Of a DNA stretch of 64,000 bases, positions 1 through 64,000 are shown one piece after another. The stretch covers positions 62,001 to 126,000 of the forward strand of contig JAENZN010000004.1 of the NCBI GenBank assembly GCA_016841245.1. Direction: 5' to 3'. Within the stretch, counting starts at the first letter, position 1. Every line of letters starts with the position of its first letter. The translations under genes were made by a program, and so were the position numbers. A model generated the notes under the pieces. It saw only the letters and a list, made by a program, of their open reading frames with translations, ran no database searches and was not told the origin of the DNA. The stretch comes from Syntrophomonas sp. Lineage in GTDB: Bacteria > Bacillota > Syntrophomonadia > Syntrophomonadales > Syntrophomonadaceae.

Positions 1-1703
1 AAGGTTCCTTGCTGGCTGTGCTGGATGGATGCTGCACTTCGATGGGCAAGCGCATGCTTAAAAAATGGATAGAGCAGCCCTTGAAGAAGAAAAGGGAAAT
101 AGATAACAGGCTAGATGGGGTTCAGGAATTAAAGGATAATCTGCTTTTGCGTGACCAGTTAAAATCCTTACTGGATAATGTTTATGACCTGGAAAGAATC
201 GCCGGCAAAATAGGCAGCGATATTGCTAATCCTCGGGATTTGCTGGCATTAAAAAATACATTGCGGGCCTTGTATGAAATGCCGGATAGCTTTAATAATC
301 TCAACAGTGACATACTGCGCAAAATAGCGGCTATGGATAAAATGCAGGATCTGTTTGATATGATAGATAACAGTATTGATGACGAGGCTCCATTGACCTT
401 AAAAGAGGGAAATATTATCAAGACCGGTTATAATAGAGAAATTGATGAATTAAAACTTCTTTCTAAAGAAGGTACCGCCTGGTTAATGGATTATGAGGCT
501 CGAGAAAAAGAACGGACCGGAATTAAATTCCTTAAAGTAGGTTTTAATAAAGTTTTTGGTTATTATATAGAGGTAAGTAAGTCCAATTTAAACCGGGTAC
601 CGGCTGACTATGTTCGCAAACAGACTCTGGTAAATACAGAAAGATATATTAGCGAAGAACTTAAGAATTATGAAGATAAAATATTGGGTTCCAGAGAAAG
701 ATTGTATGCAGTAGAATATGAGGCATTTATACAGATAAGAACTCAATTAGCTGATCATATACCCAGGATGCTGGGAACAGCACGAAAAGTGGCAGTCTTG
801 GATGTTTTATTCAGCCTGGCAGAAACAGCTTATAAGAATGATTATGTTAGACCTGTTATCAGCAGCAGTGAAGCAATCGAAATAAAATCCGGACGCCACC
901 CGGTGGTGGAAAAAAATTTAAGCGAGTCCAGGTTTGTCCCCAATGATACACGAATAGGAATTGATGATACTGCGTTTGCAATCATAACTGGACCTAATAT
1001 GGGGGGCAAGAGTACTTATATGAGACAAATTGCTCTCCTGGTTTTAATGGCCCAGATGGGCAGCTTTATACCCGCAGCATCGGCTAACATAGGGATAGTA
1101 GATAAGATTTTCACCCGGGTAGGAGCCTCAGATGATCTGGCCGCCGGATATAGCACTTTCATGGTGGAAATGGTTGAAGTCTCTAACATCCTGCACAATG
1201 CTACCCGGAAGAGTCTGATCATATTAGACGAAATCGGGCGAGGCACCAGCACTTATGACGGTATGAGTATCGCCCGGGCAGTCAGTGAATATATTCTGGA
1301 AAAGATTAAAGCTCGAACCTTGTTTGCTACTCATTATCACGAGATAACTGATCTGGCAGATAAATACTCCCAGGTAGTAAATTTATCTGTTTCTGTTCAT
1401 GAAACTGAAGATACGGTTGTTTTTCTTAAAAAAGTACTGCCTGGCAAAGCCGATAAAAGTTATGGCATTCAGGTGGCCAGGCTGGCAGGGCTGCCTCTTC
1501 CGGTTATTGAAAGAGCCCAGGCGGTGCTGCTGGGTTTAGAGGAGGGGCAAGTCCTGACTGGCGGTACAGATGTGGTTTCCCAACCATCATTGTTTGCACC
1601 CCAGAATCCGATCTTGAGTGAACTGGAAGAAATCAATGTAAACGAATTAACGCCCATGGATGCTATTAATATATTGTTCAAATGGAAACAGCTGTTAAGT
1701 TAA
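1..1703 (+). CDS. mutS: DNA mismatch repair protein MutS (5' truncated by window)
   Basis: C-terminal two thirds of the mismatch-recognition ATPase that binds mispaired DNA and recruits MutL. The frame is open to the window edge, and the first visible codons (GSLLAVLDG, from base 3) correspond to the start of the MutS core domain, so the mismatch-binding and connector domains lie upstream. The core/clamp region is followed by the ABC-type ATPase, with Walker A GPNMGGKST (coding about 991-1017) and Walker B LIILDEIGRGTSTYDG (about 1216-1263), then a helix-turn-helix tail and a short C-terminus. The first TTG at base 9 should not be taken as the start. Downstream, hydantoinase-like and deacetylase-like genes separate it from mutL, with which it functions. 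Confidence 0.97.
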   Translation, partial: GSLLAVLDGCCTSMGKRMLKKWIEQPLKKKREIDNRLDGVQELKDNLLLRDQLKSLLDNVYDLERIAGKIGSDIANPRDLLALKNTLRALYEMPDSFNNLNSDILRKIAAMDKMQDLFDMIDNSIDDEAPLTLKEGNIIKTGYNREIDELKLLSKEGTAWLMDYEAREKERTGIKFLKVGFNKVFGYYIEVSKSNLNRVPADYVRKQTLVNTERYISEELKNYEDKILGSRERLYAVEYEAFIQIRTQLADHIPRMLGTARKVAVLDVLFSLAETAYKNDYVRPVISSSEAIEIKSGRHPVVEKNLSESRFVPNDTRIGIDDTAFAIITGPNMGGKSTYMRQIALLVLMAQMGSFIPAASANIGIVDKIFTRVGASDDLAAGYSTFMVEMVEVSNILHNATRKSLIILDEIGRGTSTYDGMSIARAVSEYILEKIKARTLFATHYHEITDLADKYSQVVNLSVSVHETEDTVVFLKKVLPGKADKSYGIQVARLAGLPLPVIERAQAVLLGLEEGQVLTGGTDVVSQPSLFAPQNPILSELEEINVNELTPMDAINILFKWKQLLS

Positions 1704-1761
1704 TAAAGGAATACAAGAAAAATGAAATTGTCTGGTAGTTATAGGCTAAAATGATATCAAC

Positions 1762-1770
1762 AGGAGGTGA
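1762..1770 (+). promoter_or_regulatory. Strong ribosome binding site deciding a TTG start
   Basis: AGGAGGTGA ends six bases before TTG 1777. It fixes the unusual TTG start of the hydantoinase-like gene, where no ATG is well placed. Confidence 0.7.
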
Positions 1771-1776
1771 CAATCA

Positions 1777-3447
1777 TTGTTAATTGGCATTGATGTCGGA
1801 GGCACCTTTACTGACGGGGTACTATTCAATCGGGGAGAGATAGTAAGCTCAGTAAAAAAGCCCACTGACGAGGAAAACTTAAAAAACAGCCTGTTGCAGG
1901 TATTGGATGAACTGCTGGATTACGGTGACCCAGCAGAAATCAATCGGATTGTTCTGAGCACTACTCTGGTTACCAACCTGCTGGCCACCGGGCGAGGAGA
2001 AAAAACCGCACTGGTTTTGCTGCCAGGTTACGGGCTGCCCCATAATTCTTATGATATAGCCAAAGAGACATATTTTCTAAAAGGGTCCATAGATTTCCGG
2101 GGCCGGGAAATTGAACGTCTCGATAACCAAGAAATTGATGGGCTTCTGGATTGGATAAAATCGTCGGGTATTAGCAGGATTGCAGTTGCATCCAAATTTG
2201 CTAACCGTAATGACGTCCACGAAAAAGAAGTAAAAAAGAGGATACTTGAAGAATGTGAAGGAGCACATGTAGCAATAAGTTCGGAAATATCAGCTAAGCT
2301 AAACTTTCGCAGAAGAGCAGCAACAACCTATTTTACTGCAATGACCGGAAACCCTTGGAACCGTTTTGTAGATGAGATTGAGGAAGCCCTTAAAATCAGA
2401 GGAATTGATACTGATGTACATGTATTAAAAGCAGATGGCGGAACCATGCCCCTGCAGGCATCACGAGCTAAACCATGTGAAACAGTCTTTTCTGGCCCAG
2501 CTGCCAGCACTATGGGAGGGTCAGCTTTAACCAGAGATACTGTAAATTCTGTGGTGGTTGATGTGGGCGGCACTACCACGGATTTATCGCTTATTATTGC
2601 TGGTGAGCCCTTGTATGCATCCAGGGGAGCGGTTATAGAAAAGCAGCTCACCCATGTGAATTCCTTTGCTGTGAGCTCCATTGCTCTGGGCGGTGACAGC
2701 GTAATAACCAGAGAAGGGGTTCAGCCTTATAGGGATGGTCCGGCAGCCTGTTTCGGCGGTGAAAAAGCAACTGTAACCGATGCTTTTAACATTCATCTTA
2801 ATCTCAATTTAGGGAATATATCGGAATCACAAACTAAGATCGGAGAAATTGCTGCCCAACAGCAGATGGATACAGCTGCCCTGTGTGAGAAGATAGTAGA
2901 ATACGTAACCCACCGGCTCTATAGCACAGTGAACGAAATGTTTAGGCAATGGGAAAATGAACCCGCTTATAAAGTCTGGGAAGTAATTAATCAGCGCAAA
3001 TTTACATTGGACCGGGTTATAGGTATTGGGGCGGCAGCACCGGCTATGGTTCCAGCCCTGGCGGAGATGATGAAAGTTGAGCCTTTTATCCATCCCTATT
3101 CCCCGGTTGCTAATGCATTGGGAGCTTCAGTAGTAAGACCGACCCTTACCGTAGTTCTCCGGGCAGATACCCAGACTAACAAATACACTCTTGACCCGGG
3201 CGGCATAAGGGGAGAACTCGAAAAGCCTGGGAGCTTTCAACTTACTGATGCCAAGGAGATGGCCCGACAGTACCTGGTATCTGCAGGACAGAAACTAGGC
3301 ATGAAAGAATATACAGCTGACTTCAGTTTCTTTTTAGAAGAGCAGTTCAACATGATTCGAGGATGGGATAGGGTAGGTAAAATATTTGAAGTGGGAATAC
3401 AAGTTGCTCCTGGTTTTATTGAAGAATTCAAGGGGGTGAAGATATGA
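1777..3447 (+). CDS. Hydantoinase/oxoprolinase-family (HyuA-like) ATPase domain protein
   Basis: 556-aa member of the HyuA/oxoprolinase A family. The ASKHA-type fold shows an N-terminal phosphate-binding loop (IGIDVGGTFTDG, residues 3-14) and a second one in the middle (VDVGGTTTDLS, about residue 264). Known relatives use ATP to open cyclic amides such as hydantoin or 5-oxoproline, or act in acetone and acetophenone carboxylases. No HyuB-type partner is next to it. Instead its stop overlaps the start of a histone-deacetylase-like gene (ATGA at 3444-3447), which implies translational coupling. Start is TTG 1777, with AGGAGGTGA six bases upstream. The substrate is unknown. The pair interrupts the mutS-mutL cluster. 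Confidence 0.88.
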   Translation: MLIGIDVGGTFTDGVLFNRGEIVSSVKKPTDEENLKNSLLQVLDELLDYGDPAEINRIVLSTTLVTNLLATGRGEKTALVLLPGYGLPHNSYDIAKETYFLKGSIDFRGREIERLDNQEIDGLLDWIKSSGISRIAVASKFANRNDVHEKEVKKRILEECEGAHVAISSEISAKLNFRRRAATTYFTAMTGNPWNRFVDEIEEALKIRGIDTDVHVLKADGGTMPLQASRAKPCETVFSGPAASTMGGSALTRDTVNSVVVDVGGTTTDLSLIIAGEPLYASRGAVIEKQLTHVNSFAVSSIALGGDSVITREGVQPYRDGPAACFGGEKATVTDAFNIHLNLNLGNISESQTKIGEIAAQQQMDTAALCEKIVEYVTHRLYSTVNEMFRQWENEPAYKVWEVINQRKFTLDRVIGIGAAAPAMVPALAEMMKVEPFIHPYSPVANALGASVVRPTLTVVLRADTQTNKYTLDPGGIRGELEKPGSFQLTDAKEMARQYLVSAGQKLGMKEYTADFSFFLEEQFNMIRGWDRVGKIFEVGIQVAPGFIEEFKGVKI

Positions 3448-4787
3448 AGCCAACTGGTATATTATTTTTCCCAGCTTTTGACTGGGCTATATCTCCGACC
3501 CATCCCGAAAGAGAAGAAAGACTTTTATATACCCGTGACCAGATATTTGAGGAAGGTATCATGGATCTTCCCCAGATAAAAGAATATAAGCCTGGTTTGG
3601 CCACTTTAAAGGATATTGCCAGAGTGCACTTTTGTGTGCCGGATGTGGAAGCGCAGATCACTGAAGCCCATCTGGTTTCAGCAGGTTCTGCTCTGGTAAT
3701 GGCTGATGCGGTCATAAGCGGCGAAGTGAAAAATGGTTTCGCCATCATCAGACCACCTGGACATCATGCTAAGACTGTCTCCCATGGAAACCGGGGGTTC
3801 TGTAACATAAACAACGAGGCCATCATGGTGGAATATCTCCGCCAGAAATATGGCATCAAGCGTATTGCTATAGTTGATACCGATGTACACCACGGTGATG
3901 GAACCCAGGAAATATTTTACCATGATCCAGATGTGCTGTTCATATCCTTTCACCAGGATGGCCGAACTCTGTTTCCGGGTACCGGTTTTATGGAAGAGGC
4001 TGGTGGTCCCTTGGCATACGGAACTACTATAAATATACCGCTGCTGCCTCACACTACCGACACCGGTATCCATTATGTGCTGGATAACCTGATTATGCCT
4101 CTTTTAGAAGAATTCAAACCCGATGTAATAGTTAATTCTGCAGGCCAGGATAATCACTATAGCGATCCTCTGGCGAATATGGCTTTTTCTGCTCAGGGGT
4201 ATGCAAAACTTAATGAAACATTGGCTCCGGATATAGCTGTATTAGAGGGAGGATATTCGGTTGAAACAGCTCTGCCTTACATTAATATGGCACTCATTAT
4301 GGCCATGGCTGGAATAGACTATTCAAATTTGCGGGAACCAGACTACAATCCGGCCCGGCTAAAAGAACCTAAGGGCAACATGGAGAGAATTTATAAGATG
4401 GTTGACACCCAGCTGAATACTTTCCGTAATCGGGAAGAGGTTATCGAAAAAAACCGCCGGAGTGGTGAACTTTTTAAAACTTCATATGAACGGATATTTT
4501 ATGATACCGATTATATCAATGAAGAACAAAGAAATGAAGTAAGACTATGCCCTGCTTGTGGAGGTTTTAGGGTAATAATATCTACTGCCCAGCATCCTAA
4601 TGGCAGGAGATATCATATAGCCTGTATCCAACTGCCCATTAACGCTTGCAGCACCTGTCAGGCGCAGGCCCGCGATGCCTATAAGACATTTAACAGCGAC
4701 ACTTATGATATAGTATATCTGCAGGATCGAGTTAAAGATGAATATAAATCGATAATAACCAGGACAGGCGAGGAAAGGGTCCTTTAA
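3444..4787 (+). CDS. Histone deacetylase/AcuC-family amidohydrolase with C-terminal Cys pairs
   Basis: 447-aa zinc hydrolase of the class I/II deacetylase fold (AcuC, acetylpolyamine amidohydrolase and HDAC relatives). Visible signatures are RPPGHHA with the active-site histidine pair (about 107-113), the zinc-ligand segment DTDVHHGDGTQ (about 144-154), and SAGQDNH in place of the usual SAGFDAH (about 232-238). After the catalytic domain there is an unusual extension with CPAC (about 368) and a later CSTC, which may form a zinc ribbon. It overlaps the HyuA-like gene by four bases, so the two are probably made together, and it ends one base before mutL. Likely function is hydrolysis of an acylated amine or amide; the substrate cannot be told. 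Confidence 0.88.
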   Translation: MKPTGILFFPAFDWAISPTHPEREERLLYTRDQIFEEGIMDLPQIKEYKPGLATLKDIARVHFCVPDVEAQITEAHLVSAGSALVMADAVISGEVKNGFAIIRPPGHHAKTVSHGNRGFCNINNEAIMVEYLRQKYGIKRIAIVDTDVHHGDGTQEIFYHDPDVLFISFHQDGRTLFPGTGFMEEAGGPLAYGTTINIPLLPHTTDTGIHYVLDNLIMPLLEEFKPDVIVNSAGQDNHYSDPLANMAFSAQGYAKLNETLAPDIAVLEGGYSVETALPYINMALIMAMAGIDYSNLREPDYNPARLKEPKGNMERIYKMVDTQLNTFRNREEVIEKNRRSGELFKTSYERIFYDTDYINEEQRNEVRLCPACGGFRVIISTAQHPNGRRYHIACIQLPINACSTCQAQARDAYKTFNSDTYDIVYLQDRVKDEYKSIITRTGEERVL

Positions 4788-4788
4788 T

Positions 4789-6555
4789 ATGTTTATTAAG
4801 CTGCTGGATGATGATTTGATCAATAAGATTGCTGCTGGTGAAGTGATCGAGCGACCTGCATCTATAGTAAAGGAACTTATTGAAAATTCTATAGACTCGG
4901 GAGCCAACAAAATAACGGTTAAGATATCTGGAGGCGGTAGTGAAAAAATTGAAGTGGAAGATAACGGTCAGGGAATAGACTTCCAGGAAGTTCCCCTGGC
5001 ATTTCTCCGTCACGCTACCAGTAAAATTAACCGGGAAGAAGATCTGCAGCATATTCTAACTATGGGATTCAGGGGGGAAGCTCTGCCCAGTATAGCTTCG
5101 GTCTCACGTATAGACATGTACAGTAAATCCCAGGAAGAATCAGGGGTTTACGCTTATCTGGAGGGCGGGCAGCTGTCAGTTCACCAGGTTAATGCATCGC
5201 CGCCGGGAACAAGAATAGTAGTAAAAGATCTGTTTTATAACACCCCGGCTCGCAAAAAATTTCTAAAAACTATAGTAACGGAAAGCAATCATATCCATGA
5301 ACTAATGTGCAAATATGCTCTGGCCAGGCCGGACATATCTTTTTCCTACAGCAGTGAAAAAAAGACCTATTTTAAGACACCCGGCAATAGCTCTTTACTG
5401 GATACGGTAATGGCTGTATATGGAAGAGATTTCACCGACCACTTGATGGAAGTATCCTATGCTGGAGATGACTACCAGCTTAAAGGTTTGATCTCCCAAG
5501 CAGATATTAAAAGAACTAATCGTAAAAACCAGGTATTTTTTATAAACCGCAGACCCATTAGAAGTCCCATATTATATCGGGCTGTTGACAAAGCTTACCA
5601 GGGACGACTGCTGTCAAGAGAATATCCAGTCGTCATCCTGTCTATAGATCTGGATCCTTCAACCATTGACGTTAATGTTCACCCCCAGAAAAACGAAATA
5701 AGGTTCAAAGATGAACAGGGCGTATTCCGGGTGGTACTTGATGTCTTAAGAGATAGATTAGAAAAAAGCAGCTGGAGTATAAATATCAATTATTTTGAGA
5801 CAGACCGGCAGAATACATCAATACCCCAGCCAGAACAATTAAGGACCCCTCCGGGGTTAATAAAGCAGCAGCCGATATTCGATAACAGACCTGCGCCCAG
5901 GCAGTTGGAGCAGGTCACTTATGAAAACGCCGGCGATCTGGCCTACCTTACAGATAGTCCACTGTCTGAGCAGGAAGCAGGTGACAGCGGGGAAGAGTTG
6001 AAAATTATCGGCCAGGTATTCAACTCCTACATTCTTATTCAAAAGGATGATTCCCTGTGGATCGCCGACCAGCATGCTGCTCATGAAAAAATCCTGTTTT
6101 CAAATCTTATGAACGAGTACCAGCAGGACCGAGGCAGCGTTCAAGACCTTATATTCCCTATTACCCTGGAACTTTCAGCAACACAGATAGAAACCCTGGA
6201 GCAGAATGTGGATTCCTTAAACTCCCTGGGGTTCAGCATCCAAATAATAGGACATAACTCAATTGCTGTCCGAACCGTGCCATTCGTTGTAGCAGGGCGG
6301 GAAAAGGAAGTGCTGTACGAAATACTTGATGAACTGCTGAAAAATAAAAATATACCTGACTTGAGCAGAAAAGCACTCACCATTATGTCCTGTAAAAAAG
6401 CGGTAAAAGCTGGAAGCCGTTTAAGCAAGGATGAAATGGAAATAATTATTAGAGATCTTTTCCAGCTGGAGGATTATCAGCATTGTCCCCATGGAAGACC
6501 AACCATAATACGACTGAGTTATGAGGACCTGGAACGAATGTTCAAGAGGCGGTAA
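4789..6555 (+). CDS. mutL: DNA mismatch repair protein MutL
   Basis: 588-aa GHKL ATPase that couples MutS mismatch recognition to strand incision. N-terminal motifs are complete: NKIAAGEVIERP and KELIENSIDSGA (residues 12-42), DNGQGI (about 60) and GFRGEALPSIASVS (about 93-106). The C-terminal half carries the metal-dependent endonuclease signatures of Gram-positive MutL: DQHAAHEKI (about 425), SCKKAVKAGSRL (about 532) and CPHGRPT (about 566-572). It should therefore be a nicking MutL, as expected in lineages without MutH. The start ATG lies two bases after the preceding stop, and translation continues into the next gene with a short overlap-like junction. Confidence 0.97.
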   Translation: MFIKLLDDDLINKIAAGEVIERPASIVKELIENSIDSGANKITVKISGGGSEKIEVEDNGQGIDFQEVPLAFLRHATSKINREEDLQHILTMGFRGEALPSIASVSRIDMYSKSQEESGVYAYLEGGQLSVHQVNASPPGTRIVVKDLFYNTPARKKFLKTIVTESNHIHELMCKYALARPDISFSYSSEKKTYFKTPGNSSLLDTVMAVYGRDFTDHLMEVSYAGDDYQLKGLISQADIKRTNRKNQVFFINRRPIRSPILYRAVDKAYQGRLLSREYPVVILSIDLDPSTIDVNVHPQKNEIRFKDEQGVFRVVLDVLRDRLEKSSWSININYFETDRQNTSIPQPEQLRTPPGLIKQQPIFDNRPAPRQLEQVTYENAGDLAYLTDSPLSEQEAGDSGEELKIIGQVFNSYILIQKDDSLWIADQHAAHEKILFSNLMNEYQQDRGSVQDLIFPITLELSATQIETLEQNVDSLNSLGFSIQIIGHNSIAVRTVPFVVAGREKEVLYEILDELLKNKNIPDLSRKALTIMSCKKAVKAGSRLSKDEMEIIIRDLFQLEDYQHCPHGRPTIIRLSYEDLERMFKRR

Positions 6556-6556
6556 T

Positions 6557-7336
6557 ATGGAAATAGTTGCGACCACTACTCAATCAAACGATGACCTAAC
6601 CCCTGACTTTAAGTTATTTCTGGAGGAAAGCCAGATACCATATGTGCCCAGACAGAAGAGCAGTCTAAGCAGGATACAGGCCGAATATCAAGTCCAGGCT
6701 GTAATAGTATGGGAACCATCTGGACCGGTAATGTATATAAATGACACCAAATTCTTTTTTCATCCCAGTATGGCCAAGGTCAGAATCTCTGCCTGCAGGA
6801 AGAATAACCTTATGGACCCTTTGGTTCAGGCCTGTGAATTGAAACCGAAGGACCATTTTTTGGACTGTACTCTGGGATTGGGGGCGGATGCCATTGTTGC
6901 ATCGTATTTTTCTCCCCGGGGTAAAGTAGTCGGGGTTGAATCATCGATTGCCGTCAGCCACATAGTTAAATGGGGTATGCAGCTTTACAAATCGAATATG
7001 CCCTGGCTGCAGGAAGCGATTGAGAGAGTACGGGTGATCAATCAGGATCATAATCAATACCTGAAAGACCTGGATGATAATTCATATGATATTGTATATT
7101 TTGATCCCATGTTTAGAAATCCTTTGTTAAATAGCCAGGCCATATCGCCGCTAAGAGAAGTCGCCAACTCCGCACCGCTAAGTGAGGATGCCGTATTACA
7201 AGCCTGCCGGGTAGCCAGACGAAAAGTTGTAATAAAGGAAAGAAAGGGCAGCAGCGAATTTCAAAGGCTGAACTGCACCAGTGTTAGAGGAAGCACCAAT
7301 AATAAGGTAGCATATGGGATAATTAATACTCACTAA
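6557..7336 (+). CDS. RsmJ-like class I SAM-dependent methyltransferase
   Basis: About 259 aa. The start is placed at ATG 6557 behind GAGGCGG, because an upstream in-frame ATG (6521) lies inside mutL. The SAM-binding motif is DCTLGLGADAIVAS (about 107-120), followed by an acidic residue in GVESS and the catalytic-type motif YFDPMFRNP, close to the DPMYP motif of RsmJ/DUF548 proteins that methylate 16S rRNA guanine. An rRNA or other nucleic acid methyltransferase is a reasonable inference, but the exact target is uncertain. It sits between mutL and miaA, a place where clostridia often carry this family. Confidence 0.8.
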   Translation: MEIVATTTQSNDDLTPDFKLFLEESQIPYVPRQKSSLSRIQAEYQVQAVIVWEPSGPVMYINDTKFFFHPSMAKVRISACRKNNLMDPLVQACELKPKDHFLDCTLGLGADAIVASYFSPRGKVVGVESSIAVSHIVKWGMQLYKSNMPWLQEAIERVRVINQDHNQYLKDLDDNSYDIVYFDPMFRNPLLNSQAISPLREVANSAPLSEDAVLQACRVARRKVVIKERKGSSEFQRLNCTSVRGSTNNKVAYGIINTH

Positions 7337-7379
7337 GTACATGTTTAAATAACTAAGCTAATGTTGGGATGGATCAGAA

Positions 7380-8315
7380 ATGTATAAATTGGCCGCTATC
7401 GTAGGCCCTACCGCATCAGGCAAAACTGATTTAGCATTAAAACTGGCCAGAAAATTGGGTGGTGAAATAGTAAGCTGTGATTCCATGCAAGTTTACCGGG
7501 GCATGGACATTGGAACAGCTAAAGCCAGTCCAGAGGAACGGTATTTTGTACCTCATCATTTGATAGATATTGTTGATATTGACCAGGATTTTAATGTAGC
7601 TCAATACCAGCGACTATCCAGGCAAGTTATTGCTGATATCAATGATCGGGGTAATTTGCCTATTATGGTAGGAGGAACTGGATTATATTATCAGGCCGTG
7701 GTAGATAACTATCACTTTTTCCCTATGGAATCAAAGAAAACCGTACGCAAAAAGTGGGAAGATTTAATAGATGAGTCAGGCCTTGATTTTGCATATTCGG
7801 TATTACAGAAGGTTGACCAAGCATATAGTCAAATGATCAGTGGCAGCGATCGAAAACGAATTGTACGAGCCCTGGAAGTATATGAACTAACCGGAAAGCC
7901 GTTTTCAACTTTCCAAAAAAGAGAACAAGAGACATATCATCTGGCTGTAGTAGGTTTATACCAGGAGCGCCAGGAACTCTATAGCCGGATAGATCAGAGG
8001 GTGGACCAAATGTTAGAGGAGGGTCTTATAGATGAAATATTGGCTTTACGGCAAAAACCTAACTACCGGGATGATCTCAATTCCATGCAGGCCCTGGGGT
8101 ATAAACAGGTAATCGCTTATCTGAATGGATTTATTGACCGGGAAGGTATGATAAATGAAATAAAGAGAGAAACTCGTAGATTCGCCAAGCGGCAGTTTAC
8201 CTGGTTTAACAAAGACCAGCGCATATTTTGGATAGAGGCCGGGGAAAACACTAAAGTAGAAATATTATTAGAAAAAATGTGTACTTATATTGAAGGACAC
8301 TGGCACACAGTGTAA
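7380..8315 (+). CDS. miaA: tRNA dimethylallyltransferase MiaA
   Basis: 311-aa enzyme that transfers the dimethylallyl group to A37 of tRNAs reading UNN codons. The P-loop GPTASGKT (residues 9-16), the substrate motif [19 protein letters not shown] (about 35-53), GGTGLYYQA and the basic tail [15 protein letters not shown] are all present, and the length is normal for the family. The gene precedes hfq as in Bacillus subtilis and Escherichia coli. Its own ribosome binding site is weak (GGGATGGA, 7368-7375). Confidence 0.97.
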
Positions 8316-8359
8316 AATCTAATATTAGATATAGAAATATGAATGGAGGTCTGGCGTTT

Positions 8360-8608
8360 ATGAATAAAAACCAGATTAACCTGCAGGATGCATTCCTCAA
8401 CTTGGTGAGAAAGGAGAAAATCCCGGTTACCATTTTCCTTATCAATGGATTTCAAATAAAGGGACTGGTTAAAGGTTTCGATAATTTTACTGTTATAGTG
8501 GAAATAGATGGTAAACAACAACTCGTTTATAAACATGCCATTTCTACAGTAGCACCCGTAAGACCTATCGGAATGATAAATCTTGAGCTAAAGGGCGAAG
8601 AACAGTAA
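8360..8608 (+). CDS. hfq: RNA chaperone Hfq
   Basis: 82-aa Sm-like protein forming hexameric rings that bind small RNAs and mRNAs. Sm1 (LRK-type start [20 protein letters not shown], residues 5-24) and Sm2 (YKHAIST, about 56-62) are recognisable; Sm2 has YKHAIST where E. coli has YKHAIS. Start ATG 8360 is chosen because GGAGGT lies at 8345-8350; an upstream in-frame ATG at 8339 has no such site. It follows miaA closely, matching the conserved miaA-hfq pair. A highly structured intergenic region follows. Confidence 0.95.
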
Positions 8609-8648
8609 TATAAAGGGAATTATTGCTTATTCAAGATACCCGATGATG

Positions 8649-8800
8649 GATGTCAGGCCGATGACAGAGGTTGTAAGGGCTTTTTTCATCGGTCTGAAAC
8701 CTCGTTATAAGCGGTGGTTTTTAGTCACCATCCCGGTGGGGATCGTAAATCCGCTAAGCAAAAGCGTATTTGCTGGCAGACGTATTATATACGCATCAAT
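8649..8800 (+). ncRNA. Predicted structured RNA or leader with H-type pseudoknot (unassigned)
   Basis: Between hfq and the AAA ATPase gene the sequence can form several nested structures. Stem 1 pairs 8653-8664 with 8686-8697 (12 bp, one G-U). GAGGTT in its loop (8667-8672) is complementary to AACCTC directly after the stem (8698-8703), a classical H-type pseudoknot. AGCGG 8710-8714 can pair with CCGCT 8751-8755 around a hairpin ATCCC/GGGAT (8730-8743). Two further perfect hairpins are AGCAAA/TTTGCT (8757-8774) and CGTAT/ATACG (8781-8793). GCGTAT 8764-8769 competes for the same ATACGC, which suggests alternative folds. It could be a small RNA, a spoVK leader, or a relic element. An unsupported 55-codon ORF (8643-8810, no ribosome binding site) covers the same bases. 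Confidence 0.45.
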
Positions 8801-8874
8801 TGAACTATGAAGAATATCACCACTATTAATAATTTATCATATAATAATTCAGAACATTAGAGAGTGGTGGTAAA

Positions 8875-9771
8875 ATGCAGATATCTATGAAGTTTTCAGA
8901 GTCTGGAAACATATCCTCTAGTGGCAGTAAAGAACTGCTTCTTCCCAAGAATCTGAATGAAAGTCTTTCATTCAAAGAATTGGAGAATTTAATCGGATTA
9001 GAGGAAGTGAAAAAGACCCTGGCAGAATTAACTGCATTTTCACTGGTCCAGAAGAAAAGAGAAGAGCAGCAATTAAAAAACTTGCCTATTGTTATGCATA
9101 TGGTTTTTAAAGGCAATCCCGGAACCGGCAAAACCACCGTAGCCAGGTTGTTGGGCAAGGTGTTAAACGATATGGGTATTCTCAGTAAAGGACATCTTCT
9201 GGAAGTAGAAAGAGCTGACCTGGTGGGAGAATATATCGGTCATACTGCTCAAAAAACCCGGGAAATGATTAAACAATCTTTGGGTGGAATTATGTTTGTG
9301 GATGAAGCCTATACACTTTCCCAGGGTGGTGAGAAGGATTTTGGCAAAGAGGCAGTGGCAACCATAGTCAAGTCAATGGAAGACCACCGTAATAATCTGC
9401 TGGTAATACTGGCAGGTTATTCATCTGAAATGAACCGCTTCATTGCGTCTAATCCAGGTCTCAAGTCAAGATTCCCCATTCACATTGATTTTCCTGATTA
9501 CAATGATGAAGAATTATTTCAAATCGCTGTTCAGATGTACGAAGAGAGAGATTATCAAATGAATAATCGCTGCAGGTGGAAAATTAAGCAGCATCTCGCC
9601 GATTTTACTAGAAGCAGGCATCCTCACAGTGGTAACGCTCGTTATGTAAGGAATCTGGTGGAAAAATCTATCCGACTGCATGCCTTAAGAGTAGTAAACA
9701 GGGAATATCTGACCAGAAAAGACCTGGTATTAATTGACGATGCAGACCTTCCGGATATGGGCGCAGTATAG
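8875..9771 (+). CDS. spoVK: SpoVK/CbbX-type AAA+ ATPase
   Basis: 298-aa AAA+ protein of the stage V sporulation protein K/CbbX class. Walker A is GNPGTGKTT (about residues 81-89), Walker B is GIMFVDEAYTL (about 139-149), and the sensor and arginine-finger regions are represented by LVILAGY and SNPGLKSRFP. Proteins of this class remodel partner proteins; SpoVK is required for late spore maturation in B. subtilis, and CbbX reactivates Rubisco in autotrophs. No Rubisco genes are seen, and the neighbours hfq and ynbB match the B. subtilis spoVK locus, so SpoVK is preferred. Start ATG 8875 follows GAGAGTGGTGG. Confidence 0.88.
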   Translation: MQISMKFSESGNISSSGSKELLLPKNLNESLSFKELENLIGLEEVKKTLAELTAFSLVQKKREEQQLKNLPIVMHMVFKGNPGTGKTTVARLLGKVLNDMGILSKGHLLEVERADLVGEYIGHTAQKTREMIKQSLGGIMFVDEAYTLSQGGEKDFGKEAVATIVKSMEDHRNNLLVILAGYSSEMNRFIASNPGLKSRFPIHIDFPDYNDEELFQIAVQMYEERDYQMNNRCRWKIKQHLADFTRSRHPHSGNARYVRNLVEKSIRLHALRVVNREYLTRKDLVLIDDADLPDMGAV

Positions 9772-9800
9772 ATCTATCAAATGGAAAGAGTGGCTTAATT

Positions 9801-11030
9801 TTGGACACTTTACAAATACTACGAGGTGCAGAAAAAAACCTGGCAGATAAGTTTTCGCAATTAGAAGAAATAGCTTATGTTAACCAACTTAAAGTCCTAA
9901 AAGCATTTCAAGATCATGAAGTGAGAGAATATCACTTTCATACGTCAACCGGTTACGGATATGATGATGATGGCAGAGCTGTACTGGAAGATATTTATGC
10001 TCAAGTTTTTGCGGCTGAAGATTCGATAGTCAGACCACAGATAGTTTCAGGCACTCATGCTATATCCGCCTGTTTGTTCGGCCTTTTGGGCCCCGGTGAT
10101 GAACTTCTTTCCTTGACCGGCCAACCATATGATACCCTCGCAGCTATAATTAAAGATTTACCAGGTTCATTAGTAAGCAAAAAAATACGATATAAAGAAA
10201 TAGATATGGACGCAGAGGGTAAGCCTGATTATGCAAAAATAAAAGAGAGCGTTTCTATCAATACCAGGATGGTTCTTATCCAGAGATCTCGCGGATATAG
10301 TGAGCGACCGGCGTTGACGGTTGAGGAAATTGCAATCTTATGTAAAATGATAAAAGCAATAAATTCGAATATTATTGTTTTTGTGGATAACTGCTACGGA
10401 GAATTCGTACAGGAAAAGGAACCACTGGAAGCAGGTGCTGATCTAATCGCCGGGTCGTTAATAAAAAATCCTGGTGGAGGTCTGGCTCCCTCAGGTGGGT
10501 ACATATGCGGTGTCGGGCAACTGGTGGAACAGATATCCTGGTATTTGACTGCTCCAGGACTGGGTAAAGAATTGGGAGCCAGCCTGGTTGATAAGCGCTG
10601 GTTTTATCAAGGGCTATTTATGGCTCCACATATTGTTTTACAGGCTTTGAAAGGGTCAACCCTGCTGGCCTATCTGCTGGAACAATACGGATATGAAGTA
10701 TTCCCTACATGGAATGAAAAACGGGGAGATATTGTACAAGCAGTAAAATTTGCCGACGCTGAGGGAGTAATTAAATTCTGCCAAATAGTTCAAGCATCAT
10801 CGCCGGTTGATTGTGATGTGAAACTTGAATATGGAGATTTACCTGGATATAGAGATAAAATCGCAATGGCTGCAGGCACCTTCGTGCAGGGATCGTCCAT
10901 AGAGCTTTCCTGTGATGCTCCCATGCGTATGCCATACTGCGCATATCTGCAGGGTAGTCTTACCTATGAGCATATAAGGTATGTAATAGAACAAATATTG
11001 AAATTGATTATCGGAAATAAGCAAATATAA
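9801..11030 (+). CDS. ynbB: YnbB/aluminium-resistance family PLP enzyme (methionine gamma-lyase-like)
   Basis: 409-aa fold-type I pyridoxal-phosphate enzyme of the family annotated as aluminium resistance protein or methionine gamma-lyase-like (B. subtilis YnbB). The PLP phosphate-binding area is SGTHAISACLFGLLGPGDE (about 76-94), the aspartate region is IVFVDNCYGEF (about 197-207), and the Schiff-base lysine is in GSLIKNPGGGLAPSGGY (about 216-232). The reaction of this subfamily is not well established. Start is TTG 9801 with a weak GGAAAGAG behind it. It lies between spoVK and glnA as in Bacillus, except that hflX is absent here. Confidence 0.88.
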   Translation: MDTLQILRGAEKNLADKFSQLEEIAYVNQLKVLKAFQDHEVREYHFHTSTGYGYDDDGRAVLEDIYAQVFAAEDSIVRPQIVSGTHAISACLFGLLGPGDELLSLTGQPYDTLAAIIKDLPGSLVSKKIRYKEIDMDAEGKPDYAKIKESVSINTRMVLIQRSRGYSERPALTVEEIAILCKMIKAINSNIIVFVDNCYGEFVQEKEPLEAGADLIAGSLIKNPGGGLAPSGGYICGVGQLVEQISWYLTAPGLGKELGASLVDKRWFYQGLFMAPHIVLQALKGSTLLAYLLEQYGYEVFPTWNEKRGDIVQAVKFADAEGVIKFCQIVQASSPVDCDVKLEYGDLPGYRDKIAMAAGTFVQGSSIELSCDAPMRMPYCAYLQGSLTYEHIRYVIEQILKLIIGNKQI

Positions 11031-11044
11031 AAGGAGGTAGGCGA

Positions 11045-11530
11045 ATGACTTCCAGCGTTTTTTTGTTAGTTGTAGTATTCTTGTTGATTCTGGTAGGTAT
11101 AGCCGGCACCATAGTTCCTTTAATTCCCGGGATACCCTTGATATTTATTTCTATTGCGGCTTATGGTTGGTACGAAGGATTTCAGCAGATAACCCCTAAA
11201 TATTTAGTAATTATAGGAACCGTAACCGTACTCTCAGTCATTGTTGATTATTTATCTACATCTATTGGTGCTAAATATGCTGGATCAAGCAAAAAGGGCA
11301 TATGGGGAGCATTCATAGGTACTTTTGTAGGGGCCATATTCTTCCCGCCCCTGGGAATACTGCTAGGTCCCTGGTTAGGTGCATTTATCGGAGAGTACAT
11401 TGAACTTCAGGATGCTAACGCAGCAGCCAAAACCGGATTTGGAACCGTACTGGGTTTGTTTTCAGGGATAATATTCAATCTGATACTAGCGTTAATAATA
11501 TTAATTTCGTTTATTATCGTACTGATATAG
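11045..11530 (+). CDS. DUF456-family integral membrane protein
   Basis: 161-aa protein that is almost entirely hydrophobic, with four to five membrane segments and the family-typical start GIAGTIVPLIPGIPLIFISI (about residues 20-39). The glycine-rich stretch GIWGAFIGTFVGAIFFPPLGILLGPWLGAFIGEY contains the paired GxxxG-like helices of DUF456. Function is unknown. AAAGGAGGT lies nine bases upstream, and the gene begins fourteen bases after ynbB, so co-transcription with it is likely. Confidence 0.85.
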   Translation: MTSSVFLLVVVFLLILVGIAGTIVPLIPGIPLIFISIAAYGWYEGFQQITPKYLVIIGTVTVLSVIVDYLSTSIGAKYAGSSKKGIWGAFIGTFVGAIFFPPLGILLGPWLGAFIGEYIELQDANAAAKTGFGTVLGLFSGIIFNLILALIILISFIIVLI

Positions 11531-11639
11531 CTGATTAGCAGTTGAAAAATAAGATTTATAATCTAAAAGTTTAATTGCTATGCTAATATTATTATGTTAA
11601 TCTAGGTTAATTGAAAAGCTTCAAAGGAGAGGTTTAGAT

Positions 11640-12968
11640 ATGGATAGAGAAACGATTTTTAGGATTGTAAGAGAAAACAATGTTAAATTTATCAGACTTC
11701 AATTCACTGATATTCTCGGGGTAATGAAAAGTGTCTCCATCACCAGCGAACAGTTAGATAAAGCTTTGGATGGAGATCTAATGTTTGATGGTTCTTCCAT
11801 TGAGGGATTTGTCCGTATTGAAGAGTCGGATATGTACTTGAAACCTGATATGGATACCTTTTTAGTACTGCCGTGGATAAGTCCGACTTCTGACGGCAGG
11901 ACTGCCAGATTAATCTGTAATATTTATGATTCAGCCGAAAAGCCGTTCGAAGGTTCGCCCCGCTATACTCTGCAAAAAATACTGGCTGAAGCTGCTGAGC
12001 TAGGATATTCTATGATGGTTGGTCCTGAACCCGAATTTTTTATGTTCCATCTGGACGAAAACGGGCAGCCAACCCTGGAAACTAATGATAAGGCCAGCTA
12101 TTTTGATCTGCCGCCAGTAGATATGGGCGAAGATGCCCGCCGGGATATGGTGGAGACTCTTTCCAGCATGGGTTTTGAGATAGAGGCGGACCATCATGAA
12201 GTAGCACCTGGACAACATGAGATAGACTTTAAATACCAGGATGCTCTGTCCACTGCAGATAATATCGTTACTTTTCGTATAGCGGTAAGGATAGTAGCTC
12301 AAAAACATGGCCTGCATGCTACTTTTATGCCCAAACCGGTATTTGGTATCAATGGCAGCGGCATGCACCTTCACATTTCTCTATTTAAAAATGGCGAAAA
12401 TGCTTTCTATGATCCATCCCAAGAAGATGGACTTAGTGATGCATGCCGACAGTTTATTGCGGGCGTCATGAAGCATGCCAAGGCTATATGCGCTATTACC
12501 AGCCCTACGGTTAATTCATATAAACGTCTGGTTCCCGGCTATGAGGCTCCGGTTCATATCGCCTGGTCTTATAGAAACAGGAGTCCGTTGATTAGAATAC
12601 CAGCTAGACGTGGGATAGGAACCAGGATTGAATTAAGAAGCCCTGATCCCACCTGTAATCCGTATTTGGGGTTGGCCGTAATTCTTAAGGCAGGATTAGA
12701 CGGGATAAAGAACCAGATGGTAGTGGCTGAACCGGTAGAACAGAACATATATGAAATGGAACTGGCAGAAAGGAAACAGTGCCATATTGATTCTCTTCCC
12801 GGAAATCTTTATGAAGCAATAAGTGAGTTGGCTAATGATCCAATAATTCAAGATGCGCTGGGGGAACATGTTTATTCTCTATTTAGTCGGGCTAAGATAA
12901 AAGAATGGGAGAGCTACAGTGCCCGGGTGTATGACTGGGAGATAAGAGAATACCTGGAGAAGTTTTAA
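11640..12968 (+). CDS. glnA: Glutamine synthetase type I (alpha subtype)
   Basis: 442-aa dodecameric enzyme making glutamine from glutamate, ammonia and ATP. Signatures visible are FDGSSIEGFVRIEESDMYL (about 50-68), EADHHEVAPGQHEIDF (about 183-198), NGSGMHLHIS (about 241-250) and the ATP-binding KRLVPGYEAPVHIAWS (about 297-312). The length and the C-terminal stretch SLPGNLYEAISELANDP, without the NLYDLP adenylylation site, identify the alpha subtype of Firmicutes, which is feedback-inhibited and not adenylylated. The arginine in FVRIEESD is the residue used for that feedback in Bacillus. No glnR is adjacent. AAAGGAGAGG precedes ATG 11640, and a terminator follows. Confidence 0.97.
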   Translation: MDRETIFRIVRENNVKFIRLQFTDILGVMKSVSITSEQLDKALDGDLMFDGSSIEGFVRIEESDMYLKPDMDTFLVLPWISPTSDGRTARLICNIYDSAEKPFEGSPRYTLQKILAEAAELGYSMMVGPEPEFFMFHLDENGQPTLETNDKASYFDLPPVDMGEDARRDMVETLSSMGFEIEADHHEVAPGQHEIDFKYQDALSTADNIVTFRIAVRIVAQKHGLHATFMPKPVFGINGSGMHLHISLFKNGENAFYDPSQEDGLSDACRQFIAGVMKHAKAICAITSPTVNSYKRLVPGYEAPVHIAWSYRNRSPLIRIPARRGIGTRIELRSPDPTCNPYLGLAVILKAGLDGIKNQMVVAEPVEQNIYEMELAERKQCHIDSLPGNLYEAISELANDPIIQDALGEHVYSLFSRAKIKEWESYSARVYDWEIREYLEKF

Positions 12969-12975
12969 CATAAAG

Positions 12976-13006
12976 AAGGGGCCGGTAAAAAATGCCAGCC
13001 CCTTTA
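12976..13006 (+). terminator. Intrinsic terminator of glnA
   Basis: AAGGGGCCGG 12976-12985 pairs with CCAGCCCCTT 12995-13004 with one mismatch. It lies eight bases after the glnA stop. Confidence 0.75.
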
Positions 13007-13190
13007 AGATATTTACGATAAATCCTGCCGGGTAGGGAAGATGGTATATTGGTGAACAGTCTTCATTTTATGGAACACTACAATTTGAAGCATTTTAATA
13101 GTTATTGTTATATTAAGTCGTGAAGCACCATCACGGAATCGCTATTCCGCTGCACTTGACGGAATAAAATGCCTGCTCTTTATCTAATAA

Positions 13191-13808
13191 TTAGAATCTT
13201 CGTAATAATCCCGATACTTTACCAGCAATCTGAGCATTTTTTACAAATATTGAAGCCAGAGCTGCATTTTCCGGTTTTAATTCAATACTCATCTCTCTTC
13301 TATAAAAACGTTTAACAGTAGCTTCATCTTCAATTAAGGCTACTACAATTTCTCCGTTATTTGCTTGCTGCTGCTGTCTTACTATTAGATAATCACCATC
13401 CAATATACCTGCTTCAATCATACTGTCACCTTTTACTCGCAAGATGAAATGGCTGCCTGGACCAACGAAATCTACCGGTACGGGAATATATTCTTCAATG
13501 TTCTGTTCTGCCAATATAGGAGAACCTGCAGCAACACTACCGACCACCGGCAGGGGAATAGTCTCGCTTATGGCAATATCTCCTTCAGAATCAACGGGAA
13601 TTATAGCTCTAGGTTTAGTGGGATCCTTTTTCAAAAACCCTTTTTCCTCCAGCTGTACCAGATGGTTGTGTACAGTAGAGCTGGATCTGAGACCTACCGC
13701 CTGCCCAATTTCTCTTACAGAAGGAGGATAGCCAGAAGTACGTATTTTTTCCCTGATATAATTGAGTATCTGCCTTTGTCTTTCAGAAAGAGTGGTTTCA
13801 TTTTGCAT
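13191..13808 (-). CDS. lexA: SOS repressor LexA
   Basis: 205-aa SOS repressor-protease. An N-terminal winged helix ([21 protein letters not shown], residues 30-50) is followed by the self-cleavage site A94-G95 in SVAAGS and the catalytic dyad S129 ([14 protein letters not shown]) and K166 (EATVKRF). RecA-stimulated cleavage would derepress SOS genes. Start ATG 13808 is chosen because GGAGGT lies upstream at correct spacing; a longer in-frame start at 13868 would run through the promoter. TATAAT and a LexA-box-like sequence lie upstream, suggesting autoregulation. Confidence 0.95.
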
Positions 13809-13837
13809 AATGATGAACCTCCACTTTATTTGACTAA

Positions 13838-13875
13838 AATTATACCACAATTCAGGATATAAAAACACATGTTCG
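13838..13875 (-). promoter_or_regulatory. lexA promoter with putative LexA box
   Basis: On the minus strand, CGAAC-ATGT-GTTTT (13862-13875) resembles the Gram-positive SOS box CGAACNNNNGTTCG, with one strong and one weaker half. A perfect TATAAT lies about 17 bases further toward the gene (around 13838-13843). A repressor bound here would cover the -35 region. Confidence 0.55.
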
Positions 13876-13897
13876 ATGGATAACTACGAATAATTAT

Positions 13898-14632
13898 TTA
13901 GTGTTTGGTCTTTTGCCAAAAACTTTCCGGGTTAACATTCTCGATACTCTTGACCAGCTTCTGTCTGGCTCCAGGAAATTTTAACTCTATTTCATTCAAG
14001 AGATGGTTGACTTCATCCCTTTTAGTATTACCATCGGCCGGGCATGATTTATCTATAACCGGAATATTAAGTGATTGGCTCAGGAGTTGTATATCTCGTT
14101 CAATAATATATATCATAGGTCGTATAACCGTTAATCCTATCCGATCCAGATAAGTGTTTGGCTTAAATACATTGTAATGACCTTCAAAAAGCATGGATAT
14201 AAAAAGAGTATCAACCACATCATCAGCATGATGCCCCAGAGCCAGTTTATTACAGCCTAACATCTTAGCGGTCCTGTTCAGTGCCCCGCGCCGGAGATGG
14301 GAACAAAGAGCACAGGGGTTTTTCTCCTGCCGATAATCGAATACTACCTCACCGATATTGGTCCTTTCAATATGCAGGGCAGTACCTTGAGAATGGCAGA
14401 AATCTCTCATCAAAATGGTATCAACACCCCATCCCAGATCTAAAAATATAGGATACAAGGAGAAGTCCAGGGGAGTGTACTTTTTTAAGAGCTGCAGGAG
14501 GTATAACATTACCATGCTATCCTTACCACCAGAAATACCAACCGCTATTTGATCGCTATTTTCAATCAAATTATAATTCAAGTTGGCATTCCTGAGCTGC
14601 TTAAAAAGCAATTTAGTTCGTCTGTTATGCAT
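13898..14632 (-). CDS. TtcA-like PP-loop ATPase (tRNA thiolation family)
   Basis: 244-aa N-type ATP pyrophosphatase. The PP-loop SGGKDSMV (about residues 33-40), the CALC pair (about 110-113) and GHHADDVVDTLF (about 133-144) match the TtcA/TilS superfamily, closest to TtcA, which thiolates cytidine 32 of tRNAs through an iron-sulfur cluster. The exact target in this organism is not certain. Start ATG 14632 is favoured because AGGAG lies eight bases upstream; a TTG at 14650 would include that site inside the gene. It is transcribed with lexA or from its own promoter. Confidence 0.83.
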   Translation of the reverse strand: MHNRRTKLLFKQLRNANLNYNLIENSDQIAVGISGGKDSMVMLYLLQLLKKYTPLDFSLYPIFLDLGWGVDTILMRDFCHSQGTALHIERTNIGEVVFDYRQEKNPCALCSHLRRGALNRTAKMLGCNKLALGHHADDVVDTLFISMLFEGHYNVFKPNTYLDRIGLTVIRPMIYIIERDIQLLSQSLNIPVIDKSCPADGNTKRDEVNHLLNEIELKFPGARQKLVKSIENVNPESFWQKTKH

Positions 14633-14902
14633 AAGTAAAGCTCCTGTCAAATATCATGTTATAACGTTTCTTACCTGCATTATAACAGCAGTCAGACCAA
14701 ATATATACTCGCCGATCATTAATACTCATTTTATACAACAGCTTATTACTGGAAACAATATGGTAAAATACAATTGCCAAATTTGCGGGTGTTAATGTAC
14801 AATAATTTAGGTTAAGAGTCATAATAGCATGTAAAATTTAGCGTTCCAATAAGCAATTCCTGTGACTCCGCAATCTTAGTAGAACTAATGGGAGTTGAAT
14901 CG

Positions 14903-16198
14903 ATGCAGTCAGTAAATAAAAAATATGGCTTTTTCTGTTTAATAATTTTAGTGTTCAGCCTGATAACCATCCTGACTGGTAAACAAGCAGCTTTAAGTGC
15001 TTATGCAGACATCCCTGAGCCACAGGGAAAAGCAGCCCTATTAATGGATATTAATTCAGGACGCATCCTGTATGATAAAAACAGCCATCAACGTATGCCG
15101 CCTGCCAGCGTTACCAAGATCATGACTGCCTTATTAACCATTGAAAATGGTAATCTGGATGAATTGGTTGAGGTTAGCGAAAATGCAGCCGCGACACGTG
15201 AATGCAGTATATATCTGCAAGAGGGAGAAAAACTGACCAGATGGGAACTGCTGTATGCCTGCATGCTGCCTTCAGCTAATGATGCGGCGGTGGCCCTGGC
15301 TGAGAGTGTTTCATCTAATGTAGAAGACTTTGTAGATCTTATGAACCGGCGAGCAGATGAGCTGGGTATGAAGGATACCCATTTCTGCAATCCTCACGGT
15401 CTGCAAGCAGAAGAACACTATACCACTGCCTATGACCTGGCCTTGTTAAGCAGAGAGGCACTAAAAAATCCACTATTTCGAGAGGTGGTCAGTACTCAGA
15501 ACATAATTATACCAGGTTCGCCTGATAGTGAGGAACAACGGAGTTTATGGAATCAAAACCGTTTGCTCTATCGTTATTCGGGAACGTTAGGCATTAAGAC
15601 CGGATATACTCGGGAAGCAGGTAATTGCGTGGTAGGAGCAGCTCAAAAGGACAATATGATATTGATTGCGGTTTGCCTGAACTCGCCAGGTGTTTATAAT
15701 GATATAATCCAGATGCTGGATTATGGATTTAGCAATTACCAGATGACCGAACTACAAAGCAGTGAAGACCCATTGCTGGTAAAGATAACCGGGGGAGAGG
15801 CTAAAACAGTTATAGCACGACCAGCAGGGGATATATTAGTAGCGGCTACAACGGCAGAAAGATCTCAGCTCAGATGCAGCATTTTGCCGTACTCAGAGGT
15901 GACAGCTCCAGTTGAGAAAGGAGATTTGCTGGGTTTATGTAAAATATATAAGGAAAGCGAAGAAATAGGTGTTATTAATCTGGTGGCAGCCAATTCTGTA
16001 GCTGCAAAAAGTCCCTGGATAGAGTCTTTTGTCAGTTGGGGATGGAATGTATTCAAATGGTTTATTATTCTAGGATTGATTTTTGTGATCTCTAAAAATA
16101 AAAGGGCACAAGAAATACTCAAGAGTGTGCTTAGATATGTGGTGTTAAGAATTATCCAGAGAAAGCGCCCAAACCGACGCAGAACAGTACGAAACTAG
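14903..16198 (+). CDS. D-alanyl-D-alanine carboxypeptidase (penicillin-binding protein, S11)
   Basis: About 431 aa, secreted and membrane-anchored. It has an N-terminal signal peptide (hydrophobic FFCLIILVFSLITILTG) and the three motifs of serine penicillin-binding proteins: SVTK (in PPASVTKIMTAL, about 69), SAN (LPSANDAAVAL, about 129) and KTG (GIKTGYTREAGN, about 231). After a small C-terminal domain there is a membrane helix (VFKWFIILGLIFVI) and a basic tail. It trims the terminal D-alanine from peptidoglycan; DacF/DacA-like members act in vegetative or spore cortex synthesis. Start ATG 14903 is preferred, with GGGAG eight bases upstream, over ATG 14888. Confidence 0.92.
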   Translation: MQSVNKKYGFFCLIILVFSLITILTGKQAALSAYADIPEPQGKAALLMDINSGRILYDKNSHQRMPPASVTKIMTALLTIENGNLDELVEVSENAAATRECSIYLQEGEKLTRWELLYACMLPSANDAAVALAESVSSNVEDFVDLMNRRADELGMKDTHFCNPHGLQAEEHYTTAYDLALLSREALKNPLFREVVSTQNIIIPGSPDSEEQRSLWNQNRLLYRYSGTLGIKTGYTREAGNCVVGAAQKDNMILIAVCLNSPGVYNDIIQMLDYGFSNYQMTELQSSEDPLLVKITGGEAKTVIARPAGDILVAATTAERSQLRCSILPYSEVTAPVEKGDLLGLCKIYKESEEIGVINLVAANSVAAKSPWIESFVSWGWNVFKWFIILGLIFVISKNKRAQEILKSVLRYVVLRIIQRKRPNRRRTVRN

Positions 16199-16218
16199 GG
16201 CAAAAAAAATTTGATCAC

Positions 16219-16250
16219 AATAGGTTGGGTATTGGTTACCTAACCTATTT
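16219..16250. terminator. Hairpin after the carboxypeptidase gene
   Basis: AATAGGTTGGGTA (16219-16231) pairs with TTACCTAACCTATT (16236-16249) with one wobble. An A-run precedes it, so it may work better on the minus strand, but it lies just after the plus-strand stop. Confidence 0.5.
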
Positions 16251-16697
16251 GTATGTTTGAATAGTTATGAAATTGCTGAAAAACATATCAACCGAGTGGT
16301 GTCTTTCTAAAAGAAAGGTTACGCCGTTTGACTGGGAATAATACATACTTGTACATAAAGAGACCGGGGGAAGAGTTTTATCATTAGCGAATCTGAGAAT
16401 ATCTGAAAACAATACATTTAATGCAAAAAACCTATAACCAAATAATTAAGTAATGTGAATAATGAAAAAATAGAAATATTTTATGTACGAAGCTAAATAA
16501 TGTGATAATATGGTAAAAATAGGTCGTAATAACTAAATAAATAATATTAGTAAGTATTAAGTACTAAAAATGAACGTCATAAGGCAAAGGGGGGATAAAA
16601 AGAAACTGCTTATTACTTCTATTAGATTGATATTTTTTTTTGTATTTATCGTAGGGAAATGTAAAGTACAATATGGGTAATGAAGGGGGAGACAGTG
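16251..16697. other. Long intergenic region upstream of the chemoreceptor gene
   Basis: AT-rich leader of about 450 bases. It contains a hairpin GGTGT-CTTTC/GAAAG-ACGCC (about 16297-16326) and a 36-codon ORF 16570-16680 coding a small hydrophobic peptide without a ribosome binding site. I compared it with the cyclic-di-GMP riboswitch consensus and saw no match. No gene is called. Confidence 0.4.
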
Positions 16698-17852
16698 GTG
16701 ATTTCTGCACAAGCTTTAGATTCCTGTAAAGTATTATCAGAATTAATGGTGAAGATGATCCCGGGTGGGGTTTTATTTGTAATTGTGGAAGGCAGCACAG
16801 TTGTCTGGATGAAACAATCGGATTCATTTACCATTGAATTATTTAAAGTGGGGCATAAATTAGATGCTACTACTACTACTATGAAGGCAATACATGAGAT
16901 AAAGGTACTGAATGAAAATGTTCCGCGTTCGGTATATGGGATGAGATTGGAAATCTCATCAATACCAGTCATCAATGATGATGGAGATGCGATAGGGGCA
17001 TTTTCGATAATAGTACCTAAATTGCATCCAGTTGCAGCTGCTTTCGGTGATTTTGCACCAATCTTGGCGGAGATGTTCCACGATGGATCTATTCTGTATA
17101 TGACCGATTTACAAAAAGTCAGCTATAGGCAGGAATCGAAAAATTGGAATATCAATATAGAGACTACTAATTTTGGTCATGAGTTAAAGCCGGAAGAAGT
17201 TGCTTATAAAGCCATAAAATCTCAACAGCCAACCACCGTAGAAATTGATGCTGCCAGATATGGTACTCCGGTTAATGTAGTAAGCTATCCACTTTTGGAT
17301 GACAATAAGGAAAATGTAGTCGCTACCCTGGGACTTATTACCCCAAAACAAACTGCGGTTACACTGCGTGGCATGTCCGGCAATCTTGGAGAAGGTCTGA
17401 GCAGTATTAGTGCTGCTATTCAGCAGTTAGCAGGATCTGCAACCGACATACATTCTAATGAACAGGCACTCAATGCCAGCATTAAAGAAATAATTGATTA
17501 TGCAGAACAAATTAATGAAGTATCAGTATTCATAAAAGAGATAGCCGAGGAAACTAAGATGTTGGGCCTTAATGCAGCTATAGAAGCAGCACGGGCAGGC
17601 GAAGCTGGCCGAGGCTTTGGCGTCGTTGCTGAAGAAATTAGACACCTTTCAGAACAATCTAAGGGCACCGTACCAAAGATAGCACAATTAACTAATACCA
17701 TAAAGGATATAACCCGGGAAGCTAATGAGAAAAGCAAACTTTCTCTATCGGCAGTACAGGAACAGGCAGCAGCTACGGAGGAAATCACGGCTAGTATTCA
17801 AGAAATAACCGCCATGTCAGATGAACTAAACAATATCTCCAAGAAATTGTAA
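16698..17852 (+). CDS. Soluble methyl-accepting chemotaxis protein with duplicated sensor domain
   Basis: About 385 aa and no membrane segment. The C-terminal signalling domain carries the conserved hairpin tip [33 protein letters not shown] (about 292-324), which contacts CheA and CheW. The N-terminal 225 residues look like two copies of one PAS-like module: [14 protein letters not shown]...[22 protein letters not shown] against [14 protein letters not shown]...[23 protein letters not shown]. The signalling part is short. Start GTG 16698 (or 16695) sits behind GGGGGAG; an ATG at 16680 would include that site. It probably senses a cytoplasmic or diffusible signal, ligand unknown. Confidence 0.85.
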
Positions 17853-17861
17853 CAAATCTAG

Positions 17862-17935
17862 TGGGGTCAGGCACTAACTTACTAACTTATTCTCCGAATA
17901 CTCCGAATAAGTTAGTAAGTTAGTGCCTGACCCCA
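17862..17935. repeat. Long perfect hairpin, REP-like (GGGGTCAGGCAC type)
   Basis: A 31-bp perfect inverted repeat (17862-17892 against 17905-17935) with a 12-base loop containing a repeated TCCGAAT. The core TGGGGTCAGGCACT resembles short mobile palindromes scattered in many bacterial genomes. It lies exactly between two convergent genes, so it could also act as a bidirectional terminator. Confidence 0.8.
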
Positions 17936-17940
17936 AAGCT

Positions 17941-19221
17941 TTAATTATTCCGGTAATAGCGGCTGAGCAGTTCAACTGGGTGGAGGACCTCTGCCTCCCA
18001 ATTATTACGCTTACAGCCGTAGTTTAGCTGCATCATGCAGCTGGGACAGCATGTTGCCAATATATCGGCACCGGTTGCCATGGCATGATCCATTTTCTTA
18101 TCCAGTATTTTCATCGACATTTCGTAATGAGTGGTACTGTATGTTCCTGAACCACCACAGCAGGTGTTGGCAGCCTTCATTTCGATTAACTCTACCCCGG
18201 GGATTCTACTCAGAAGCTCTCGAGGCTGATTCTTAATCAACTGGGCATTAGCCAGGTGACAGGGGTCATGATAGGTAACCCTCAGTTTGGGTGCGGTTTT
18301 ATTAACAGGTATTTTTAGATCAAGTACATCAATTAAGAATACCGTAAGATCCATAACCTTTTCTGAAAGTGCCAGGGCTTCATCTTCTATTTTCAACCCG
18401 GCAAGTAGAAACTCCATGTTGTTTCGGGATAAAGCTGATGAACAAGAAGCACAATCGGTAATTATATAGTCAAAATCATAAGCATTAAACACTTTTATGT
18501 TATGGGCGGCCAGCTTTTGGGCAGTTTCCATTTTCCCGTTCGCAATGTGAGGCAGACCGCAGCACTTCATGTCTTTAGGGATAATAACTTCACACCCATT
18601 TCGGGTCAACACATCTACAGCAGCAGTTGCTGCACTGGGGCTGAACAGGTCAGTTCCGCATCCCAGAAAATATCCCAGTTTGTATTTCTTTTCACCTCGG
18701 GCAGGATTTATCTCCGGTAAAGTGCTCCGGGCTGATTTAGATGGTATATTATCCATCATCTGTTCGGCTTCCTTGAGATCACCAGGCAGAATTTTGGTGA
18801 GACCGGTCTTTCGTGCCAGGGTCTGCAGCCCTAGTCTCTGAACTGTGCTCATGACTCGTGCAGAGGAACGAAGCATTCCTGGTCTGGTCCACAGGGTATC
18901 AAATAACAACTCTTTGCCGGCACTGGGATTATTTTCATATATATATGATCTGGCGGCTGCGTTTAATTCATGCACATCTATGCCTGACGGGCAGTTAACG
19001 GAACAGGTCTCACATAACAGGCACTGTCCTAATCTCTCATAGACTTCATTAGTAGGTTCTACCTTGCCATCCCTTAGCATCTGCACCATAAAAACATGTC
19101 CACGGGGAGCAGTAGTCTCAATTCCTACTTCAGCAAATACCGGACAAACACTACGGCACTTGCCGCAGCGTACACATTTCATCAATTGTTCCTTAACCGG
19201 TGGTAATTTTTTAAACTCCAT
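17941..19221 (-). CDS. glcF: GlcF-like iron-sulfur oxidoreductase subunit
   Basis: 426-aa iron-sulfur protein that takes electrons from the partner flavoprotein. Two [4Fe-4S] motifs, CVRCGKCRSVCP (about 16-27) and CLLCETCSVNCP (about 68-79), precede two CCG (heterodisulfide reductase-type) domains with CCGLPH (about 218) and CCGGSGTY (about 350). This is the architecture of GlcF/LutA-type subunits. It starts 19 bases after the upstream glcD-like gene, so they form one operon. Whether the substrate is glycolate, lactate or another 2-hydroxyacid cannot be read from sequence. Confidence 0.92.
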   Translation of the reverse strand: MEFKKLPPVKEQLMKCVRCGKCRSVCPVFAEVGIETTAPRGHVFMVQMLRDGKVEPTNEVYERLGQCLLCETCSVNCPSGIDVHELNAAARSYIYENNPSAGKELLFDTLWTRPGMLRSSARVMSTVQRLGLQTLARKTGLTKILPGDLKEAEQMMDNIPSKSARSTLPEINPARGEKKYKLGYFLGCGTDLFSPSAATAAVDVLTRNGCEVIIPKDMKCCGLPHIANGKMETAQKLAAHNIKVFNAYDFDYIITDCASCSSALSRNNMEFLLAGLKIEDEALALSEKVMDLTVFLIDVLDLKIPVNKTAPKLRVTYHDPCHLANAQLIKNQPRELLSRIPGVELIEMKAANTCCGGSGTYSTTHYEMSMKILDKKMDHAMATGADILATCCPSCMMQLNYGCKRNNWEAEVLHPVELLSRYYRNN

Positions 19222-19240
19222 AACTAAACCTCACTACTCC

Positions 19241-20641
19241 TTAGAACACTTTTCCGGGATTCATTATCCCTGCTGGGTCAAAAGCCTCTTTGATTTTTCG
19301 CATATAGTCAACTGCCTTACCATGTTCAAGCTCGGCATAAGGACGTCTAACAGCTCCAACCCCATGTTCCCCGGTGGTTGATCCGTTCATTTCGATAGCC
19401 AGCAAATGCACTTCATCAACAAATTTTATTACTTTCTCAACTTCTTCTGGTATTTCCGGATTAATAACGGGAGCAGTATGCACATTTCCATCGCCTATGT
19501 GGCCATAGTTTACGATCTGTATGCCATGTTGATCGGCTAAATCACGTAAGGCTCTTAACGTATCAGCAACACGTGATATTGGAACACTTATATCTTCACC
19601 GGCAAATATTCTGCTTCCATCAGGCCGTACTCTGGCTGAAGCAGCAGCCGTAACACTTCTTCCCTCCCACAGCTCAGCCATACGTTTAGGTTCAGTGGCC
19701 CACTCAACTGTGCGAGCCCTGCGGCCGGTCACTTCTCTTATTACATTCCCCTCATATTCTACGCTGGGTGGGTTGCCATCAACTTCAAAAAGCAGAATCG
19801 CTTCTGCATCCGGCAGTTTTATCTCCGGTTTAAAATCATTTACCGCCTTGATGGCTGAACTATCCAGTATTTCGATCCCAGAAGGAAGTATTCCGGCCTG
19901 GTAGACATCCATTACTGCCTCTGGTGCATCATCCAGATTATCAAATACTGCCATGGCAATACCGCGAGCTTTTGGTTTTGGGAAACACCTCAACCTTATT
20001 CTGGTAACAATTCCTAAAATACCTTCTGATCCGACCATGAGCTTGGTTAGATTGATGCCTGAGACGTTTTTGATGCACCTGGCCTTCATGCCGCCAGTAA
20101 CTATTACGTCCCCATTGGGCATGACGACTTCCAATCCCAGTATATAAGGCTCAGTCGCCCAATATTTGACCGCCCGGAGACCTGACGCATTGTTGGCTAC
20201 CATTCCACCCACCGTACACATCAAACTGCTGCCTGGATCAGGCGGGAAAAAGAGATTGTGTTTAGCCAGTTCATTGTTTAGTTCAGCATGAATTACTCCC
20301 GGGCTAACAATAACCTGCATATTTTTTACATCAATCTCGATAATCTCATTCCAGGTGGATAGATCTAATACGATCCCACCCTGGACGGCTATACATCCTC
20401 CGGTTTCACCTGTTCCAGCCCCCCTGGGCACAATATTAACCTGGTGCTCATAAGCGAATTCAACTACCTTCTGTACATCTTCGGTAGATTTTGGGAATAC
20501 AACTGCATTAGGCTGGACAGGCTCCAATTTAGTTAAAAATGAACTGTCGTATGAATAGTACATCAAATCAAGTTCTTCAGTCAGAACTTTATCCTTACCC
20601 AGCAGTTTGACTAATTCCTGTTTCAGCTTTGAATTTTCCAT
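19241..20641 (-). CDS. glcD: GlcD-like FAD-linked 2-hydroxyacid oxidoreductase
   Basis: 466-aa flavoprotein of the vanillyl-alcohol oxidase fold. The FAD-binding motif PRGAGTGETGGCIAVQGGIVLD (about 60-80), GGMVANNASGLRAVKYW (about 135-151), GSEGILGIVTRIRLR, and the C-terminal GDGNVHTAPVINPE and GEHGVGAVRR are typical of GlcD and D-lactate dehydrogenases. Start ATG 20641 is chosen for GGGGGAG just upstream; a longer start at 20674 is less likely. It transfers electrons to the downstream GlcF-like subunit. The divergent larA gene suggests that the substrate is a lactate-type hydroxyacid. Confidence 0.92.
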   Translation of the reverse strand: MENSKLKQELVKLLGKDKVLTEELDLMYYSYDSSFLTKLEPVQPNAVVFPKSTEDVQKVVEFAYEHQVNIVPRGAGTGETGGCIAVQGGIVLDLSTWNEIIEIDVKNMQVIVSPGVIHAELNNELAKHNLFFPPDPGSSLMCTVGGMVANNASGLRAVKYWATEPYILGLEVVMPNGDVIVTGGMKARCIKNVSGINLTKLMVGSEGILGIVTRIRLRCFPKPKARGIAMAVFDNLDDAPEAVMDVYQAGILPSGIEILDSSAIKAVNDFKPEIKLPDAEAILLFEVDGNPPSVEYEGNVIREVTGRRARTVEWATEPKRMAELWEGRSVTAAASARVRPDGSRIFAGEDISVPISRVADTLRALRDLADQHGIQIVNYGHIGDGNVHTAPVINPEIPEEVEKVIKFVDEVHLLAIEMNGSTTGEHGVGAVRRPYAELEHGKAVDYMRKIKEAFDPAGIMNPGKVF

Positions 20642-20718
20642 ATTTCTCCCCCTTGTGGGCATTTTAACTTGCAATCAAATCAATGCTTATTATATCACAA
20701 AGAATATTAACATTAATC

Positions 20719-20732
20719 CTGTAAATTTACAG
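20719..20732. promoter_or_regulatory. Perfect 14-bp palindrome between glcD and larA
   Basis: CTGTAAATTTACAG is a perfect palindrome in the divergent promoter region. A TATAAT for glcD lies about 30 bases toward glcD (minus strand near 20688-20693). It is a candidate operator for joint control; the regulator is not in the window. Confidence 0.5.
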
Positions 20733-20834
20733 CTGTTTATATCATCACGGCAGGCGGCAAGGTTGATTTTAAACTAAAGGAGCAATAAACTATAATAAAT
20801 TCGCAAATAATAAATAAATAGCAGGGGTTTTGAA

Positions 20835-22100
20835 ATGATTATAAAAATGGCCTATGGAAAAGAAAAAATGGAAATAAAAATATCAGATAGCCATATACTG
20901 CAGGTTGTTGAACCGCCACCTATCAGCACCGCAGTCGAGAGCAGAGAAGTGTTAAAAAAAGCGCTGGAAAACCCGGTATCTACTAAAACTCTCCCGGAAA
21001 TTATATATGAGAAAAAGGCTGCTAATGCAGTAATCATTGTAAATGATATTACCCGGCCAACCCCCTACCATTTAATCCTGCCGCCGCTGTTAAAAGAATT
21101 GGAAGACGCCGGCATACCGGCGGAGAATATTATGCTGCTGGTGGCGCTAGGGATTCACCGGCCTCATACCCAAGAGGATAACCGGATGATCTTTGGTGAT
21201 GCGATATGCAATAAATACCGGATCGAAAATCATAATTGTGATGAGAATCTAGTATCATTAGGGCATTTAAGCAATGGAATGGAATTAGTGATCAACCAAA
21301 ACGCAGCGGAGGCAGATTTATTAATAACGACTGGACTGGTTAATCTGCACTATTTTGCGGGCTATTCCGGGGGCAGAAAATCAATTCTACCTGGGGTAGC
21401 TGGGAGGACACTTATCGAATCCAACCATAAAATGATGAGTGATGAGCGGGCCTGTCTGGGTAATTACAGCAGTAACCCGGTAAGCGATATTATGGTGGAA
21501 GCAGCCCGGAAGGTAGGAGTAGATTATATTGTTAATGTAGTTACGGCCGGGAAAGATGAAATTCTATTTGCTGCCGCTGGAGATGTGTATGAGGCCTGGC
21601 TGTCATGTGTAAAGTATTGCGAAAAACACAATGTGGTTCCTATTAAACAAGCAGCAGATATAGTTATTGCAAGTTGTGGCGGATATCCCAAAGACATAAA
21701 TATGTACCAGGCTCAAAAAGCTCTGGATTCTGCTTCCCTGGCAGTAAAAGAAGGGGGGACCATTATACTCCTGGCTGAATGCAGTGAGGGGTTGGGTGAA
21801 GAAACCTTTGAGGAATGGATCAGACAGGCCCTTACCCCAGAAGATATTGTCAAGCGGTTCTATAATAATTTTGAACTTGGGGGCCATAAAGCTTATGCTA
21901 TCTGCAGGACATTAAGCAAGACGGACATTGTTCTGGTCAGTAGTCTCAGCCAGAGTGTGGTAGCGGATATGTTCATGCAGTATGCTGAGAGCCTGGACGA
22001 AGCATTGAGAATAGCTTATAAGAAACATGGGTATAATCCTTCTATTATTATACTGCCAGAAGCTAGTAAAACTGGTATTAAAGTCACTAACCTGGAATAA
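20835..22100 (+). CDS. larA: LarA-family nickel-dependent 2-hydroxyacid racemase
   Basis: 421-aa DUF2088 protein. Residues matching the LarA active site are visible: H108 in ALGIHRPH, H172 in NLHYFAGYSGG, K182 in GGRKSILPG and H198 in SNHKM, close to H108, H174, K184 and H200 of Lactobacillus LarA. K184 in LarA carries the nickel-pincer cofactor. The larB, larC and larE cofactor genes are not in this window. Facing the glcDF operon, it probably racemises lactate or another 2-hydroxyacid so that a stereospecific dehydrogenase can use it. Other LarA homologs act on different hydroxyacids, so the substrate is inferred. Confidence 0.85.
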   Translation: MIIKMAYGKEKMEIKISDSHILQVVEPPPISTAVESREVLKKALENPVSTKTLPEIIYEKKAANAVIIVNDITRPTPYHLILPPLLKELEDAGIPAENIMLLVALGIHRPHTQEDNRMIFGDAICNKYRIENHNCDENLVSLGHLSNGMELVINQNAAEADLLITTGLVNLHYFAGYSGGRKSILPGVAGRTLIESNHKMMSDERACLGNYSSNPVSDIMVEAARKVGVDYIVNVVTAGKDEILFAAAGDVYEAWLSCVKYCEKHNVVPIKQAADIVIASCGGYPKDINMYQAQKALDSASLAVKEGGTIILLAECSEGLGEETFEEWIRQALTPEDIVKRFYNNFELGGHKAYAICRTLSKTDIVLVSSLSQSVVADMFMQYAESLDEALRIAYKKHGYNPSIIILPEASKTGIKVTNLE

Positions 22101-22153
22101 ACCTTAAAATGCTTAAATAGAATGAGCATATATAAACTAACAGGAGATTTTGC

Positions 22154-23053
22154 ATGTATTCAAAGTTATATGAGTTTTTATCAGCTGATCAGATTAATTT
22201 TAATGAAGAGATGAAACATCATACTACATTTAATATTGGCGGTCCTGCTGATGTACTGGTCCTGCCCAACAGCATTACTGACATCTGTATGACAGTGAAT
22301 TTCTGCCGGGAAAATAATTTAGCATTTATTTTGCTGGGACAGGGGAGTAATGTTCTGGTTAGAGATAAAGGAATTAGAGGTATTGTTATCAAACTGGGAA
22401 ATGGCCTTAATAGGTTTTCTATCGCAGGAGCGGAAATATATGCTGAGGCGGGGATAAAACTGTCAGCTCTGGCATTGGAAGCAGCAGAGCATAGTTTGAG
22501 CGGCTTAGAGTTTGCGGAAGGAATACCAGGAACTCTAGGTGGGGCAGTGGTCATGAACGCCGGTGCGTATAATGGAGAAATGAAGGACCTGGTTTATGAA
22601 GTGCTGGCCATAGACACTGCTGGCAATTTTAAGACGTTTACCTGGGAGCAGATAAAATTTGAATACCGAAAGAGTATATTCCAGGAAGGCGAATATATTG
22701 TTCTTTCAGCCCGACTTCATCTTCATCCGGGTAATAGGGACGATATTATGGAGACCATGAGAGATTATGCCCGACGCAGAAGTGAAAAACAACCTCTGGA
22801 ACAACCCAGTGCCGGAAGCACCTTCAGGAGGCCGGAAGGGTTCTATGTTGGCCCAATTATTGAGGGTCTAGGCCTCAAAGGTTTCGCTATAGGTGATGCA
22901 GAAGTTTCCAGTAAACATGCAGGATTTATTATTAATAGGGGTAGCGCTACAGCTGAAGATGTTATTAATCTGATTCATTATATACAGGAAAAAGCACGTG
23001 AGAAACATGAATTAAACCTGGTACCGGAGATTACAATAGTTGGAGAGGAGTAA
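22154..23053 (+). CDS. murB: UDP-N-acetylenolpyruvoylglucosamine reductase MurB
   Basis: 299-aa FAD and NADPH enzyme completing UDP-N-acetylmuramate synthesis in the cytoplasm. FAD-binding sequences are TTFNIGGPADVLVLP (about 23-37), GQGSNVLVRDKGIRGIVIKLG (about 58-78) and AGIPGTLGGAVVMNAGAYNGEM-type EGIPGTLGGAVVMNAG (about 123-138). The catalytic serine is in PSAGSTFRRPEG (about 219-230), and HAGFIINRGSATAEDV and a final glutamate in LVPEITIVGEE are present. AGGAGAT precedes the start. The length is that of the Gram-positive type. Confidence 0.96.
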   Translation: MYSKLYEFLSADQINFNEEMKHHTTFNIGGPADVLVLPNSITDICMTVNFCRENNLAFILLGQGSNVLVRDKGIRGIVIKLGNGLNRFSIAGAEIYAEAGIKLSALALEAAEHSLSGLEFAEGIPGTLGGAVVMNAGAYNGEMKDLVYEVLAIDTAGNFKTFTWEQIKFEYRKSIFQEGEYIVLSARLHLHPGNRDDIMETMRDYARRRSEKQPLEQPSAGSTFRRPEGFYVGPIIEGLGLKGFAIGDAEVSSKHAGFIINRGSATAEDVINLIHYIQEKAREKHELNLVPEITIVGEE

Positions 23054-23081
23054 GGCCCATATAAAAGAGTATTAGCAAGAT

Positions 23082-23395
23082 GCCAGGCCGATGAAGTGAA
23101 GATCAAGGCATAATAGAAGCCCTGACAGTATTACAATTAAGATTCGCCAGGGCTCATGGGTAATATGACACCCTTACAGGACCACCACGTGCCGGGGCAA
23201 CTGATTTGCCTTTATTTCATTACGACACCATCAAGGGTGCAATTCTGGGCTCAATGTGCTCGAAACAATAAAGAAGCCCGCGATTGAGGCGTACTTGAGT
23301 ACGTTGATGGAGCGGGGCTTTTGGAATAAGAAGAGATTCGTTTCCTAGCCAACTTTAAATTGTAATCCCCGGAGGGGGCTTCTGTAGTCGGTCTG
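23082..23395. other. Structured or relic intergenic element sharing cores with 8649-8703
   Basis: 390-base gap after murB. GATGCCAGGCCGATGA (23080-23095) matches GATGTCAGGCCGATGA of the hfq downstream region in 15 of 16 bases, and CGGTCTGAAA recurs near 23380. Hairpins are AGCCCTG/CAGGGCT (23118-23154), CACCCTT/AAGGGTG (23169-23239) enclosing GGCAA/TTGCC, and CGTAC/GTACG (23290-23303) within AAGCCC-GC/GCGGGGCTT (23274-23320) followed by TTTT. On the plus strand, about 23205-23349 also reads as an open, protein-like frame ending at TAG 23347-23349 without a start signal. It may be a non-coding RNA or a transposase remnant. Confidence 0.4.
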
Positions 23396-23443
23396 AAATG
23401 ACTGCTCGCCGGGCAGTTGCTTTAATATCATGGGCTGTAAAAC

Positions 23444-25198
23444 ATGCAAGTATTAATTACTACCTTAAATGCCAGATATACTCATTCTTCCCTCGCACTT
23501 GCTTATCTAAAGGAATCGTGCCGGGATGAGAAGTGGATATTAGACTGCCGGGAGTTTACCATTAACGATAGACTGGGAAGTGTAATGGCAGAGATATATC
23601 GTATCCATCCGGCAGTATTATGCTTTTCATGCTATATATGGAATATCAAACATGTCCTGGAACTGTGCCGTGATTACAAACAGGTTGATCCGGAATGTAC
23701 CATCATTCTGGGAGGTCCTGAGGTCTCCTATGAAACAGAGCAGATAATGAGTACTAATACCTACATAGATATAATAATAGATGGGGAAGGGGAGAGGTCC
23801 CTAAAAGCACTCTTGAAATGTTTAGCTTCTGGCAGTGATTATACTGAACTTGAGGGCATTACCTGCCGCTGTCATGATACTATAAAGCGTAATAAACCAG
23901 CCGGCTTGATTAATGATTTATCGATGATACCATCTCCCTATCATGGAGATATGTCCTATTACGACCATAAGATGGTATATTATGAGACTTCCCGGGGATG
24001 CCCCTTCAATTGCAGCTATTGTATGTCGTCTACTCTCAGAGGAGTAAGATATTTTCCCATGGAACGGGTTAAAAAGGATTTGAGGTTTCTAATTAAAAAT
24101 AACATAAAAAAAATAAAATTTGTGGATCGTACTTTTAATAGTAACGAGAAGCGCTCTATAGAGCTAATGAAATTCATTCTAGGGGAAATGGACGAAAAGA
24201 GGAATACTTCATTTCATTTTGAAGTATGTGCCGAGCTGTTTTCAGATGAAGCATTAACTTTCTTAAAAGATGTTCCAGCGGGGATTTTTGATTTCGAAAT
24301 TGGTGTTCAATCTACCTGTCAGAAATCTTTGCAAGCGGTTAATCGCATCAGCGATTGGGACAGGCTGGTCCACAATATTAAGAAGATCCAATCATATCAC
24401 AACATTCATCTGCATATTGATTTGATCGCAGGGCTGCCTTATGAAGATTATATAAGATTTGGACAGTCTTTTAATGACGTTTACAGGCTTCAACCTGATG
24501 TTATTCAGCTAGGTTTTCTTAAGCTTTTAAAAGGTTCACAAATTTATATCCAAAGAGATAAATATAACTATAGATACCAAACCTCTGCACCTTATGAGGT
24601 GTTAACCAATTCTTATATGACTTACCGTGATTTTATCAAGCTTCATGATATAGAAGATCTGGTAGAAAAATATTATAATGCCGGCTTGGTTCGGCATACC
24701 CTGGAATATATTGTGAATATGATTTATAAAGGGAATGCTTTTAAACTTCTGGATGAATATGCATCATACTGGCGAACAAACGGCCTATACGACCGGCCTC
24801 ATAAGCGAGACACACTCTATGTTGCTTTGGCCCAATTTATTAAGAAAAACTACGGTAAACACTTTGTTGCAGTATGTGAATTGCTGAAATATGATTATCT
24901 GCTAAACAACCGGGTGTATCAGGTTCCTGATCAGCTTCAGCGCCATAAGATAAATGAAGCTCAGCAATTGCTAAATTCCTTGTTAAGTGATGATGAATTC
25001 TTGAAGAAATATGTGCCTGAAATGAGAGGTAAAAGCTTAAGGGATATGAAGAAATATGCTTATCTGGAATTTCTAAGAATCAATCCGTTAAAGCTCCAAG
25101 AGGCGGATCACTTCGTACCAGTAATATTCCTGTATAATCAAGAGGACAACAAATCTTATCGGAATATTGTTCTTGATTCAAATAATAGTGAAATATGA
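23444..25198 (+). CDS. B12-binding domain radical SAM protein (DUF4080 type)
   Basis: 584 aa. The N-terminal cobalamin-binding Rossmann domain begins MQVLITTLNARYTHSSLALAYL and has the acidic ELCRDYK...ILGGPEVSYE region. A radical SAM domain follows, with the cluster motif CPFNCSYC (about 187-194), then a DUF4080-type C-terminus. Members cleave SAM with a [4Fe-4S] cluster and often methylate or rearrange unreactive carbons with cobalamin; the substrate of this subfamily is unknown. No clear ribosome binding site precedes ATG 23444, but the N-terminal sequence is family-like. It stands alone between murB and the signalling genes. Confidence 0.87.
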   Translation: MQVLITTLNARYTHSSLALAYLKESCRDEKWILDCREFTINDRLGSVMAEIYRIHPAVLCFSCYIWNIKHVLELCRDYKQVDPECTIILGGPEVSYETEQIMSTNTYIDIIIDGEGERSLKALLKCLASGSDYTELEGITCRCHDTIKRNKPAGLINDLSMIPSPYHGDMSYYDHKMVYYETSRGCPFNCSYCMSSTLRGVRYFPMERVKKDLRFLIKNNIKKIKFVDRTFNSNEKRSIELMKFILGEMDEKRNTSFHFEVCAELFSDEALTFLKDVPAGIFDFEIGVQSTCQKSLQAVNRISDWDRLVHNIKKIQSYHNIHLHIDLIAGLPYEDYIRFGQSFNDVYRLQPDVIQLGFLKLLKGSQIYIQRDKYNYRYQTSAPYEVLTNSYMTYRDFIKLHDIEDLVEKYYNAGLVRHTLEYIVNMIYKGNAFKLLDEYASYWRTNGLYDRPHKRDTLYVALAQFIKKNYGKHFVAVCELLKYDYLLNNRVYQVPDQLQRHKINEAQQLLNSLLSDDEFLKKYVPEMRGKSLRDMKKYAYLEFLRINPLKLQEADHFVPVIFLYNQEDNKSYRNIVLDSNNSEI

Positions 25199-25258
25199 TT
25201 ATTCCTTTATACTATATAATGTATCTCCATGGGGTTGGGACAGAAAAGCGTGTTTAGC

Positions 25259-26224
25259 TTATTTTTTATAGACTCGGTTGCGGCCTCTATTCTTGGCCAG
25301 ATAAAGAGCATCATCGGCCCGTTTTAATACGGTTTCCCAATCTTTGTCCAGGCTCTTATAGGGAGAATAATTAGCTACACCAGCACTAACCGTTACCTTT
25401 CCATGGCCCTCATTTCCTTCATGCTTAATATTAAGTTTTTCCACCGAGGTTATTATTCGTTTGGCGATAGTATAACTTGATTCTTCATCAGTTTCCATCA
25501 GCAGCACTACTATTTCTTCTCCGCCATATCTGGCCACGAAGTCAGTTTCCCGGCAGGCAGCCTTTATGGTTTGAGCTACCTTCATAAGAATAATATCACC
25601 CTGCTGATGTCCGTACATATCATTGTAGGGCTTAAAATGATCCAGATCTATAATAATCAGGCTGTAATGACGCAAATATCGCACTGAATAATTATGGGTA
25701 TTGTTCATCTGCTCGTTAAAAGCTCTCCGGTTCCATATTTGGGTTAACTCGTCCATGCGAGCCATTTCTTCTAGTCTGGCATTGAGCTGCAACAGCAGAT
25801 CAGAATATTCTTCCAGAACCTGGTTTTTGCGGGTCAACTCCTCTTCACATTCCTTTAAACGGAGATGAATCTTCATTCTAGCTACTACCTCACGAAGATA
25901 AAAAGGCTTAGTGATATAATCGACTGCCCCTGCTTCCAGCCCAATAACTCGTTCCTCGCCATCGGCTTTGGCGGTTAGTAAAAGTACTGGGATACCCGTG
26001 GTTCGATGATCCTTGCTTAAACGCTGAAGTACTTGATATCCATTAACATCAGGCATCATGATATCAAGTAAAATCATATCCGGAGGTAGAATTACCGCTT
26101 TGTCAAATCCTTCTATGCCATCTGATGCGGTTATTACATCATAGCCTTCATTTATAAGGGAAGATCTTAAAAGACTTCTTATACTCTCTTCATCGTCTAT
26201 CACCAGGATTCTCCGTTTACGCAT
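25259..26224 (-). CDS. Response regulator with diguanylate cyclase (REC-GGDEF) domain
   Basis: 321 aa. A receiver domain (phosphoacceptor aspartate in ILLDIMMPDVNG, about residue 53, and lysine in DYITKPFYL) is joined through a coiled linker to a GGDEF domain with GGEEI at about residues 240-244. The first four positions match GGEEF; the last is isoleucine. The product-inhibition site RETD lies just upstream of it. If active, it would make cyclic di-GMP when phosphorylated. It overlaps the stop of the hybrid kinase by one base (TAATG), so the two are translationally coupled. Confidence 0.9.
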   Translation of the reverse strand: MRKRRILVIDDEESIRSLLRSSLINEGYDVITASDGIEGFDKAVILPPDMILLDIMMPDVNGYQVLQRLSKDHRTTGIPVLLLTAKADGEERVIGLEAGAVDYITKPFYLREVVARMKIHLRLKECEEELTRKNQVLEEYSDLLLQLNARLEEMARMDELTQIWNRRAFNEQMNNTHNYSVRYLRHYSLIIIDLDHFKPYNDMYGHQQGDIILMKVAQTIKAACRETDFVARYGGEEIVVLLMETDEESSYTIAKRIITSVEKLNIKHEGNEGHGKVTVSAGVANYSPYKSLDKDWETVLKRADDALYLAKNRGRNRVYKK

Positions 26225-28782
26225 TAATCTTGTCCCTCCCCAAATTTATTTAAATTCATACAATTATTTATGGCGGAAATCAGTGATTGGGTTGTGTATG
26301 GCCGGTTAAGATATATTTTGATCTTATCGTGATACTGAAAATCATTTTTCTTTAATCCAATTGTTTTTAGATCGGGACGAATATTCAAAATGGTATTAAG
26401 CCAATTTTGGTTAGAATCTAAAATCTCCATATCTATCAACAGTATACTTATTTCGTTATGGCGTATATAATTCTCTGCGTCTATAGTTGACAAAGCGGTA
26501 TATGTTTTAAACCCTGCATTTTGCAGGGTGGTTGATAACAATTTCAGATTTATTTCATCTTTATCGACAATAAGAACCGGATATTGGAATAAATATGTCG
26601 CGGTATCCTTATTCACTGATACCATATTATCCAACTGCTGGATTAACCTGGGAGCATCAAGGGGGCTATCTATCAAGCCAGAGCATCTGTATCTAATAAT
26701 TTCTGCTTCACTCATGCAATTAGAGTATACCAGGAGAATGGTTTTGTCCATATCGATCAGATTACTAATTTCGAGGAGACAGCGGTTCTGCTCATCATCT
26801 ATATTATCCATATCAATTATAACCGCATAGGGTTGGTAAAAATTAATAGTAGTGGTAAGTTTTCTATTATAACCGATGACTATCAGCTGATAATCTGAGC
26901 CGTTAAATATTCCATTAAATTGAGATATTAAGAAACTATTTTCCGACACCAGTATAATTTTACGTTGGGACATGAAGGATCTGTCCCTTGGATCTGTCTT
27001 GTCTACCCGGCTATCAGGGTATTTTAAGGGAAGTATAACCTCAAATTTAGAGCCTTTTCCCGGAGTCGATTGAACGGTAATAGATCCTTTCATCAACTCA
27101 ACCAGACGTTTGCTTATAGCCAGCCCCAGACCAGTACCTCCATATTCTGTATTAGTAGAAGTATCTACCTGAGTAAACGGCATAAAAATATCTGTTATTT
27201 TATCGACCGGTATACCTATGCCACTGTCTATCACACTTATGGATAAAGTTACCTCATTTTGACTGCTATGGGCAAGCAGTATTTCAACCAGAATAGATAT
27301 TTCACCCCTTTTAGTAAACTTCACTGCATTGGAGAGTAGATTATCATATACTTGTCGAATTCTTACTCTATCTCCCCGAAGCTTTTGGGGTACATTTTCA
27401 TCTATTGTAATATTAAAATTAAGTTTCTTTTTCTTAATGGTTGGTTCGAACACCTTCAGGCTTGAATAAATAAGCTCATGAACATCAAAGGTTACTTCAT
27501 CGAGAAGCATGCTATTAGCTTCCATTTTGGATAAATCCAGAAAATCATTAATTAGATCCAATAATTGACTGGCATTTTGTTTGATGCCCTGTAAGTATTT
27601 CTTTTCCTCAGCAGCAAATTTATTTTCGTCCAGTAGTTCAGCATATCCAATAACACTGCTCATAGGGGTTCTTATTTCATGGCTGATACTGGCCATAAAT
27701 TCACTTTTGAAGCGTACTGCTTGTTCCGCCTTAATTCTAGATTCAATTATTTCGCTTATATCTGTAAACACAATTACCAGGAAGTCGGGCTGCTCCATTT
27801 CGTCATATATAGTATTGATTGATATACGGACATATTTTTTACCACCTTCAGTGATATGAACCCTTTTTACGCCTTCCCACTGACCGACATTAATCTGCTG
27901 CATATTGTTAAAAAGATCATCAAAATCTTCATCAACAAAGAGAGTTGAATAAGATTTTCCCAGCATCTCTTCTGATTTCCATCCAAACAAATGTTCTGCA
28001 CCTTGATTCCAGTAGGCTATTTTTCCGTCAAAATCAGTTCCCAGAATAGAATCATTTACTGCTTCCAAGAGTCGGGATTGATAAAAGATTTTCTTTTCCG
28101 CCAGTTTTTCCAGGCTTATATCCCGGCTGAAGAATGATATGCCTTCAATTTTTGCCTGTTCATCCTTTATAGGGGAAATGTTTAACTCTATATTCACCAG
28201 TATACCTTGTTTGGTCCAGGCATAAGTTCTCTGTTTGGGAACTGATTCACCATTGATAATTCGGTTGAGCATAGAAACCCTGATATCGGGAGGCATGATA
28301 ATAGATATATTTCTTCCTATTACATCCTTAGCTGTATATCCGTAAACATCAGCCGCAGCATTGTTCCAGCTTATAATGGTACCTTCCAGGTCTGTTCCTA
28401 TAATACATTGAGCTGAATCTTGAATAATGCTGTACATATAAGCCAGTTGCTTCTGTACGTTCTCAGGCCAGGTATTTTCGATTACAATCAAAATCTGCTC
28501 TAGCGTATGATTAACGGACACATTACTTATACTGCAGTGAATTTTACTGCCATATTTGTTTATTAGATAGGATTGATCGGATTTATTTTTAGAATTGATT
28601 TGTTTATCAGATACAGCATTATTTACAATATCATCCCGAGCCATGGTTTCCAATTCTTGGCGATCATAAGCAAGTAAATCCATCATGCGTTGATTTACAT
28701 AAATCAGGCGGTCACTGTGAAAAATTATAATACCATGAGGTGATTTATCAATGCAGGAATGAAGCAGCTGCTGGTTGAGCAA
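26224..28782 (-). CDS. Hybrid sensor histidine kinase with three PAS and two receiver-like domains
   Basis: 852 aa, cytoplasmic and without membrane segments. Three PAS domains (about 8-110, 115-230 and 235-345) are followed by HisKA with the phospho-histidine in FMASISHEIRTPMSS (about 366-380), an ATPase with NLLSNAVKFT, DSGIGIP and GGTGLGLAISKRL, a degenerate receiver-like domain (about 600-725), and a second receiver with a putative aspartate in LLIDMEILDS (about 790). It should control the response-regulator cyclase encoded immediately downstream. The last receiver lacks a clean conserved lysine, so it may be a pseudo-receiver. Confidence 0.88.
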   Translation of the reverse strand: MLNQQLLHSCIDKSPHGIIIFHSDRLIYVNQRMMDLLAYDRQELETMARDDIVNNAVSDKQINSKNKSDQSYLINKYGSKIHCSISNVSVNHTLEQILIVIENTWPENVQKQLAYMYSIIQDSAQCIIGTDLEGTIISWNNAAADVYGYTAKDVIGRNISIIMPPDIRVSMLNRIINGESVPKQRTYAWTKQGILVNIELNISPIKDEQAKIEGISFFSRDISLEKLAEKKIFYQSRLLEAVNDSILGTDFDGKIAYWNQGAEHLFGWKSEEMLGKSYSTLFVDEDFDDLFNNMQQINVGQWEGVKRVHITEGGKKYVRISINTIYDEMEQPDFLVIVFTDISEIIESRIKAEQAVRFKSEFMASISHEIRTPMSSVIGYAELLDENKFAAEEKKYLQGIKQNASQLLDLINDFLDLSKMEANSMLLDEVTFDVHELIYSSLKVFEPTIKKKKLNFNITIDENVPQKLRGDRVRIRQVYDNLLSNAVKFTKRGEISILVEILLAHSSQNEVTLSISVIDSGIGIPVDKITDIFMPFTQVDTSTNTEYGGTGLGLAISKRLVELMKGSITVQSTPGKGSKFEVILPLKYPDSRVDKTDPRDRSFMSQRKIILVSENSFLISQFNGIFNGSDYQLIVIGYNRKLTTTINFYQPYAVIIDMDNIDDEQNRCLLEISNLIDMDKTILLVYSNCMSEAEIIRYRCSGLIDSPLDAPRLIQQLDNMVSVNKDTATYLFQYPVLIVDKDEINLKLLSTTLQNAGFKTYTALSTIDAENYIRHNEISILLIDMEILDSNQNWLNTILNIRPDLKTIGLKKNDFQYHDKIKIYLNRPYTTQSLISAINNCMNLNKFGEGQD

Positions 28783-29118
28783 AAATATTCCTCCCTGTAA
28801 GCAAATTATATTAACTTATGGAAGAAGCATAATAACGGATTACTACCATAAATTAGAACATTATATTTACATTAATAAAATTATAACAGATTAGGACAAG
28901 TGGTCTAATCTTAAAATCAATTTTCAATTAAATAATTATGGCTAATACATTAGATTAATTTTTTCATATAATAAATGACAATTTTTAGGGATAATAGCGG
29001 ATATATTAAGGTATTTTATAAATAATGTTATACTATAGAGGAAAATGACTATTAATGACGAATAATGTTACTGTTAAGTAGGTATTTGCCAGTGAGAAAA
29101 ATCCGGGGAAGGTGTCTT
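28783..29118. promoter_or_regulatory. Divergent promoter region of two sensor kinases
   Basis: About 335 AT-rich bases. TTATACTATAG near 29028-29038 could serve the plus-strand kinase. I see no palindrome or terminator of note and no gene. Confidence 0.35.
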
Positions 29119-32100
29119 ATGAAGCAGAATTATAAAACTGAAACATTAACCGATGATATAATTAAGCAAATAAAAGCAGATGCTTTTATTTGTCATTTTT
29201 ATGAATCTTATGAAGAGGCACATAACCTTTCTGCTGCAATATTAGAATCAAGTATCACTGAGGGAAGCAGATGCATCTATCTATCAGATGAGTCGGGAGG
29301 TAAGTGTTTCAGGGACCAGCTGAAATTAATGAACATAGACGCAGAACGTATGGTAGAAAATGGAATATTGATTTTTCAAGATTTTCAAATGAATAACTTA
29401 TACAACGACTTAAAATGCTTGTTTATAAAATACTCTCATAATAAAACAGATTTATCGAAAGAATTGCTCTATATAATTATGGATATCAAACAGAGTGATG
29501 AAAAAATATCCATACATTCGTTACTGGAAAATCTGGCCGCTATTAATAGCTATATATTGTCAAACTACAATATAGTACTGCTGGCTCAGTTTGAAAAGAG
29601 CAAGTTTTCTCCCATTAAACAACAAATGGTAATTTCACTATATCCTATATATGTTCTAAATAAACGAGTTAACATTAATAAACTCTATAAAAAACCTGCT
29701 GTAAGAGATTTCGATATAAAAACGATTAGGGGTATAGATAATGATAATATAAATACTATTGACTTACCAATATATGAAACCAATGAAAAAGGGGAGATTG
29801 TAGCCTGTAATTCAACCTTCGCTGCGTTTACCGGTTACCACGTTGACTATTTGTGTTCCATGAATGACAGTGATATAGTAGCAGGCAGGAGAGACTTGTT
29901 TCCAGCGGTAAACGCTTATCAATTAGAAGCACTTGATTCACCTCTATCTATACATCATTTTCAGACTGAATATTTTAGAAAGGATGGAACCTCTGTCATT
30001 ACCGATGAGATTATGTGCTCATTATTACACGAGGACAGATATAATAATTGTCATATCTTAAAATATTATAACGGTGAACCGGATACCTACTATATGCTTC
30101 TACACCATGACAACCGTCTTTACCAGAGGCTGTTTAATACTTCCAATGGTGCTATGATTCTGCTAGATCCAATCAGAGATCAGGAAGAAATAATTTGCGA
30201 TGCCCGAATTGCAGAAATAAGTCAGTCATGTGAAAACATTATGAATATTTCCAGCCAGCGTATATATGAACAGACTGTCAGCGAGTTGAACTGCAGTAAC
30301 CTGCACTTATGGTTAAAAGCTATTGATATAGTTGTAAATACCGGACTGCAAGTCTACTTTGAAGCTTATGAACCAATTATAGGAAAATATTTAGATATTA
30401 TTATTTTTGCTCCCACTGCGGGTAAACTAGCTGCTGTTATCGTCGATGTAACCCAGGTAAAACAAATCGAAGAACGTTTCCAGGAACAGATTATTTTTTT
30501 AGAAAATATTCTCGATGGGATTCCAACGCCTGCTTTCTATAGAGATACCTGTGGAAAATTCCAGTTCGCCAACAAAGCTTTTGAAACTGCACTAGGCCTG
30601 GCCAGGAAGGATATATTAGGGCAGTCTTTATTTAAAGTGCTGCCTGAGGATCTGGCATCTAAATATCGTGAAATGGATCTGGACCTGCTTTCGAATGCTG
30701 GAATTCAGACCTATGAGTGGGAATTTCAAAATGCCGATGGGGATCGGCATGATGTGATTTTCAATAAAGCCCCCCTTTCTAATTCGGAGGCCGAATTTAT
30801 TGGAGTAGTAGGTACTTTTATTGATATAACTCAAAGAAAAAGAGCCCAGGAAGCATTGCGGATAAGTGAAGAAAAATTTAGGAGTATCTTTCGTCAGTCA
30901 CCTATTGGAATTGCAGTTTACAATCCTCATGGAAAGCTGCTGGATGTTAATATGGCTATGATTGATATCCTTGGTATAGAAAGTATTGATGATGTCAAAC
31001 ATTTTAATTTGTTTGCCGATAGACATTTTAGACCGGCCGATGAAGCAATATTAAGTAATCTTGCTATTTTAAGTTATGAAGAAGAGCTTAACTTCGATAA
31101 ATTAAAAAAAGCTGGTTCCTTTAAAACTCTAAAAAGCGGCAAAACGTTTATTAAATATTACATAAGTCCGTTAAAATATCCTGATGGAAGCATTGAAGGA
31201 TTTCTGGTTCAGATACAGGATATTACTGAACAGAAAAAATCCGCGGAGGCTTTAGAGGCCAGCGAAGCAAATCTACGGCGTTTAACTGATAATATGATAG
31301 ATATGATTGGGCAGGTTAATATAGGTGGGGATTATGAATACATTACTCCATCGTGCTACAGTATGCTGGGCTACGAGGCTGATGAAATGCTGGGATGTTC
31401 ATTCTATGAATTTGTTCATCCCCAGGACCTGGACAAGGTCAAAGAGAATTTCGTTCGCGCTTTTAAATGCAAGACTTTTTCCAAATTTGATTACCGGTAT
31501 CGCTGCAAAGACGAAAGTTATCTGTACATGGAAACCGTAGTTAACGTTATTTATGATTACCGAGGTAAAATATATGGCGCAGTTTTGGTTAGCCGTGATA
31601 TATCCGACCGAAAACGCATGGAAGGTGAATTATCTCGCTTGGACAGATTGAAAACAGTAGGAGAAATGGCTGCTGGGCTGGGACACGAGATTAGAAATCC
31701 TATGACTACGGTTCGTGGCTTTCTGCAAATGCTGGGGAGCAATATAAAATTTAAAGAATATAAGGAAATATTCGACATTATGATCGAGGAGTTGGATGAT
31801 GCTAATAGCATTATTTCAGAGTTTTTGTCTCTGGCCAAGGATAAACCTTTATATTCTGAAAAAGAAAACCTCAATGACATACTTATGGCCATATATCCCT
31901 TAATATCCGCAGATGCCATAAAATCAGATAAACAAGTAAAAATGGATTTAAAAACCATCCCAGACTTAATGGTAGACTCTAAAGAAATAAGACAGCTGAT
32001 ATTTAACATGACCCGCAATGGATTGGAATCCATGACCGCGGGGGGAATATTGACTATAAAGACTTTTCAGGAGAATAATGCAGTAGTATTACAGATTCAA

Positions 32101-32286
32101 GACCAGGGCTGTGGTATAGAGGATGAGATACTGGACAATCTGGGAACTCCGTTTTATTCAACCAAAGAAATGGGGATAGGATTGGGTCTTCCTATCTGTT
32201 TTAATATTGCCTCCCGGCATAATGCCTTAATTGATGTGAACACATGTCCTGAAGGCACCACTTTCTGGATCAAGTTTCAATTATAA
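29119..32286 (+). CDS. MEDS-PAS sensor histidine kinase
   Basis: About 1055 aa. The N-terminus (about 10-185) resembles the MEDS domain (DcmR-type, with FICHFYESYEEAHNLSAAILES). It is followed by several PAS domains (FTGYHVDYL, ILDGIPTPAFYRDTCGKF, IFRQSPIGIAVYN, YITPSCYSMLGYEADEM), a HisKA with GLGHEIRNPMTTVRGFL, and an HATPase with NMTRNGLESM, DQGCGIEDE and GIGLGLPICF. MEDS domains occur in regulators sensing C1 or hydrocarbon-like compounds, but the ligand is unknown. ATG 29119 follows GGGGAAGG; ATG 29065 upstream is a weaker start. No cognate response regulator is adjacent on the same strand. Confidence 0.85.
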   Translation: MKQNYKTETLTDDIIKQIKADAFICHFYESYEEAHNLSAAILESSITEGSRCIYLSDESGGKCFRDQLKLMNIDAERMVENGILIFQDFQMNNLYNDLKCLFIKYSHNKTDLSKELLYIIMDIKQSDEKISIHSLLENLAAINSYILSNYNIVLLAQFEKSKFSPIKQQMVISLYPIYVLNKRVNINKLYKKPAVRDFDIKTIRGIDNDNINTIDLPIYETNEKGEIVACNSTFAAFTGYHVDYLCSMNDSDIVAGRRDLFPAVNAYQLEALDSPLSIHHFQTEYFRKDGTSVITDEIMCSLLHEDRYNNCHILKYYNGEPDTYYMLLHHDNRLYQRLFNTSNGAMILLDPIRDQEEIICDARIAEISQSCENIMNISSQRIYEQTVSELNCSNLHLWLKAIDIVVNTGLQVYFEAYEPIIGKYLDIIIFAPTAGKLAAVIVDVTQVKQIEERFQEQIIFLENILDGIPTPAFYRDTCGKFQFANKAFETALGLARKDILGQSLFKVLPEDLASKYREMDLDLLSNAGIQTYEWEFQNADGDRHDVIFNKAPLSNSEAEFIGVVGTFIDITQRKRAQEALRISEEKFRSIFRQSPIGIAVYNPHGKLLDVNMAMIDILGIESIDDVKHFNLFADRHFRPADEAILSNLAILSYEEELNFDKLKKAGSFKTLKSGKTFIKYYISPLKYPDGSIEGFLVQIQDITEQKKSAEALEASEANLRRLTDNMIDMIGQVNIGGDYEYITPSCYSMLGYEADEMLGCSFYEFVHPQDLDKVKENFVRAFKCKTFSKFDYRYRCKDESYLYMETVVNVIYDYRGKIYGAVLVSRDISDRKRMEGELSRLDRLKTVGEMAAGLGHEIRNPMTTVRGFLQMLGSNIKFKEYKEIFDIMIEELDDANSIISEFLSLAKDKPLYSEKENLNDILMAIYPLISADAIKSDKQVKMDLKTIPDLMVDSKEIRQLIFNMTRNGLESMTAGGILTIKTFQENNAVVLQIQDQGCGIEDEILDNLGTPFYSTKEMGIGLGLPICFNIASRHNALIDVNTCPEGTTFWIKFQL

Positions 32287-32607
32287 TTTTCATTACCTGC
32301 CATAACCGATACTTTACTGAGTATTAATCTGCAATATTACCTTGCTGCACTGTGTAATGCCAGTACTATCTTAATCTTGAGACCAGGGGGGAACAGTTCA
32401 TTTAGTACAGTTCAGAGAAGCTATTACTCCATAATGGACTTGTCCCTTGCGCCTGAATGGATTTTTCCGACAGCATCTTTACTATACACTCCTTTATGTA
32501 TTCAAATAGATATGTTTAAGTAATAAGGTCCAGTCAAATAACAGACAGATCAGGTATAATTAATTATACGATGCTTGATTTTCATTTTAAATTAGGGAGA
32601 ACTGATA
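32287..32607. other. Intergenic region without recognised gene
   Basis: About 320 bases. Two copies of ACAGTTCA (32394-32401 and 32408-32415, near a GGGGGG run) and a promoter-like TATAAT before 32608 are the only features I see. Confidence 0.3.
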
Positions 32608-33393
32608 GTGAGAATGGATGATAATGATAATTTTGATCTAAATGACGATCAATTACAGGAAAGTCCATATCGGAAAAGACATCCTGCTTTAAAAATACTA
32701 GCAGCCATAGTACTGCTGACCTTTATATCATTGTATATTCCTCAATTTTCCTCCTTGCTCAATGGCAGCTTGGACTTTCTTAAGAACAGAGTTAATCCCC
32801 AGGATAATTCTGCTTTGAATCGAGGGGTAGCGGCAGTAGTATCTATTGAATCCCAAAATGAAGACCTGTTCAATTACAAATCCCGTCAGGGTACGGGATT
32901 TAATATATCTGATACCGGGATAATAGTAACCAATCAGCATGTTGTGGAGAACGCCAGGAGTATTAAAATACAGTTTGAGAACGGCAGAGTCTTATACAGC
33001 AATGATATACACATTTTTGATAATGCTGATATTGCTATACTCAATCTGGATGCTCAGGACCTACCTTATATAACCCTGGAAACAGACAGTGTTCAGGAAT
33101 CAGAGGATATTGTGTCAGTAATAGGTAATCCAATGGGTTTTAAACAGGTTATTCTGCAGGGCCCAATTATGGGGTATTACACCATGCAAGAAATACCCGT
33201 TATGTTACTCGATATAAACTGCCAACCAGGTAATAGCGGAAGTCCGGTTATTAACCAACAGGGTCAAGCTATAGCGATTGTATATGCGGTGACTACTGCG
33301 CAGCAGGATGGGAAAGAAAGAAATCTAACGCTAGCTTATCCTTTATACTACTTTAAAGACTATTTTAGGGAATTGAAGTATACAGAAGATTGA
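32608..33393 (+). CDS. Membrane-anchored S1C (HtrA-like) serine protease without PDZ
   Basis: 261 aa. A short cytoplasmic N-terminus and one membrane helix (ILAAIVLLTFISLYI, about 30-44) precede a trypsin-like domain with the triad His (TNQHVVENA, about 110), Asp (NADIAILNL, about 140) and Ser (CQPGNSGSPV, about 212). It has no PDZ domain, unlike the HtrA at 61738-62880. It should face the extracytoplasmic side. GTG 32608 is taken as start because GGGAG lies eight bases upstream; ATG 32614 is the alternative. Likely role is envelope proteolysis or stress response. Confidence 0.85.
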   Translation: MRMDDNDNFDLNDDQLQESPYRKRHPALKILAAIVLLTFISLYIPQFSSLLNGSLDFLKNRVNPQDNSALNRGVAAVVSIESQNEDLFNYKSRQGTGFNISDTGIIVTNQHVVENARSIKIQFENGRVLYSNDIHIFDNADIAILNLDAQDLPYITLETDSVQESEDIVSVIGNPMGFKQVILQGPIMGYYTMQEIPVMLLDINCQPGNSGSPVINQQGQAIAIVYAVTTAQQDGKERNLTLAYPLYYFKDYFRELKYTED

Positions 33394-33571
33394 TTCCACT
33401 TGAGACGGTATGAATAGCCTGAAAGAATTTCTAAAGAGTTGTAGTTAAATGAGATCTGCGGAACCAAAAATACAGATGAATTAGTTTACATAAACATTAA
33501 AAGATAAGATGGGCGATGAACAACATATGTTTATTCCTGCATATCATTGCTATTATTAAGTCAATATAACA

Positions 33572-33587
33572 CTAAACAATTGCTTAG
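33572..33587. promoter_or_regulatory. Near-perfect 16-bp palindrome
   Basis: CTAAACAATTGCTTAG, symmetric except for one pair, lies between the convergent protease and TetR genes. The role is unknown; it resembles an operator but has no obvious promoter. Confidence 0.25.
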
Positions 33588-33626
33588 TTTGAAATAAAAG
33601 CTGAAGGGATTTTTGATTCCAGCCTA

Positions 33627-34223
33627 TTATCGCGAGATTATATTTTCTATCATTATTTCTGCATAATCAGATCTTACGTCATCTTGAAAATAGTCAAAAT
33701 CCTTTAAAGCTATAATACGATTAGCAACCAAAACCGGGAAGGCCAGGCCTCCCAGCATCTGCATAATCCTCATGGCAGTGGTTGTTTCACTGTCATCCGG
33801 CCTAATTTGCTTAAGGGTATTCTTTATCAAGTCATAACCCTGCTCTTGCAAAAATAATTCATACTCTCCAATAACACAGTACTCACTTATAGACTGCATG
33901 ATGAAATATTTAATAATATCGGGATACATTACGAGAGTCTTAGTATAATCGTTCAAAAAGAGCCTTAACCTATCTTCTGGAGTCCCATCCTCACCGGAAA
34001 GTATGCTAAATGAGTTTAATAACTGTTCGGTGATACTGTGCAGCGCATCATTTATCAGCTGTTCTTTACTGCCAAAATGATAATTAATAGCTGCTATATT
34101 CACATCTGCCAGGGAGGCTACTTTCCTTATAGTAATTTTACAGAAGCCTTCGGTTGAAATGATTTTCAGCGATGCTTCAAGGATTCTTCTTTTGGTATTG
34201 CTATGCTTTTCTTTGGTCTGCAT
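33627..34223 (-). CDS. TetR/AcrR-family transcriptional regulator
   Basis: 198 aa. The N-terminal helix-turn-helix (TKRRILEASLKIISTEGFCKITIRKVASLADVNIAAINYHFGSKEQL) is standard. The C-terminal ligand pocket is not assignable; related regulators often respond to acyl-CoA or lipids. It is divergent from the 1441-aa activator/dehydratase gene, and the space between them holds two similar palindromes (34283-34300 and 34385-34403), so local repression of that gene and of itself is likely. Confidence 0.9.
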   Translation of the reverse strand: MQTKEKHSNTKRRILEASLKIISTEGFCKITIRKVASLADVNIAAINYHFGSKEQLINDALHSITEQLLNSFSILSGEDGTPEDRLRLFLNDYTKTLVMYPDIIKYFIMQSISEYCVIGEYELFLQEQGYDLIKNTLKQIRPDDSETTTAMRIMQMLGGLAFPVLVANRIIALKDFDYFQDDVRSDYAEIMIENIISR

Positions 34224-34282
34224 AATTATGTCCCTTCTTTTATATAGAATTACTGATAAGATAGTGATGCCGTCACTTATGT

Positions 34283-34300
34283 TTTAAACACTGCTTTAAA
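34283..34300. promoter_or_regulatory. Putative TetR operator 1
   Basis: TTTAAACACTGCTTTAAA resembles the second palindrome at 34385-34403 (shared core AAACACTG followed by a T-rich half). It lies close to the tetR start and could mediate autoregulation. Confidence 0.5.
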
Positions 34301-34345
34301 CATGATATATTATTATTCATATGTGGTCAATTATTGCACAGAGAA

Positions 34346-34374
34346 TTGACAAAGTATAAAATATAAAATACCAT
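34346..34374 (+). promoter_or_regulatory. Promoter of the activator/dehydratase gene
   Basis: TTGACA at 34346-34351 is followed after 17 bases by TACCAT (34369-34374), a fair -10. The second palindrome begins 11 bases downstream, around the expected transcription start. Confidence 0.45.
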
Positions 34375-34384
34375 GTAATTAGGT

Positions 34385-34403
34385 ATTCAAACACTGTTTG
34401 AAT
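34385..34403. promoter_or_regulatory. Putative TetR operator 2 (perfect palindrome)
   Basis: ATTCAAACA-C-TGTTTGAAT is a perfect 9+1+9 palindrome placed just after the -10 of the plus-strand promoter, a position where a bound repressor would block transcription. Confidence 0.6.
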
Positions 34404-34454
34404 GCTGTCTAACATGAAAAAAAAGGAGGGAGCAGCTTTATAGCTGTGTAATAT

Positions 34455-37400
34455 ATGGATAAATTGCTGCACCTCGGTTTAGATGTTGGCTCAACAACTG
34501 TAAAGATAATAATTTTAGACCATTCTAATTCTATTGTATACAGCAAATATCAACGCCATTACTCAGATATAAAAGTTACTATATCTAAGATGATAGAGGA
34601 TGCTAATCTTGCATACCCGGGCATGAATGTAACTCTTATGGTAACGGGTTCTGGCGGCTTATCAGCCTCTAAGTTTTTACAGGCTGGTTTTATTCAGGAA
34701 GTTATAGCCTGTTCCCAGGCGGTGGAAAAATACATACCCCAAACTGATGTAGCTATTGAGCTGGGTGGAGAAGATGCCAAGATAACCTTCTATGAAATCG
34801 GTGGAAGTATTGATCAGCGGATGAATGGGACTTGCGCCGGTGGAACGGGAGCATTTATTGACCAGATGGCGGCTATGCTGAAGACAGACGCTGCCGGCTT
34901 AAATGAAATGGCCCGGAAGTATCATACTATATATCCTATCGCCGCAAGATGCGGTGTATTTGCTAAAACTGATATTCAGCCTCTATTAAACGAAGGGGCA
35001 TCTAGAGAGGATATAGCTGCTTCTATTTTTCAGTCAGTAGTTAACCAGACTATTGGCGGTCTGGCTTGCGGAAAATCTATTCGTGGTCATGTGACATTTC
35101 TGGGTGGACCATTATATTTTCTATCTGAACTTAGAAAGAGATTTATTGAAACTCTGAACCTGGACCAGGAGCATGCCATATTTCCTGATAATGCTCAATA
35201 TTATGTAGCCATTGGGGCAGCATTGGCATCCAGGTCTGAGGAGACGGTTAAGCTTAATACGCTTTTGGATAGACTGCATAACTCGAAGGGTATACAATCA
35301 GAAGATGTACGTCGTTTGGATGCTTTATTTACCAGTGAGGATGAGCTGAGTGAATTCAAAGCCAGACATCGGGCCCATAACCTGGAACGTAGCAAAATAA
35401 CGGAATTCCAGGGGGATTGTTTTCTGGGGATAGATGCCGGCTCAACTACTACCAAAGCGGCTTTAATAGATACTCATGGTAAGCTTTTATATTCATATTA
35501 TGCCAGTAATGAAGGCAGTCCATTGACCAGTACCTTGAATCTTCTGCGCGATCTATATGATAAATTACCTGAAGGAGCTGTCATTAGAAATTCGTCGGTA
35601 ACCGGTTATGGGGAAAGTTTAATTAAGTCAGCTTTTTCAGTTGATTTGGGTGAGGTAGAAACGATAGCTCATTATCGTGCTGCCCAGTATTTCCTGCCCG
35701 GGGTGGAGTTCATTCTTGATATCGGGGGGCAGGATATGAAATGTCTTAAAATTAAAAATGGAACTATAGACAGTATCATTTTGAACGAAGCTTGCTCTTC
35801 TGGATGCGGATCCTTTATTGAAACCTTTGCTCAATCCTTGAACATGAGTGTTCAGGAATTTGCTGAACATGCTCTTCTGGCAGAGCATCCCGTGGACCTT
35901 GGTACCAGGTGTACAGTTTTTATGAATTCTATGGTAAAACAAGCTCAAAAAGAGGGGGCCACCATAGGCGATATTTCAGCCGGTCTTTCCTATTCAGTAA
36001 TTAAAAACGCTTTGTTTAAGGTAATTAAACTAAGAAATACTGATCAGCTGGGAGATAAAATAGTTGTGCAAGGGGGAACTTTTCATAACGATGCAATCCT
36101 GAAAAGCTTTGAGAATATTGTAGGCCGAGAAGTGATACGACCGGATATAGCGGGGATAATGGGAGCCTTTGGAGCCGCCCTGATTGCTTCCGAAAAATAT
36201 CTCCCCGGTAAGGACAGCGATCTTATGGGAGGTACTGATCTGGAAGATTTCGGCTATAGTAGTTCTATGTCACGATGCGAAGGTTGTTTAAATAACTGTC
36301 TGCTTACCATAAATACCTTTAATGATGGCAGAGAATATATTTCCGGTAATCGCTGTGAAAAAGGGGCCGGTATGGAGAAGAAAGTCAGTAATCTGCCCGA
36401 CCTTTATGAATATAAGCTGCGGCGGCTGAGCAGATATGTTCCTCTAAAGAAAAAAGAAGCACAACGGGGAACCATAGGTATTCCCATGGTGCTTAATATG
36501 TATGAGAATTATCCATTCTGGTTTACTTTTTTCACCCGACTGGGATTCAGGGTGGAGAGGTCTCCGCGTTCATCCAAGACAATTTATGAACTGGGCTTGG
36601 AGACTATACCTTCGGAATCGGTTTGTTATCCGGGCAAAATGGTTCATGGTCATATAATGGCCCTGGTAAATAGTGGAGTAAAAACCATATTTCATCCGTG
36701 CATAACATATGAGAAAAAAGAAATTGAAGAAGCCTCAAATCATTTCAACTGTCCTATAGTAATTTCATATCCTGAAGTTATTAAGAATAATATGGACGTG
36801 TTAAGAGATAAGCACATTAAATTTATGAATCCTTTTCTTCCTTATGAAAACAAAAAACGTATGATACAGCGACTTTATGAAGAAATGGCAGATTATGGTA
36901 TAGGCAAAAAAGAAATTGCCGCGGCTGTTGAAGCAGCCTGGGAAGAGGAAGCAGAAGCCCGTCAAGACATACGCACAAAAGGGGAAGAAACCCTTAAATA
37001 TCTGGAAGAGACAAATCAGAAAGGAATCGTACTTGCCGGTCGGCCTTATCATATTGATCCCGAGATCAATCACGGTATTCCTGGATTAATCAACTCTATG
37101 GGTTTTGCCGTATTGACCGAAGACTCCGTTTCACATCTGGGCAAGGTTAATCGACCCATTCGAGTAGTGGATCAATGGATGTATCATTCCAGGCTCTATG
37201 CAGCTGCCAGTTATGTTTCGAATCGCAAAGATTTAGAATTAATACAGCTTAATTCCTTCGGCTGTGGTTTAGATGCGGTTACCACTGACCAGGTGGAAGA
37301 GATACTGGAATCATCGGGGAAAATATATACCTGCTTAAAAATTGATGAAGGAAGCAACCTGGGATCAGTGAAAATTAGAATTAGATCCCTGGTGGCGGCC

Positions 37401-38780
37401 ATGGAAGAGCGTTATAAATCTGGAAATAAACCGTCTATTCAGCCTGTAGTACAGAGCAGGCTGCCATTTACCGAAGAAATGCGCGATCGGCACACTATAA
37501 TATGTCCACAGTTGTCGCCTATACATTTCGAACTGGCACAGAATTTGTTTGCATCTGAGGGATATAATATCGTGGTCCTGCCCTCAGTGGACAAGAATGC
37601 GGTTGATGAGGGCCTTAAATATGTGAATAATGATGCTTGCTATCCATCGATACTAGTAGTTGGACAACTTATTGCGGCTTTAAAATCGGGTAAATATGAT
37701 TTAGAAAATACTTCGGTTATAATATCTCAGACTGGAGGGGGCTGCAGAGCAACCAATTATATTGCCTTCTTACGTAAAGCCATGAAGGATGCCGGCCTGG
37801 AAAATATACCGGTTATCTCAGCCAATATTACCGGTCTTGAGTCTAACCCCGGATTTAAAATAACCCCAGCTTTATTTAAAAAGGTAATCATGGGAATAAT
37901 CTACGGCGACCTGCTCATGAGAGTACTTTACCGGGTCAGGCCTTATGAGAAAATACCCGGTTCTGCTAATCTGCTTTTCGAAAAGTGGATAAACCTTTGT
38001 AAACAACAGTTGATGATTGGCGATATGTACAGTTTTCGCAAGTATGTTAAACAGATTGTAACGGAATTTGACCAGTTGGAGATCAGAGAGATCAGGAAAC
38101 CCCGGGTAGGAATTGTGGGTGAAATACTGGTAAAATATCACCCGACTGCCAATAATAACGTAATTAACATTATTGAAAATGAAGGTGCAGAAGCTGTAGT
38201 GCCTGATTTACTTGATTTCTTTACCTACTGTGCTTATGACCTCATATATCGCCACCGTTATCTATCTGGCACATTAAAAAGTAAAGTACTGGGTATGTGG
38301 TTCATAAAATATTTTGATAATTGCCGTCGTGATATGATAAAAGCATTAAAGCGGAGTAAGAGGTTCGATGCCCCCTGTTCAATTTATGACATGGCTAAAA
38401 ACGCTGAAAAGGTGGTTTCGCTGGGAAACCATACTGGCGAAGGCTGGTTGTTAACAGCGGAAATGATAGAGCTGATAGAAATGGGAGCACCCAATATTAT
38501 TTGCATGCAGCCTTTCGCATGTCTTCCTAACCATGTTACCGGCAAAGGTATGATTAAGGAACTGAAACGGCAGTATCCCGAAGCAAATATTGCCGCCATA
38601 GACTATGACCCAGGTGCCAGTGAGGTAAATCAATTGAATAGAATCAAACTCATGCTGTCAGTGGCTTTTAAAAACCTGAAAACAAATTGTGATTTGGCAG
38701 ATGTGGACGGTACTTCATTGGAAAATAAGAGTTCCTCTATTCAGGAGGGTGATAATATTATAAAGCAGAAGACGAGTTGA
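34455..38780 (+). CDS. Acyl-CoA dehydratase activase / 2-hydroxyacyl-CoA dehydratase fusion (BadF/BadG and DUF2229 type)
   Basis: 1441 aa. Two HgdC-type ATPase modules lie in tandem (DVGSTTVK near residue 10 and DAGSTTTK near residue 326). Each keeps its cluster-binding cysteines: CAGGTG and RCGVF in the first, ACSSGCGSF and RCTVF in the second. A DUF2229 region (about 660-880) and HgdB/HgdA-like sequence (about 880-1380) follow. Members of this family hydrolyse ATP to drive low-potential electrons to the [4Fe-4S] of 2-hydroxyacyl-CoA dehydratases or benzoyl-CoA reductases. The long fused form is common in syntrophic Firmicutes, and its substrate is not settled. A divergent tetR and palindromes suggest regulation by an acyl-CoA-type signal. 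AAGGAGGG lies about 20 bases before ATG 34455. Confidence 0.87.
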
Positions 38781-38879
38781 GCCAGGAATGTTATTATAGC
38801 TTAAAAGGTAATGGCTGAAGCTTATACTTGGGAGCGGAAGAAACTATTTAATAGCGGTTGTACAAATCGATGTTTCCTA

Positions 38880-38918
38880 AAAAAACAATCTCCCCTGCAA
38901 AAATGTTGGGGAGATTTG
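38880..38918 (-). terminator. Intrinsic terminator of the NAD-domain chemoreceptor gene
   Basis: On the minus strand AATCTCCCC pairs with GGGGAGATT (38886-38894 with 38907-38915) and is followed by GTTTTTTT. Confidence 0.85.
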
Positions 38919-38929
38919 GAAGAATTAAA

Positions 38930-39787
38930 TCAGGCAATATCTGCCAGACTATGAGCCAGAGCCGTTAACTCCTGGGCCATGGCTTCAACCTGTTGTATGC
39001 TGGAGGAAACCGCCTGAGTTTGCTCCGCTTGTTTTCTTATGGTGGTGCCTGCATCATTTGCTCCACCAGCTATGGTCTTCACAGAATCTTCAATGTTTTT
39101 TAATATATCTGATATTTTCCCAACTGATACTGTGCTCTCTACGGCTAGTTTTCGTACCTCATCAGCCACCACCGCAAAACCTTTGCCATGTTCACCACTG
39201 CGAGCGGCCTCAATAGCAGCGTTAAAGCCCAGCAGTTTAGTTTGGGTAGCCGTAAAATTAATGATATTTAATACTTCTCCGGTTTCATTTAAACGTTCTA
39301 CAGCTTGGTTAGCGGAATCGACCAGGTCTTCACCTTTCTTGGACACTTCATTAGCATAAGCAGCAACGTCCTCCATCGCACGGGTAACCGTCTGCATGGT
39401 TGCAGAAAGATCGTTGGACATATCAGACAACTTTACCGCTTCGTTGTGCAGCTTTACCATCATCGTTTCCCGGCTTTCTAATAATGTCATCATCAAATTA
39501 GCGCCATGAGAGTCTACCACCGACGTATGCTCATTCTTGCCGCCGGTAATAATTTCCTGGACTTTTTCGCTTCCGGTTGCTTCAATGATTAAATCACAAT
39601 TACTCAGGGAAAATACATTATCCAGGTCGGTAAAAGTTTTTACTCCGATTTCCTTTGCCAGAACCATACCTGGAGCTGATGGATTGGCATCGCAAATTCC
39701 TATTACCTTGATACCTTCAATTCCCTGCAGCGCTTTCATAATAGAGCTGCCACCTTGTCCAGCACCAACAATAACAATGTTAGTCAT
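38930..39787 (-). CDS. Rossmann NAD-binding domain fused to a methyl-accepting chemotaxis signalling domain
   Basis: 285 aa, soluble. Residues 1-110 form a Rossmann fold with the dinucleotide motif G8-A-G10-Q-G-G13, an acidic residue at the end of the second strand (CDANP, D33) and IIEATGSEKVQEII, as in homoserine/aspartate dehydrogenase-type NAD domains. Residues about 110-285 are a chemoreceptor signalling helix bundle with the tip [31 protein letters not shown] (about 185-215). The acidic residue favours NAD(H). No catalytic domain follows, so the module probably acts as a cytoplasmic redox or metabolite sensor that feeds CheA. ATG 39787 follows GGGAGGGG. Confidence 0.85.
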   Translation of the reverse strand: MTNIVIVGAGQGGSSIMKALQGIEGIKVIGICDANPSAPGMVLAKEIGVKTFTDLDNVFSLSNCDLIIEATGSEKVQEIITGGKNEHTSVVDSHGANLMMTLLESRETMMVKLHNEAVKLSDMSNDLSATMQTVTRAMEDVAAYANEVSKKGEDLVDSANQAVERLNETGEVLNIINFTATQTKLLGFNAAIEAARSGEHGKGFAVVADEVRKLAVESTVSVGKISDILKNIEDSVKTIAGGANDAGTTIRKQAEQTQAVSSSIQQVEAMAQELTALAHSLADIA

Positions 39788-39790
39788 CAC

Positions 39791-40331
39791 ATAACCCCTC
39801 CCGTTCCATCTTTGCTTATTTCTTCTACAAAAATTAGTAAATTCCTTCTAAAACATGATAATATTCCTATATTAATATTGAATAAGCAGATACAACTGCC
39901 TAAAACAGTAAATTGTCTTTTTGTATTAACAAAGCAAGGACGTACGACCTGATAATAATTAAATAAAATAGATATTGGTTTAGAAAAATATAAGTATAAA
40001 TGGTATTAATGTGCAAACAAAGGAGGTATACGTCGCCAGAATATTTCCCGGCTAATTTGATAAGCAATACCTTTTCCAGGGAAACCAAGATCATCTATGC
40101 AATTAATTAACATAGGCTGTATCTGTGATAAAATCGCATGGGTTATGTTACAATATTTTTTAGTAATACTGAAAGAACAAAAAAGAAGGAATAATTTCTC
40201 AGGAGATCGCTTAGGACAGCCCGCCGTTTATATCCAAGACAGTCAAAATGATGCAGTTAGGCTGTTTCCAGGATATATTTTGATATCAGGTGTATTATCT
40301 TGAAATATTCTGTAAACAGGAGGAAGAAAAG
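39791..40331. other. Long intergenic region before the GerMN lipoprotein gene
   Basis: About 540 bases. AAAGGAGGT at 40019-40027 is a strong ribosome-binding-like sequence with no start codon after it. A 68-codon ORF at 40097-40303 has neither a ribosome binding site nor family features. No gene is called. Confidence 0.35.
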
Positions 40332-41258
40332 TTGATAAATCGTTTGTTTAAAATACTGGTGATATTAATGTTAATGGGAATTATTACAGGGTGTACCAAT
40401 GATGCGAATCAACTTAGTACAACCCCACCTGATGAAATAGAAAAGGTAAAAGTTCAATTGTACTATTCTGATTTAGGCAATGAACAATTTGTAGAGGAAG
40501 AAAGAGAAATATTATTCCCCAAAGGCCAGGATAAATATAGCATTGTGCTGCAAGAATTAATTAAAGGTCCAGAAAACTCCGATTACAGAAGCAACATAGC
40601 TTCCAAAACTATAGTATATGGTACCATGAAGCAGGGCAATGACCTGATTGTCAATTTGAGTAAAGAGTTCTGCAGTATCGGAGGAAGCATTGCTGAAATC
40701 ATAGCGGTTGGCTCTGTAGTTAACACGCTAACCAGTTTTGATCGGGATATTAACCGGGTCAAGATACTGGTGGAGGGTGACGAACTTATTGGTCCCAGCG
40801 GCAATTCCCGTGGCTTCATGGAGCCTTTCGAAAACAACATAAGTCAACCTGAAGTCAGTAAGGAAATTGCACTGTATTTCTGCAATCAGGATGCAACAGC
40901 GCTAGCTCAGGAAAAGAGGATAATTGCGGTTGCTCCCGATATTACCATGAAAGATTTAATGCTAAGAACCCTGGAAGAACTTATAAAAGGACCAACTGAC
41001 AGTGACCTGCATAAAACCATTCCGGTTGAAGTCCAGGTCAATAGTGTGGAAATAGATGATAATATTGCCCTGGTAGATTTCTCTATTGAGATGCATAGCA
41101 AACACTGGGGCGGAACAACTGGGGAAGGTATGACCATAAATTCTATTGTATATACCCTGACTGAATTTCCCGGTATAGATAAAGTGAAAATGACCGTGGA
41201 AGGAGGACCTATTTCAATAGAACACGGTCCTATCGATGAGGCGGTAGGAAGGCATTAA
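40332..41258 (+). CDS. GerMN-domain lipoprotein
   Basis: About 308 aa. The lipoprotein signal peptide ends in the lipobox ITGC (about residue 21). Two GerMN domains follow, each with the consensus leucine-rich start and GP motif (VLQELIKGPENSDY and TLEELIKGPTDSDL). GerM is needed in B. subtilis spore germination and sporulation, and other GerMN lipoproteins occur in vegetative cells. The start is TTG 40332, six bases after AGGAGGA (40319-40325); an upstream in-frame start at 40290 would lose the signal peptide. A bidirectional terminator follows. Confidence 0.85.
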   Translation: MINRLFKILVILMLMGIITGCTNDANQLSTTPPDEIEKVKVQLYYSDLGNEQFVEEEREILFPKGQDKYSIVLQELIKGPENSDYRSNIASKTIVYGTMKQGNDLIVNLSKEFCSIGGSIAEIIAVGSVVNTLTSFDRDINRVKILVEGDELIGPSGNSRGFMEPFENNISQPEVSKEIALYFCNQDATALAQEKRIIAVAPDITMKDLMLRTLEELIKGPTDSDLHKTIPVEVQVNSVEIDDNIALVDFSIEMHSKHWGGTTGEGMTINSIVYTLTEFPGIDKVKMTVEGGPISIEHGPIDEAVGRH

Positions 41259-41307
41259 AAACAGGGATTGAGAGAAGTTCGACCATTGGATAAGTACAGA
41301 AAATAAT

Positions 41308-41334
41308 AAAAGCTCACAAGATGGTGAGCTTTTG
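41308..41334. terminator. Bidirectional intrinsic terminator
   Basis: AAAGCTCAC (41309-41317) pairs with GTGAGCTTT (41324-41332), with U-tracts on both strands. It separates two convergent genes. Confidence 0.85.
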
Positions 41335-41360
41335 TATTTATAAGTAAATGAGCTGATTTT

Positions 41361-42194
41361 TTATCTGGATGTTTTATCCCTGCGGTAGGGAATAGGAATA
41401 TACTCAACAGATGGTACCTGTCGGTTTGGCTGGGGATACAGATTCATCAAAAGATAGATCTCTTCCGGAACATCACAATTAACATTCAATCCCATATTGG
41501 TAAGGGTAGAACATACCAGTGCAAAATCATGCGTCCAGCGTCCCTCGCTGAGCATTTGGGCCAGTTTCTTAGCCTGCTCGTGTTCCACCCGGGGAGAGAG
41601 GATATCAACTGCTGATTCATATACCTGATGGGTAGCCTTTTCAGCGATATCAGCTAAAATAATTGTTTCATCATCTATTCTGTTGATCGGTTTATCCCGA
41701 AGAACTCTGATTATGGAATTGGCCGGGTATTGGCCTATCTGAGGGTCTACCGGTCCTAGTACTGCATTTTCATCCAACATGATCTCGTCAGCTGCCAGGG
41801 CTATCAAAGTGCCCCCTGACATGGCATAATGAGGTACAATAGCCGTTACTTTGGCCGGATGTCTTTTTAGAGCTCGTGCTATTTGTTCTGCGGCTAAAAC
41901 CAGACCTCCCGGAGTATGCAGAATTATGTCTATAGGCATATCATCTGGAGTCAAACGGATGGCGCGCAGTACCCGTTCTGCATCCTCCATATCTATAAAA
42001 CGGCGAAATGGTATCCCCAGGAAACTCAGTGCTTCCTGTCTGTGCAGGAGAGTGATTACCCGGCTGTGTCTTTTCTCTTCAATTTTGCGTATGAGAGCCA
42101 GCCTTCCTGAGATAATACGTCTCTGATTTAACACCGGCAGAAAAGCAAATAAGAGGAATAAAAACCATATTATTGAACCCATATTAACTTCCAT
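41361..42194 (-). CDS. ClpP-class membrane serine protease (SDH/SppA-like)
   Basis: 277 aa. An N-terminal membrane helix (IIWFLFLLFAFLPVL) is followed by a ClpP-fold domain with GGLVLAAEQIARAL, the likely nucleophile in VPHYAMSGGTLIALAAD (about residue 128) and LGPVDPQIGQYP. This resembles the SDH/SppA group of periplasmic or cytosolic-facing proteases, with a Ser-Lys or Ser-His-Asp dyad not fully assignable from sequence. Start ATG 42194 lies six bases after GAGGTGA. It ends beside the terminator of the GerMN gene. Confidence 0.8.
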   Translation of the reverse strand: MEVNMGSIIWFLFLLFAFLPVLNQRRIISGRLALIRKIEEKRHSRVITLLHRQEALSFLGIPFRRFIDMEDAERVLRAIRLTPDDMPIDIILHTPGGLVLAAEQIARALKRHPAKVTAIVPHYAMSGGTLIALAADEIMLDENAVLGPVDPQIGQYPANSIIRVLRDKPINRIDDETIILADIAEKATHQVYESAVDILSPRVEHEQAKKLAQMLSEGRWTHDFALVCSTLTNMGLNVNCDVPEEIYLLMNLYPQPNRQVPSVEYIPIPYRRDKTSR

Positions 42195-42350
42195 TGAAAA
42201 TCACCTCATTAACACGCTGATCAAGCTATAATTGTTACTTTTATATAGTATACCAGATAATCCCGCAAGAATTCTAAAGACAGGAGAGCAGCTAAATAAT
42301 ATAATGGATTGAAGATGATGGACTGTTTTTATAAATTAAGGAGTAGAATG

Positions 42351-43271
42351 ATGAATAAGAATTTGACTACCTATGCTGCACTGATCATAACCATGCTGTT
42401 CTGGGGACTGTCGTTTATTGGCACCAAGATAGCCTTAAGCAGTTTCACTCCCCTGGTTTGCAATTTCCTTCGCTTCAGTCTGGCTTCGTTGTTCTTCCTG
42501 ATAGTATTTTTCCGCAGCGGTTTACCAAAACTCAGCTCTGAACAGCACCGGAAGCTTTTGCTTACCGCTCTTTTTCAACCAGGTTTATATTTTGCATTTG
42601 AGACGATAGGCTTGACCTATACTACTGCTTCCAGTACCTCCATAATACTGGCTCTGGTACCAATTGCGGTATTGATATTAGCCCACTTCATTCTGGGAGA
42701 AGAAATAAACCGCAAGAGCATACTGGGAATAACTTTATCAGTAATAGGTATTGTAGTATTGGTGTTAGGAGGAGGCGAGAAATTATCTTTGGGAGGATCG
42801 TTATTAGGAGATTTACTAATACTGGGTGCAGTTTTTTCAGCTGCATTTTACATGGTTTTGGCTCGGGATCTGGGTAAAACATTATCCTCGATGCAAATTA
42901 CTGGTTTTCAGGTTATATACGGTACTATTATTTTCGCTCCCTTCTTTTTGTATAATCTGCCGGATATAAGTTGGGCTCAGGTAAGTATACAATCCGTTGC
43001 AGCTATAGTATTTCTTTCCTTGTTTTGTACTATTACAGCTTTCTTAGCTTATAATTTTGCCTTAACTAGAATAGAGGCTTCTCGAGCTTCAGTCTTTATT
43101 AACGGTATTCCGGTGGTTACAGCAATAGGTGCCTGGTTTATACTGGGCGAGAAACTTACCCTGGTACAGATGGCAGGTGGGGCCCTGGTGCTGATGGCGG
43201 TGTTCATTACCAGTGTCAAGACTAAATCGGAAATCGATTTGAGTGCTGAAGTGACTGCAATGATAAAATAA
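42351..43271 (+). CDS. EamA-family drug/metabolite transporter
   Basis: 306 aa with about ten membrane segments in two EamA repeats, the first beginning LFWGLSFIGTKIALSSFTPLVCNFLRF and the second at LGAVFSAAFYMVLARDLGK. Members export amino acids, nucleotides or drugs; the substrate is unknown. The start is set at ATG 42351 behind AAGGAG (42338-42343). ATG 42348 and an upstream ATG 42309 are less well placed. Confidence 0.88.
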   Translation: MNKNLTTYAALIITMLFWGLSFIGTKIALSSFTPLVCNFLRFSLASLFFLIVFFRSGLPKLSSEQHRKLLLTALFQPGLYFAFETIGLTYTTASSTSIILALVPIAVLILAHFILGEEINRKSILGITLSVIGIVVLVLGGGEKLSLGGSLLGDLLILGAVFSAAFYMVLARDLGKTLSSMQITGFQVIYGTIIFAPFFLYNLPDISWAQVSIQSVAAIVFLSLFCTITAFLAYNFALTRIEASRASVFINGIPVVTAIGAWFILGEKLTLVQMAGGALVLMAVFITSVKTKSEIDLSAEVTAMIK

Positions 43272-43563
43272 TACTGCCATCTGCCCAAATAATGCTGCCG
43301 CTTATGACGTGAGGTTTTCTAGCATGAAAATTATTCCGGATCTGATCTGCTGACAGTTTACAAATTTACTTTTCAGTCGATATATGAGAATATTACTAGG
43401 GTTAAATATAGTCTGGAGGGTAAATAGTCATATCGTTGGTATCGTTTAACTGATTGGCGACTCCAGGTGCAACTTCAATTACTTATTGAAAAACGTGCTA
43501 TAAAAAACCCAATATCGGGTAATTATAACATAAGAACTACAGTGAAAAGGAGATCTACTCATA

Positions 43564-44997
43564 TTGAGAACTTTTGACGAATTGGCATTAGCACCACCCA
43601 TAATTCAAGCCATTAAAAGTATGGGTTTTGAAGAAGCTACTCCTATTCAAGAAAAAACGATTCCTATCGCCTTGATGGGAAAAGATTTGATTGGAAGAGC
43701 GCAGACTGGTACTGGTAAAACTGCAGCTTATGGCATACCTATGGTAGATAGGTGTAATACTAATCTAGAACAAATTCAGGGTGTGGTTATAACACCTACG
43801 CGTGAATTAGCCATACAGGTAGCTGAGGAACTAAATCGGATTGGTCATTATAAAAACGTGAGATCACTGCCTATTTACGGAGGGCAGGAGATTGACAGAC
43901 AGATAAAAGCACTGCGCAAAAGACCTAGTATAATTGTCGGCACTCCGGGCCGCCTGATGGACCACATGAGAAGAAGGACCATCCGTCTCCAGCAGGTTAA
44001 GATGGTGGTTTTGGATGAAGCTGACGAAATGTTAAATATGGGATTTATCGAGGATATTGAGACCATTCTGCAAGATATGCCTGAAGAAAGACAGAGCCTT
44101 CTTTTTTCTGCGACTATTCCTCTGCACATTCAGACCCTGGCCCGAAAGTTCATGAAGAATCCTGAAATTATCCATATTGCTCCCCGGGAGGTTACGGTAG
44201 CCAATATTAAGCAGGAATACATTGAAACCCCGGAAAAACAAAAATTAGATATATTATGCCGTTTGCTTGACATCCAAAATCCCGAACTGGCTATTGTTTT
44301 TGGACGCACCCGGCGCCGGGTTGATGAAATAGCGGAAGCCTTGAGTGAGCGCGGGTATTCAGCTGAAGGTATTCACGGTGACTTGGGCCAAAACCGCCGA
44401 GATACCATAATGCGCAAATTCAGGGCCGGAGAAGTAGAAGTTCTGGTGGCAACCGATGTAGCCTCAAGAGGTCTGGACATAAGCGGAGTAACCAATATAT
44501 ATAACTTTGATATACCCCAGGATCCAGAAAGCTATGTGCATCGAGTAGGAAGAACCGGTCGAATGGGAGAAGCCGGATTAGCTACAACTTTTGTTACCCC
44601 ACGTGAAATTGATCATCTTAAAACTATTGAACAGCTTACCAAACACCGAATACATAGAAAGCCTATCCCGACTGTGAATGAAGCTTTTGCCGGTCTGCAG
44701 CATTTGGCGGTTGAGGACCTGCTTAGGGTAATGGAAAAGGAAGATATCCATACCTACAAAAACCTGGCCGAGAGTTTATTAGAAGAATACGATTCAGTAA
44801 CTCTTGTGTCAGCAGCTTTAAAAATCTTGACCCGGGAGCCCGAAAAAACTACTTTTAAAGAGTTGTCCGATGTTCCTCCTATAAAGTTTAAGAAAACTCA
44901 GAGAAATGATAACAGTAAAAACAGTTTCGGCAGAAAATCGGGTTTTACCAGGAATACTAAAAAACCGAACCGGCCCAGACCCAGAGATCAATATTGA
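43564..44997 (+). CDS. DEAD-box RNA helicase (CshA/DeaD type)
   Basis: 477-aa ATP-dependent RNA helicase. Complete motifs are the Q motif (TPIQEKT), I (AQTGTGKT), Ia (PTRELA), II (VLDEADEM), III (SAT), V ([10 protein letters not shown]) and VI (HRVGRTGR). A basic, low-complexity tail ([21 protein letters not shown]) may bind RNA. It likely remodels mRNA or ribosome precursors. Start TTG 43564 follows AAGGAG with an 11-base gap. Confidence 0.94.
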
Positions 44998-45079
44998 TCA
45001 AACGAAGGCTTTAGCTGGATTTTGATGGACTTTATATTTTCCAAGATAGTCTGGTATTTCTTTGGGAAGGACTTTATAG

Positions 45080-45120
45080 ATTACAAGATGATGTCAGCAG
45101 GTCTGACGTCATCTTGTAAT
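45080..45120. repeat. Long hairpin after the DEAD-box gene
   Basis: ATTACAAGATGATGTCAG (45080-45097) pairs with CTGACGTCATCTTGTAAT (45103-45120), one mismatch. No U-run follows directly. Confidence 0.6.
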
Positions 45121-45206
45121 ATTAAGCTTCAAATACCCTCCTGGACTACCGGAACCCCACTGTTTCTGATATAATAAAAGACAATACTTTAAGGAGTAAT
45201 TTATAG

Positions 45207-45377
45207 ATGAATCCATTATATCAATATTCTGTTATCAATTCCCGATTAGCTCGTAAGGGTGAATGTCCAAGATGTGGGAATAAATTTTACCTTAAGGAAT
45301 TTCACCATAAAGCAACTATCTATTGTAAAAAATGCCGGGAACCTATCATAAGGGAACACTATTTTAAAAGAAAATGA
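45207..45377 (+). CDS. Small zinc-ribbon protein (56 aa)
   Basis: 56 aa with CPRCGNKF and YCKKCREP, two CxxC pairs about 22 residues apart that should bind one zinc. Start ATG 45207 follows AAGGAG; TGATATAATA about 35 bases before it is promoter-like. It is too short for most gene finders' thresholds, but it has a good start and family-like zinc ligands. Function is unknown; it may bind nucleic acid. Confidence 0.7.
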   Translation: MNPLYQYSVINSRLARKGECPRCGNKFYLKEFHHKATIYCKKCREPIIREHYFKRK

Positions 45378-45460
45378 TTTTTATTACAGATTGCTGCTTC
45401 ACCCAGGGCCATCCTGGATGAAACAGTGGTCCAGCTTTCGCACCCGAGTAAAGGGGAACT

Positions 45461-45871
45461 CTACCTGCCTCTTTTACGGATCTTTCTTGAGGGCATCCGC
45501 AATGTGTTGGTTTTTGCAGACAATATTGAATACTCCTTAAGTTCAGTGTGAACGAAACGTTGGGCTGCTATAAGGTTGGCTTCTGAATCCAGACCCCATA
45601 CCGAGACCAATGCAGTTTCATCCCCATCTACTTCAATTTGGATTTCATATTCCTTGAGAAAATCTACTTGATAGCTGGTGTAATCAGAACTTAAAGGCGC
45701 GAGCGACAGGGTAACGCTGGATACCTGCTCCTTTGTTCCATCCAGACTGTAAAGTGTTATTTTAGCGTTTATCGTGTCTTTGGTGCTGTTATTAAGGATT
45801 TTCACCACTACACTCAAGGCTGAATTGCTGACAGCATTTTCAACCGGACCGGTTGTGAATAACTTGCTCAT
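45461..45871 (-). CDS. Conserved-looking hypothetical protein
   Basis: 136 aa, with alternating beta-rich sequence (VVVKILNNSTKDTINAKITLYSLDG...) reminiscent of a small immunoglobulin-like or coat-type fold, and a basic tail RKIRKRGR. No signal peptide or membrane helix is seen. Start ATG 45871 follows GGTGG. I do not recognise the family. Confidence 0.65.
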   Translation of the reverse strand: MSKLFTTGPVENAVSNSALSVVVKILNNSTKDTINAKITLYSLDGTKEQVSSVTLSLAPLSSDYTSYQVDFLKEYEIQIEVDGDETALVSVWGLDSEANLIAAQRFVHTELKEYSILSAKTNTLRMPSRKIRKRGR

Positions 45872-46175
45872 GACTGTCCACCTTTCGTATAATCTACTTC
45901 TATTTATTCACTTGATAAGGAATATATTACTGCTTAGATATCATGTAATTATCCAACAGCATAACCTTTAGCACCAAAAGCAATATAATCACATTTGACT
46001 TTGTTCACGCTTCACCTGTTATCCCCTGAATACCTAAGATAATTCAAGGATACCATTACCTAAAACCTTCCTATGGTTTAAGTCCTGGAAGCTCAGCGCT
46101 GGGCAGAAGTCATTAACAAATATCATTTGTTATGGCGGGGCTTTTTATCGATGGGTTAAACACATGGTTTAATCA
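45872..46175. other. Intergenic region before the Xre pair
   Basis: About 300 bases without a convincing gene. It has AACAAATATCATTTGTT (about 46115-46131), a small AT-rich hairpin, and TTAAACACATGGTTTAA (46156-46172), a near-palindrome. I see no riboswitch consensus. Confidence 0.3.
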
Positions 46176-46248
46176 GCGCGCTTTAGATTGTAAAGCGCGC
46201 TTGACATTGCGAAAGAATGTTATATAATTATTGTAAAGCTAGCTTTAC
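46176..46248 (+). promoter_or_regulatory. Strong promoter with two TAAAGC palindromes (putative Xre operators)
   Basis: TTGACA (46201-46206) and TATAAT (46223-46228) with a 16-base spacer form a near-consensus promoter. It is flanked by GCGCGCTTTA-GATTG-TAAAGCGCGC (46176-46200) and GTAAAGCTAGCTTTAC (46233-46248), both perfect palindromes sharing TAAAGC. They probably bind the Xre regulator encoded next. Confidence 0.65.
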
Positions 46249-46277
46249 TTTAAATGCACTTCTCTGGGAGGGACATT

Positions 46278-46481
46278 ATGCAAAATAGATTGATTGAACT
46301 ACGAGGTGTTCATAGTATGACGCAGGAAGATCTGGCTATTAAAGCCGGGGTCTCACGGCAGACGATTATATCCCTGGAAAAGGGCAAATATAACCCATCT
46401 CTGCAGCTGGCCCACAAACTGGCCATAATATTTGGACTAAATATTGAGGATATTTTTATCTTTGAGGAGGATGATGACTGA
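46278..46481 (+). CDS. Small Xre/Cro-type transcriptional regulator
   Basis: 67 aa, consisting of one helix-turn-helix (MTQEDLAIKAGVSRQTIISLEKGKYNPS, about 14-41) of the YgzD-like class with a short acidic tail. Start ATG 46278 follows GGGAGG. Its last base is shared with the start of the membrane-protein gene (TGATG overlap). The two palindromes around its promoter suggest autoregulation. Confidence 0.88.
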   Translation: MQNRLIELRGVHSMTQEDLAIKAGVSRQTIISLEKGKYNPSLQLAHKLAIIFGLNIEDIFIFEEDDD

Positions 46482-46879
46482 TGAACATAAAAAACAGCAG
46501 ATCAGCTTTTTATCTTACGGTAATACTGCTCATAGCCCTGGGTGTTTATATGATCACCAGGGGTGATTCCGGGATGGGAACAGGATTGATCGCAGGTGCG
46601 ATAGGAGTATTTACCGCGAAATTGATCCAGTTTAAGAAAATGAGCAAACTTGAATCAGAAGGTAAAGTAGCTTATGATGAACGTTCTTTATACTTGAGTT
46701 CCAAGGCCGCCCTGGCAGCAATCAGGATATATGTTCTGGTGTTGGCCAGCCTGGTACTGGCAGGAAGCGTTTTCGATCCGGTATGGTCGCTTACTCCCTG
46801 GGACCTGATTGGTTTTCTGCTGGCACTCCTGGTCTTTTTATGGTTAGGCTTTTATTACTATTACAACAAAGTAGAATGA
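46481..46879 (+). CDS. DUF2178-like integral membrane protein
   Basis: 132 aa with four hydrophobic helices and a conserved-looking polar stretch SKLESEGKVAYDERSLYLSSKAA between helices 2 and 3, as in membrane proteins that are paired with small Xre regulators. Translationally coupled to the regulator. Role unknown. Confidence 0.75.
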   Translation: MNIKNSRSAFYLTVILLIALGVYMITRGDSGMGTGLIAGAIGVFTAKLIQFKKMSKLESEGKVAYDERSLYLSSKAALAAIRIYVLVLASLVLAGSVFDPVWSLTPWDLIGFLLALLVFLWLGFYYYYNKVE

Positions 46880-46897
46880 AAAATGTTTTTTTGTTAC

Positions 46898-46919
46898 AGT
46901 TGCTTATTTTTAAGCAACT
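46898..46919 (+). terminator. Hairpin after the membrane-protein gene
   Basis: AGTTGCTTA and TAAGCAACT form a perfect 9-bp stem with a TTTT loop, followed by ATCTTTT. Confidence 0.6.
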
Positions 46920-47149
46920 ATCTTTTCCCGCACAGGAAATAGTCATATCAGCAATTATTAAGAAATAATCAGATCACCACCGTTATCAGGTTAATAGTTT
47001 AAAGGTGCATATTAAACCTGATCAAAGCAAAATAATAATGTATAATTATGGTAATGGGGTTATCTGCATAATAAAAATCTATGCTGATATAAGCGAGCAG
47101 CCCCTGAGCCTGGTCCGAAAAAAGGAAACAGCATGAAGGAGGTTGTATT

Positions 47150-47719
47150 ATGGAATTTTTCGAGGTTATTTATGGAAGGCGGGCAGTACGCCAGTATAAA
47201 CCGGATCCAGTAAGGCGTGAAGACATATTAAAGATACTAGATGCTGCAAATTACGCTCCATCCGGGATGAATAATCAACAATGGGAATTTATCGTGGTAT
47301 CAGGGAAAAAGAAAATACAGCTGGGAGATAGTTACGCTATAATCGCTGATGGCTATACTTCCTCCTGGGATCAGCCGCAGCGGGATGAATTCATTGGCTA
47401 TGCTCGCACTTATGGAGGAGCCCCGGTACTTATTGTTGTATTAACTGAAGCAAGTGATATTCGAGGAATAAGCAAGATGAACCTGGAAAGTGCCAGCGCG
47501 GCCATGGAAAACCTGCTTCTGGCAGCCAGAGCCATGGGCTTGGGCACCTGCTGGATGACCGGGCCCCTGCAGGACGAACCGAATATCCGCAGGATACTGG
47601 ATATTCCGGATAACAAAGAAATTGTAGCCCTTACCCCGCTGGGGTATCCGGTGAGCTTTCCGGAAGCGCTTCCTCGCCTGGATCCCGAACTGAAAGAAAA
47701 AGTTCGCTGGGTTGAATAG
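47150..47719 (+). CDS. Nitroreductase-family flavoprotein
   Basis: 189-aa FMN enzyme. The N-terminal FMN-binding RRAVRQYKPDPV (about 10-21), APSGMNNQQWEF (about 36-47) and ENLLLAARAMGLGTCWMTGPL (about 116-136) are family hallmarks. The reaction (reduction of a quinone, nitro group or flavin) is not assignable. AAGGAGGT lies just before ATG 47150. Confidence 0.9.
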   Translation: MEFFEVIYGRRAVRQYKPDPVRREDILKILDAANYAPSGMNNQQWEFIVVSGKKKIQLGDSYAIIADGYTSSWDQPQRDEFIGYARTYGGAPVLIVVLTEASDIRGISKMNLESASAAMENLLLAARAMGLGTCWMTGPLQDEPNIRRILDIPDNKEIVALTPLGYPVSFPEALPRLDPELKEKVRWVE

Positions 47720-47726
47720 AAGGTAT

Positions 47727-47763
47727 ATAGGCTAACGGGAGCAAATTGCTCCCGTTAGCCTAT
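47727..47763. terminator. 18-bp perfect hairpin after nitroreductase
   Basis: ATAGGCTAACGGGAGCAA and TTGCTCCCGTTAGCCTAT are perfectly complementary around a single A. There is no U-run; it is a possible target for a terminator-seeking group II intron (see 47822-47893). Confidence 0.65.
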
Positions 47764-47821
47764 CAAGAGCTTAACCAACGAGAGATGTAAACGCGCCATA
47801 CCTCATTCTGACTGAATGTTA

Positions 47822-47893
47822 CTCCGAATACCGAACGGTACGTACGGTGCTGTGGGAGGTCGGCTGCTCAATTAATGGGCAGTCGACTACCCG
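47822..47893 (+). mobile_element. Degenerate 3' end (domains V-VI) of a group II intron
   Basis: ATACCGAACGGTACGTACGGTGCTGTGGGAGGTCGG resembles the domain V-to-VI junction of bacterial group II introns (consensus ACCGAGAGGTACGTACGGTTCTGTGAGAGG). GTCGGCTGCTC (47859-47869) and GGGCAGTCGAC (47877-47887) pair as a domain VI hairpin, followed by TACCCG. The 5' strand of domain V is altered, and no maturase gene or 5' end is present, so this is a dead remnant. It sits 59 bases after a hairpin, consistent with class C introns, which insert after terminators. Confidence 0.55.
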
Positions 47894-48055
47894 CTTGGTT
47901 ATAATTTATAACCCGCTTAATACTTTTTCTGTCAGCTGTCTGCAGTTATCGTAATCGTCAGTTTCGTTTCCCAAGAACGTCCCCCTGTTTCCGGGTTATT
48001 TTAATCCTGTCTGTGATATAATAATAACTTGTAATAAGATGTAGGAGGATATAAC

Positions 48056-48241
48056 ATGGAAGAGAAGAATAAAGACATTGAAATGATGCGGCAGCTTATT
48101 AAAAAGAAACAGCAAAAAAGCGCTTCCCAGGGCAGTTTGAAGCGCGGTCCTGAGGACCGATACGGAACCAGCAGCCATCGCAGCAAGAAACAGAAGAAAA
48201 ATAATTCTCCTGCCCTCGGGGATGATACAAGTGAGGTATAA
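48056..48241 (+). CDS. Small lysine-rich hypothetical protein coupled to topB
   Basis: 61 aa, very basic and low in hydrophobic residues (MRQLIKKKQQKSASQGSLKRGPEDR...SKKQKKNNS). A good TAGGAGGAT lies before ATG 48056, and TATAAT is upstream. It ends two bases before topB and probably shares its mRNA. It may bind nucleic acid; no family is recognised. Confidence 0.6.
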   Translation: MEEKNKDIEMMRQLIKKKQQKSASQGSLKRGPEDRYGTSSHRSKKQKKNNSPALGDDTSEV

Positions 48242-48243
48242 TA

Positions 48244-50322
48244 ATGAAATCGCTGGTGATAGCGGAAAAACCGAGTGTGGCCCGGGAAATTGCCCGGGTT
48301 TTGAACTGTAATAATAAAAACAAAGGCTACATTGAGGGTGCCAACTATGTGGTAACCTGGGCTCTGGGTCATCTTGTTACTCTGGCCGAACCTGAGGAAT
48401 ATGACCAGAAACTGAAACAGTGGCGGATGGAAGATCTGCCTATGATGCCGGATAAGATGAAGCTAAAGGTTATCAGGCAGAGTTCTCACCAGTACCAGGT
48501 GGTAAAAAAACTGCTGTACCGGGGAGATATTAGAGACCTGGTGATTGCTACGGATGCCGGACGTGAAGGAGAACTGGTAGCCAGATGGATTATAGTTCAG
48601 GCTAAATGCAACAAACCATTTAAGCGCCTGTGGATTTCTTCCCAGACTGATAGTGCTATCCGGGAAGGATTTAAGAATCTTAAACCGGGAAAAGATTATG
48701 ATAATCTTTATGATGCTGCCGTATGCAGGGCAGAGGCCGACTGGTTGGTGGGCCTTAATGTTACCCGGGCTCTATCATGCAAGTATAATGCTCAATTAAA
48801 TGCTGGCCGGGTACAGACCCCAACTCTAGCCATGGTAGTGCAGCGGGAGAAAGAAATACAAGAATTCAAACCTCAGCCTTACTGGACGGTTCGGGCTGAT
48901 TTTGGCGACTACTATGGGGATTGGCGGGATTCCAAAGGCCAGAGCCGAATTTTTAATCAGGAGAAAGCTGCCCAAATAATTTCCCGGGTTGAAGGCCACG
49001 AAGCTAAAATAGAAGAAATTCGCAGAGAGAACAAAAGTGAGGCTCCTCCACTGCTGTATGATTTAACCGAACTGCAGCGGGATGCTAATCGAAAACTCAA
49101 CTTTTCGGCTCAAAAGACCTTATCTGTTTTGCAAAAACTATATGAACAGCATAAGATTGTAACTTATCCCCGTACGGACTCACGTTATCTAACTTCAGAT
49201 ATAGTACCAACTTTAGACAACAGGCTGCAGGGAATTTTAACCGGACCATATCAGGCGATGGTAAAGCCCTTATTGTCCAGGAAAATGAATCCTGGCAAGC
49301 GCTTTGTGGATAACAGTAAAGTCAGCGACCATCATGCCATTATTCCTACCGGGGAATCCGTGAATTTAAGTGTCCTGGTTAATGATGAAAAGAAGCTTTT
49401 TGATTTAATTGCCAGAAGATTTATTGCTATGTTTTATTCTCCCTATACTTATGAAAAAACTACCATTTGCACTTTGATAAACGGGGAACGGTTTTATTCA
49501 CGTGGTAAGGTGGTCAAGGAACAGGGCTGGCGAACAGTCACCTCCAAAGTTGAAGAAGAAGATAGGAAAACTGGAGAAGTACTGCCTGAACAAACACTTT
49601 CTCGTCAGGAAGAAGGAAGCAAAAAGCAGCTTAAAAGCTGTAAGATAAATCGCGGCACGACTGCACCACCAGCACGTTATACCGAGGCAACACTGCTGAC
49701 GGCCATGGAAAACCCGGTCAAGTTTATTGAGGATAAAAAACTGCGAGAATCAATAAGCGGCAGTGGCTTAGGTACGCCTGCTACTAGAGCAGAAATTATT
49801 GAAAAACTAATAAGCAGTTTCTATATAGAGAGAAATGGCAAGCAGTTGGTCCCTACTTCCAAGGCCAGGCAGTTAATAGAACTGGCTCCGGAGGAACTCA
49901 GGTCACCTGTCTTAACCGCCCAATGGGAAGAGCAGTTGACTAATATTGCCAGAGGGAAAGGCAGCAGAAAAGCATTTATCGAAGGAATAAGAAGAAGTGC
50001 CCGGGAAATGATAAAGGATATTCAACAGGACAATAGTGAATATAAGCCGGATAATGTTACCAAAAGTAAATGCCCGGCCTGTGGGAAGAATATGCTTCTG
50101 GTTCAAGGGAAAAAGGGTAAAATGCTGGTCTGTCCAGATCGCAGCTGCGGTCATCGCCAGCCGGAAAAGGTAAGCAATGATGATATTTTCAAAAAAGATA
50201 GAAACAGTGCTCGAATAAATCAGAAATTGATCAGGCAGTATAGTGATAATGAGCAATTTGGTACCAGTTTGGGTGACTTATTAAAAGCTGCAATGAATGA
50301 AAAGGACAAGAAAAAAGACTAA
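48244..50322 (+). CDS. topB: DNA topoisomerase III
   Basis: 692-aa type IA topoisomerase that decatenates and relaxes DNA. The TOPRIM domain (MKSLVIAEKPSVAREIARVL, then TDAGREGELVARWI about 101-114), the catalytic tyrosine in VTYPRTDSRYL (about 298-308) and a C-terminal zinc motif CPACGKNMLLVQGKKGKMLVCPDRSCGH (about 609-638) are present. The length matches the Bacillus type. It is preceded by the small basic gene, and a terminator follows. Confidence 0.95.
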   Translation: MKSLVIAEKPSVAREIARVLNCNNKNKGYIEGANYVVTWALGHLVTLAEPEEYDQKLKQWRMEDLPMMPDKMKLKVIRQSSHQYQVVKKLLYRGDIRDLVIATDAGREGELVARWIIVQAKCNKPFKRLWISSQTDSAIREGFKNLKPGKDYDNLYDAAVCRAEADWLVGLNVTRALSCKYNAQLNAGRVQTPTLAMVVQREKEIQEFKPQPYWTVRADFGDYYGDWRDSKGQSRIFNQEKAAQIISRVEGHEAKIEEIRRENKSEAPPLLYDLTELQRDANRKLNFSAQKTLSVLQKLYEQHKIVTYPRTDSRYLTSDIVPTLDNRLQGILTGPYQAMVKPLLSRKMNPGKRFVDNSKVSDHHAIIPTGESVNLSVLVNDEKKLFDLIARRFIAMFYSPYTYEKTTICTLINGERFYSRGKVVKEQGWRTVTSKVEEEDRKTGEVLPEQTLSRQEEGSKKQLKSCKINRGTTAPPARYTEATLLTAMENPVKFIEDKKLRESISGSGLGTPATRAEIIEKLISSFYIERNGKQLVPTSKARQLIELAPEELRSPVLTAQWEEQLTNIARGKGSRKAFIEGIRRSAREMIKDIQQDNSEYKPDNVTKSKCPACGKNMLLVQGKKGKMLVCPDRSCGHRQPEKVSNDDIFKKDRNSARINQKLIRQYSDNEQFGTSLGDLLKAAMNEKDKKKD

Positions 50323-50341
50323 ACACAATCGACTCATTTGA

Positions 50342-50379
50342 AAGGCTCAATTTCAGTTTTTTGCTGAAAATCGAGCCTT
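50342..50379 (+). terminator. Intrinsic terminator after topB
   Basis: AAGGCTC and GAGCCTT bracket an inner stem ATTTCAG/CTGAAAAT with a T-rich loop. Confidence 0.7.
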
Positions 50380-50575
50380 AATATTCCAAGCCGGGAACTA
50401 TATATTATATGTGATATAATATAAGAGTAAGAGAAAGTAGTTATTACTTCTCTTCTGAGAATAAAGCTCGCCAGCAAACTTCCTTCAAGGTTGTATAAAC
50501 GATCTCTTTCTATCGTCATCAAGGCGCAAAACATCCTAGAACATAATGTGAAAAAATATAAGGGGGCTATTTTTT

Positions 50576-50929
50576 ATGACAGGATTTGTATATTATACAA
50601 TTCTTAGAAGTATAATCAAAAACTATAAGTCTAACGGATATGAGGTAATTACCAGTAAACATCCTGATTATCCTGATGATATTGCTAACGTTCTTCATGG
50701 TTATCGCCCTGATGTCGTTGCTTGCAGGAATGGCTCCTATATAATTTGTGACGTAGAGACCAAGGAGACTATAGACCTGCATGACACTATTAAGCAATGG
50801 GATATGCTTTCAAAAAGTAATTATCCCTTACATGTAGCCCTTCCCTCCAGCTGTTATGATCATGCCAAATCAGTTGCTGATCTTCATAATATCGAAGTAT
50901 TCCGTTGGTTTACGGTAAATAATTTATAA
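50576..50929 (+). CDS. Putative PD-(D/E)xK nuclease-like protein
   Basis: 117 aa. A conserved-looking PDVVACRNGSYIICDVETK (residues 45-63) gives the D...E-x-K arrangement of the PD-(D/E)xK nuclease fold, with a hydrophobic strand before E61-T-K63. The rest is alpha/beta. It lacks a partner methylase or helicase. It could be a small DNA endonuclease or an inactive relative. GGGGGCT precedes ATG 50576. It is flanked by terminators and so is probably monocistronic. Confidence 0.55.
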   Translation: MTGFVYYTILRSIIKNYKSNGYEVITSKHPDYPDDIANVLHGYRPDVVACRNGSYIICDVETKETIDLHDTIKQWDMLSKSNYPLHVALPSSCYDHAKSVADLHNIEVFRWFTVNNL

Positions 50930-50950
50930 TACTATATTCTGGCATACAGT

Positions 50951-50990
50951 AAGAAAAGCCCCATGCAAACATAAAATATAAGCACGGGGC
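50951..50990 (-). terminator. Intrinsic terminator of the secreted amidase-like gene
   Basis: On the minus strand GCCCCGTGC pairs with GCATGGGGC (one mismatch), followed by TTTTCTT. Confidence 0.75.
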
Positions 50991-51057
50991 ATCTTAATCT
51001 AATCTGAACCAGCAGGATCAAACCTGGTATAATATTTTAAACAGGTTTGTGCGTGAC

Positions 51058-52050
51058 TCAAATGCTGCTGGCTGTATATAAATATGTAAAACAGGAAGTA
51101 GTGTGGTAATACCCGGTGCTGGTAAAAGTAAAGTGCCGGGTATTGTTATCAACAGGATCATCAGGTTGAGATTGGACGGGTATAATTTTTTCATTATTTA
51201 CCGGGCTAGCAGTACTTGTATTATTACTCATTTCTATGGAAGTTGCTTGACTATCAGCCGCAGCAACTGTGCTGTTTATACCCGCGTAAGCCATAAACTT
51301 GCTCTCCGGCATGATAACCGGATTCTGTGGTGGAAGCTGGTATTTGGCCGGGATTACCGGCTCTGAAGACTTCCAGGTTTTGCCTGGATACTGGGATGCA
51401 TCATCAAGAACCCGGCGGGCTCCGGCAAAGTGTTCACCATACCAGTAGCTGAAATCATCAGTTATACCAATTGCCGTAGGTCGCCCGGATACAGTTTGGA
51501 TTATGGTTGGCTTACCGTTTATCTTCCCAAGGTAAAGGGCCACATGTCCGATATGGGTACCGCTTCCATCACTATCTTCTTTCCAAAAAGTAAATATGTC
51601 ACCCGGCCTTAAATTTTCGATGCCTACCAGTTCATACTTACTGCTTCCTTTTATTTTACGGGAGTAAACACCAGCAACTTTTGCACCTACCTGGTTATAA
51701 TTTTTTGAAGCTGAGGTGATTTTATAACCAAAGTCCTTATATACCAGGGAAACAAAATTAGAACAATCTATGAAACCTGTATCCCAATATTTGTAATGAC
51801 CGTATATCATATATCCGTTTTCCATATACCAGATGGCTCTGGCAGCCAGAGCTTGTGATTCACTGTTGTTGTAATCGGTCAAAAAAGCATCTGCAATAGC
51901 CTTATCCTTTTTAAGATACTCAGGGTAATTAGTTTTGTACCGTTGGATATAGGTACTGCTGCTGGCAGCACTTGCAGTAGATGTATCCATTATACCTGAG
52001 CCCAATAGTAACATCAGGCAGATGCACAAAGCGAAAAATTTTCGAATCAT
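51058..52050 (-). CDS. Secreted amidase/NlpC-like protein
   Basis: 330 aa. A signal peptide (FFALCICLMLLLGSGIM, then TASA) is followed by a papain-like amidase_6-type domain with the nucleophile cysteine in TGFIDCSNFVSLVYK (about residue 94) and the histidine in THIGHVALYLGK (about 167). The C-terminus after about residue 235 is low-complexity and serine/threonine rich. It is likely exported to act on cell-wall peptides or amides. The start is ATG 52050, with GGAGG just upstream; TTG 52062 would include that site. Confidence 0.82.
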   Translation of the reverse strand: MIRKFFALCICLMLLLGSGIMDTSTASAASSSTYIQRYKTNYPEYLKKDKAIADAFLTDYNNSESQALAARAIWYMENGYMIYGHYKYWDTGFIDCSNFVSLVYKDFGYKITSASKNYNQVGAKVAGVYSRKIKGSSKYELVGIENLRPGDIFTFWKEDSDGSGTHIGHVALYLGKINGKPTIIQTVSGRPTAIGITDDFSYWYGEHFAGARRVLDDASQYPGKTWKSSEPVIPAKYQLPPQNPVIMPESKFMAYAGINSTVAAADSQATSIEMSNNTSTASPVNNEKIIPVQSQPDDPVDNNTRHFTFTSTGYYHTTSCFTYLYTASSI

Positions 52051-52436
52051 AAAAACCTCCAAATAAATCCTATAATATTACGTCGATGATAAATATTTCT
52101 TGAATAACCAATTTGATAAATAATATTCCAGATAATAACCTCTTCCTGAATTAAATGGTTCTATTTCCTTCTATATATACCTTCAGGTAAATGTTTACAT
52201 ACTGAAATGACAGTTATAGACAAATAAAGAGCACATATCCCACAGGCTACAATTTTCCCGGGGAGGGGGCGTTACCTGACAACATAGCTTTTGGCATAAT
52301 GTGGTAGACGTGGATGATATTACCTGGCATGAAAGTGGAACTGAAGCAAGGGGAGTTTCTTTTTGCTTCCCAGTAACCTGATATGTTCATTTTTCATATA
52401 ATTTCATAGTATGGTATATATTTTGGGGTGGCTTAT
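52051..52436. other. Intergenic region before the papain-type protease
   Basis: About 385 bases. It contains the left copy of the protease-flanking inverted repeat (52343-52370) and no other gene-like sequence. A G-rich run lies at 52259-52269. Confidence 0.4.
52343..52370. repeat. Left inverted repeat flanking the protease gene
   Basis: 28 bases whose reverse complement matches 53852-53879 at 25 of 28 positions. It is also a small hairpin (GAAGCAA/TTGCTTC). Confidence 0.7.
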
Positions 52437-53816
52437 TTGAGAATATTTCGTTCCCGTTTATCACGTTCCCCGTTAAACCCGAATTTTGTTAATTATTTTG
52501 ATATTATCGAGCAGGATCAAGGTGCTGTACCAACCATGCCGGTGAAGAGCGGATATATTCCGCCGCCGCTGGCACTAACTCACCTGACCGGCCAAAAAAC
52601 ATTTCTCAAGTACCGGAGTATGGCCCTGCCGTCCAGTTATGATTTAAGAAAAGAGAACAAGCTAACCGCTATTAAAGACCAGGGGCCTGCAGGCACTTGC
52701 TGGGCCTTTGCCGCGTATGGCTCACTGGAATCCTGCCTGCTTCCCGGTGAAAGCTGGGATTTTTCAGAAAACAACATGAAGAACCTGCTCAGCAAAGATT
52801 GTAATGAGGGATATGATCGTTCTTATGACGGCGGGGGAAATGAATGGATGGCCAGCGCTTATCTTGCCCGTTGGAGCGGTCCCATCCGAGAAAGTACCGA
52901 TCCATATGATCCCTGGCAGGGTAATTGTAATACGTTTGTGCCTGTAAAATATATCAACAAGGTAATTTATATTCCGGATCGACGCAGTTTTCTAGACAAC
53001 AGCAGCTTGAAACTGGGTATTAAAAATTACGGAGCAGTGTTCAGCAGTATGTATTTTAATAATGGTTATTATAACGATAAAAATGCAGCTTACTATGCCA
53101 CAGGTGGGGAGGTTCCCAACCACGCCATATGTCTGGTAGGCTGGGATGATAATTATTCAGGTTCGAAATTTAAAAGCGCACCACCCGGCGATGGAGCTTT
53201 TATTGTGCGGAACAGTTGGGGAAAGGACTGGGGAGATAATGGCTACTTTTACGTATCTTATTACGATATCTGGATAGGGCGGTCTAATTCGGTATTTTGC
53301 AGGGCTGATGATCCCGTCACCGGTGATATCATACATCAATATGACCAGCTGGGATGGGTCGCAGGCTATGGTTATAACCAAAACACAGCCTGGTTTGCTA
53401 ACATTTTCGTGGCAGATACTGACCAGTACCTGACTGGATGCAGTTTTTATGCAGCTTCTCCTGATTCTTACTACAAGCTGTATATATATAAAAATGTTAC
53501 GGCTTCGAAGCCCAGAAGCGGAGAACTGATGAAAAATCTGGAGGGTAGGATCAGTGATGCCTCGTATTTCATTAAGAAATTTACCAGTTCTGTTTCCTTG
53601 AAAAAAGGTCAGAGATTTTCGCTAGTGATAAAACTCACTACTCCTGACTGGAATTGGCCTATACCAGTAGCAATACCTGTTGCAGGCTACAGCAGTAAGG
53701 CTAAATCCGAGACCGGTCAGGGTTTTATCAGTGATAATGGCAAAACCTGGTATGATGTGTACGAGGAAGAGAAAAATGCCAGCGTCTGCCTTAAAGCCCT
53801 GGCCCGTAAAAAATAG
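52437..53816 (+). CDS. Papain-family (C1A) cysteine protease with lectin-like C-terminus
   Basis: 459 aa. The catalytic set is present: oxyanion glutamine Q82 and nucleophile C88 in IKDQGPAGTCWAFA, histidine H229 in VPNHAICLVGWDD and asparagine N259 in VRNSWGKDWG. After about residue 290 there is a beta-rich domain (FIVADTDQYLTGCSFYA...) resembling the lectin-like domain found after C1 peptidases in clostridia. No signal peptide is seen, although the neighbouring inhibitor has one. Start TTG 52437 follows GGGGTGG; GTG 52428 is less suitable. The gene is flanked by inverted repeats and followed by a chagasin-type inhibitor. Confidence 0.88.
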   Translation: MRIFRSRLSRSPLNPNFVNYFDIIEQDQGAVPTMPVKSGYIPPPLALTHLTGQKTFLKYRSMALPSSYDLRKENKLTAIKDQGPAGTCWAFAAYGSLESCLLPGESWDFSENNMKNLLSKDCNEGYDRSYDGGGNEWMASAYLARWSGPIRESTDPYDPWQGNCNTFVPVKYINKVIYIPDRRSFLDNSSLKLGIKNYGAVFSSMYFNNGYYNDKNAAYYATGGEVPNHAICLVGWDDNYSGSKFKSAPPGDGAFIVRNSWGKDWGDNGYFYVSYYDIWIGRSNSVFCRADDPVTGDIIHQYDQLGWVAGYGYNQNTAWFANIFVADTDQYLTGCSFYAASPDSYYKLYIYKNVTASKPRSGELMKNLEGRISDASYFIKKFTSSVSLKKGQRFSLVIKLTTPDWNWPIPVAIPVAGYSSKAKSETGQGFISDNGKTWYDVYEEEKNASVCLKALARKK

Positions 53817-53851
53817 GGGAGCAGGGGAAGTTTATTTTCTCTGCCCAATTA

Positions 53852-53879
53852 GGAAGCAAAAAGAAGATCCCCTCGCTTC
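53852..53879. repeat. Right inverted repeat flanking the protease gene
   Basis: 28-base partner of 52343-52370 in inverse orientation, 36 bases after the protease stop. It contains GGAAGC/GCTTCC, its own small hairpin. Confidence 0.7.
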
Positions 53880-53961
53880 CATTAATAACATTAAAAGGAT
53901 TAGGGTTACCTGTAAGATTTGCCCTGACATATAGTATTATTGTTAGGAGGTGATGGAGTTC

Positions 53962-54849
53962 ATGCCAAGAAAAATATACCCTTTACTCGCTCCCTTCCTG
54001 ATTATGATGCTGATCAGCCTTTGGATGATGGTAACGCCCATTAACGCTGTCTCAAGCGATGAAATGCATGATGATATCTCTGGGCAGACCTTGCTGCCTG
54101 CCAGTGCTGTAAGTATTGAGCTTGATGGCGCAACAATTTATAGAGAAAACCAACCATTGATAATCAAAGACCGGTTATGGGTACCTTTACGCACCATCTC
54201 TGAAGCCCTTGGCTGCAATATAACATGGGAAGATAACACTCATACCGTGATAATAGCAGGAACAAGCAGCAGCGGTGAGGACTTTGAGCTTAGCCTGAAG
54301 CCGGGATGCAGTCAGGTGACAGGGAGTATGTCAAGCATTTTACAGGCTGCTGATAATGAACTGCAAAATACTGTGCCAATCATTGTGGAAGGTCGCACCA
54401 TGGTTCCAATTCGCTTTCTGACCGGCATCATGTCAGTACCGGTTAGCTGGGACCCGATTTCACGAACTGTTATTCTGAATCAAGAAGAAGGGGAGGAAGT
54501 ATATAAAGATGATCAAAGCTCGATGAGAGTGTTCTCTGAAATAGATAATGGGATGACAATTAGCATGCATGCGGGTGAAGAAATAAGGCTAGAACTGAAC
54601 AGCAATCCGACTACCGGATTTACCTGGGTGATAAATGAGGAACCTGATCCATCGGTTTCAGTCCTGAACGGACCCGAGTTTGTTAGCGATTCATCCAGTA
54701 CAGCTAATATTATGGGAGCAGGCGGTAAGGAATGCTGGCAGATAAGAGCTGTAAGACCTGGCAGTACGAGCCTAAGCCTGTGTTATATGCGGCCCTGGGA
54801 AAGCGTACAGCCCATCTGCACTTATTGTTTGAAAATTGAGGTATTATAG
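53962..54849 (+). CDS. Secreted copper-amine-oxidase-like domain protein with chagasin-type (I42) inhibitor domain
   Basis: 295 aa. The signal peptide (LLAPFLIMMLISLWMMVTPINA) is followed by a copper amine oxidase N-terminal-like (cell-wall binding) domain, about 45-172 (VSIELDGATIYRENQPLIIKDRLWVPLR). The last 110 residues carry the chagasin cysteine-protease-inhibitor loops: NPTTGF (215-220), GAGG (252-255) and RPW (277-279). Such domains block C1 papain-type proteases, and one is encoded just upstream. ATG 53962 is chosen from AGGAGGTG at 53945-53952. Confidence 0.85.
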   Translation: MPRKIYPLLAPFLIMMLISLWMMVTPINAVSSDEMHDDISGQTLLPASAVSIELDGATIYRENQPLIIKDRLWVPLRTISEALGCNITWEDNTHTVIIAGTSSSGEDFELSLKPGCSQVTGSMSSILQAADNELQNTVPIIVEGRTMVPIRFLTGIMSVPVSWDPISRTVILNQEEGEEVYKDDQSSMRVFSEIDNGMTISMHAGEEIRLELNSNPTTGFTWVINEEPDPSVSVLNGPEFVSDSSSTANIMGAGGKECWQIRAVRPGSTSLSLCYMRPWESVQPICTYCLKIEVL

Positions 54850-54870
54850 GTATAACCTGATGTAATTAAA

Positions 54871-54906
54871 GCTGAGACCCTAGATCTTACCTAGGGTTTC
54901 AGCTTT
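54871..54906 (+). terminator. Intrinsic terminator of the inhibitor gene
   Basis: GCTGAGACCCTAG pairs with CTAGGGTTTCAGC (one G-U), followed by TTTTTA. Confidence 0.9.
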
Positions 54907-54997
54907 TTATGGACGGATATGAGGCAATACCACCGCCTATTCTCATATCTGGTTATATATGTCATAATTAAGTGAGAAGAACTTAACCAAAACATAA

Positions 54998-55041
54998 CTA
55001 TAATCGATATTTATCCCTTCCGAGATAAATATCGATTATAG
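54998..55041. repeat. Perfect 18-bp AT-rich inverted repeat
   Basis: CTATAATCGATATTTATC and GATAAATATCGATTATAG around an 8-base loop (55016-55023). It has no U-run; function unknown. Confidence 0.7.
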
Positions 55042-55343
55042 ATTGATCACAGACCTGTATCTGCAGATACCAGATGTGAATAATTCCACCCGAAACAGGA
55101 GTACTGGAAATACCAAGGAAATACTCAAGAAATACCGGTATGAACGATTAGTATCCTCACACCATAGCCTTTGATCGATTAGATTACTCTTCTCTTCACT
55201 AAATATCCATATAGTTTTTACCTTGCCAGATATTGTGTATGGGTTTATTATAATAATTGTCACTAAAGATAGATTAATTTGGTTGTATAAATAGATTTTT
55301 CTACAAAAAAGAATAAATCAGGATATTATCCTGTCGGGCGAAG
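55042..55343. other. Intergenic region upstream of amtB
   Basis: About 300 bases without a gene. AGGATATTATCCT (55319-55331) can form a small hairpin. No ANTAR double-hairpin or GlnR box (TGTNAN7TNACA) is convincing. Confidence 0.3.
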
Positions 55344-55401
55344 GCGCTCTTTTGTAAGGCTAGATTACAGCATTCGAAGTCTTATGAAAGGGCGCTTTTT
55401 T
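55344..55401 (+). terminator. Terminator-like hairpin in the amtB leader (possible attenuator)
   Basis: GCGCTCTTTTGTAAGGCT (55344-55361) pairs with AGTCTTATGAAAGGGCGC (55378-55395) and is followed by TTTTTT (55396-55401). It lies only about 35 bases before the amtB start, so read-through may control the gene, unless it ends an upstream transcript. Confidence 0.6.
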
Positions 55402-55436
55402 ACTTTGTTAAAATTTAAGAAGGAGTGGTTGTGACA

Positions 55437-56687
55437 ATGGAAGTGCTTTCCCTGCAGGACCTTGCTTCCGCGATCGATACGGTATGGGTGCTGCTTTGCG
55501 CAGCACTGGTGTTCATTATGGAGGGTGGATTTGCCTTCCTGGAAGCGGGGTTCATAAGTGCCAAGAATTCTTTGAACATTGTTATGAAGGTCTTTATGGA
55601 TTGTACAGTTGGAATGCTGAGCTATTGGGCAGTAGGATTTGCTATCATGTACGGAGCAGATAAGGCCGGCCTATTTGGCGGTACCGGTTTCTTCATTGGC
55701 GGAGATTTGAATCACATTAAACTGCGAATACCTATCTATGCTTATTGGTTATTCCAGGCTGCTTTTGCCATGGCCATGGCTTCTATTGTATCTGGAGCAG
55801 TAGCTGAACGCATGAAATTTGGTCCTTATATCATATATACGGCACTGGCAGCTGCTATCATCTACCCCGTGGCCGGCCATTGGGTATGGGGAGTGGGCGG
55901 ATGGTTAGGGAATCTGGGTATGCTGGATTTCGCTGGTTCAGCAGTAGTCCACTCAGTTGGGGGCTGGAGCGCTCTGGCTGCTGTAATAGTACTGGGGTCT
56001 CGATCAGGGCGTTATAATAGCGACGGCTCTATTAATTTCCTGCCTCCCCATAATCTGCATCTGGCATTCTTAGGCACCTTTATACTGTGGTTTGGGTGGT
56101 TTGGGTTTAATGCCGGCAGTTCCTTATCCGGTCTTGATCTGAATATTGCCCGAATTGCTTTGACTACTAACCTGGCCGCAGCAGCAGGTGGTACCGTCGC
56201 AGCGCTGTTTACCATGTTAAAGTACGGCAAGGCTGACCCCAGTATGACCATGAACGGCTCACTGGCTGGCCTGGCGGCTATCACAGCTGGCACCGCCTTT
56301 GTTAGTCCAAGCAGTGCGGTAATCATTGGCGCAGTCTCTGGTATACTGGTGGTTGTAGCAGTTAATTTCTTTGACCGGATGAAAGCTGACGATCCGGTGG
56401 GAGCGATCGCTGTCCATGGTGTTAACGGTGGATGGGGGGTAATCGCAGTAGGACTCTTTGCCGAGCAAGGTGGTCTTTTCTATGGAGGAGGAGTACATCT
56501 TCTAGGGGTGCAATTATTGGGAGCAGCCGTAGTTTCAATCTGGGCCTTTGCCGCTACCTATTTGGTATTTAGTTTATTAAAAAGAACCATTGGGATACGT
56601 GTATCTCCCGAAGAAGAAATACAAGGCCTGGACATTTCCGAACATGACATTTCAGCTTACGCCTTCTTCACTGATAGAAGTAGTTGA
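55437..56687 (+). CDS. amtB: Ammonium transporter Amt
   Basis: 416-aa integral membrane protein, about eleven helices. The conserved DTVWVLLCAALVFIMEGGFAFLEAG N-terminus, GAVAERMKFGPYI, HWVWGVGGWLGNLG with the pore tryptophans, HSVGGWSALA and HGVNGGWGVIAVGLFAE are diagnostic. It imports ammonium and is typically blocked by a PII protein. ATG 55437 is taken as start; AAGGAG at 55420-55425 also allows GTG 55431. The terminator hairpin upstream and the glnB gene downstream suggest nitrogen control. Confidence 0.95.
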   Translation: MEVLSLQDLASAIDTVWVLLCAALVFIMEGGFAFLEAGFISAKNSLNIVMKVFMDCTVGMLSYWAVGFAIMYGADKAGLFGGTGFFIGGDLNHIKLRIPIYAYWLFQAAFAMAMASIVSGAVAERMKFGPYIIYTALAAAIIYPVAGHWVWGVGGWLGNLGMLDFAGSAVVHSVGGWSALAAVIVLGSRSGRYNSDGSINFLPPHNLHLAFLGTFILWFGWFGFNAGSSLSGLDLNIARIALTTNLAAAAGGTVAALFTMLKYGKADPSMTMNGSLAGLAAITAGTAFVSPSSAVIIGAVSGILVVVAVNFFDRMKADDPVGAIAVHGVNGGWGVIAVGLFAEQGGLFYGGGVHLLGVQLLGAAVVSIWAFAATYLVFSLLKRTIGIRVSPEEEIQGLDISEHDISAYAFFTDRSS

Positions 56688-56732
56688 CATAATATTTATT
56701 ATGCAATATTCAGGAAATGGAAGCTGCCGGGT

Positions 56733-56753
56733 AGGGGAGAATTCATTCTCCCT
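56733..56753 (+). terminator. Terminator between amtB and glnB
   Basis: GGGGAGAAT (56734-56742) and ATTCTCCC (56745-56752) form a tight hairpin, with TTTTTT eleven bases further. Confidence 0.6.
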
Positions 56754-56947
56754 GGAAAACTGCTTTTTTAATATGAAGAGTAATAGTAATAGTAATATGA
56801 TTTCTCTGATATTTTGTTCTAGAATGCCGTATTTTCTGATATACTCTCAAGTAGCTGCATAGATGTAAAATAGTACAATTTGTCAGACCTTGTTTAAAAT
56901 TGATCATTATTAAATTCAGTTCATTACAGCAATGGGGAGGTAATAGT

Positions 56948-57286
56948 TTGAAAAAAATTGAGGCCATCATTAGACCCTCTAAACTGGAAGAACTCAAAAC
57001 TGCTCTGGATGCCATAAACGTCAGAGGCATGACCGTATATGAAGTTCTGGGCCGAGGTTTACAAAAGGAATTGAAACAGTATTACCGAGGCAAGGAACAT
57101 GTAGTTGACCTTTTTCAGAAAGTAAAAGTCGAGATAGTCTGTATAGATGAGTCAGTAGCCCAAATTATCTCTGTAATTCAAAAGGTCTGCCAAACAGGAC
57201 AGGTTGGGGACGGAAAAATATTTATCCTTCCGGTAGAAAGAGTAATTAGAATAAGCTCGGGTGAAGAAGGAGAAGAGGCTTTATAG
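56948..57286 (+). CDS. glnB: Nitrogen regulatory protein PII
   Basis: 112 aa. Trimeric PII signal protein with the T-loop GRGLQKELKQYYRGKEHVVDLF (residues 37-58), which includes a tyrosine at the uridylylation position, and GDGKIFILPVERVIRISSGEEG (about 85-106), the B- and C-loop ATP/2-oxoglutarate site. Start is TTG 56948, with GGGGAGG at 56934-56940; an upstream ATG at 56900 lacks that support. Located after amtB, it is expected to bind and block the transporter when nitrogen is plentiful. No UTase gene is in the window. Confidence 0.95.
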   Translation: MKKIEAIIRPSKLEELKTALDAINVRGMTVYEVLGRGLQKELKQYYRGKEHVVDLFQKVKVEIVCIDESVAQIISVIQKVCQTGQVGDGKIFILPVERVIRISSGEEGEEAL

Positions 57287-57289
57287 GTT

Positions 57290-57367
57290 CCTGTAACAAG
57301 GGGACGGTTCTGTTGTTACATCGCACTGATTTTTAATGTAACAACAGAACCGTCCCCTTGTTACAGG
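57290..57367. repeat. 32-bp perfect hairpin, REP-like (GGGGACGGTTCTGTT type)
   Basis: Arms 57290-57321 and 57336-57367 are perfectly complementary around a 14-base loop. The core ACAAGGGGACGGTTCTGTTGT resembles bacterial REP elements mobilised by REP-associated tyrosine transposases. It lies three bases after the glnB stop and may also terminate it. Confidence 0.85.
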
Positions 57368-57620
57368 GAAAGACCTGCTATGCCATTAAGAAAAATGCCT
57401 GATTACCTGGTCAGCTTACTGGGGTTTAAAGACTAGCCGCTAATGCTGAAACTCTTTGCTAGAAGTTTAAAAATGGAGGATACACCTTGATTAGTTAATG
57501 GTCCGTGAAAGAATTAAGTGATAATTATAGTAATGTTGATTCCACTACAAAAAGTTATCTTTAGGTTTTTTCAGTGGAATCAATGTTTGATAAACCGGGG
57601 AAAGGTAGAGGTAATTTATA
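57368..57620. other. Intergenic region before the lipoprotein gene
   Basis: About 250 bases of unremarkable sequence. GAGGTAATTTATA serves the next gene. Confidence 0.3.
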
Positions 57621-58892
57621 ATGAAACTATGGGAGCTGCGGGTATGCCTGCTTATAATGATTTTCCTGATGTCGGGTTGTATGGATATGTATCATCCCCA
57701 GGAACCTGAACCTGATCTGCCCTCAAAAACAGCGGAGCACGGGCCAATCTCTCCCACTATCTCTCCCACCATGGATAATATTATTATGAACCAGGGAGCT
57801 GAATTGTGGCTTTACTCAATAAATGGTGAGGCGATAAGAAATATATGGACCTGTCCAGAGGGATGCTACTTGAGTCAATCTTCTGTTAAATGGGCCAATA
57901 GCGGCCTGAAGTTTATATTTGCAACTGACAGCTATCCGGATGATGACTACAACAATATACGCCAGGCCGTATGGTTGTACGATCTGCAGCAGCAGTCTGC
58001 ATACGAATTGCTGGAATGTGATGGTCGAGTAGAGGTAGACTGGTCAGCCGACACTGAGAAAGTTCTGCTTGAATACGGCTTCTTTGATAGTAAAGTGAAA
58101 AAATGGAAAGATTATCTATTGCTCCATGATTGTCAATCTGGCCAAACGCTGCCATTAATAGGAGGAGATGATACACGAAATATTGTATCCCCCCTGTGGA
58201 CAGCGGATAGTACTGGTTTTGCGTATTCAGCACTCCTTGACAATAGTACATCCATCCTGGCCATGTATGACCTGAAAGATGAGTCAGTTCAAGTGATTAC
58301 GGAGCAGGGAGAACCATGTTTTCCCCGTTACCTGTCAATAGATGGCAAAAGGCTATATTACCAAACCGGTAATTATGGAGGTGTTGATATGGGCCAGCAC
58401 CAGCTGGGTTATTTTGATCTTGATACCCTGCAGGATCATCGCCTTACTCAAAGTGATATACATGGTCCGAATAATCGTTTTATGAGTATTAGTCCAGATG
58501 AGAAGATACTTCTTTTCTGTCAGGATAAGGAGCAAGGATTGGGATCTGAACTCTGCTGGATGGATATAGCATCGAAAACAGTCCAGAAGATTTCGGACGG
58601 GGATTATTTTAGAAGTTTCATCTGGATGAAAAGCAGCAGTGATTTTATATATTCGGTAAGGAACTCAAAAGAAGGGGATTGCTTCTGCATTAGAAAAAGC
58701 AGTACTGCAGATAAGGGTAGCATAGACCTGGTGAAGGACTACTGCTGGCTGTATCCTCAGGGGCTCAAGAATGGGGAAGTATATTTTTCTCAAAAGCTGA
58801 CTAATAATTCATACGGCCAATATTCGTTAAAGGCACTTAACCTCTTTGATGGGCAGGTTAGAGATATTATTGAGGAAGATGAATCAATATGA
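57621..58892 (+). CDS. Beta-propeller-like lipoprotein of unknown function
   Basis: 423 aa. The signal peptide ends in FLMSGC (about residue 20), giving a lipid-anchored protein. The body has repeated beta-rich blades with aspartate-tryptophan turns (VDWSADTEKV, PLWTADSTGFAYS, SISPDEKILLF), resembling TolB/DPP-IV-type propellers. GAGGT lies nine bases before ATG 57621. Its stop overlaps the next gene (ATGA), so a small membrane protein is made with it. Function unknown. Confidence 0.75.
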   Translation: MKLWELRVCLLIMIFLMSGCMDMYHPQEPEPDLPSKTAEHGPISPTISPTMDNIIMNQGAELWLYSINGEAIRNIWTCPEGCYLSQSSVKWANSGLKFIFATDSYPDDDYNNIRQAVWLYDLQQQSAYELLECDGRVEVDWSADTEKVLLEYGFFDSKVKKWKDYLLLHDCQSGQTLPLIGGDDTRNIVSPLWTADSTGFAYSALLDNSTSILAMYDLKDESVQVITEQGEPCFPRYLSIDGKRLYYQTGNYGGVDMGQHQLGYFDLDTLQDHRLTQSDIHGPNNRFMSISPDEKILLFCQDKEQGLGSELCWMDIASKTVQKISDGDYFRSFIWMKSSSDFIYSVRNSKEGDCFCIRKSSTADKGSIDLVKDYCWLYPQGLKNGEVYFSQKLTNNSYGQYSLKALNLFDGQVRDIIEEDESI

Positions 58893-59218
58893 AAAACTCG
58901 GCTAAAATAGTTCTTGGTATTGCTACACTTTGGCCTATTGTATATATGTGCCTATTTTTTGTTTTCATGTTTTCCATGTTTTTATGGATACCACAACAAT
59001 CATCATCTGGAGGACCACCAGTATTTATCACAGCTTTGTTTGGATTGCATTTTTTTACTATGTTATTAATTTTTGGTCTTATCGCTGTATATATCGTTAA
59101 TGTTTTCAGAAATGATCGTATCGATAATGATAAAAAAGCCCTCTGGGCGGTAGTGATCTTCCTGGGCAACTGTATTGCCATGCCTGTATACTGGTATCTT
59201 TATATCTGGAAAGAATAA
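58889..59218 (+). CDS. Small integral membrane protein
   Basis: 109 aa with three hydrophobic helices. Overlaps the lipoprotein gene by four bases. Tail is short and polar (YLYIWKE). Function unknown; probably partner of the lipoprotein. Confidence 0.72.
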   Translation: MKNSAKIVLGIATLWPIVYMCLFFVFMFSMFLWIPQQSSSGGPPVFITALFGLHFFTMLLIFGLIAVYIVNVFRNDRIDNDKKALWAVVIFLGNCIAMPVYWYLYIWKE

Positions 59219-59670
59219 ACCGGTGTGAATATATTAAATATTAGCTCCTGTTTTTGAGATAAACATTTGACTTGCACCTAAAACATGCTCTAATATAATG
59301 ATGATAAGTAATATTTAGGAGAATGAATTTATGTCGGAGTCTGTTACCAATTAACCTTAACCGAATATGGTAGTCTAAAGGTAACCAGCGGGAACCGCTG
59401 GGCTTGGTTGTTGTACCTTTAGACTGGTTATTTGAGAACACGGGTATAAGTTATTTTCATTCTTCCGGAATAGTGGATTATACTGTGCCGTGCTACTGGT
59501 ACGGTATTTTTATTTTCATATCTGTTCAATTTTCCGGTATGTTAAATCATAGTCCTGGGAGGCTGTTGACCTATCCCTGTGGTCTGATAACAGCCATTTT
59601 TATCTGCGCTCAAGTAAACAAATTGCAGAAAAACTGAACAGCTATGATAATACAGGAGGTTTTTAAGTAA
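59219..59670. other. Intergenic region with short leader and nested hairpins before the mutS2-like gene
   Basis: TTGACT/TAATAT (59261-59266, then about 59290-59295) is promoter-like. AGGAG precedes ATG 59331, which starts a seven-codon reading frame. TAGTCTAAAGGTA (59371-59383) pairs with TACCTTTAGACTG (about 59414-59426) around a perfect CAGCGG/CCGCTG hairpin. A 77-codon ORF (TTG 59404-59637) is hydrophobic but unsupported; the frame of ATG 59323 would run through an in-frame TAG into it. A degraded gene or a regulatory leader is possible. Confidence 0.35.
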
Positions 59671-61620
59671 ATGAATAAATATGTTATGGAAGCCCTCGAA
59701 TATGGGAAAGTAAAGCAAGAGCTAAAACAATATGCTTTTTCCAAAGCAGCTAAAATCAGAATAGAACAACTTGAGCCCTTAACAAATTTGAATAGAATCA
59801 AGTTGTGGATGAACGAAACTACCGAGGCCACAAGGATACTGGAGGTAAATTCCAGCATTCCTCTGACCGCATTGGAAAACATTGATGGAGCAGCAGTCAG
59901 CATTGAAGGACTGGTTATGAATCCGGATGAACTGACTGCCGTTAAAGGACTCTTGCAATATGTTAAACGCCTGAAGAAGTTTATGGATTCCATGCAGACT
60001 ATCGGACCGACCGTGGCCTCTTACGCTTCTTCCATGTTTGAACTGCCGTATGTGTATGATGAAATTGACCGGTGCATAGTAAACGGCAGCGTAGACGACC
60101 GGGCTACCCCGGAATTGAACAGGCTGAGAAAGAAGATCAAACTCACCGATGACCGGATCAAACAGAAGCTTAACAGCATATTGTCTTCTGCCACTTATTC
60201 AGAACATATCCAGGAAGCTCTGGTTACCACCAGAAATGGGAGGTTTGTTATTCCTGTAAAAAGAGAATCCCGGAAAAGTATAGCCGGTAATATACTGGAT
60301 GTCTCATCCAGCGGATCTACTGTTTTTATTGAACCTGCAGCCATTGCTGTATTTCAGGAAGAACTGAGTATATTGAAAATCCAGGAAGAGAATGAAGTAT
60401 TCCAGATATTGTCCGGGCTTACGGAAATGGTTAAGAACAGTTCCCGGGAAATCTCCATTAATGTGGAAGCCATGGTACACTATGATTTCATTTTTGCCCG
60501 GGCCAAATATAGTAAATCCATGAATGGTTCTGATGTGCATCTCAATACCAGCAGGATCATCAACATAAAAGGTGGTCGGCACCCACTGCTAGGTAAAGAT
60601 GCAGTCCCCCTTGATTTCTATATTGGAAACGATTACCGGGCCCTGATCATCACCGGTCCTAATACCGGTGGCAAAACAGTCACCTTAAAGACTGTGGGCC
60701 TGCTTAGCTTGATGGTGCAGTCCGGTCTGCATGTACCTGTTCTGGAAGGCAGTGAATTCGCAGTTTTCACCGATATTCTGGCCGATATTGGCGATGGCCA
60801 GAGTATTGAGCAATCATTGAGTACTTTTTCGTCCCATGTAAGAAATATAGTGGGCATTATTGCAAGTTCTAATCCGAATTCTCTGGTGATTCTGGATGAA
60901 ATCGGAGCCGGTACCGAGCCGGCAGAAGGAATGGGATTTGCCATTGCGGTATTAGAGGAGGTTTTTAATAAAGGCGCTACCCTAATAGCCTCAACCCACA
61001 TAAGTGAAATAAAAGAGTTTGCCGAAAATACTCCGGGGTTTAGAAATGGCTGTATGACTTTCGATATAGAATCACTGCGGCCCCTCTACCAGCTTAAGAT
61101 AGGCCAATCCGGCCCCAGCAATGCTTTCTTAATTGCTTTAAGGCTGGGAGTAGAAAGGCGGATTGTTGAACGTGCCCATGAAATAACCTACGGAGAAAAG
61201 AAAGATTATTCCGGTGATGATTTATTCAAAACCCAACCAATAGGGGAGCAGTCAATAATAATCCGCACTGAACCAAGCGAAGCATATAATCAGCTCAGCA
61301 CCAAAGATGGCAAAAAGCTTCAACACCGGGAAGAGAGTAAATTCCAGAAAGGTGATTGTGTATTTATAAGCACTATGAATCGAACCGGTATAGTCTGTGA
61401 AACAGAAAACAACCGGGGAGAAGTAGTGGTAATGGTTATGAAAAAGAAATACAAGATCAACCATAAGCGGCTCACGCTAAGGGTTGAAGCGGCGGATCTC
61501 TATCCTGAAAATTACGACCTGGATATAGTATTTGAAAGTAAGGAAAACAGGAAGAAACGCAAGCAGTTCAGCAAGCATCACATGGAAGGAGTAGTAATTG
61601 AGACTCCGAAGGATGAATAA
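59671..61620 (+). CDS. MutS2-like DNA-binding ATPase lacking a Smr domain
   Basis: 649 aa. N-terminal core with coiled-coil (DYRALIITGPNTGGKTVTLKTVGLL carries Walker A, about 322-346), signature SLSTFSSHVRNI (about 385), Walker B LVILDEIGAGTEPAEGM (about 407-423) and IASTHISEIKEFA. MutS2 proteins act in recombination control and ribosome rescue; the usual C-terminal Smr nuclease (about 785 aa in total) is missing: the protein ends HHMEGVVIETPKDE shortly after a KOW-like region. The gene appears to end naturally, not by frameshift. AGGAGGT lies 12 bases before ATG 59671. Confidence 0.88.
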   Translation: MNKYVMEALEYGKVKQELKQYAFSKAAKIRIEQLEPLTNLNRIKLWMNETTEATRILEVNSSIPLTALENIDGAAVSIEGLVMNPDELTAVKGLLQYVKRLKKFMDSMQTIGPTVASYASSMFELPYVYDEIDRCIVNGSVDDRATPELNRLRKKIKLTDDRIKQKLNSILSSATYSEHIQEALVTTRNGRFVIPVKRESRKSIAGNILDVSSSGSTVFIEPAAIAVFQEELSILKIQEENEVFQILSGLTEMVKNSSREISINVEAMVHYDFIFARAKYSKSMNGSDVHLNTSRIINIKGGRHPLLGKDAVPLDFYIGNDYRALIITGPNTGGKTVTLKTVGLLSLMVQSGLHVPVLEGSEFAVFTDILADIGDGQSIEQSLSTFSSHVRNIVGIIASSNPNSLVILDEIGAGTEPAEGMGFAIAVLEEVFNKGATLIASTHISEIKEFAENTPGFRNGCMTFDIESLRPLYQLKIGQSGPSNAFLIALRLGVERRIVERAHEITYGEKKDYSGDDLFKTQPIGEQSIIIRTEPSEAYNQLSTKDGKKLQHREESKFQKGDCVFISTMNRTGIVCETENNRGEVVVMVMKKKYKINHKRLTLRVEAADLYPENYDLDIVFESKENRKKRKQFSKHHMEGVVIETPKDE

Positions 61621-61656
61621 ATATTCCGGGATTCACGGGCGATAGAAAGGACAGGG

Positions 61657-61702
61657 TTAGGGTTTTTGAGACAGGGGTGGTTCTGTCAGGCAAAAACCCT
61701 AA
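61657..61702. repeat. Nested hairpin with GGGGTGGTTCTGTC loop
   Basis: TTAGGGTTTTTG (61657-61668) pairs with CAAAAACCCTAA (61691-61702), enclosing GACAG/CTGTC (61670-61687). The enclosed sequence is related to the REP-like GGGGACGGTTCTG element. It separates two convergent genes. Confidence 0.65.
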
Positions 61703-61737
61703 TCACTTATATCTTAAGTGCTCTGCGCTGCAGTTGA

Positions 61738-62880
61738 TCATTTGGCCTGCAGCCGTACATACAAGGAAACTTTATCACCCTGACGAATAAGGGTTACTTT
61801 GACTTTATCACCTACCGCTTTTGATTGTACCGTCTCCTGTAGATCAGACGCCGATTTTATAATGCTATCATCCAGGCTGATAATAACATCCATGGGAAGC
61901 AGACCAGCCTCGTCAGCGGGACTTCCATCAACAACTTCTGCAACCAGTGCCCCGGTGGTGCCAGAGGGAAGATTCAGCTGTTGTATGGCCTGATCATTAA
62001 CGTCGGTCATGGAGACTCCCAGGAAGGCTCTTTCCACGTTATTTCCCGCCAGCAGATCATCCAGTACTTCGGTAACCGTATCAATCGGGATAGCAAAACC
62101 TATTCCCTGGGCTTCTGAATTAATCGCGGTATTAATCCCGATAACCTGTCCCTGCATATTCAGTAGAGGCCCTCCGCTGTTGCCAGGATTTATTGCCGCA
62201 TCAGTCTGAATGAGATTTTTGTAATTACGGTCTTCGATAGTAATGGGTCTTTCCTTGGCTGATATCACTCCGGTGGTTACTGTATGATCGAGTCCATAGG
62301 GCTGGCCTATGGCCATGACCGGGTCTCCGACTCGCATCTGTTCTGATACTCCCAGGGTTAGTGTAGGGTAATCAGTACCGTCAATTTTAATTATTGCCAG
62401 GTCTAAATCATAATCTTCCCCGACTACCTGCGCATCATACTGTTCTTCTTTACCTGACACGGTAACCTTTATTGATTGGGCTCCGTCGATAACATGTTGA
62501 TTGGTGATGATATACCCATCGCTGCTGATAATAAACCCACTGCCAATACCTTCCTGAACCTGGGGTGTAGTTCTCAGGTTCCCCCCAAAGAACTGACGAT
62601 AAAAAGGATCGTCCAAGAGGGGATTGCTTACCGTGGTTTCAACTTCAATATTAACCACGGCAGGACCTGCCTGCTCCACGATATCAGCTACGCTGTAGGT
62701 TTGGCCTGCCTCCGAACTGGCTACAGTATAAGCAGCATTTTTGTCTACCACTGCTGCTTTATCAGTGCCAGGCCATAAAGCGGTTTTAATTTCAGTAAAA
62801 TGGTCTGGCACCAAAATACCCCCCAGCACGAATGCCAGGACTGCAACTGCCATAAATGCTGCAATAGTCTTTTTTCTCAA
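61738..62880 (-). CDS. htrA: HtrA-type serine protease with PDZ domain
   Basis: About 380 aa. A signal-anchor (TIAAFMAVAVLAFVLGGILV) precedes a trypsin-like domain with His (TNQHVIDGA), Asp (YDLDLAIIK) and Ser (NPGNSGGPL) and a C-terminal PDZ domain (FLGVSMTDVNDQAI...GLLPMDVIISLDD). It degrades or refolds misfolded envelope proteins. Start TTG 62880 is supported by AAGGAG eight bases upstream; ATG 62898 is the other candidate. It may be induced by envelope stress. Confidence 0.93.
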   Translation of the reverse strand: MRKKTIAAFMAVAVLAFVLGGILVPDHFTEIKTALWPGTDKAAVVDKNAAYTVASSEAGQTYSVADIVEQAGPAVVNIEVETTVSNPLLDDPFYRQFFGGNLRTTPQVQEGIGSGFIISSDGYIITNQHVIDGAQSIKVTVSGKEEQYDAQVVGEDYDLDLAIIKIDGTDYPTLTLGVSEQMRVGDPVMAIGQPYGLDHTVTTGVISAKERPITIEDRNYKNLIQTDAAINPGNSGGPLLNMQGQVIGINTAINSEAQGIGFAIPIDTVTEVLDDLLAGNNVERAFLGVSMTDVNDQAIQQLNLPSGTTGALVAEVVDGSPADEAGLLPMDVIISLDDSIIKSASDLQETVQSKAVGDKVKVTLIRQGDKVSLYVRLQAK

Positions 62881-62898
62881 AGTAGTCATCTCCTTCAT

Positions 62899-63266
62899 AC
62901 TACTGGATAATTGCTGGTCATTTCACCGACTATTGATAATTTACCCTAAGATTACTGCATTAATATGAAAAGATTATGGTTTTTTCTTAACATTCGGCGG
63001 GAAATCATGTGAGAATTATGATGTGTGTGGGTAGAAACGAGGAGGGAATTCAATCAACAAAGCTAAGTATAACCGAAAACAGCTATTTATCCTTACTAGC
63101 CCTGGTTTTCTTTTTTATCCGTTTTGCTGTCATATTTCATTACTGGTTGAGGATGGATATTAGGCTATCTTAATAATAATCGAAGCTATCAATTTCGTTA
63201 GCTGGTCTTAAAGTACCGCCAGACTTCAGATTTATGGAGATGTGACAAGTAAGCTATAAGAAATGT
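62899..63266. other. Intergenic region between htrA and vanW-like gene
   Basis: About 370 bases. No gene, strong hairpin or riboswitch is seen. Confidence 0.3.
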
Positions 63267-64000
63267 TTAGATATTTTCTTTATCCATATGATTTCCATAT
63301 ATATTAATTTCCAAATCATTATTTGCTGTAACACTATTAATTATTACCGGATTTGACATGTTATTCTTTATTTTCAGATCGATTTGACCATAGAATACTG
63401 TAGCATCAAGCCCATGGGGAGCATATTTGACGGGGATCGAATGCGGTGACCGTTCAATTATTTCCAGCCCGGCCAGCAGAGAAGCATTATATAAGGTGGT
63501 CGCAACCTGACAAATACCTCCACCCACATCTTGATGGATGTAACCATTGATAATTACAGGTGCTTTTTTAAAGCCGTTTTCCAGGTTTCGTTCCCCAATT
63601 ATCTGGTTAAAAGAAAAAATATTACCCGGCATAATAATTGTTCCATCCATAATCCGAGATGCCAGAATAATATTATCAGTGCGATTTTGATCGTTGTTAA
63701 ATTCTGTTACAAAAGATGCCAGAACACAGTCAATGGCAGTTATATCTTGATTAACTATACTAGGTTGGATATCTTTTTTAACAATATTTATCGCTTCTAG
63801 CTCATTGAATTGAATGCTCTCAAGGATTTTAGAGGTCATTAAATTAAGATCAAGTTCCTCACCAGCTTGCTCATTGACAATTGCTATTTTACCATCACGA
63901 ATATTTAAACTGGCATTCCTGGGAGGTATCATTATCTCTTCGTTTATAGAGTGTAAAAACTTATCCAGCCCTTCCTTATTCCATGACAATTCTGCCGGTA
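63267..64000 (-). CDS. VanW-family protein (5' part beyond window)
   Basis: At least 244 codons. A PG_binding_4-like region (KEGLDKFLHSINEEIMIPPRNASL) precedes the VanW domain (ILASRIMDGTIIMPGNIFSFNQIIGER and GGGICQVATTLYNASLLAGLEIIERSPHS). The frame runs open to the window edge through PAELSWN, so TTG 63989 is not the true start. Family members are cell-wall-linked; some are carried with vancomycin resistance genes, but this one has no van cluster visible. Mechanism unknown. Confidence 0.88.
   Translation of the reverse strand, partial: PAELSWNKEGLDKFLHSINEEIMIPPRNASLNIRDGKIAIVNEQAGEELDLNLMTSKILESIQFNELEAINIVKKDIQPSIVNQDITAIDCVLASFVTEFNNDQNRTDNIILASRIMDGTIIMPGNIFSFNQIIGERNLENGFKKAPVIINGYIHQDVGGGICQVATTLYNASLLAGLEIIERSPHSIPVKYAPHGLDATVFYGQIDLKIKNNMSNPVIINSVTANNDLEINIYGNHMDKENI

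Follow-up and report, generated by a model that had tools for sequence, protein, structure and literature searches.

The gene at 38930-39787 of the window (the whole stretch of 64,000 nucleotides analyzed) encodes an NAD-type Rossmann domain fused to a chemotaxis signaling hairpin. By the features tested (the MCPsignal match, the hairpin tip, and CheA), and with methylation sites and heptad class set aside, the protein is a cytoplasmic chemoreceptor. It is also part of a larger set of Bacillota regulators with a common input. We propose that the Rossmann pocket most likely holds NAD(H) and that its binding or exchange alters CheA activity, so that the cell would steer by its energy or redox state; we put the chances of this reading at about even.

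Gene and domain organization

The assigned features are as follows.

38930..39787, minus strand: Rossmann-MCP fusion receptor gene, complete, 285 amino acids plus stop (ORF and translation, full-length homologues)
39787-39785 and 38932-38930, minus strand: ATG start and stop, respectively (ORF call)
39795..39802, minus strand: ribosome-binding sequence GGGAGGGG, just 5' of the ATG and judged good (sequence inspection)
39512..39787, minus strand: NAD-type Rossmann domain, residues 1-92, with the motifs GAGQGG 8-13, D33, A38-P39-G40, A44, and E69-A-T71-G72 (Pfam, AF2 model, PDB matches, motif conservation)
39371..39511, minus strand: helix joining the last Rossmann strand to the receptor bundle, residues 93-139 (secondary structure of the model)
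38951..39370, minus strand: MCP signaling domain, residues 140-279 (Pfam MCPsignal)
39143..39244, minus strand: hairpin tip, residues 182-215 (column identity in 69 homologues)

Pfam returned both domains above their cut-offs and in the order proposed by a sequence-only reading of this DNA: GFO_IDH_MocA (PF01408) over residues 3-79 (E=5.7e-7; score 30.7 bits, cut-off 24), followed by MCPsignal (PF00015) at residues 140-279 (E=3.2e-25, 89.4 bits against a curated cut-off of 34.6). The GAGQGG motif and acidic D33, on which that reading had based its NAD-type domain, were both as described, and D33 lies where strand 2 ends. No HAMP domain and no catalytic or substrate-binding domain was found between the two parts in Pfam or in the models, and Pfam found no HTH, the Rossmann domain beginning at residue 2-3. 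The earlier description of the receptor as soluble was likewise borne out: the mean hydropathy reached a maximum of 1.04 over any 19-residue segment of the protein, and as its longest hydrophobic stretch is too weak, the receptor was deduced to have no transmembrane segment.

AlphaFold models were made from an alignment of three sequences only. For residues 1-113 the mean pLDDT was 82, and the Rossmann order of five strands alternating with five helices was obtained. The full-length model was poor (pLDDT 55) and was used for helix order only; at this low confidence, one unbroken helix (93-197) leads from the Rossmann domain into the signaling hairpin, and a second spans 202-284. The models therefore predict a bare hairpin fused to the last Rossmann strand, which together with Pfam agrees with the earlier claim that a complete chemoreceptor tip directly follows the NAD domain. 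When the N-domain model was compared to the PDB using Foldseek and VIA-align 2, almost all of the matches listed were NAD(P)-type dehydrogenase folds, among them the Gfo/Idh/MocA dehydrogenases and the acylating acetaldehyde dehydrogenases (Z up to 12.6) as well as Rex (Z 9.9). The assignment of the N terminus as a nucleotide-binding fold thus held in the profile search, the model, and the PDB matches.

The tip of an MCP hairpin is the contact region for CheA/CheW and for trimer partners. In the 69 short homologues, the mean column identity of the tip was 85% versus 45% across the remaining bundle, and the trimer-contact residues N189 and E193 were found in 69/69 and R196 in 66/69; these we take to correspond to Tsr N381, E385, and R388. 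The C arm extends 88-90 residues past the tip arginine, or about 12.5 heptads by residue count; twelve per arm define the 24H class. The methylation-site consensus was present in 28 of the 69 homologues and none was seen by eye in the protein from the window, leaving adaptation uncertain.

The gene stands alone in the window. On its 3' side lies a convergent 2-hydroxyacyl-CoA dehydratase activator-type gene (34455-38780, plus strand), whose large product of 1441 amino acids contains two BadF/BcrA ATPase stretches and DUF2229. On its 5' side lies a divergent gene for a germination/sporulation-type lipoprotein (40290-41258, plus strand), and further along is a gene for a ClpP-like SDH-type serine protease with a hydrophobic stretch at its N terminus (41361-42194, minus strand). 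Gene neighbors were rejected as a clue to function, as the only recurrence was the housekeeping cluster of one lineage, and no conserved operon partner of the short receptors was found in the neighbor comparison.

Conservation of the fusion family

The fusion family is conserved across many Bacillota. Full-length homologues were obtained from 17 of 61 close relatives, counting the query's own genome, and the others were 53-94% identical. In the phylum search, 63 of 398 sampled genomes matched at E<=1e-28; with G038, G040, and G189 (matched via a longer receptor) and G192 (matched via the MCP tip alone) subtracted, about 59 carry the short type. The fusion, for which a search in other syntrophs had been proposed, is not confined to syntrophs. 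Across dozens of genomes, the full-length form recurs at 29-94% identity and so is not a product of chance. A search of genome contigs with the single protein gave only two Syntrophomonas MAGs and MCP-only matches.

Conserved residues of the Rossmann domain in the 69 short homologues included G10, G13, A44, T71, and G72 (each 69/69) and G8, D33, and V76 (each 68/69). Seven pocket positions were 96-100% conserved, versus a mean of about 50% at the other Rossmann positions. Since G10, G13, T71, and G72 never vary and column identity elsewhere in the domain is near 50%, the pocket is deduced to be under selection rather than decaying.

Several irregular copies were also observed. In genome G192, a Rossmann-MCP gene (L162:3175-3600, minus strand) is frameshifted within the coiled coil, and the tip resumes in another frame. 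One close relative has an extra N-domain copy that appears to be broken, the match falling in two overlapping frames (G003:C27:184256-184598). Shorter variants of about 220 amino acids, in which the hairpin after the Rossmann domain is shortened, occur at L160:2833-3498 and L161:3042-3692.

The sequence-only reading knew of no characterized protein with this layout. No paper on a Rossmann-MCP fusion was found in the literature search, though an earlier mention is possible, and within the papers searched a Rossmann domain serving as chemoreceptor input has apparently gone undescribed. The layout itself belongs to a family spread over the phylum, and its module is found in sigma-54 regulators as well.

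The Rossmann domain as a mobile input module

With a profile (A3) built from the N-terminal ~115 residues, 99 of the 348 genomes from the phylum gave matches. Outputs were assigned by translation and Pfam scans of representatives, the remaining members being read from sequence. The module of ~110 residues was found not only in short MCPs (220-320 amino acids) but also ahead of longer MCPs, sigma-54 EBPs, PAS-HTH proteins, and one HD-GYP protein. The long receptors (L060-L065 and L166; 490-520 amino acids) have two extra modules between the Rossmann domain and the tip. The EBPs (L150-L153, L155, L158, L164, L165, L167, and L169) are about 440-690 amino acids long and mostly contain one or two PAS domains. 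Neither Pfam nor NCBIfam was found to have a family dedicated to the module. The weakest A3 matches are not all family members, since one of them, L159, is a true oxidoreductase (DRL).

Three PAS-HTH proteins of about 300 amino acids, without AAA+ and with the Rossmann domain in front, resemble the sigma-54 EBPs (L156:2686-3585, L157:2849-3748, and L168:2785-3684). Two of these, L156 and L157, are upstream of fumarate hydratase in the same position as the complete EBP L150. The HD-GYP protein (L154:2731-4869) is a weaker match in which an N-domain of the same type precedes PAS-GAF-PAS-HD-GYP; from its domains it is a possible c-di-GMP phosphodiesterase. In the plasmid collection, one weak N-domain match was obtained, from Acetoanaerobium, and the HD-GYP variant was not found.

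A second soluble MCP of 390 amino acids is present in the window (16680-17852, plus strand), with two tandem modules belonging to no Pfam family before its tip. These middle modules are those of the long Rossmann receptors (35-39% identity over 337-374 residues), and the Rossmann domain is absent. This shows that a Rossmann domain can be gained or lost by an existing receptor. In a tree of the N-domain, in which few branches were firm, the output types clustered (8 changes versus 22 for shuffled labels). The tree was rejected as a basis for a firm count of fusion events because the columns were too few.

The genes beside the module-bearing EBPs are mostly of energy metabolism and include those for amino-acid-oxidizing enzymes. 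Phosphate butyryltransferase (ptb) directly adjoins L152, L153, and L155, succinate-CoA ligase (sucC) adjoins L151 and L165, fumarate hydratase adjoins L150, a leucine/tryptophan-type dehydrogenase adjoins L158, and sarcosine/glycine-type oxidases adjoin L167 and L169. In B. thuringiensis, BkdR was described as having two PAS/PAC domains and as the regulator of a ptb-led operon (PMC4428206). Given their ptb neighbors and two PAS domains, L152, L153, and L155 fit BkdR, an identity that is based on gene order and the two-PAS layout rather than on comparison with the B. subtilis protein.

As a tentative generalization, a Rossmann module that reads NAD(H) would be widespread in Bacillota as a common metabolic input, acting on swimming through MCPs, on transcription through sigma-54 EBPs (BkdR, for example), and on c-di-GMP turnover through HD-GYP; we hold this to be somewhat less than probable.

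Ligand and proposed mechanism

In the proposed mechanism, the receptor would be a dimer in which the N-terminal Rossmann domain of each subunit is joined via its last strand to the long helix of the MCP hairpin. A dinucleotide, most likely NAD(H), would occupy the conserved pocket formed by the G8-G10-G13 loop, D33, and T71-G72. We infer that its binding, or a swap of the oxidized and reduced forms, would alter the packing of the two Rossmann domains; this change would move the joined helices and thereby alter CheA activity at the hairpin tip, and the cell could in turn steer by its internal energy or redox state. The earlier proposal of an NAD(H) or metabolite signal to CheA is partly supported, being reasonable but unproven.

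Among the points in favor of NAD(H) is D33, whose counterpart in the alignment with B. subtilis inositol dehydrogenase is D35. The PDB entry 4l8v, listed in the structure comparison, is an A12K/D35S mutant with NADP, and since D35 is among its two substituted positions, the aspartate is taken to mark a preference for NAD. Counting against NAD(H), a GxGxxG Rossmann fold can hold other nucleotides.

The main rival, suggested by acylating acetaldehyde dehydrogenase similarity and by the genes beside the EBPs, is that the domain senses CoA or acyl-CoA instead and reports the state of fatty-acid or acid fermentation, a readout that would suit a butyrate-oxidizing Syntrophomonas. The closest structures by profile were the acylating acetaldehyde dehydrogenases (Z 12.6 by structure), which share the G-x-x-x-A+ helix motif past strand 2 and which handle CoA besides NAD, and EBPs with the same module adjoin phosphate butyryltransferase and succinate-CoA ligase. 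However, these enzymes, as aligned, have no aspartate at the column where the NAD-type acid D33 is found in 68/69 homologues, and other module EBPs adjoin non-CoA genes such as fumarate hydratase. We consider CoA sensing unlikely.

More doubtful is that the Rossmann domain serves as a docking platform, with the nucleotide constitutive or absent and the real signal being another protein, e.g., a dehydrogenase. Most positions outside the pocket are variable, and bacterial receptors that sense a protein's activity are in principle known (PMC6978683). Against this, the invariant positions are mainly those of the pocket, with no evident surface patch, and no partner gene is conserved alongside. Docking, and likewise an output other than motility, were deemed less likely than the NAD(H) and CoA readings.

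Link to chemotaxis

All 63 genomes from the phylum search contained CheA, compared to 329/398 overall (P=1.9e-6, uncorrected for relatedness). Among close relatives, CheA was found in 17/17 genomes with the fusion, and the fusion was absent from 9/9 genomes lacking CheA (P=0.04). Since CheA was present in every fusion genome checked, a link between metabolism and motility can fairly be drawn, and as the fusion design is conserved across many Bacillota, those that carry it may steer swimming by their own metabolic state. A perfect flagellar SigD-type promoter (TAAA-N15-GCCGATAA), for which shuffles expect no occurrence, was found just 5' of the gene at L097 and L103, which belong to two genomes of a single genus. 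As these were the only 2 of 75 loci, with the remainder at shuffle level, the promoter was rejected as a general mark of the family.

That promoter argues against the possibility that the tip feeds an alternative CheA pathway and that swimming is not controlled, which we regard as improbable. In its favor, cytoplasmic receptors can also act in non-flagellar pathways, there are 2-4 CheA genes in several relatives, and the Rossmann module serves gene regulation too. In the genome of the window, a single CheA was detected (PF02895 at G000:C37:332834-333007, E=8e-17), so no second pathway is evident there. Finally, an artefact, whether adjacent genes read as one or a chance resemblance to a Rossmann domain, is ruled out by the full-length homologues in dozens of genomes, nearly all free of internal stops, and by the confident fold model of the N-domain; the frameshifted L162 indicates that such genes can break.

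Comparison with known systems

Like the cytoplasmic MCPs (the PAS-type AerC and Aer2, and TlpD), the fusion receptor has an MCP hairpin without a transmembrane segment, internal sensing, and output to CheA. Their input is a PAS or CZB domain, whereas here an NAD-type Rossmann domain sits directly on the helix without HAMP. In the known receptors for energy taxis, Aer being one, redox is sensed by way of FAD in a PAS domain; an NAD pocket of the dehydrogenase type, fused directly to a chemotaxis hairpin, would, if true, link the NAD pool to movement more directly.

The Gfo/Idh/MocA enzymes, represented by B. subtilis inositol 2-dehydrogenase (3nto), share the glycine motif and the NAD-selective aspartate in an N-terminal Rossmann domain. 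They differ in having a C-terminal substrate domain and the catalytic EKP. The fusion receptor lacks that domain, and DSHGA replaces EKP, from which the absence of the catalytic lysine was deduced. The acylating acetaldehyde dehydrogenases of the DmpF/HsaG type (1nvm and 4lrs), closest to the N-domain by profile and among the top matches by structure, have a C-terminal catalytic domain with an acylated cysteine that Pfam did not find in the fusion receptor, and their residue aligned to D33 differs from that of the fusion family. Rex, which the profile search matched weakly (5zz5, E=0.0045), uses its Rossmann domain as a sensor and not as an enzyme, as proposed for the receptor, but its output is DNA binding by an N-terminal winged helix, which the fusion receptor lacks.

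The BkdR-type EBPs (L152, L153, and L155) have the same N-terminal Rossmann module as the fusion receptor, followed by PAS, AAA+, and HTH domains in place of the MCP tip. A survey of 490 Clostridiales EBPs described many N-terminal domains, with Rossmann not among them (PMC6615313), nor is it among the domains given in an analysis of the B. thuringiensis EBPs (PMC4428206). A Rossmann domain in BkdR-type proteins, which have been studied genetically, is reported in neither paper, so surveys based on domain names can miss this module. With the same pocket placed ahead of sigma-54 activators, BkdR-like and others, about whose internal signals little is known, the identity of its ligand would bear on many regulators of anaerobic metabolism.
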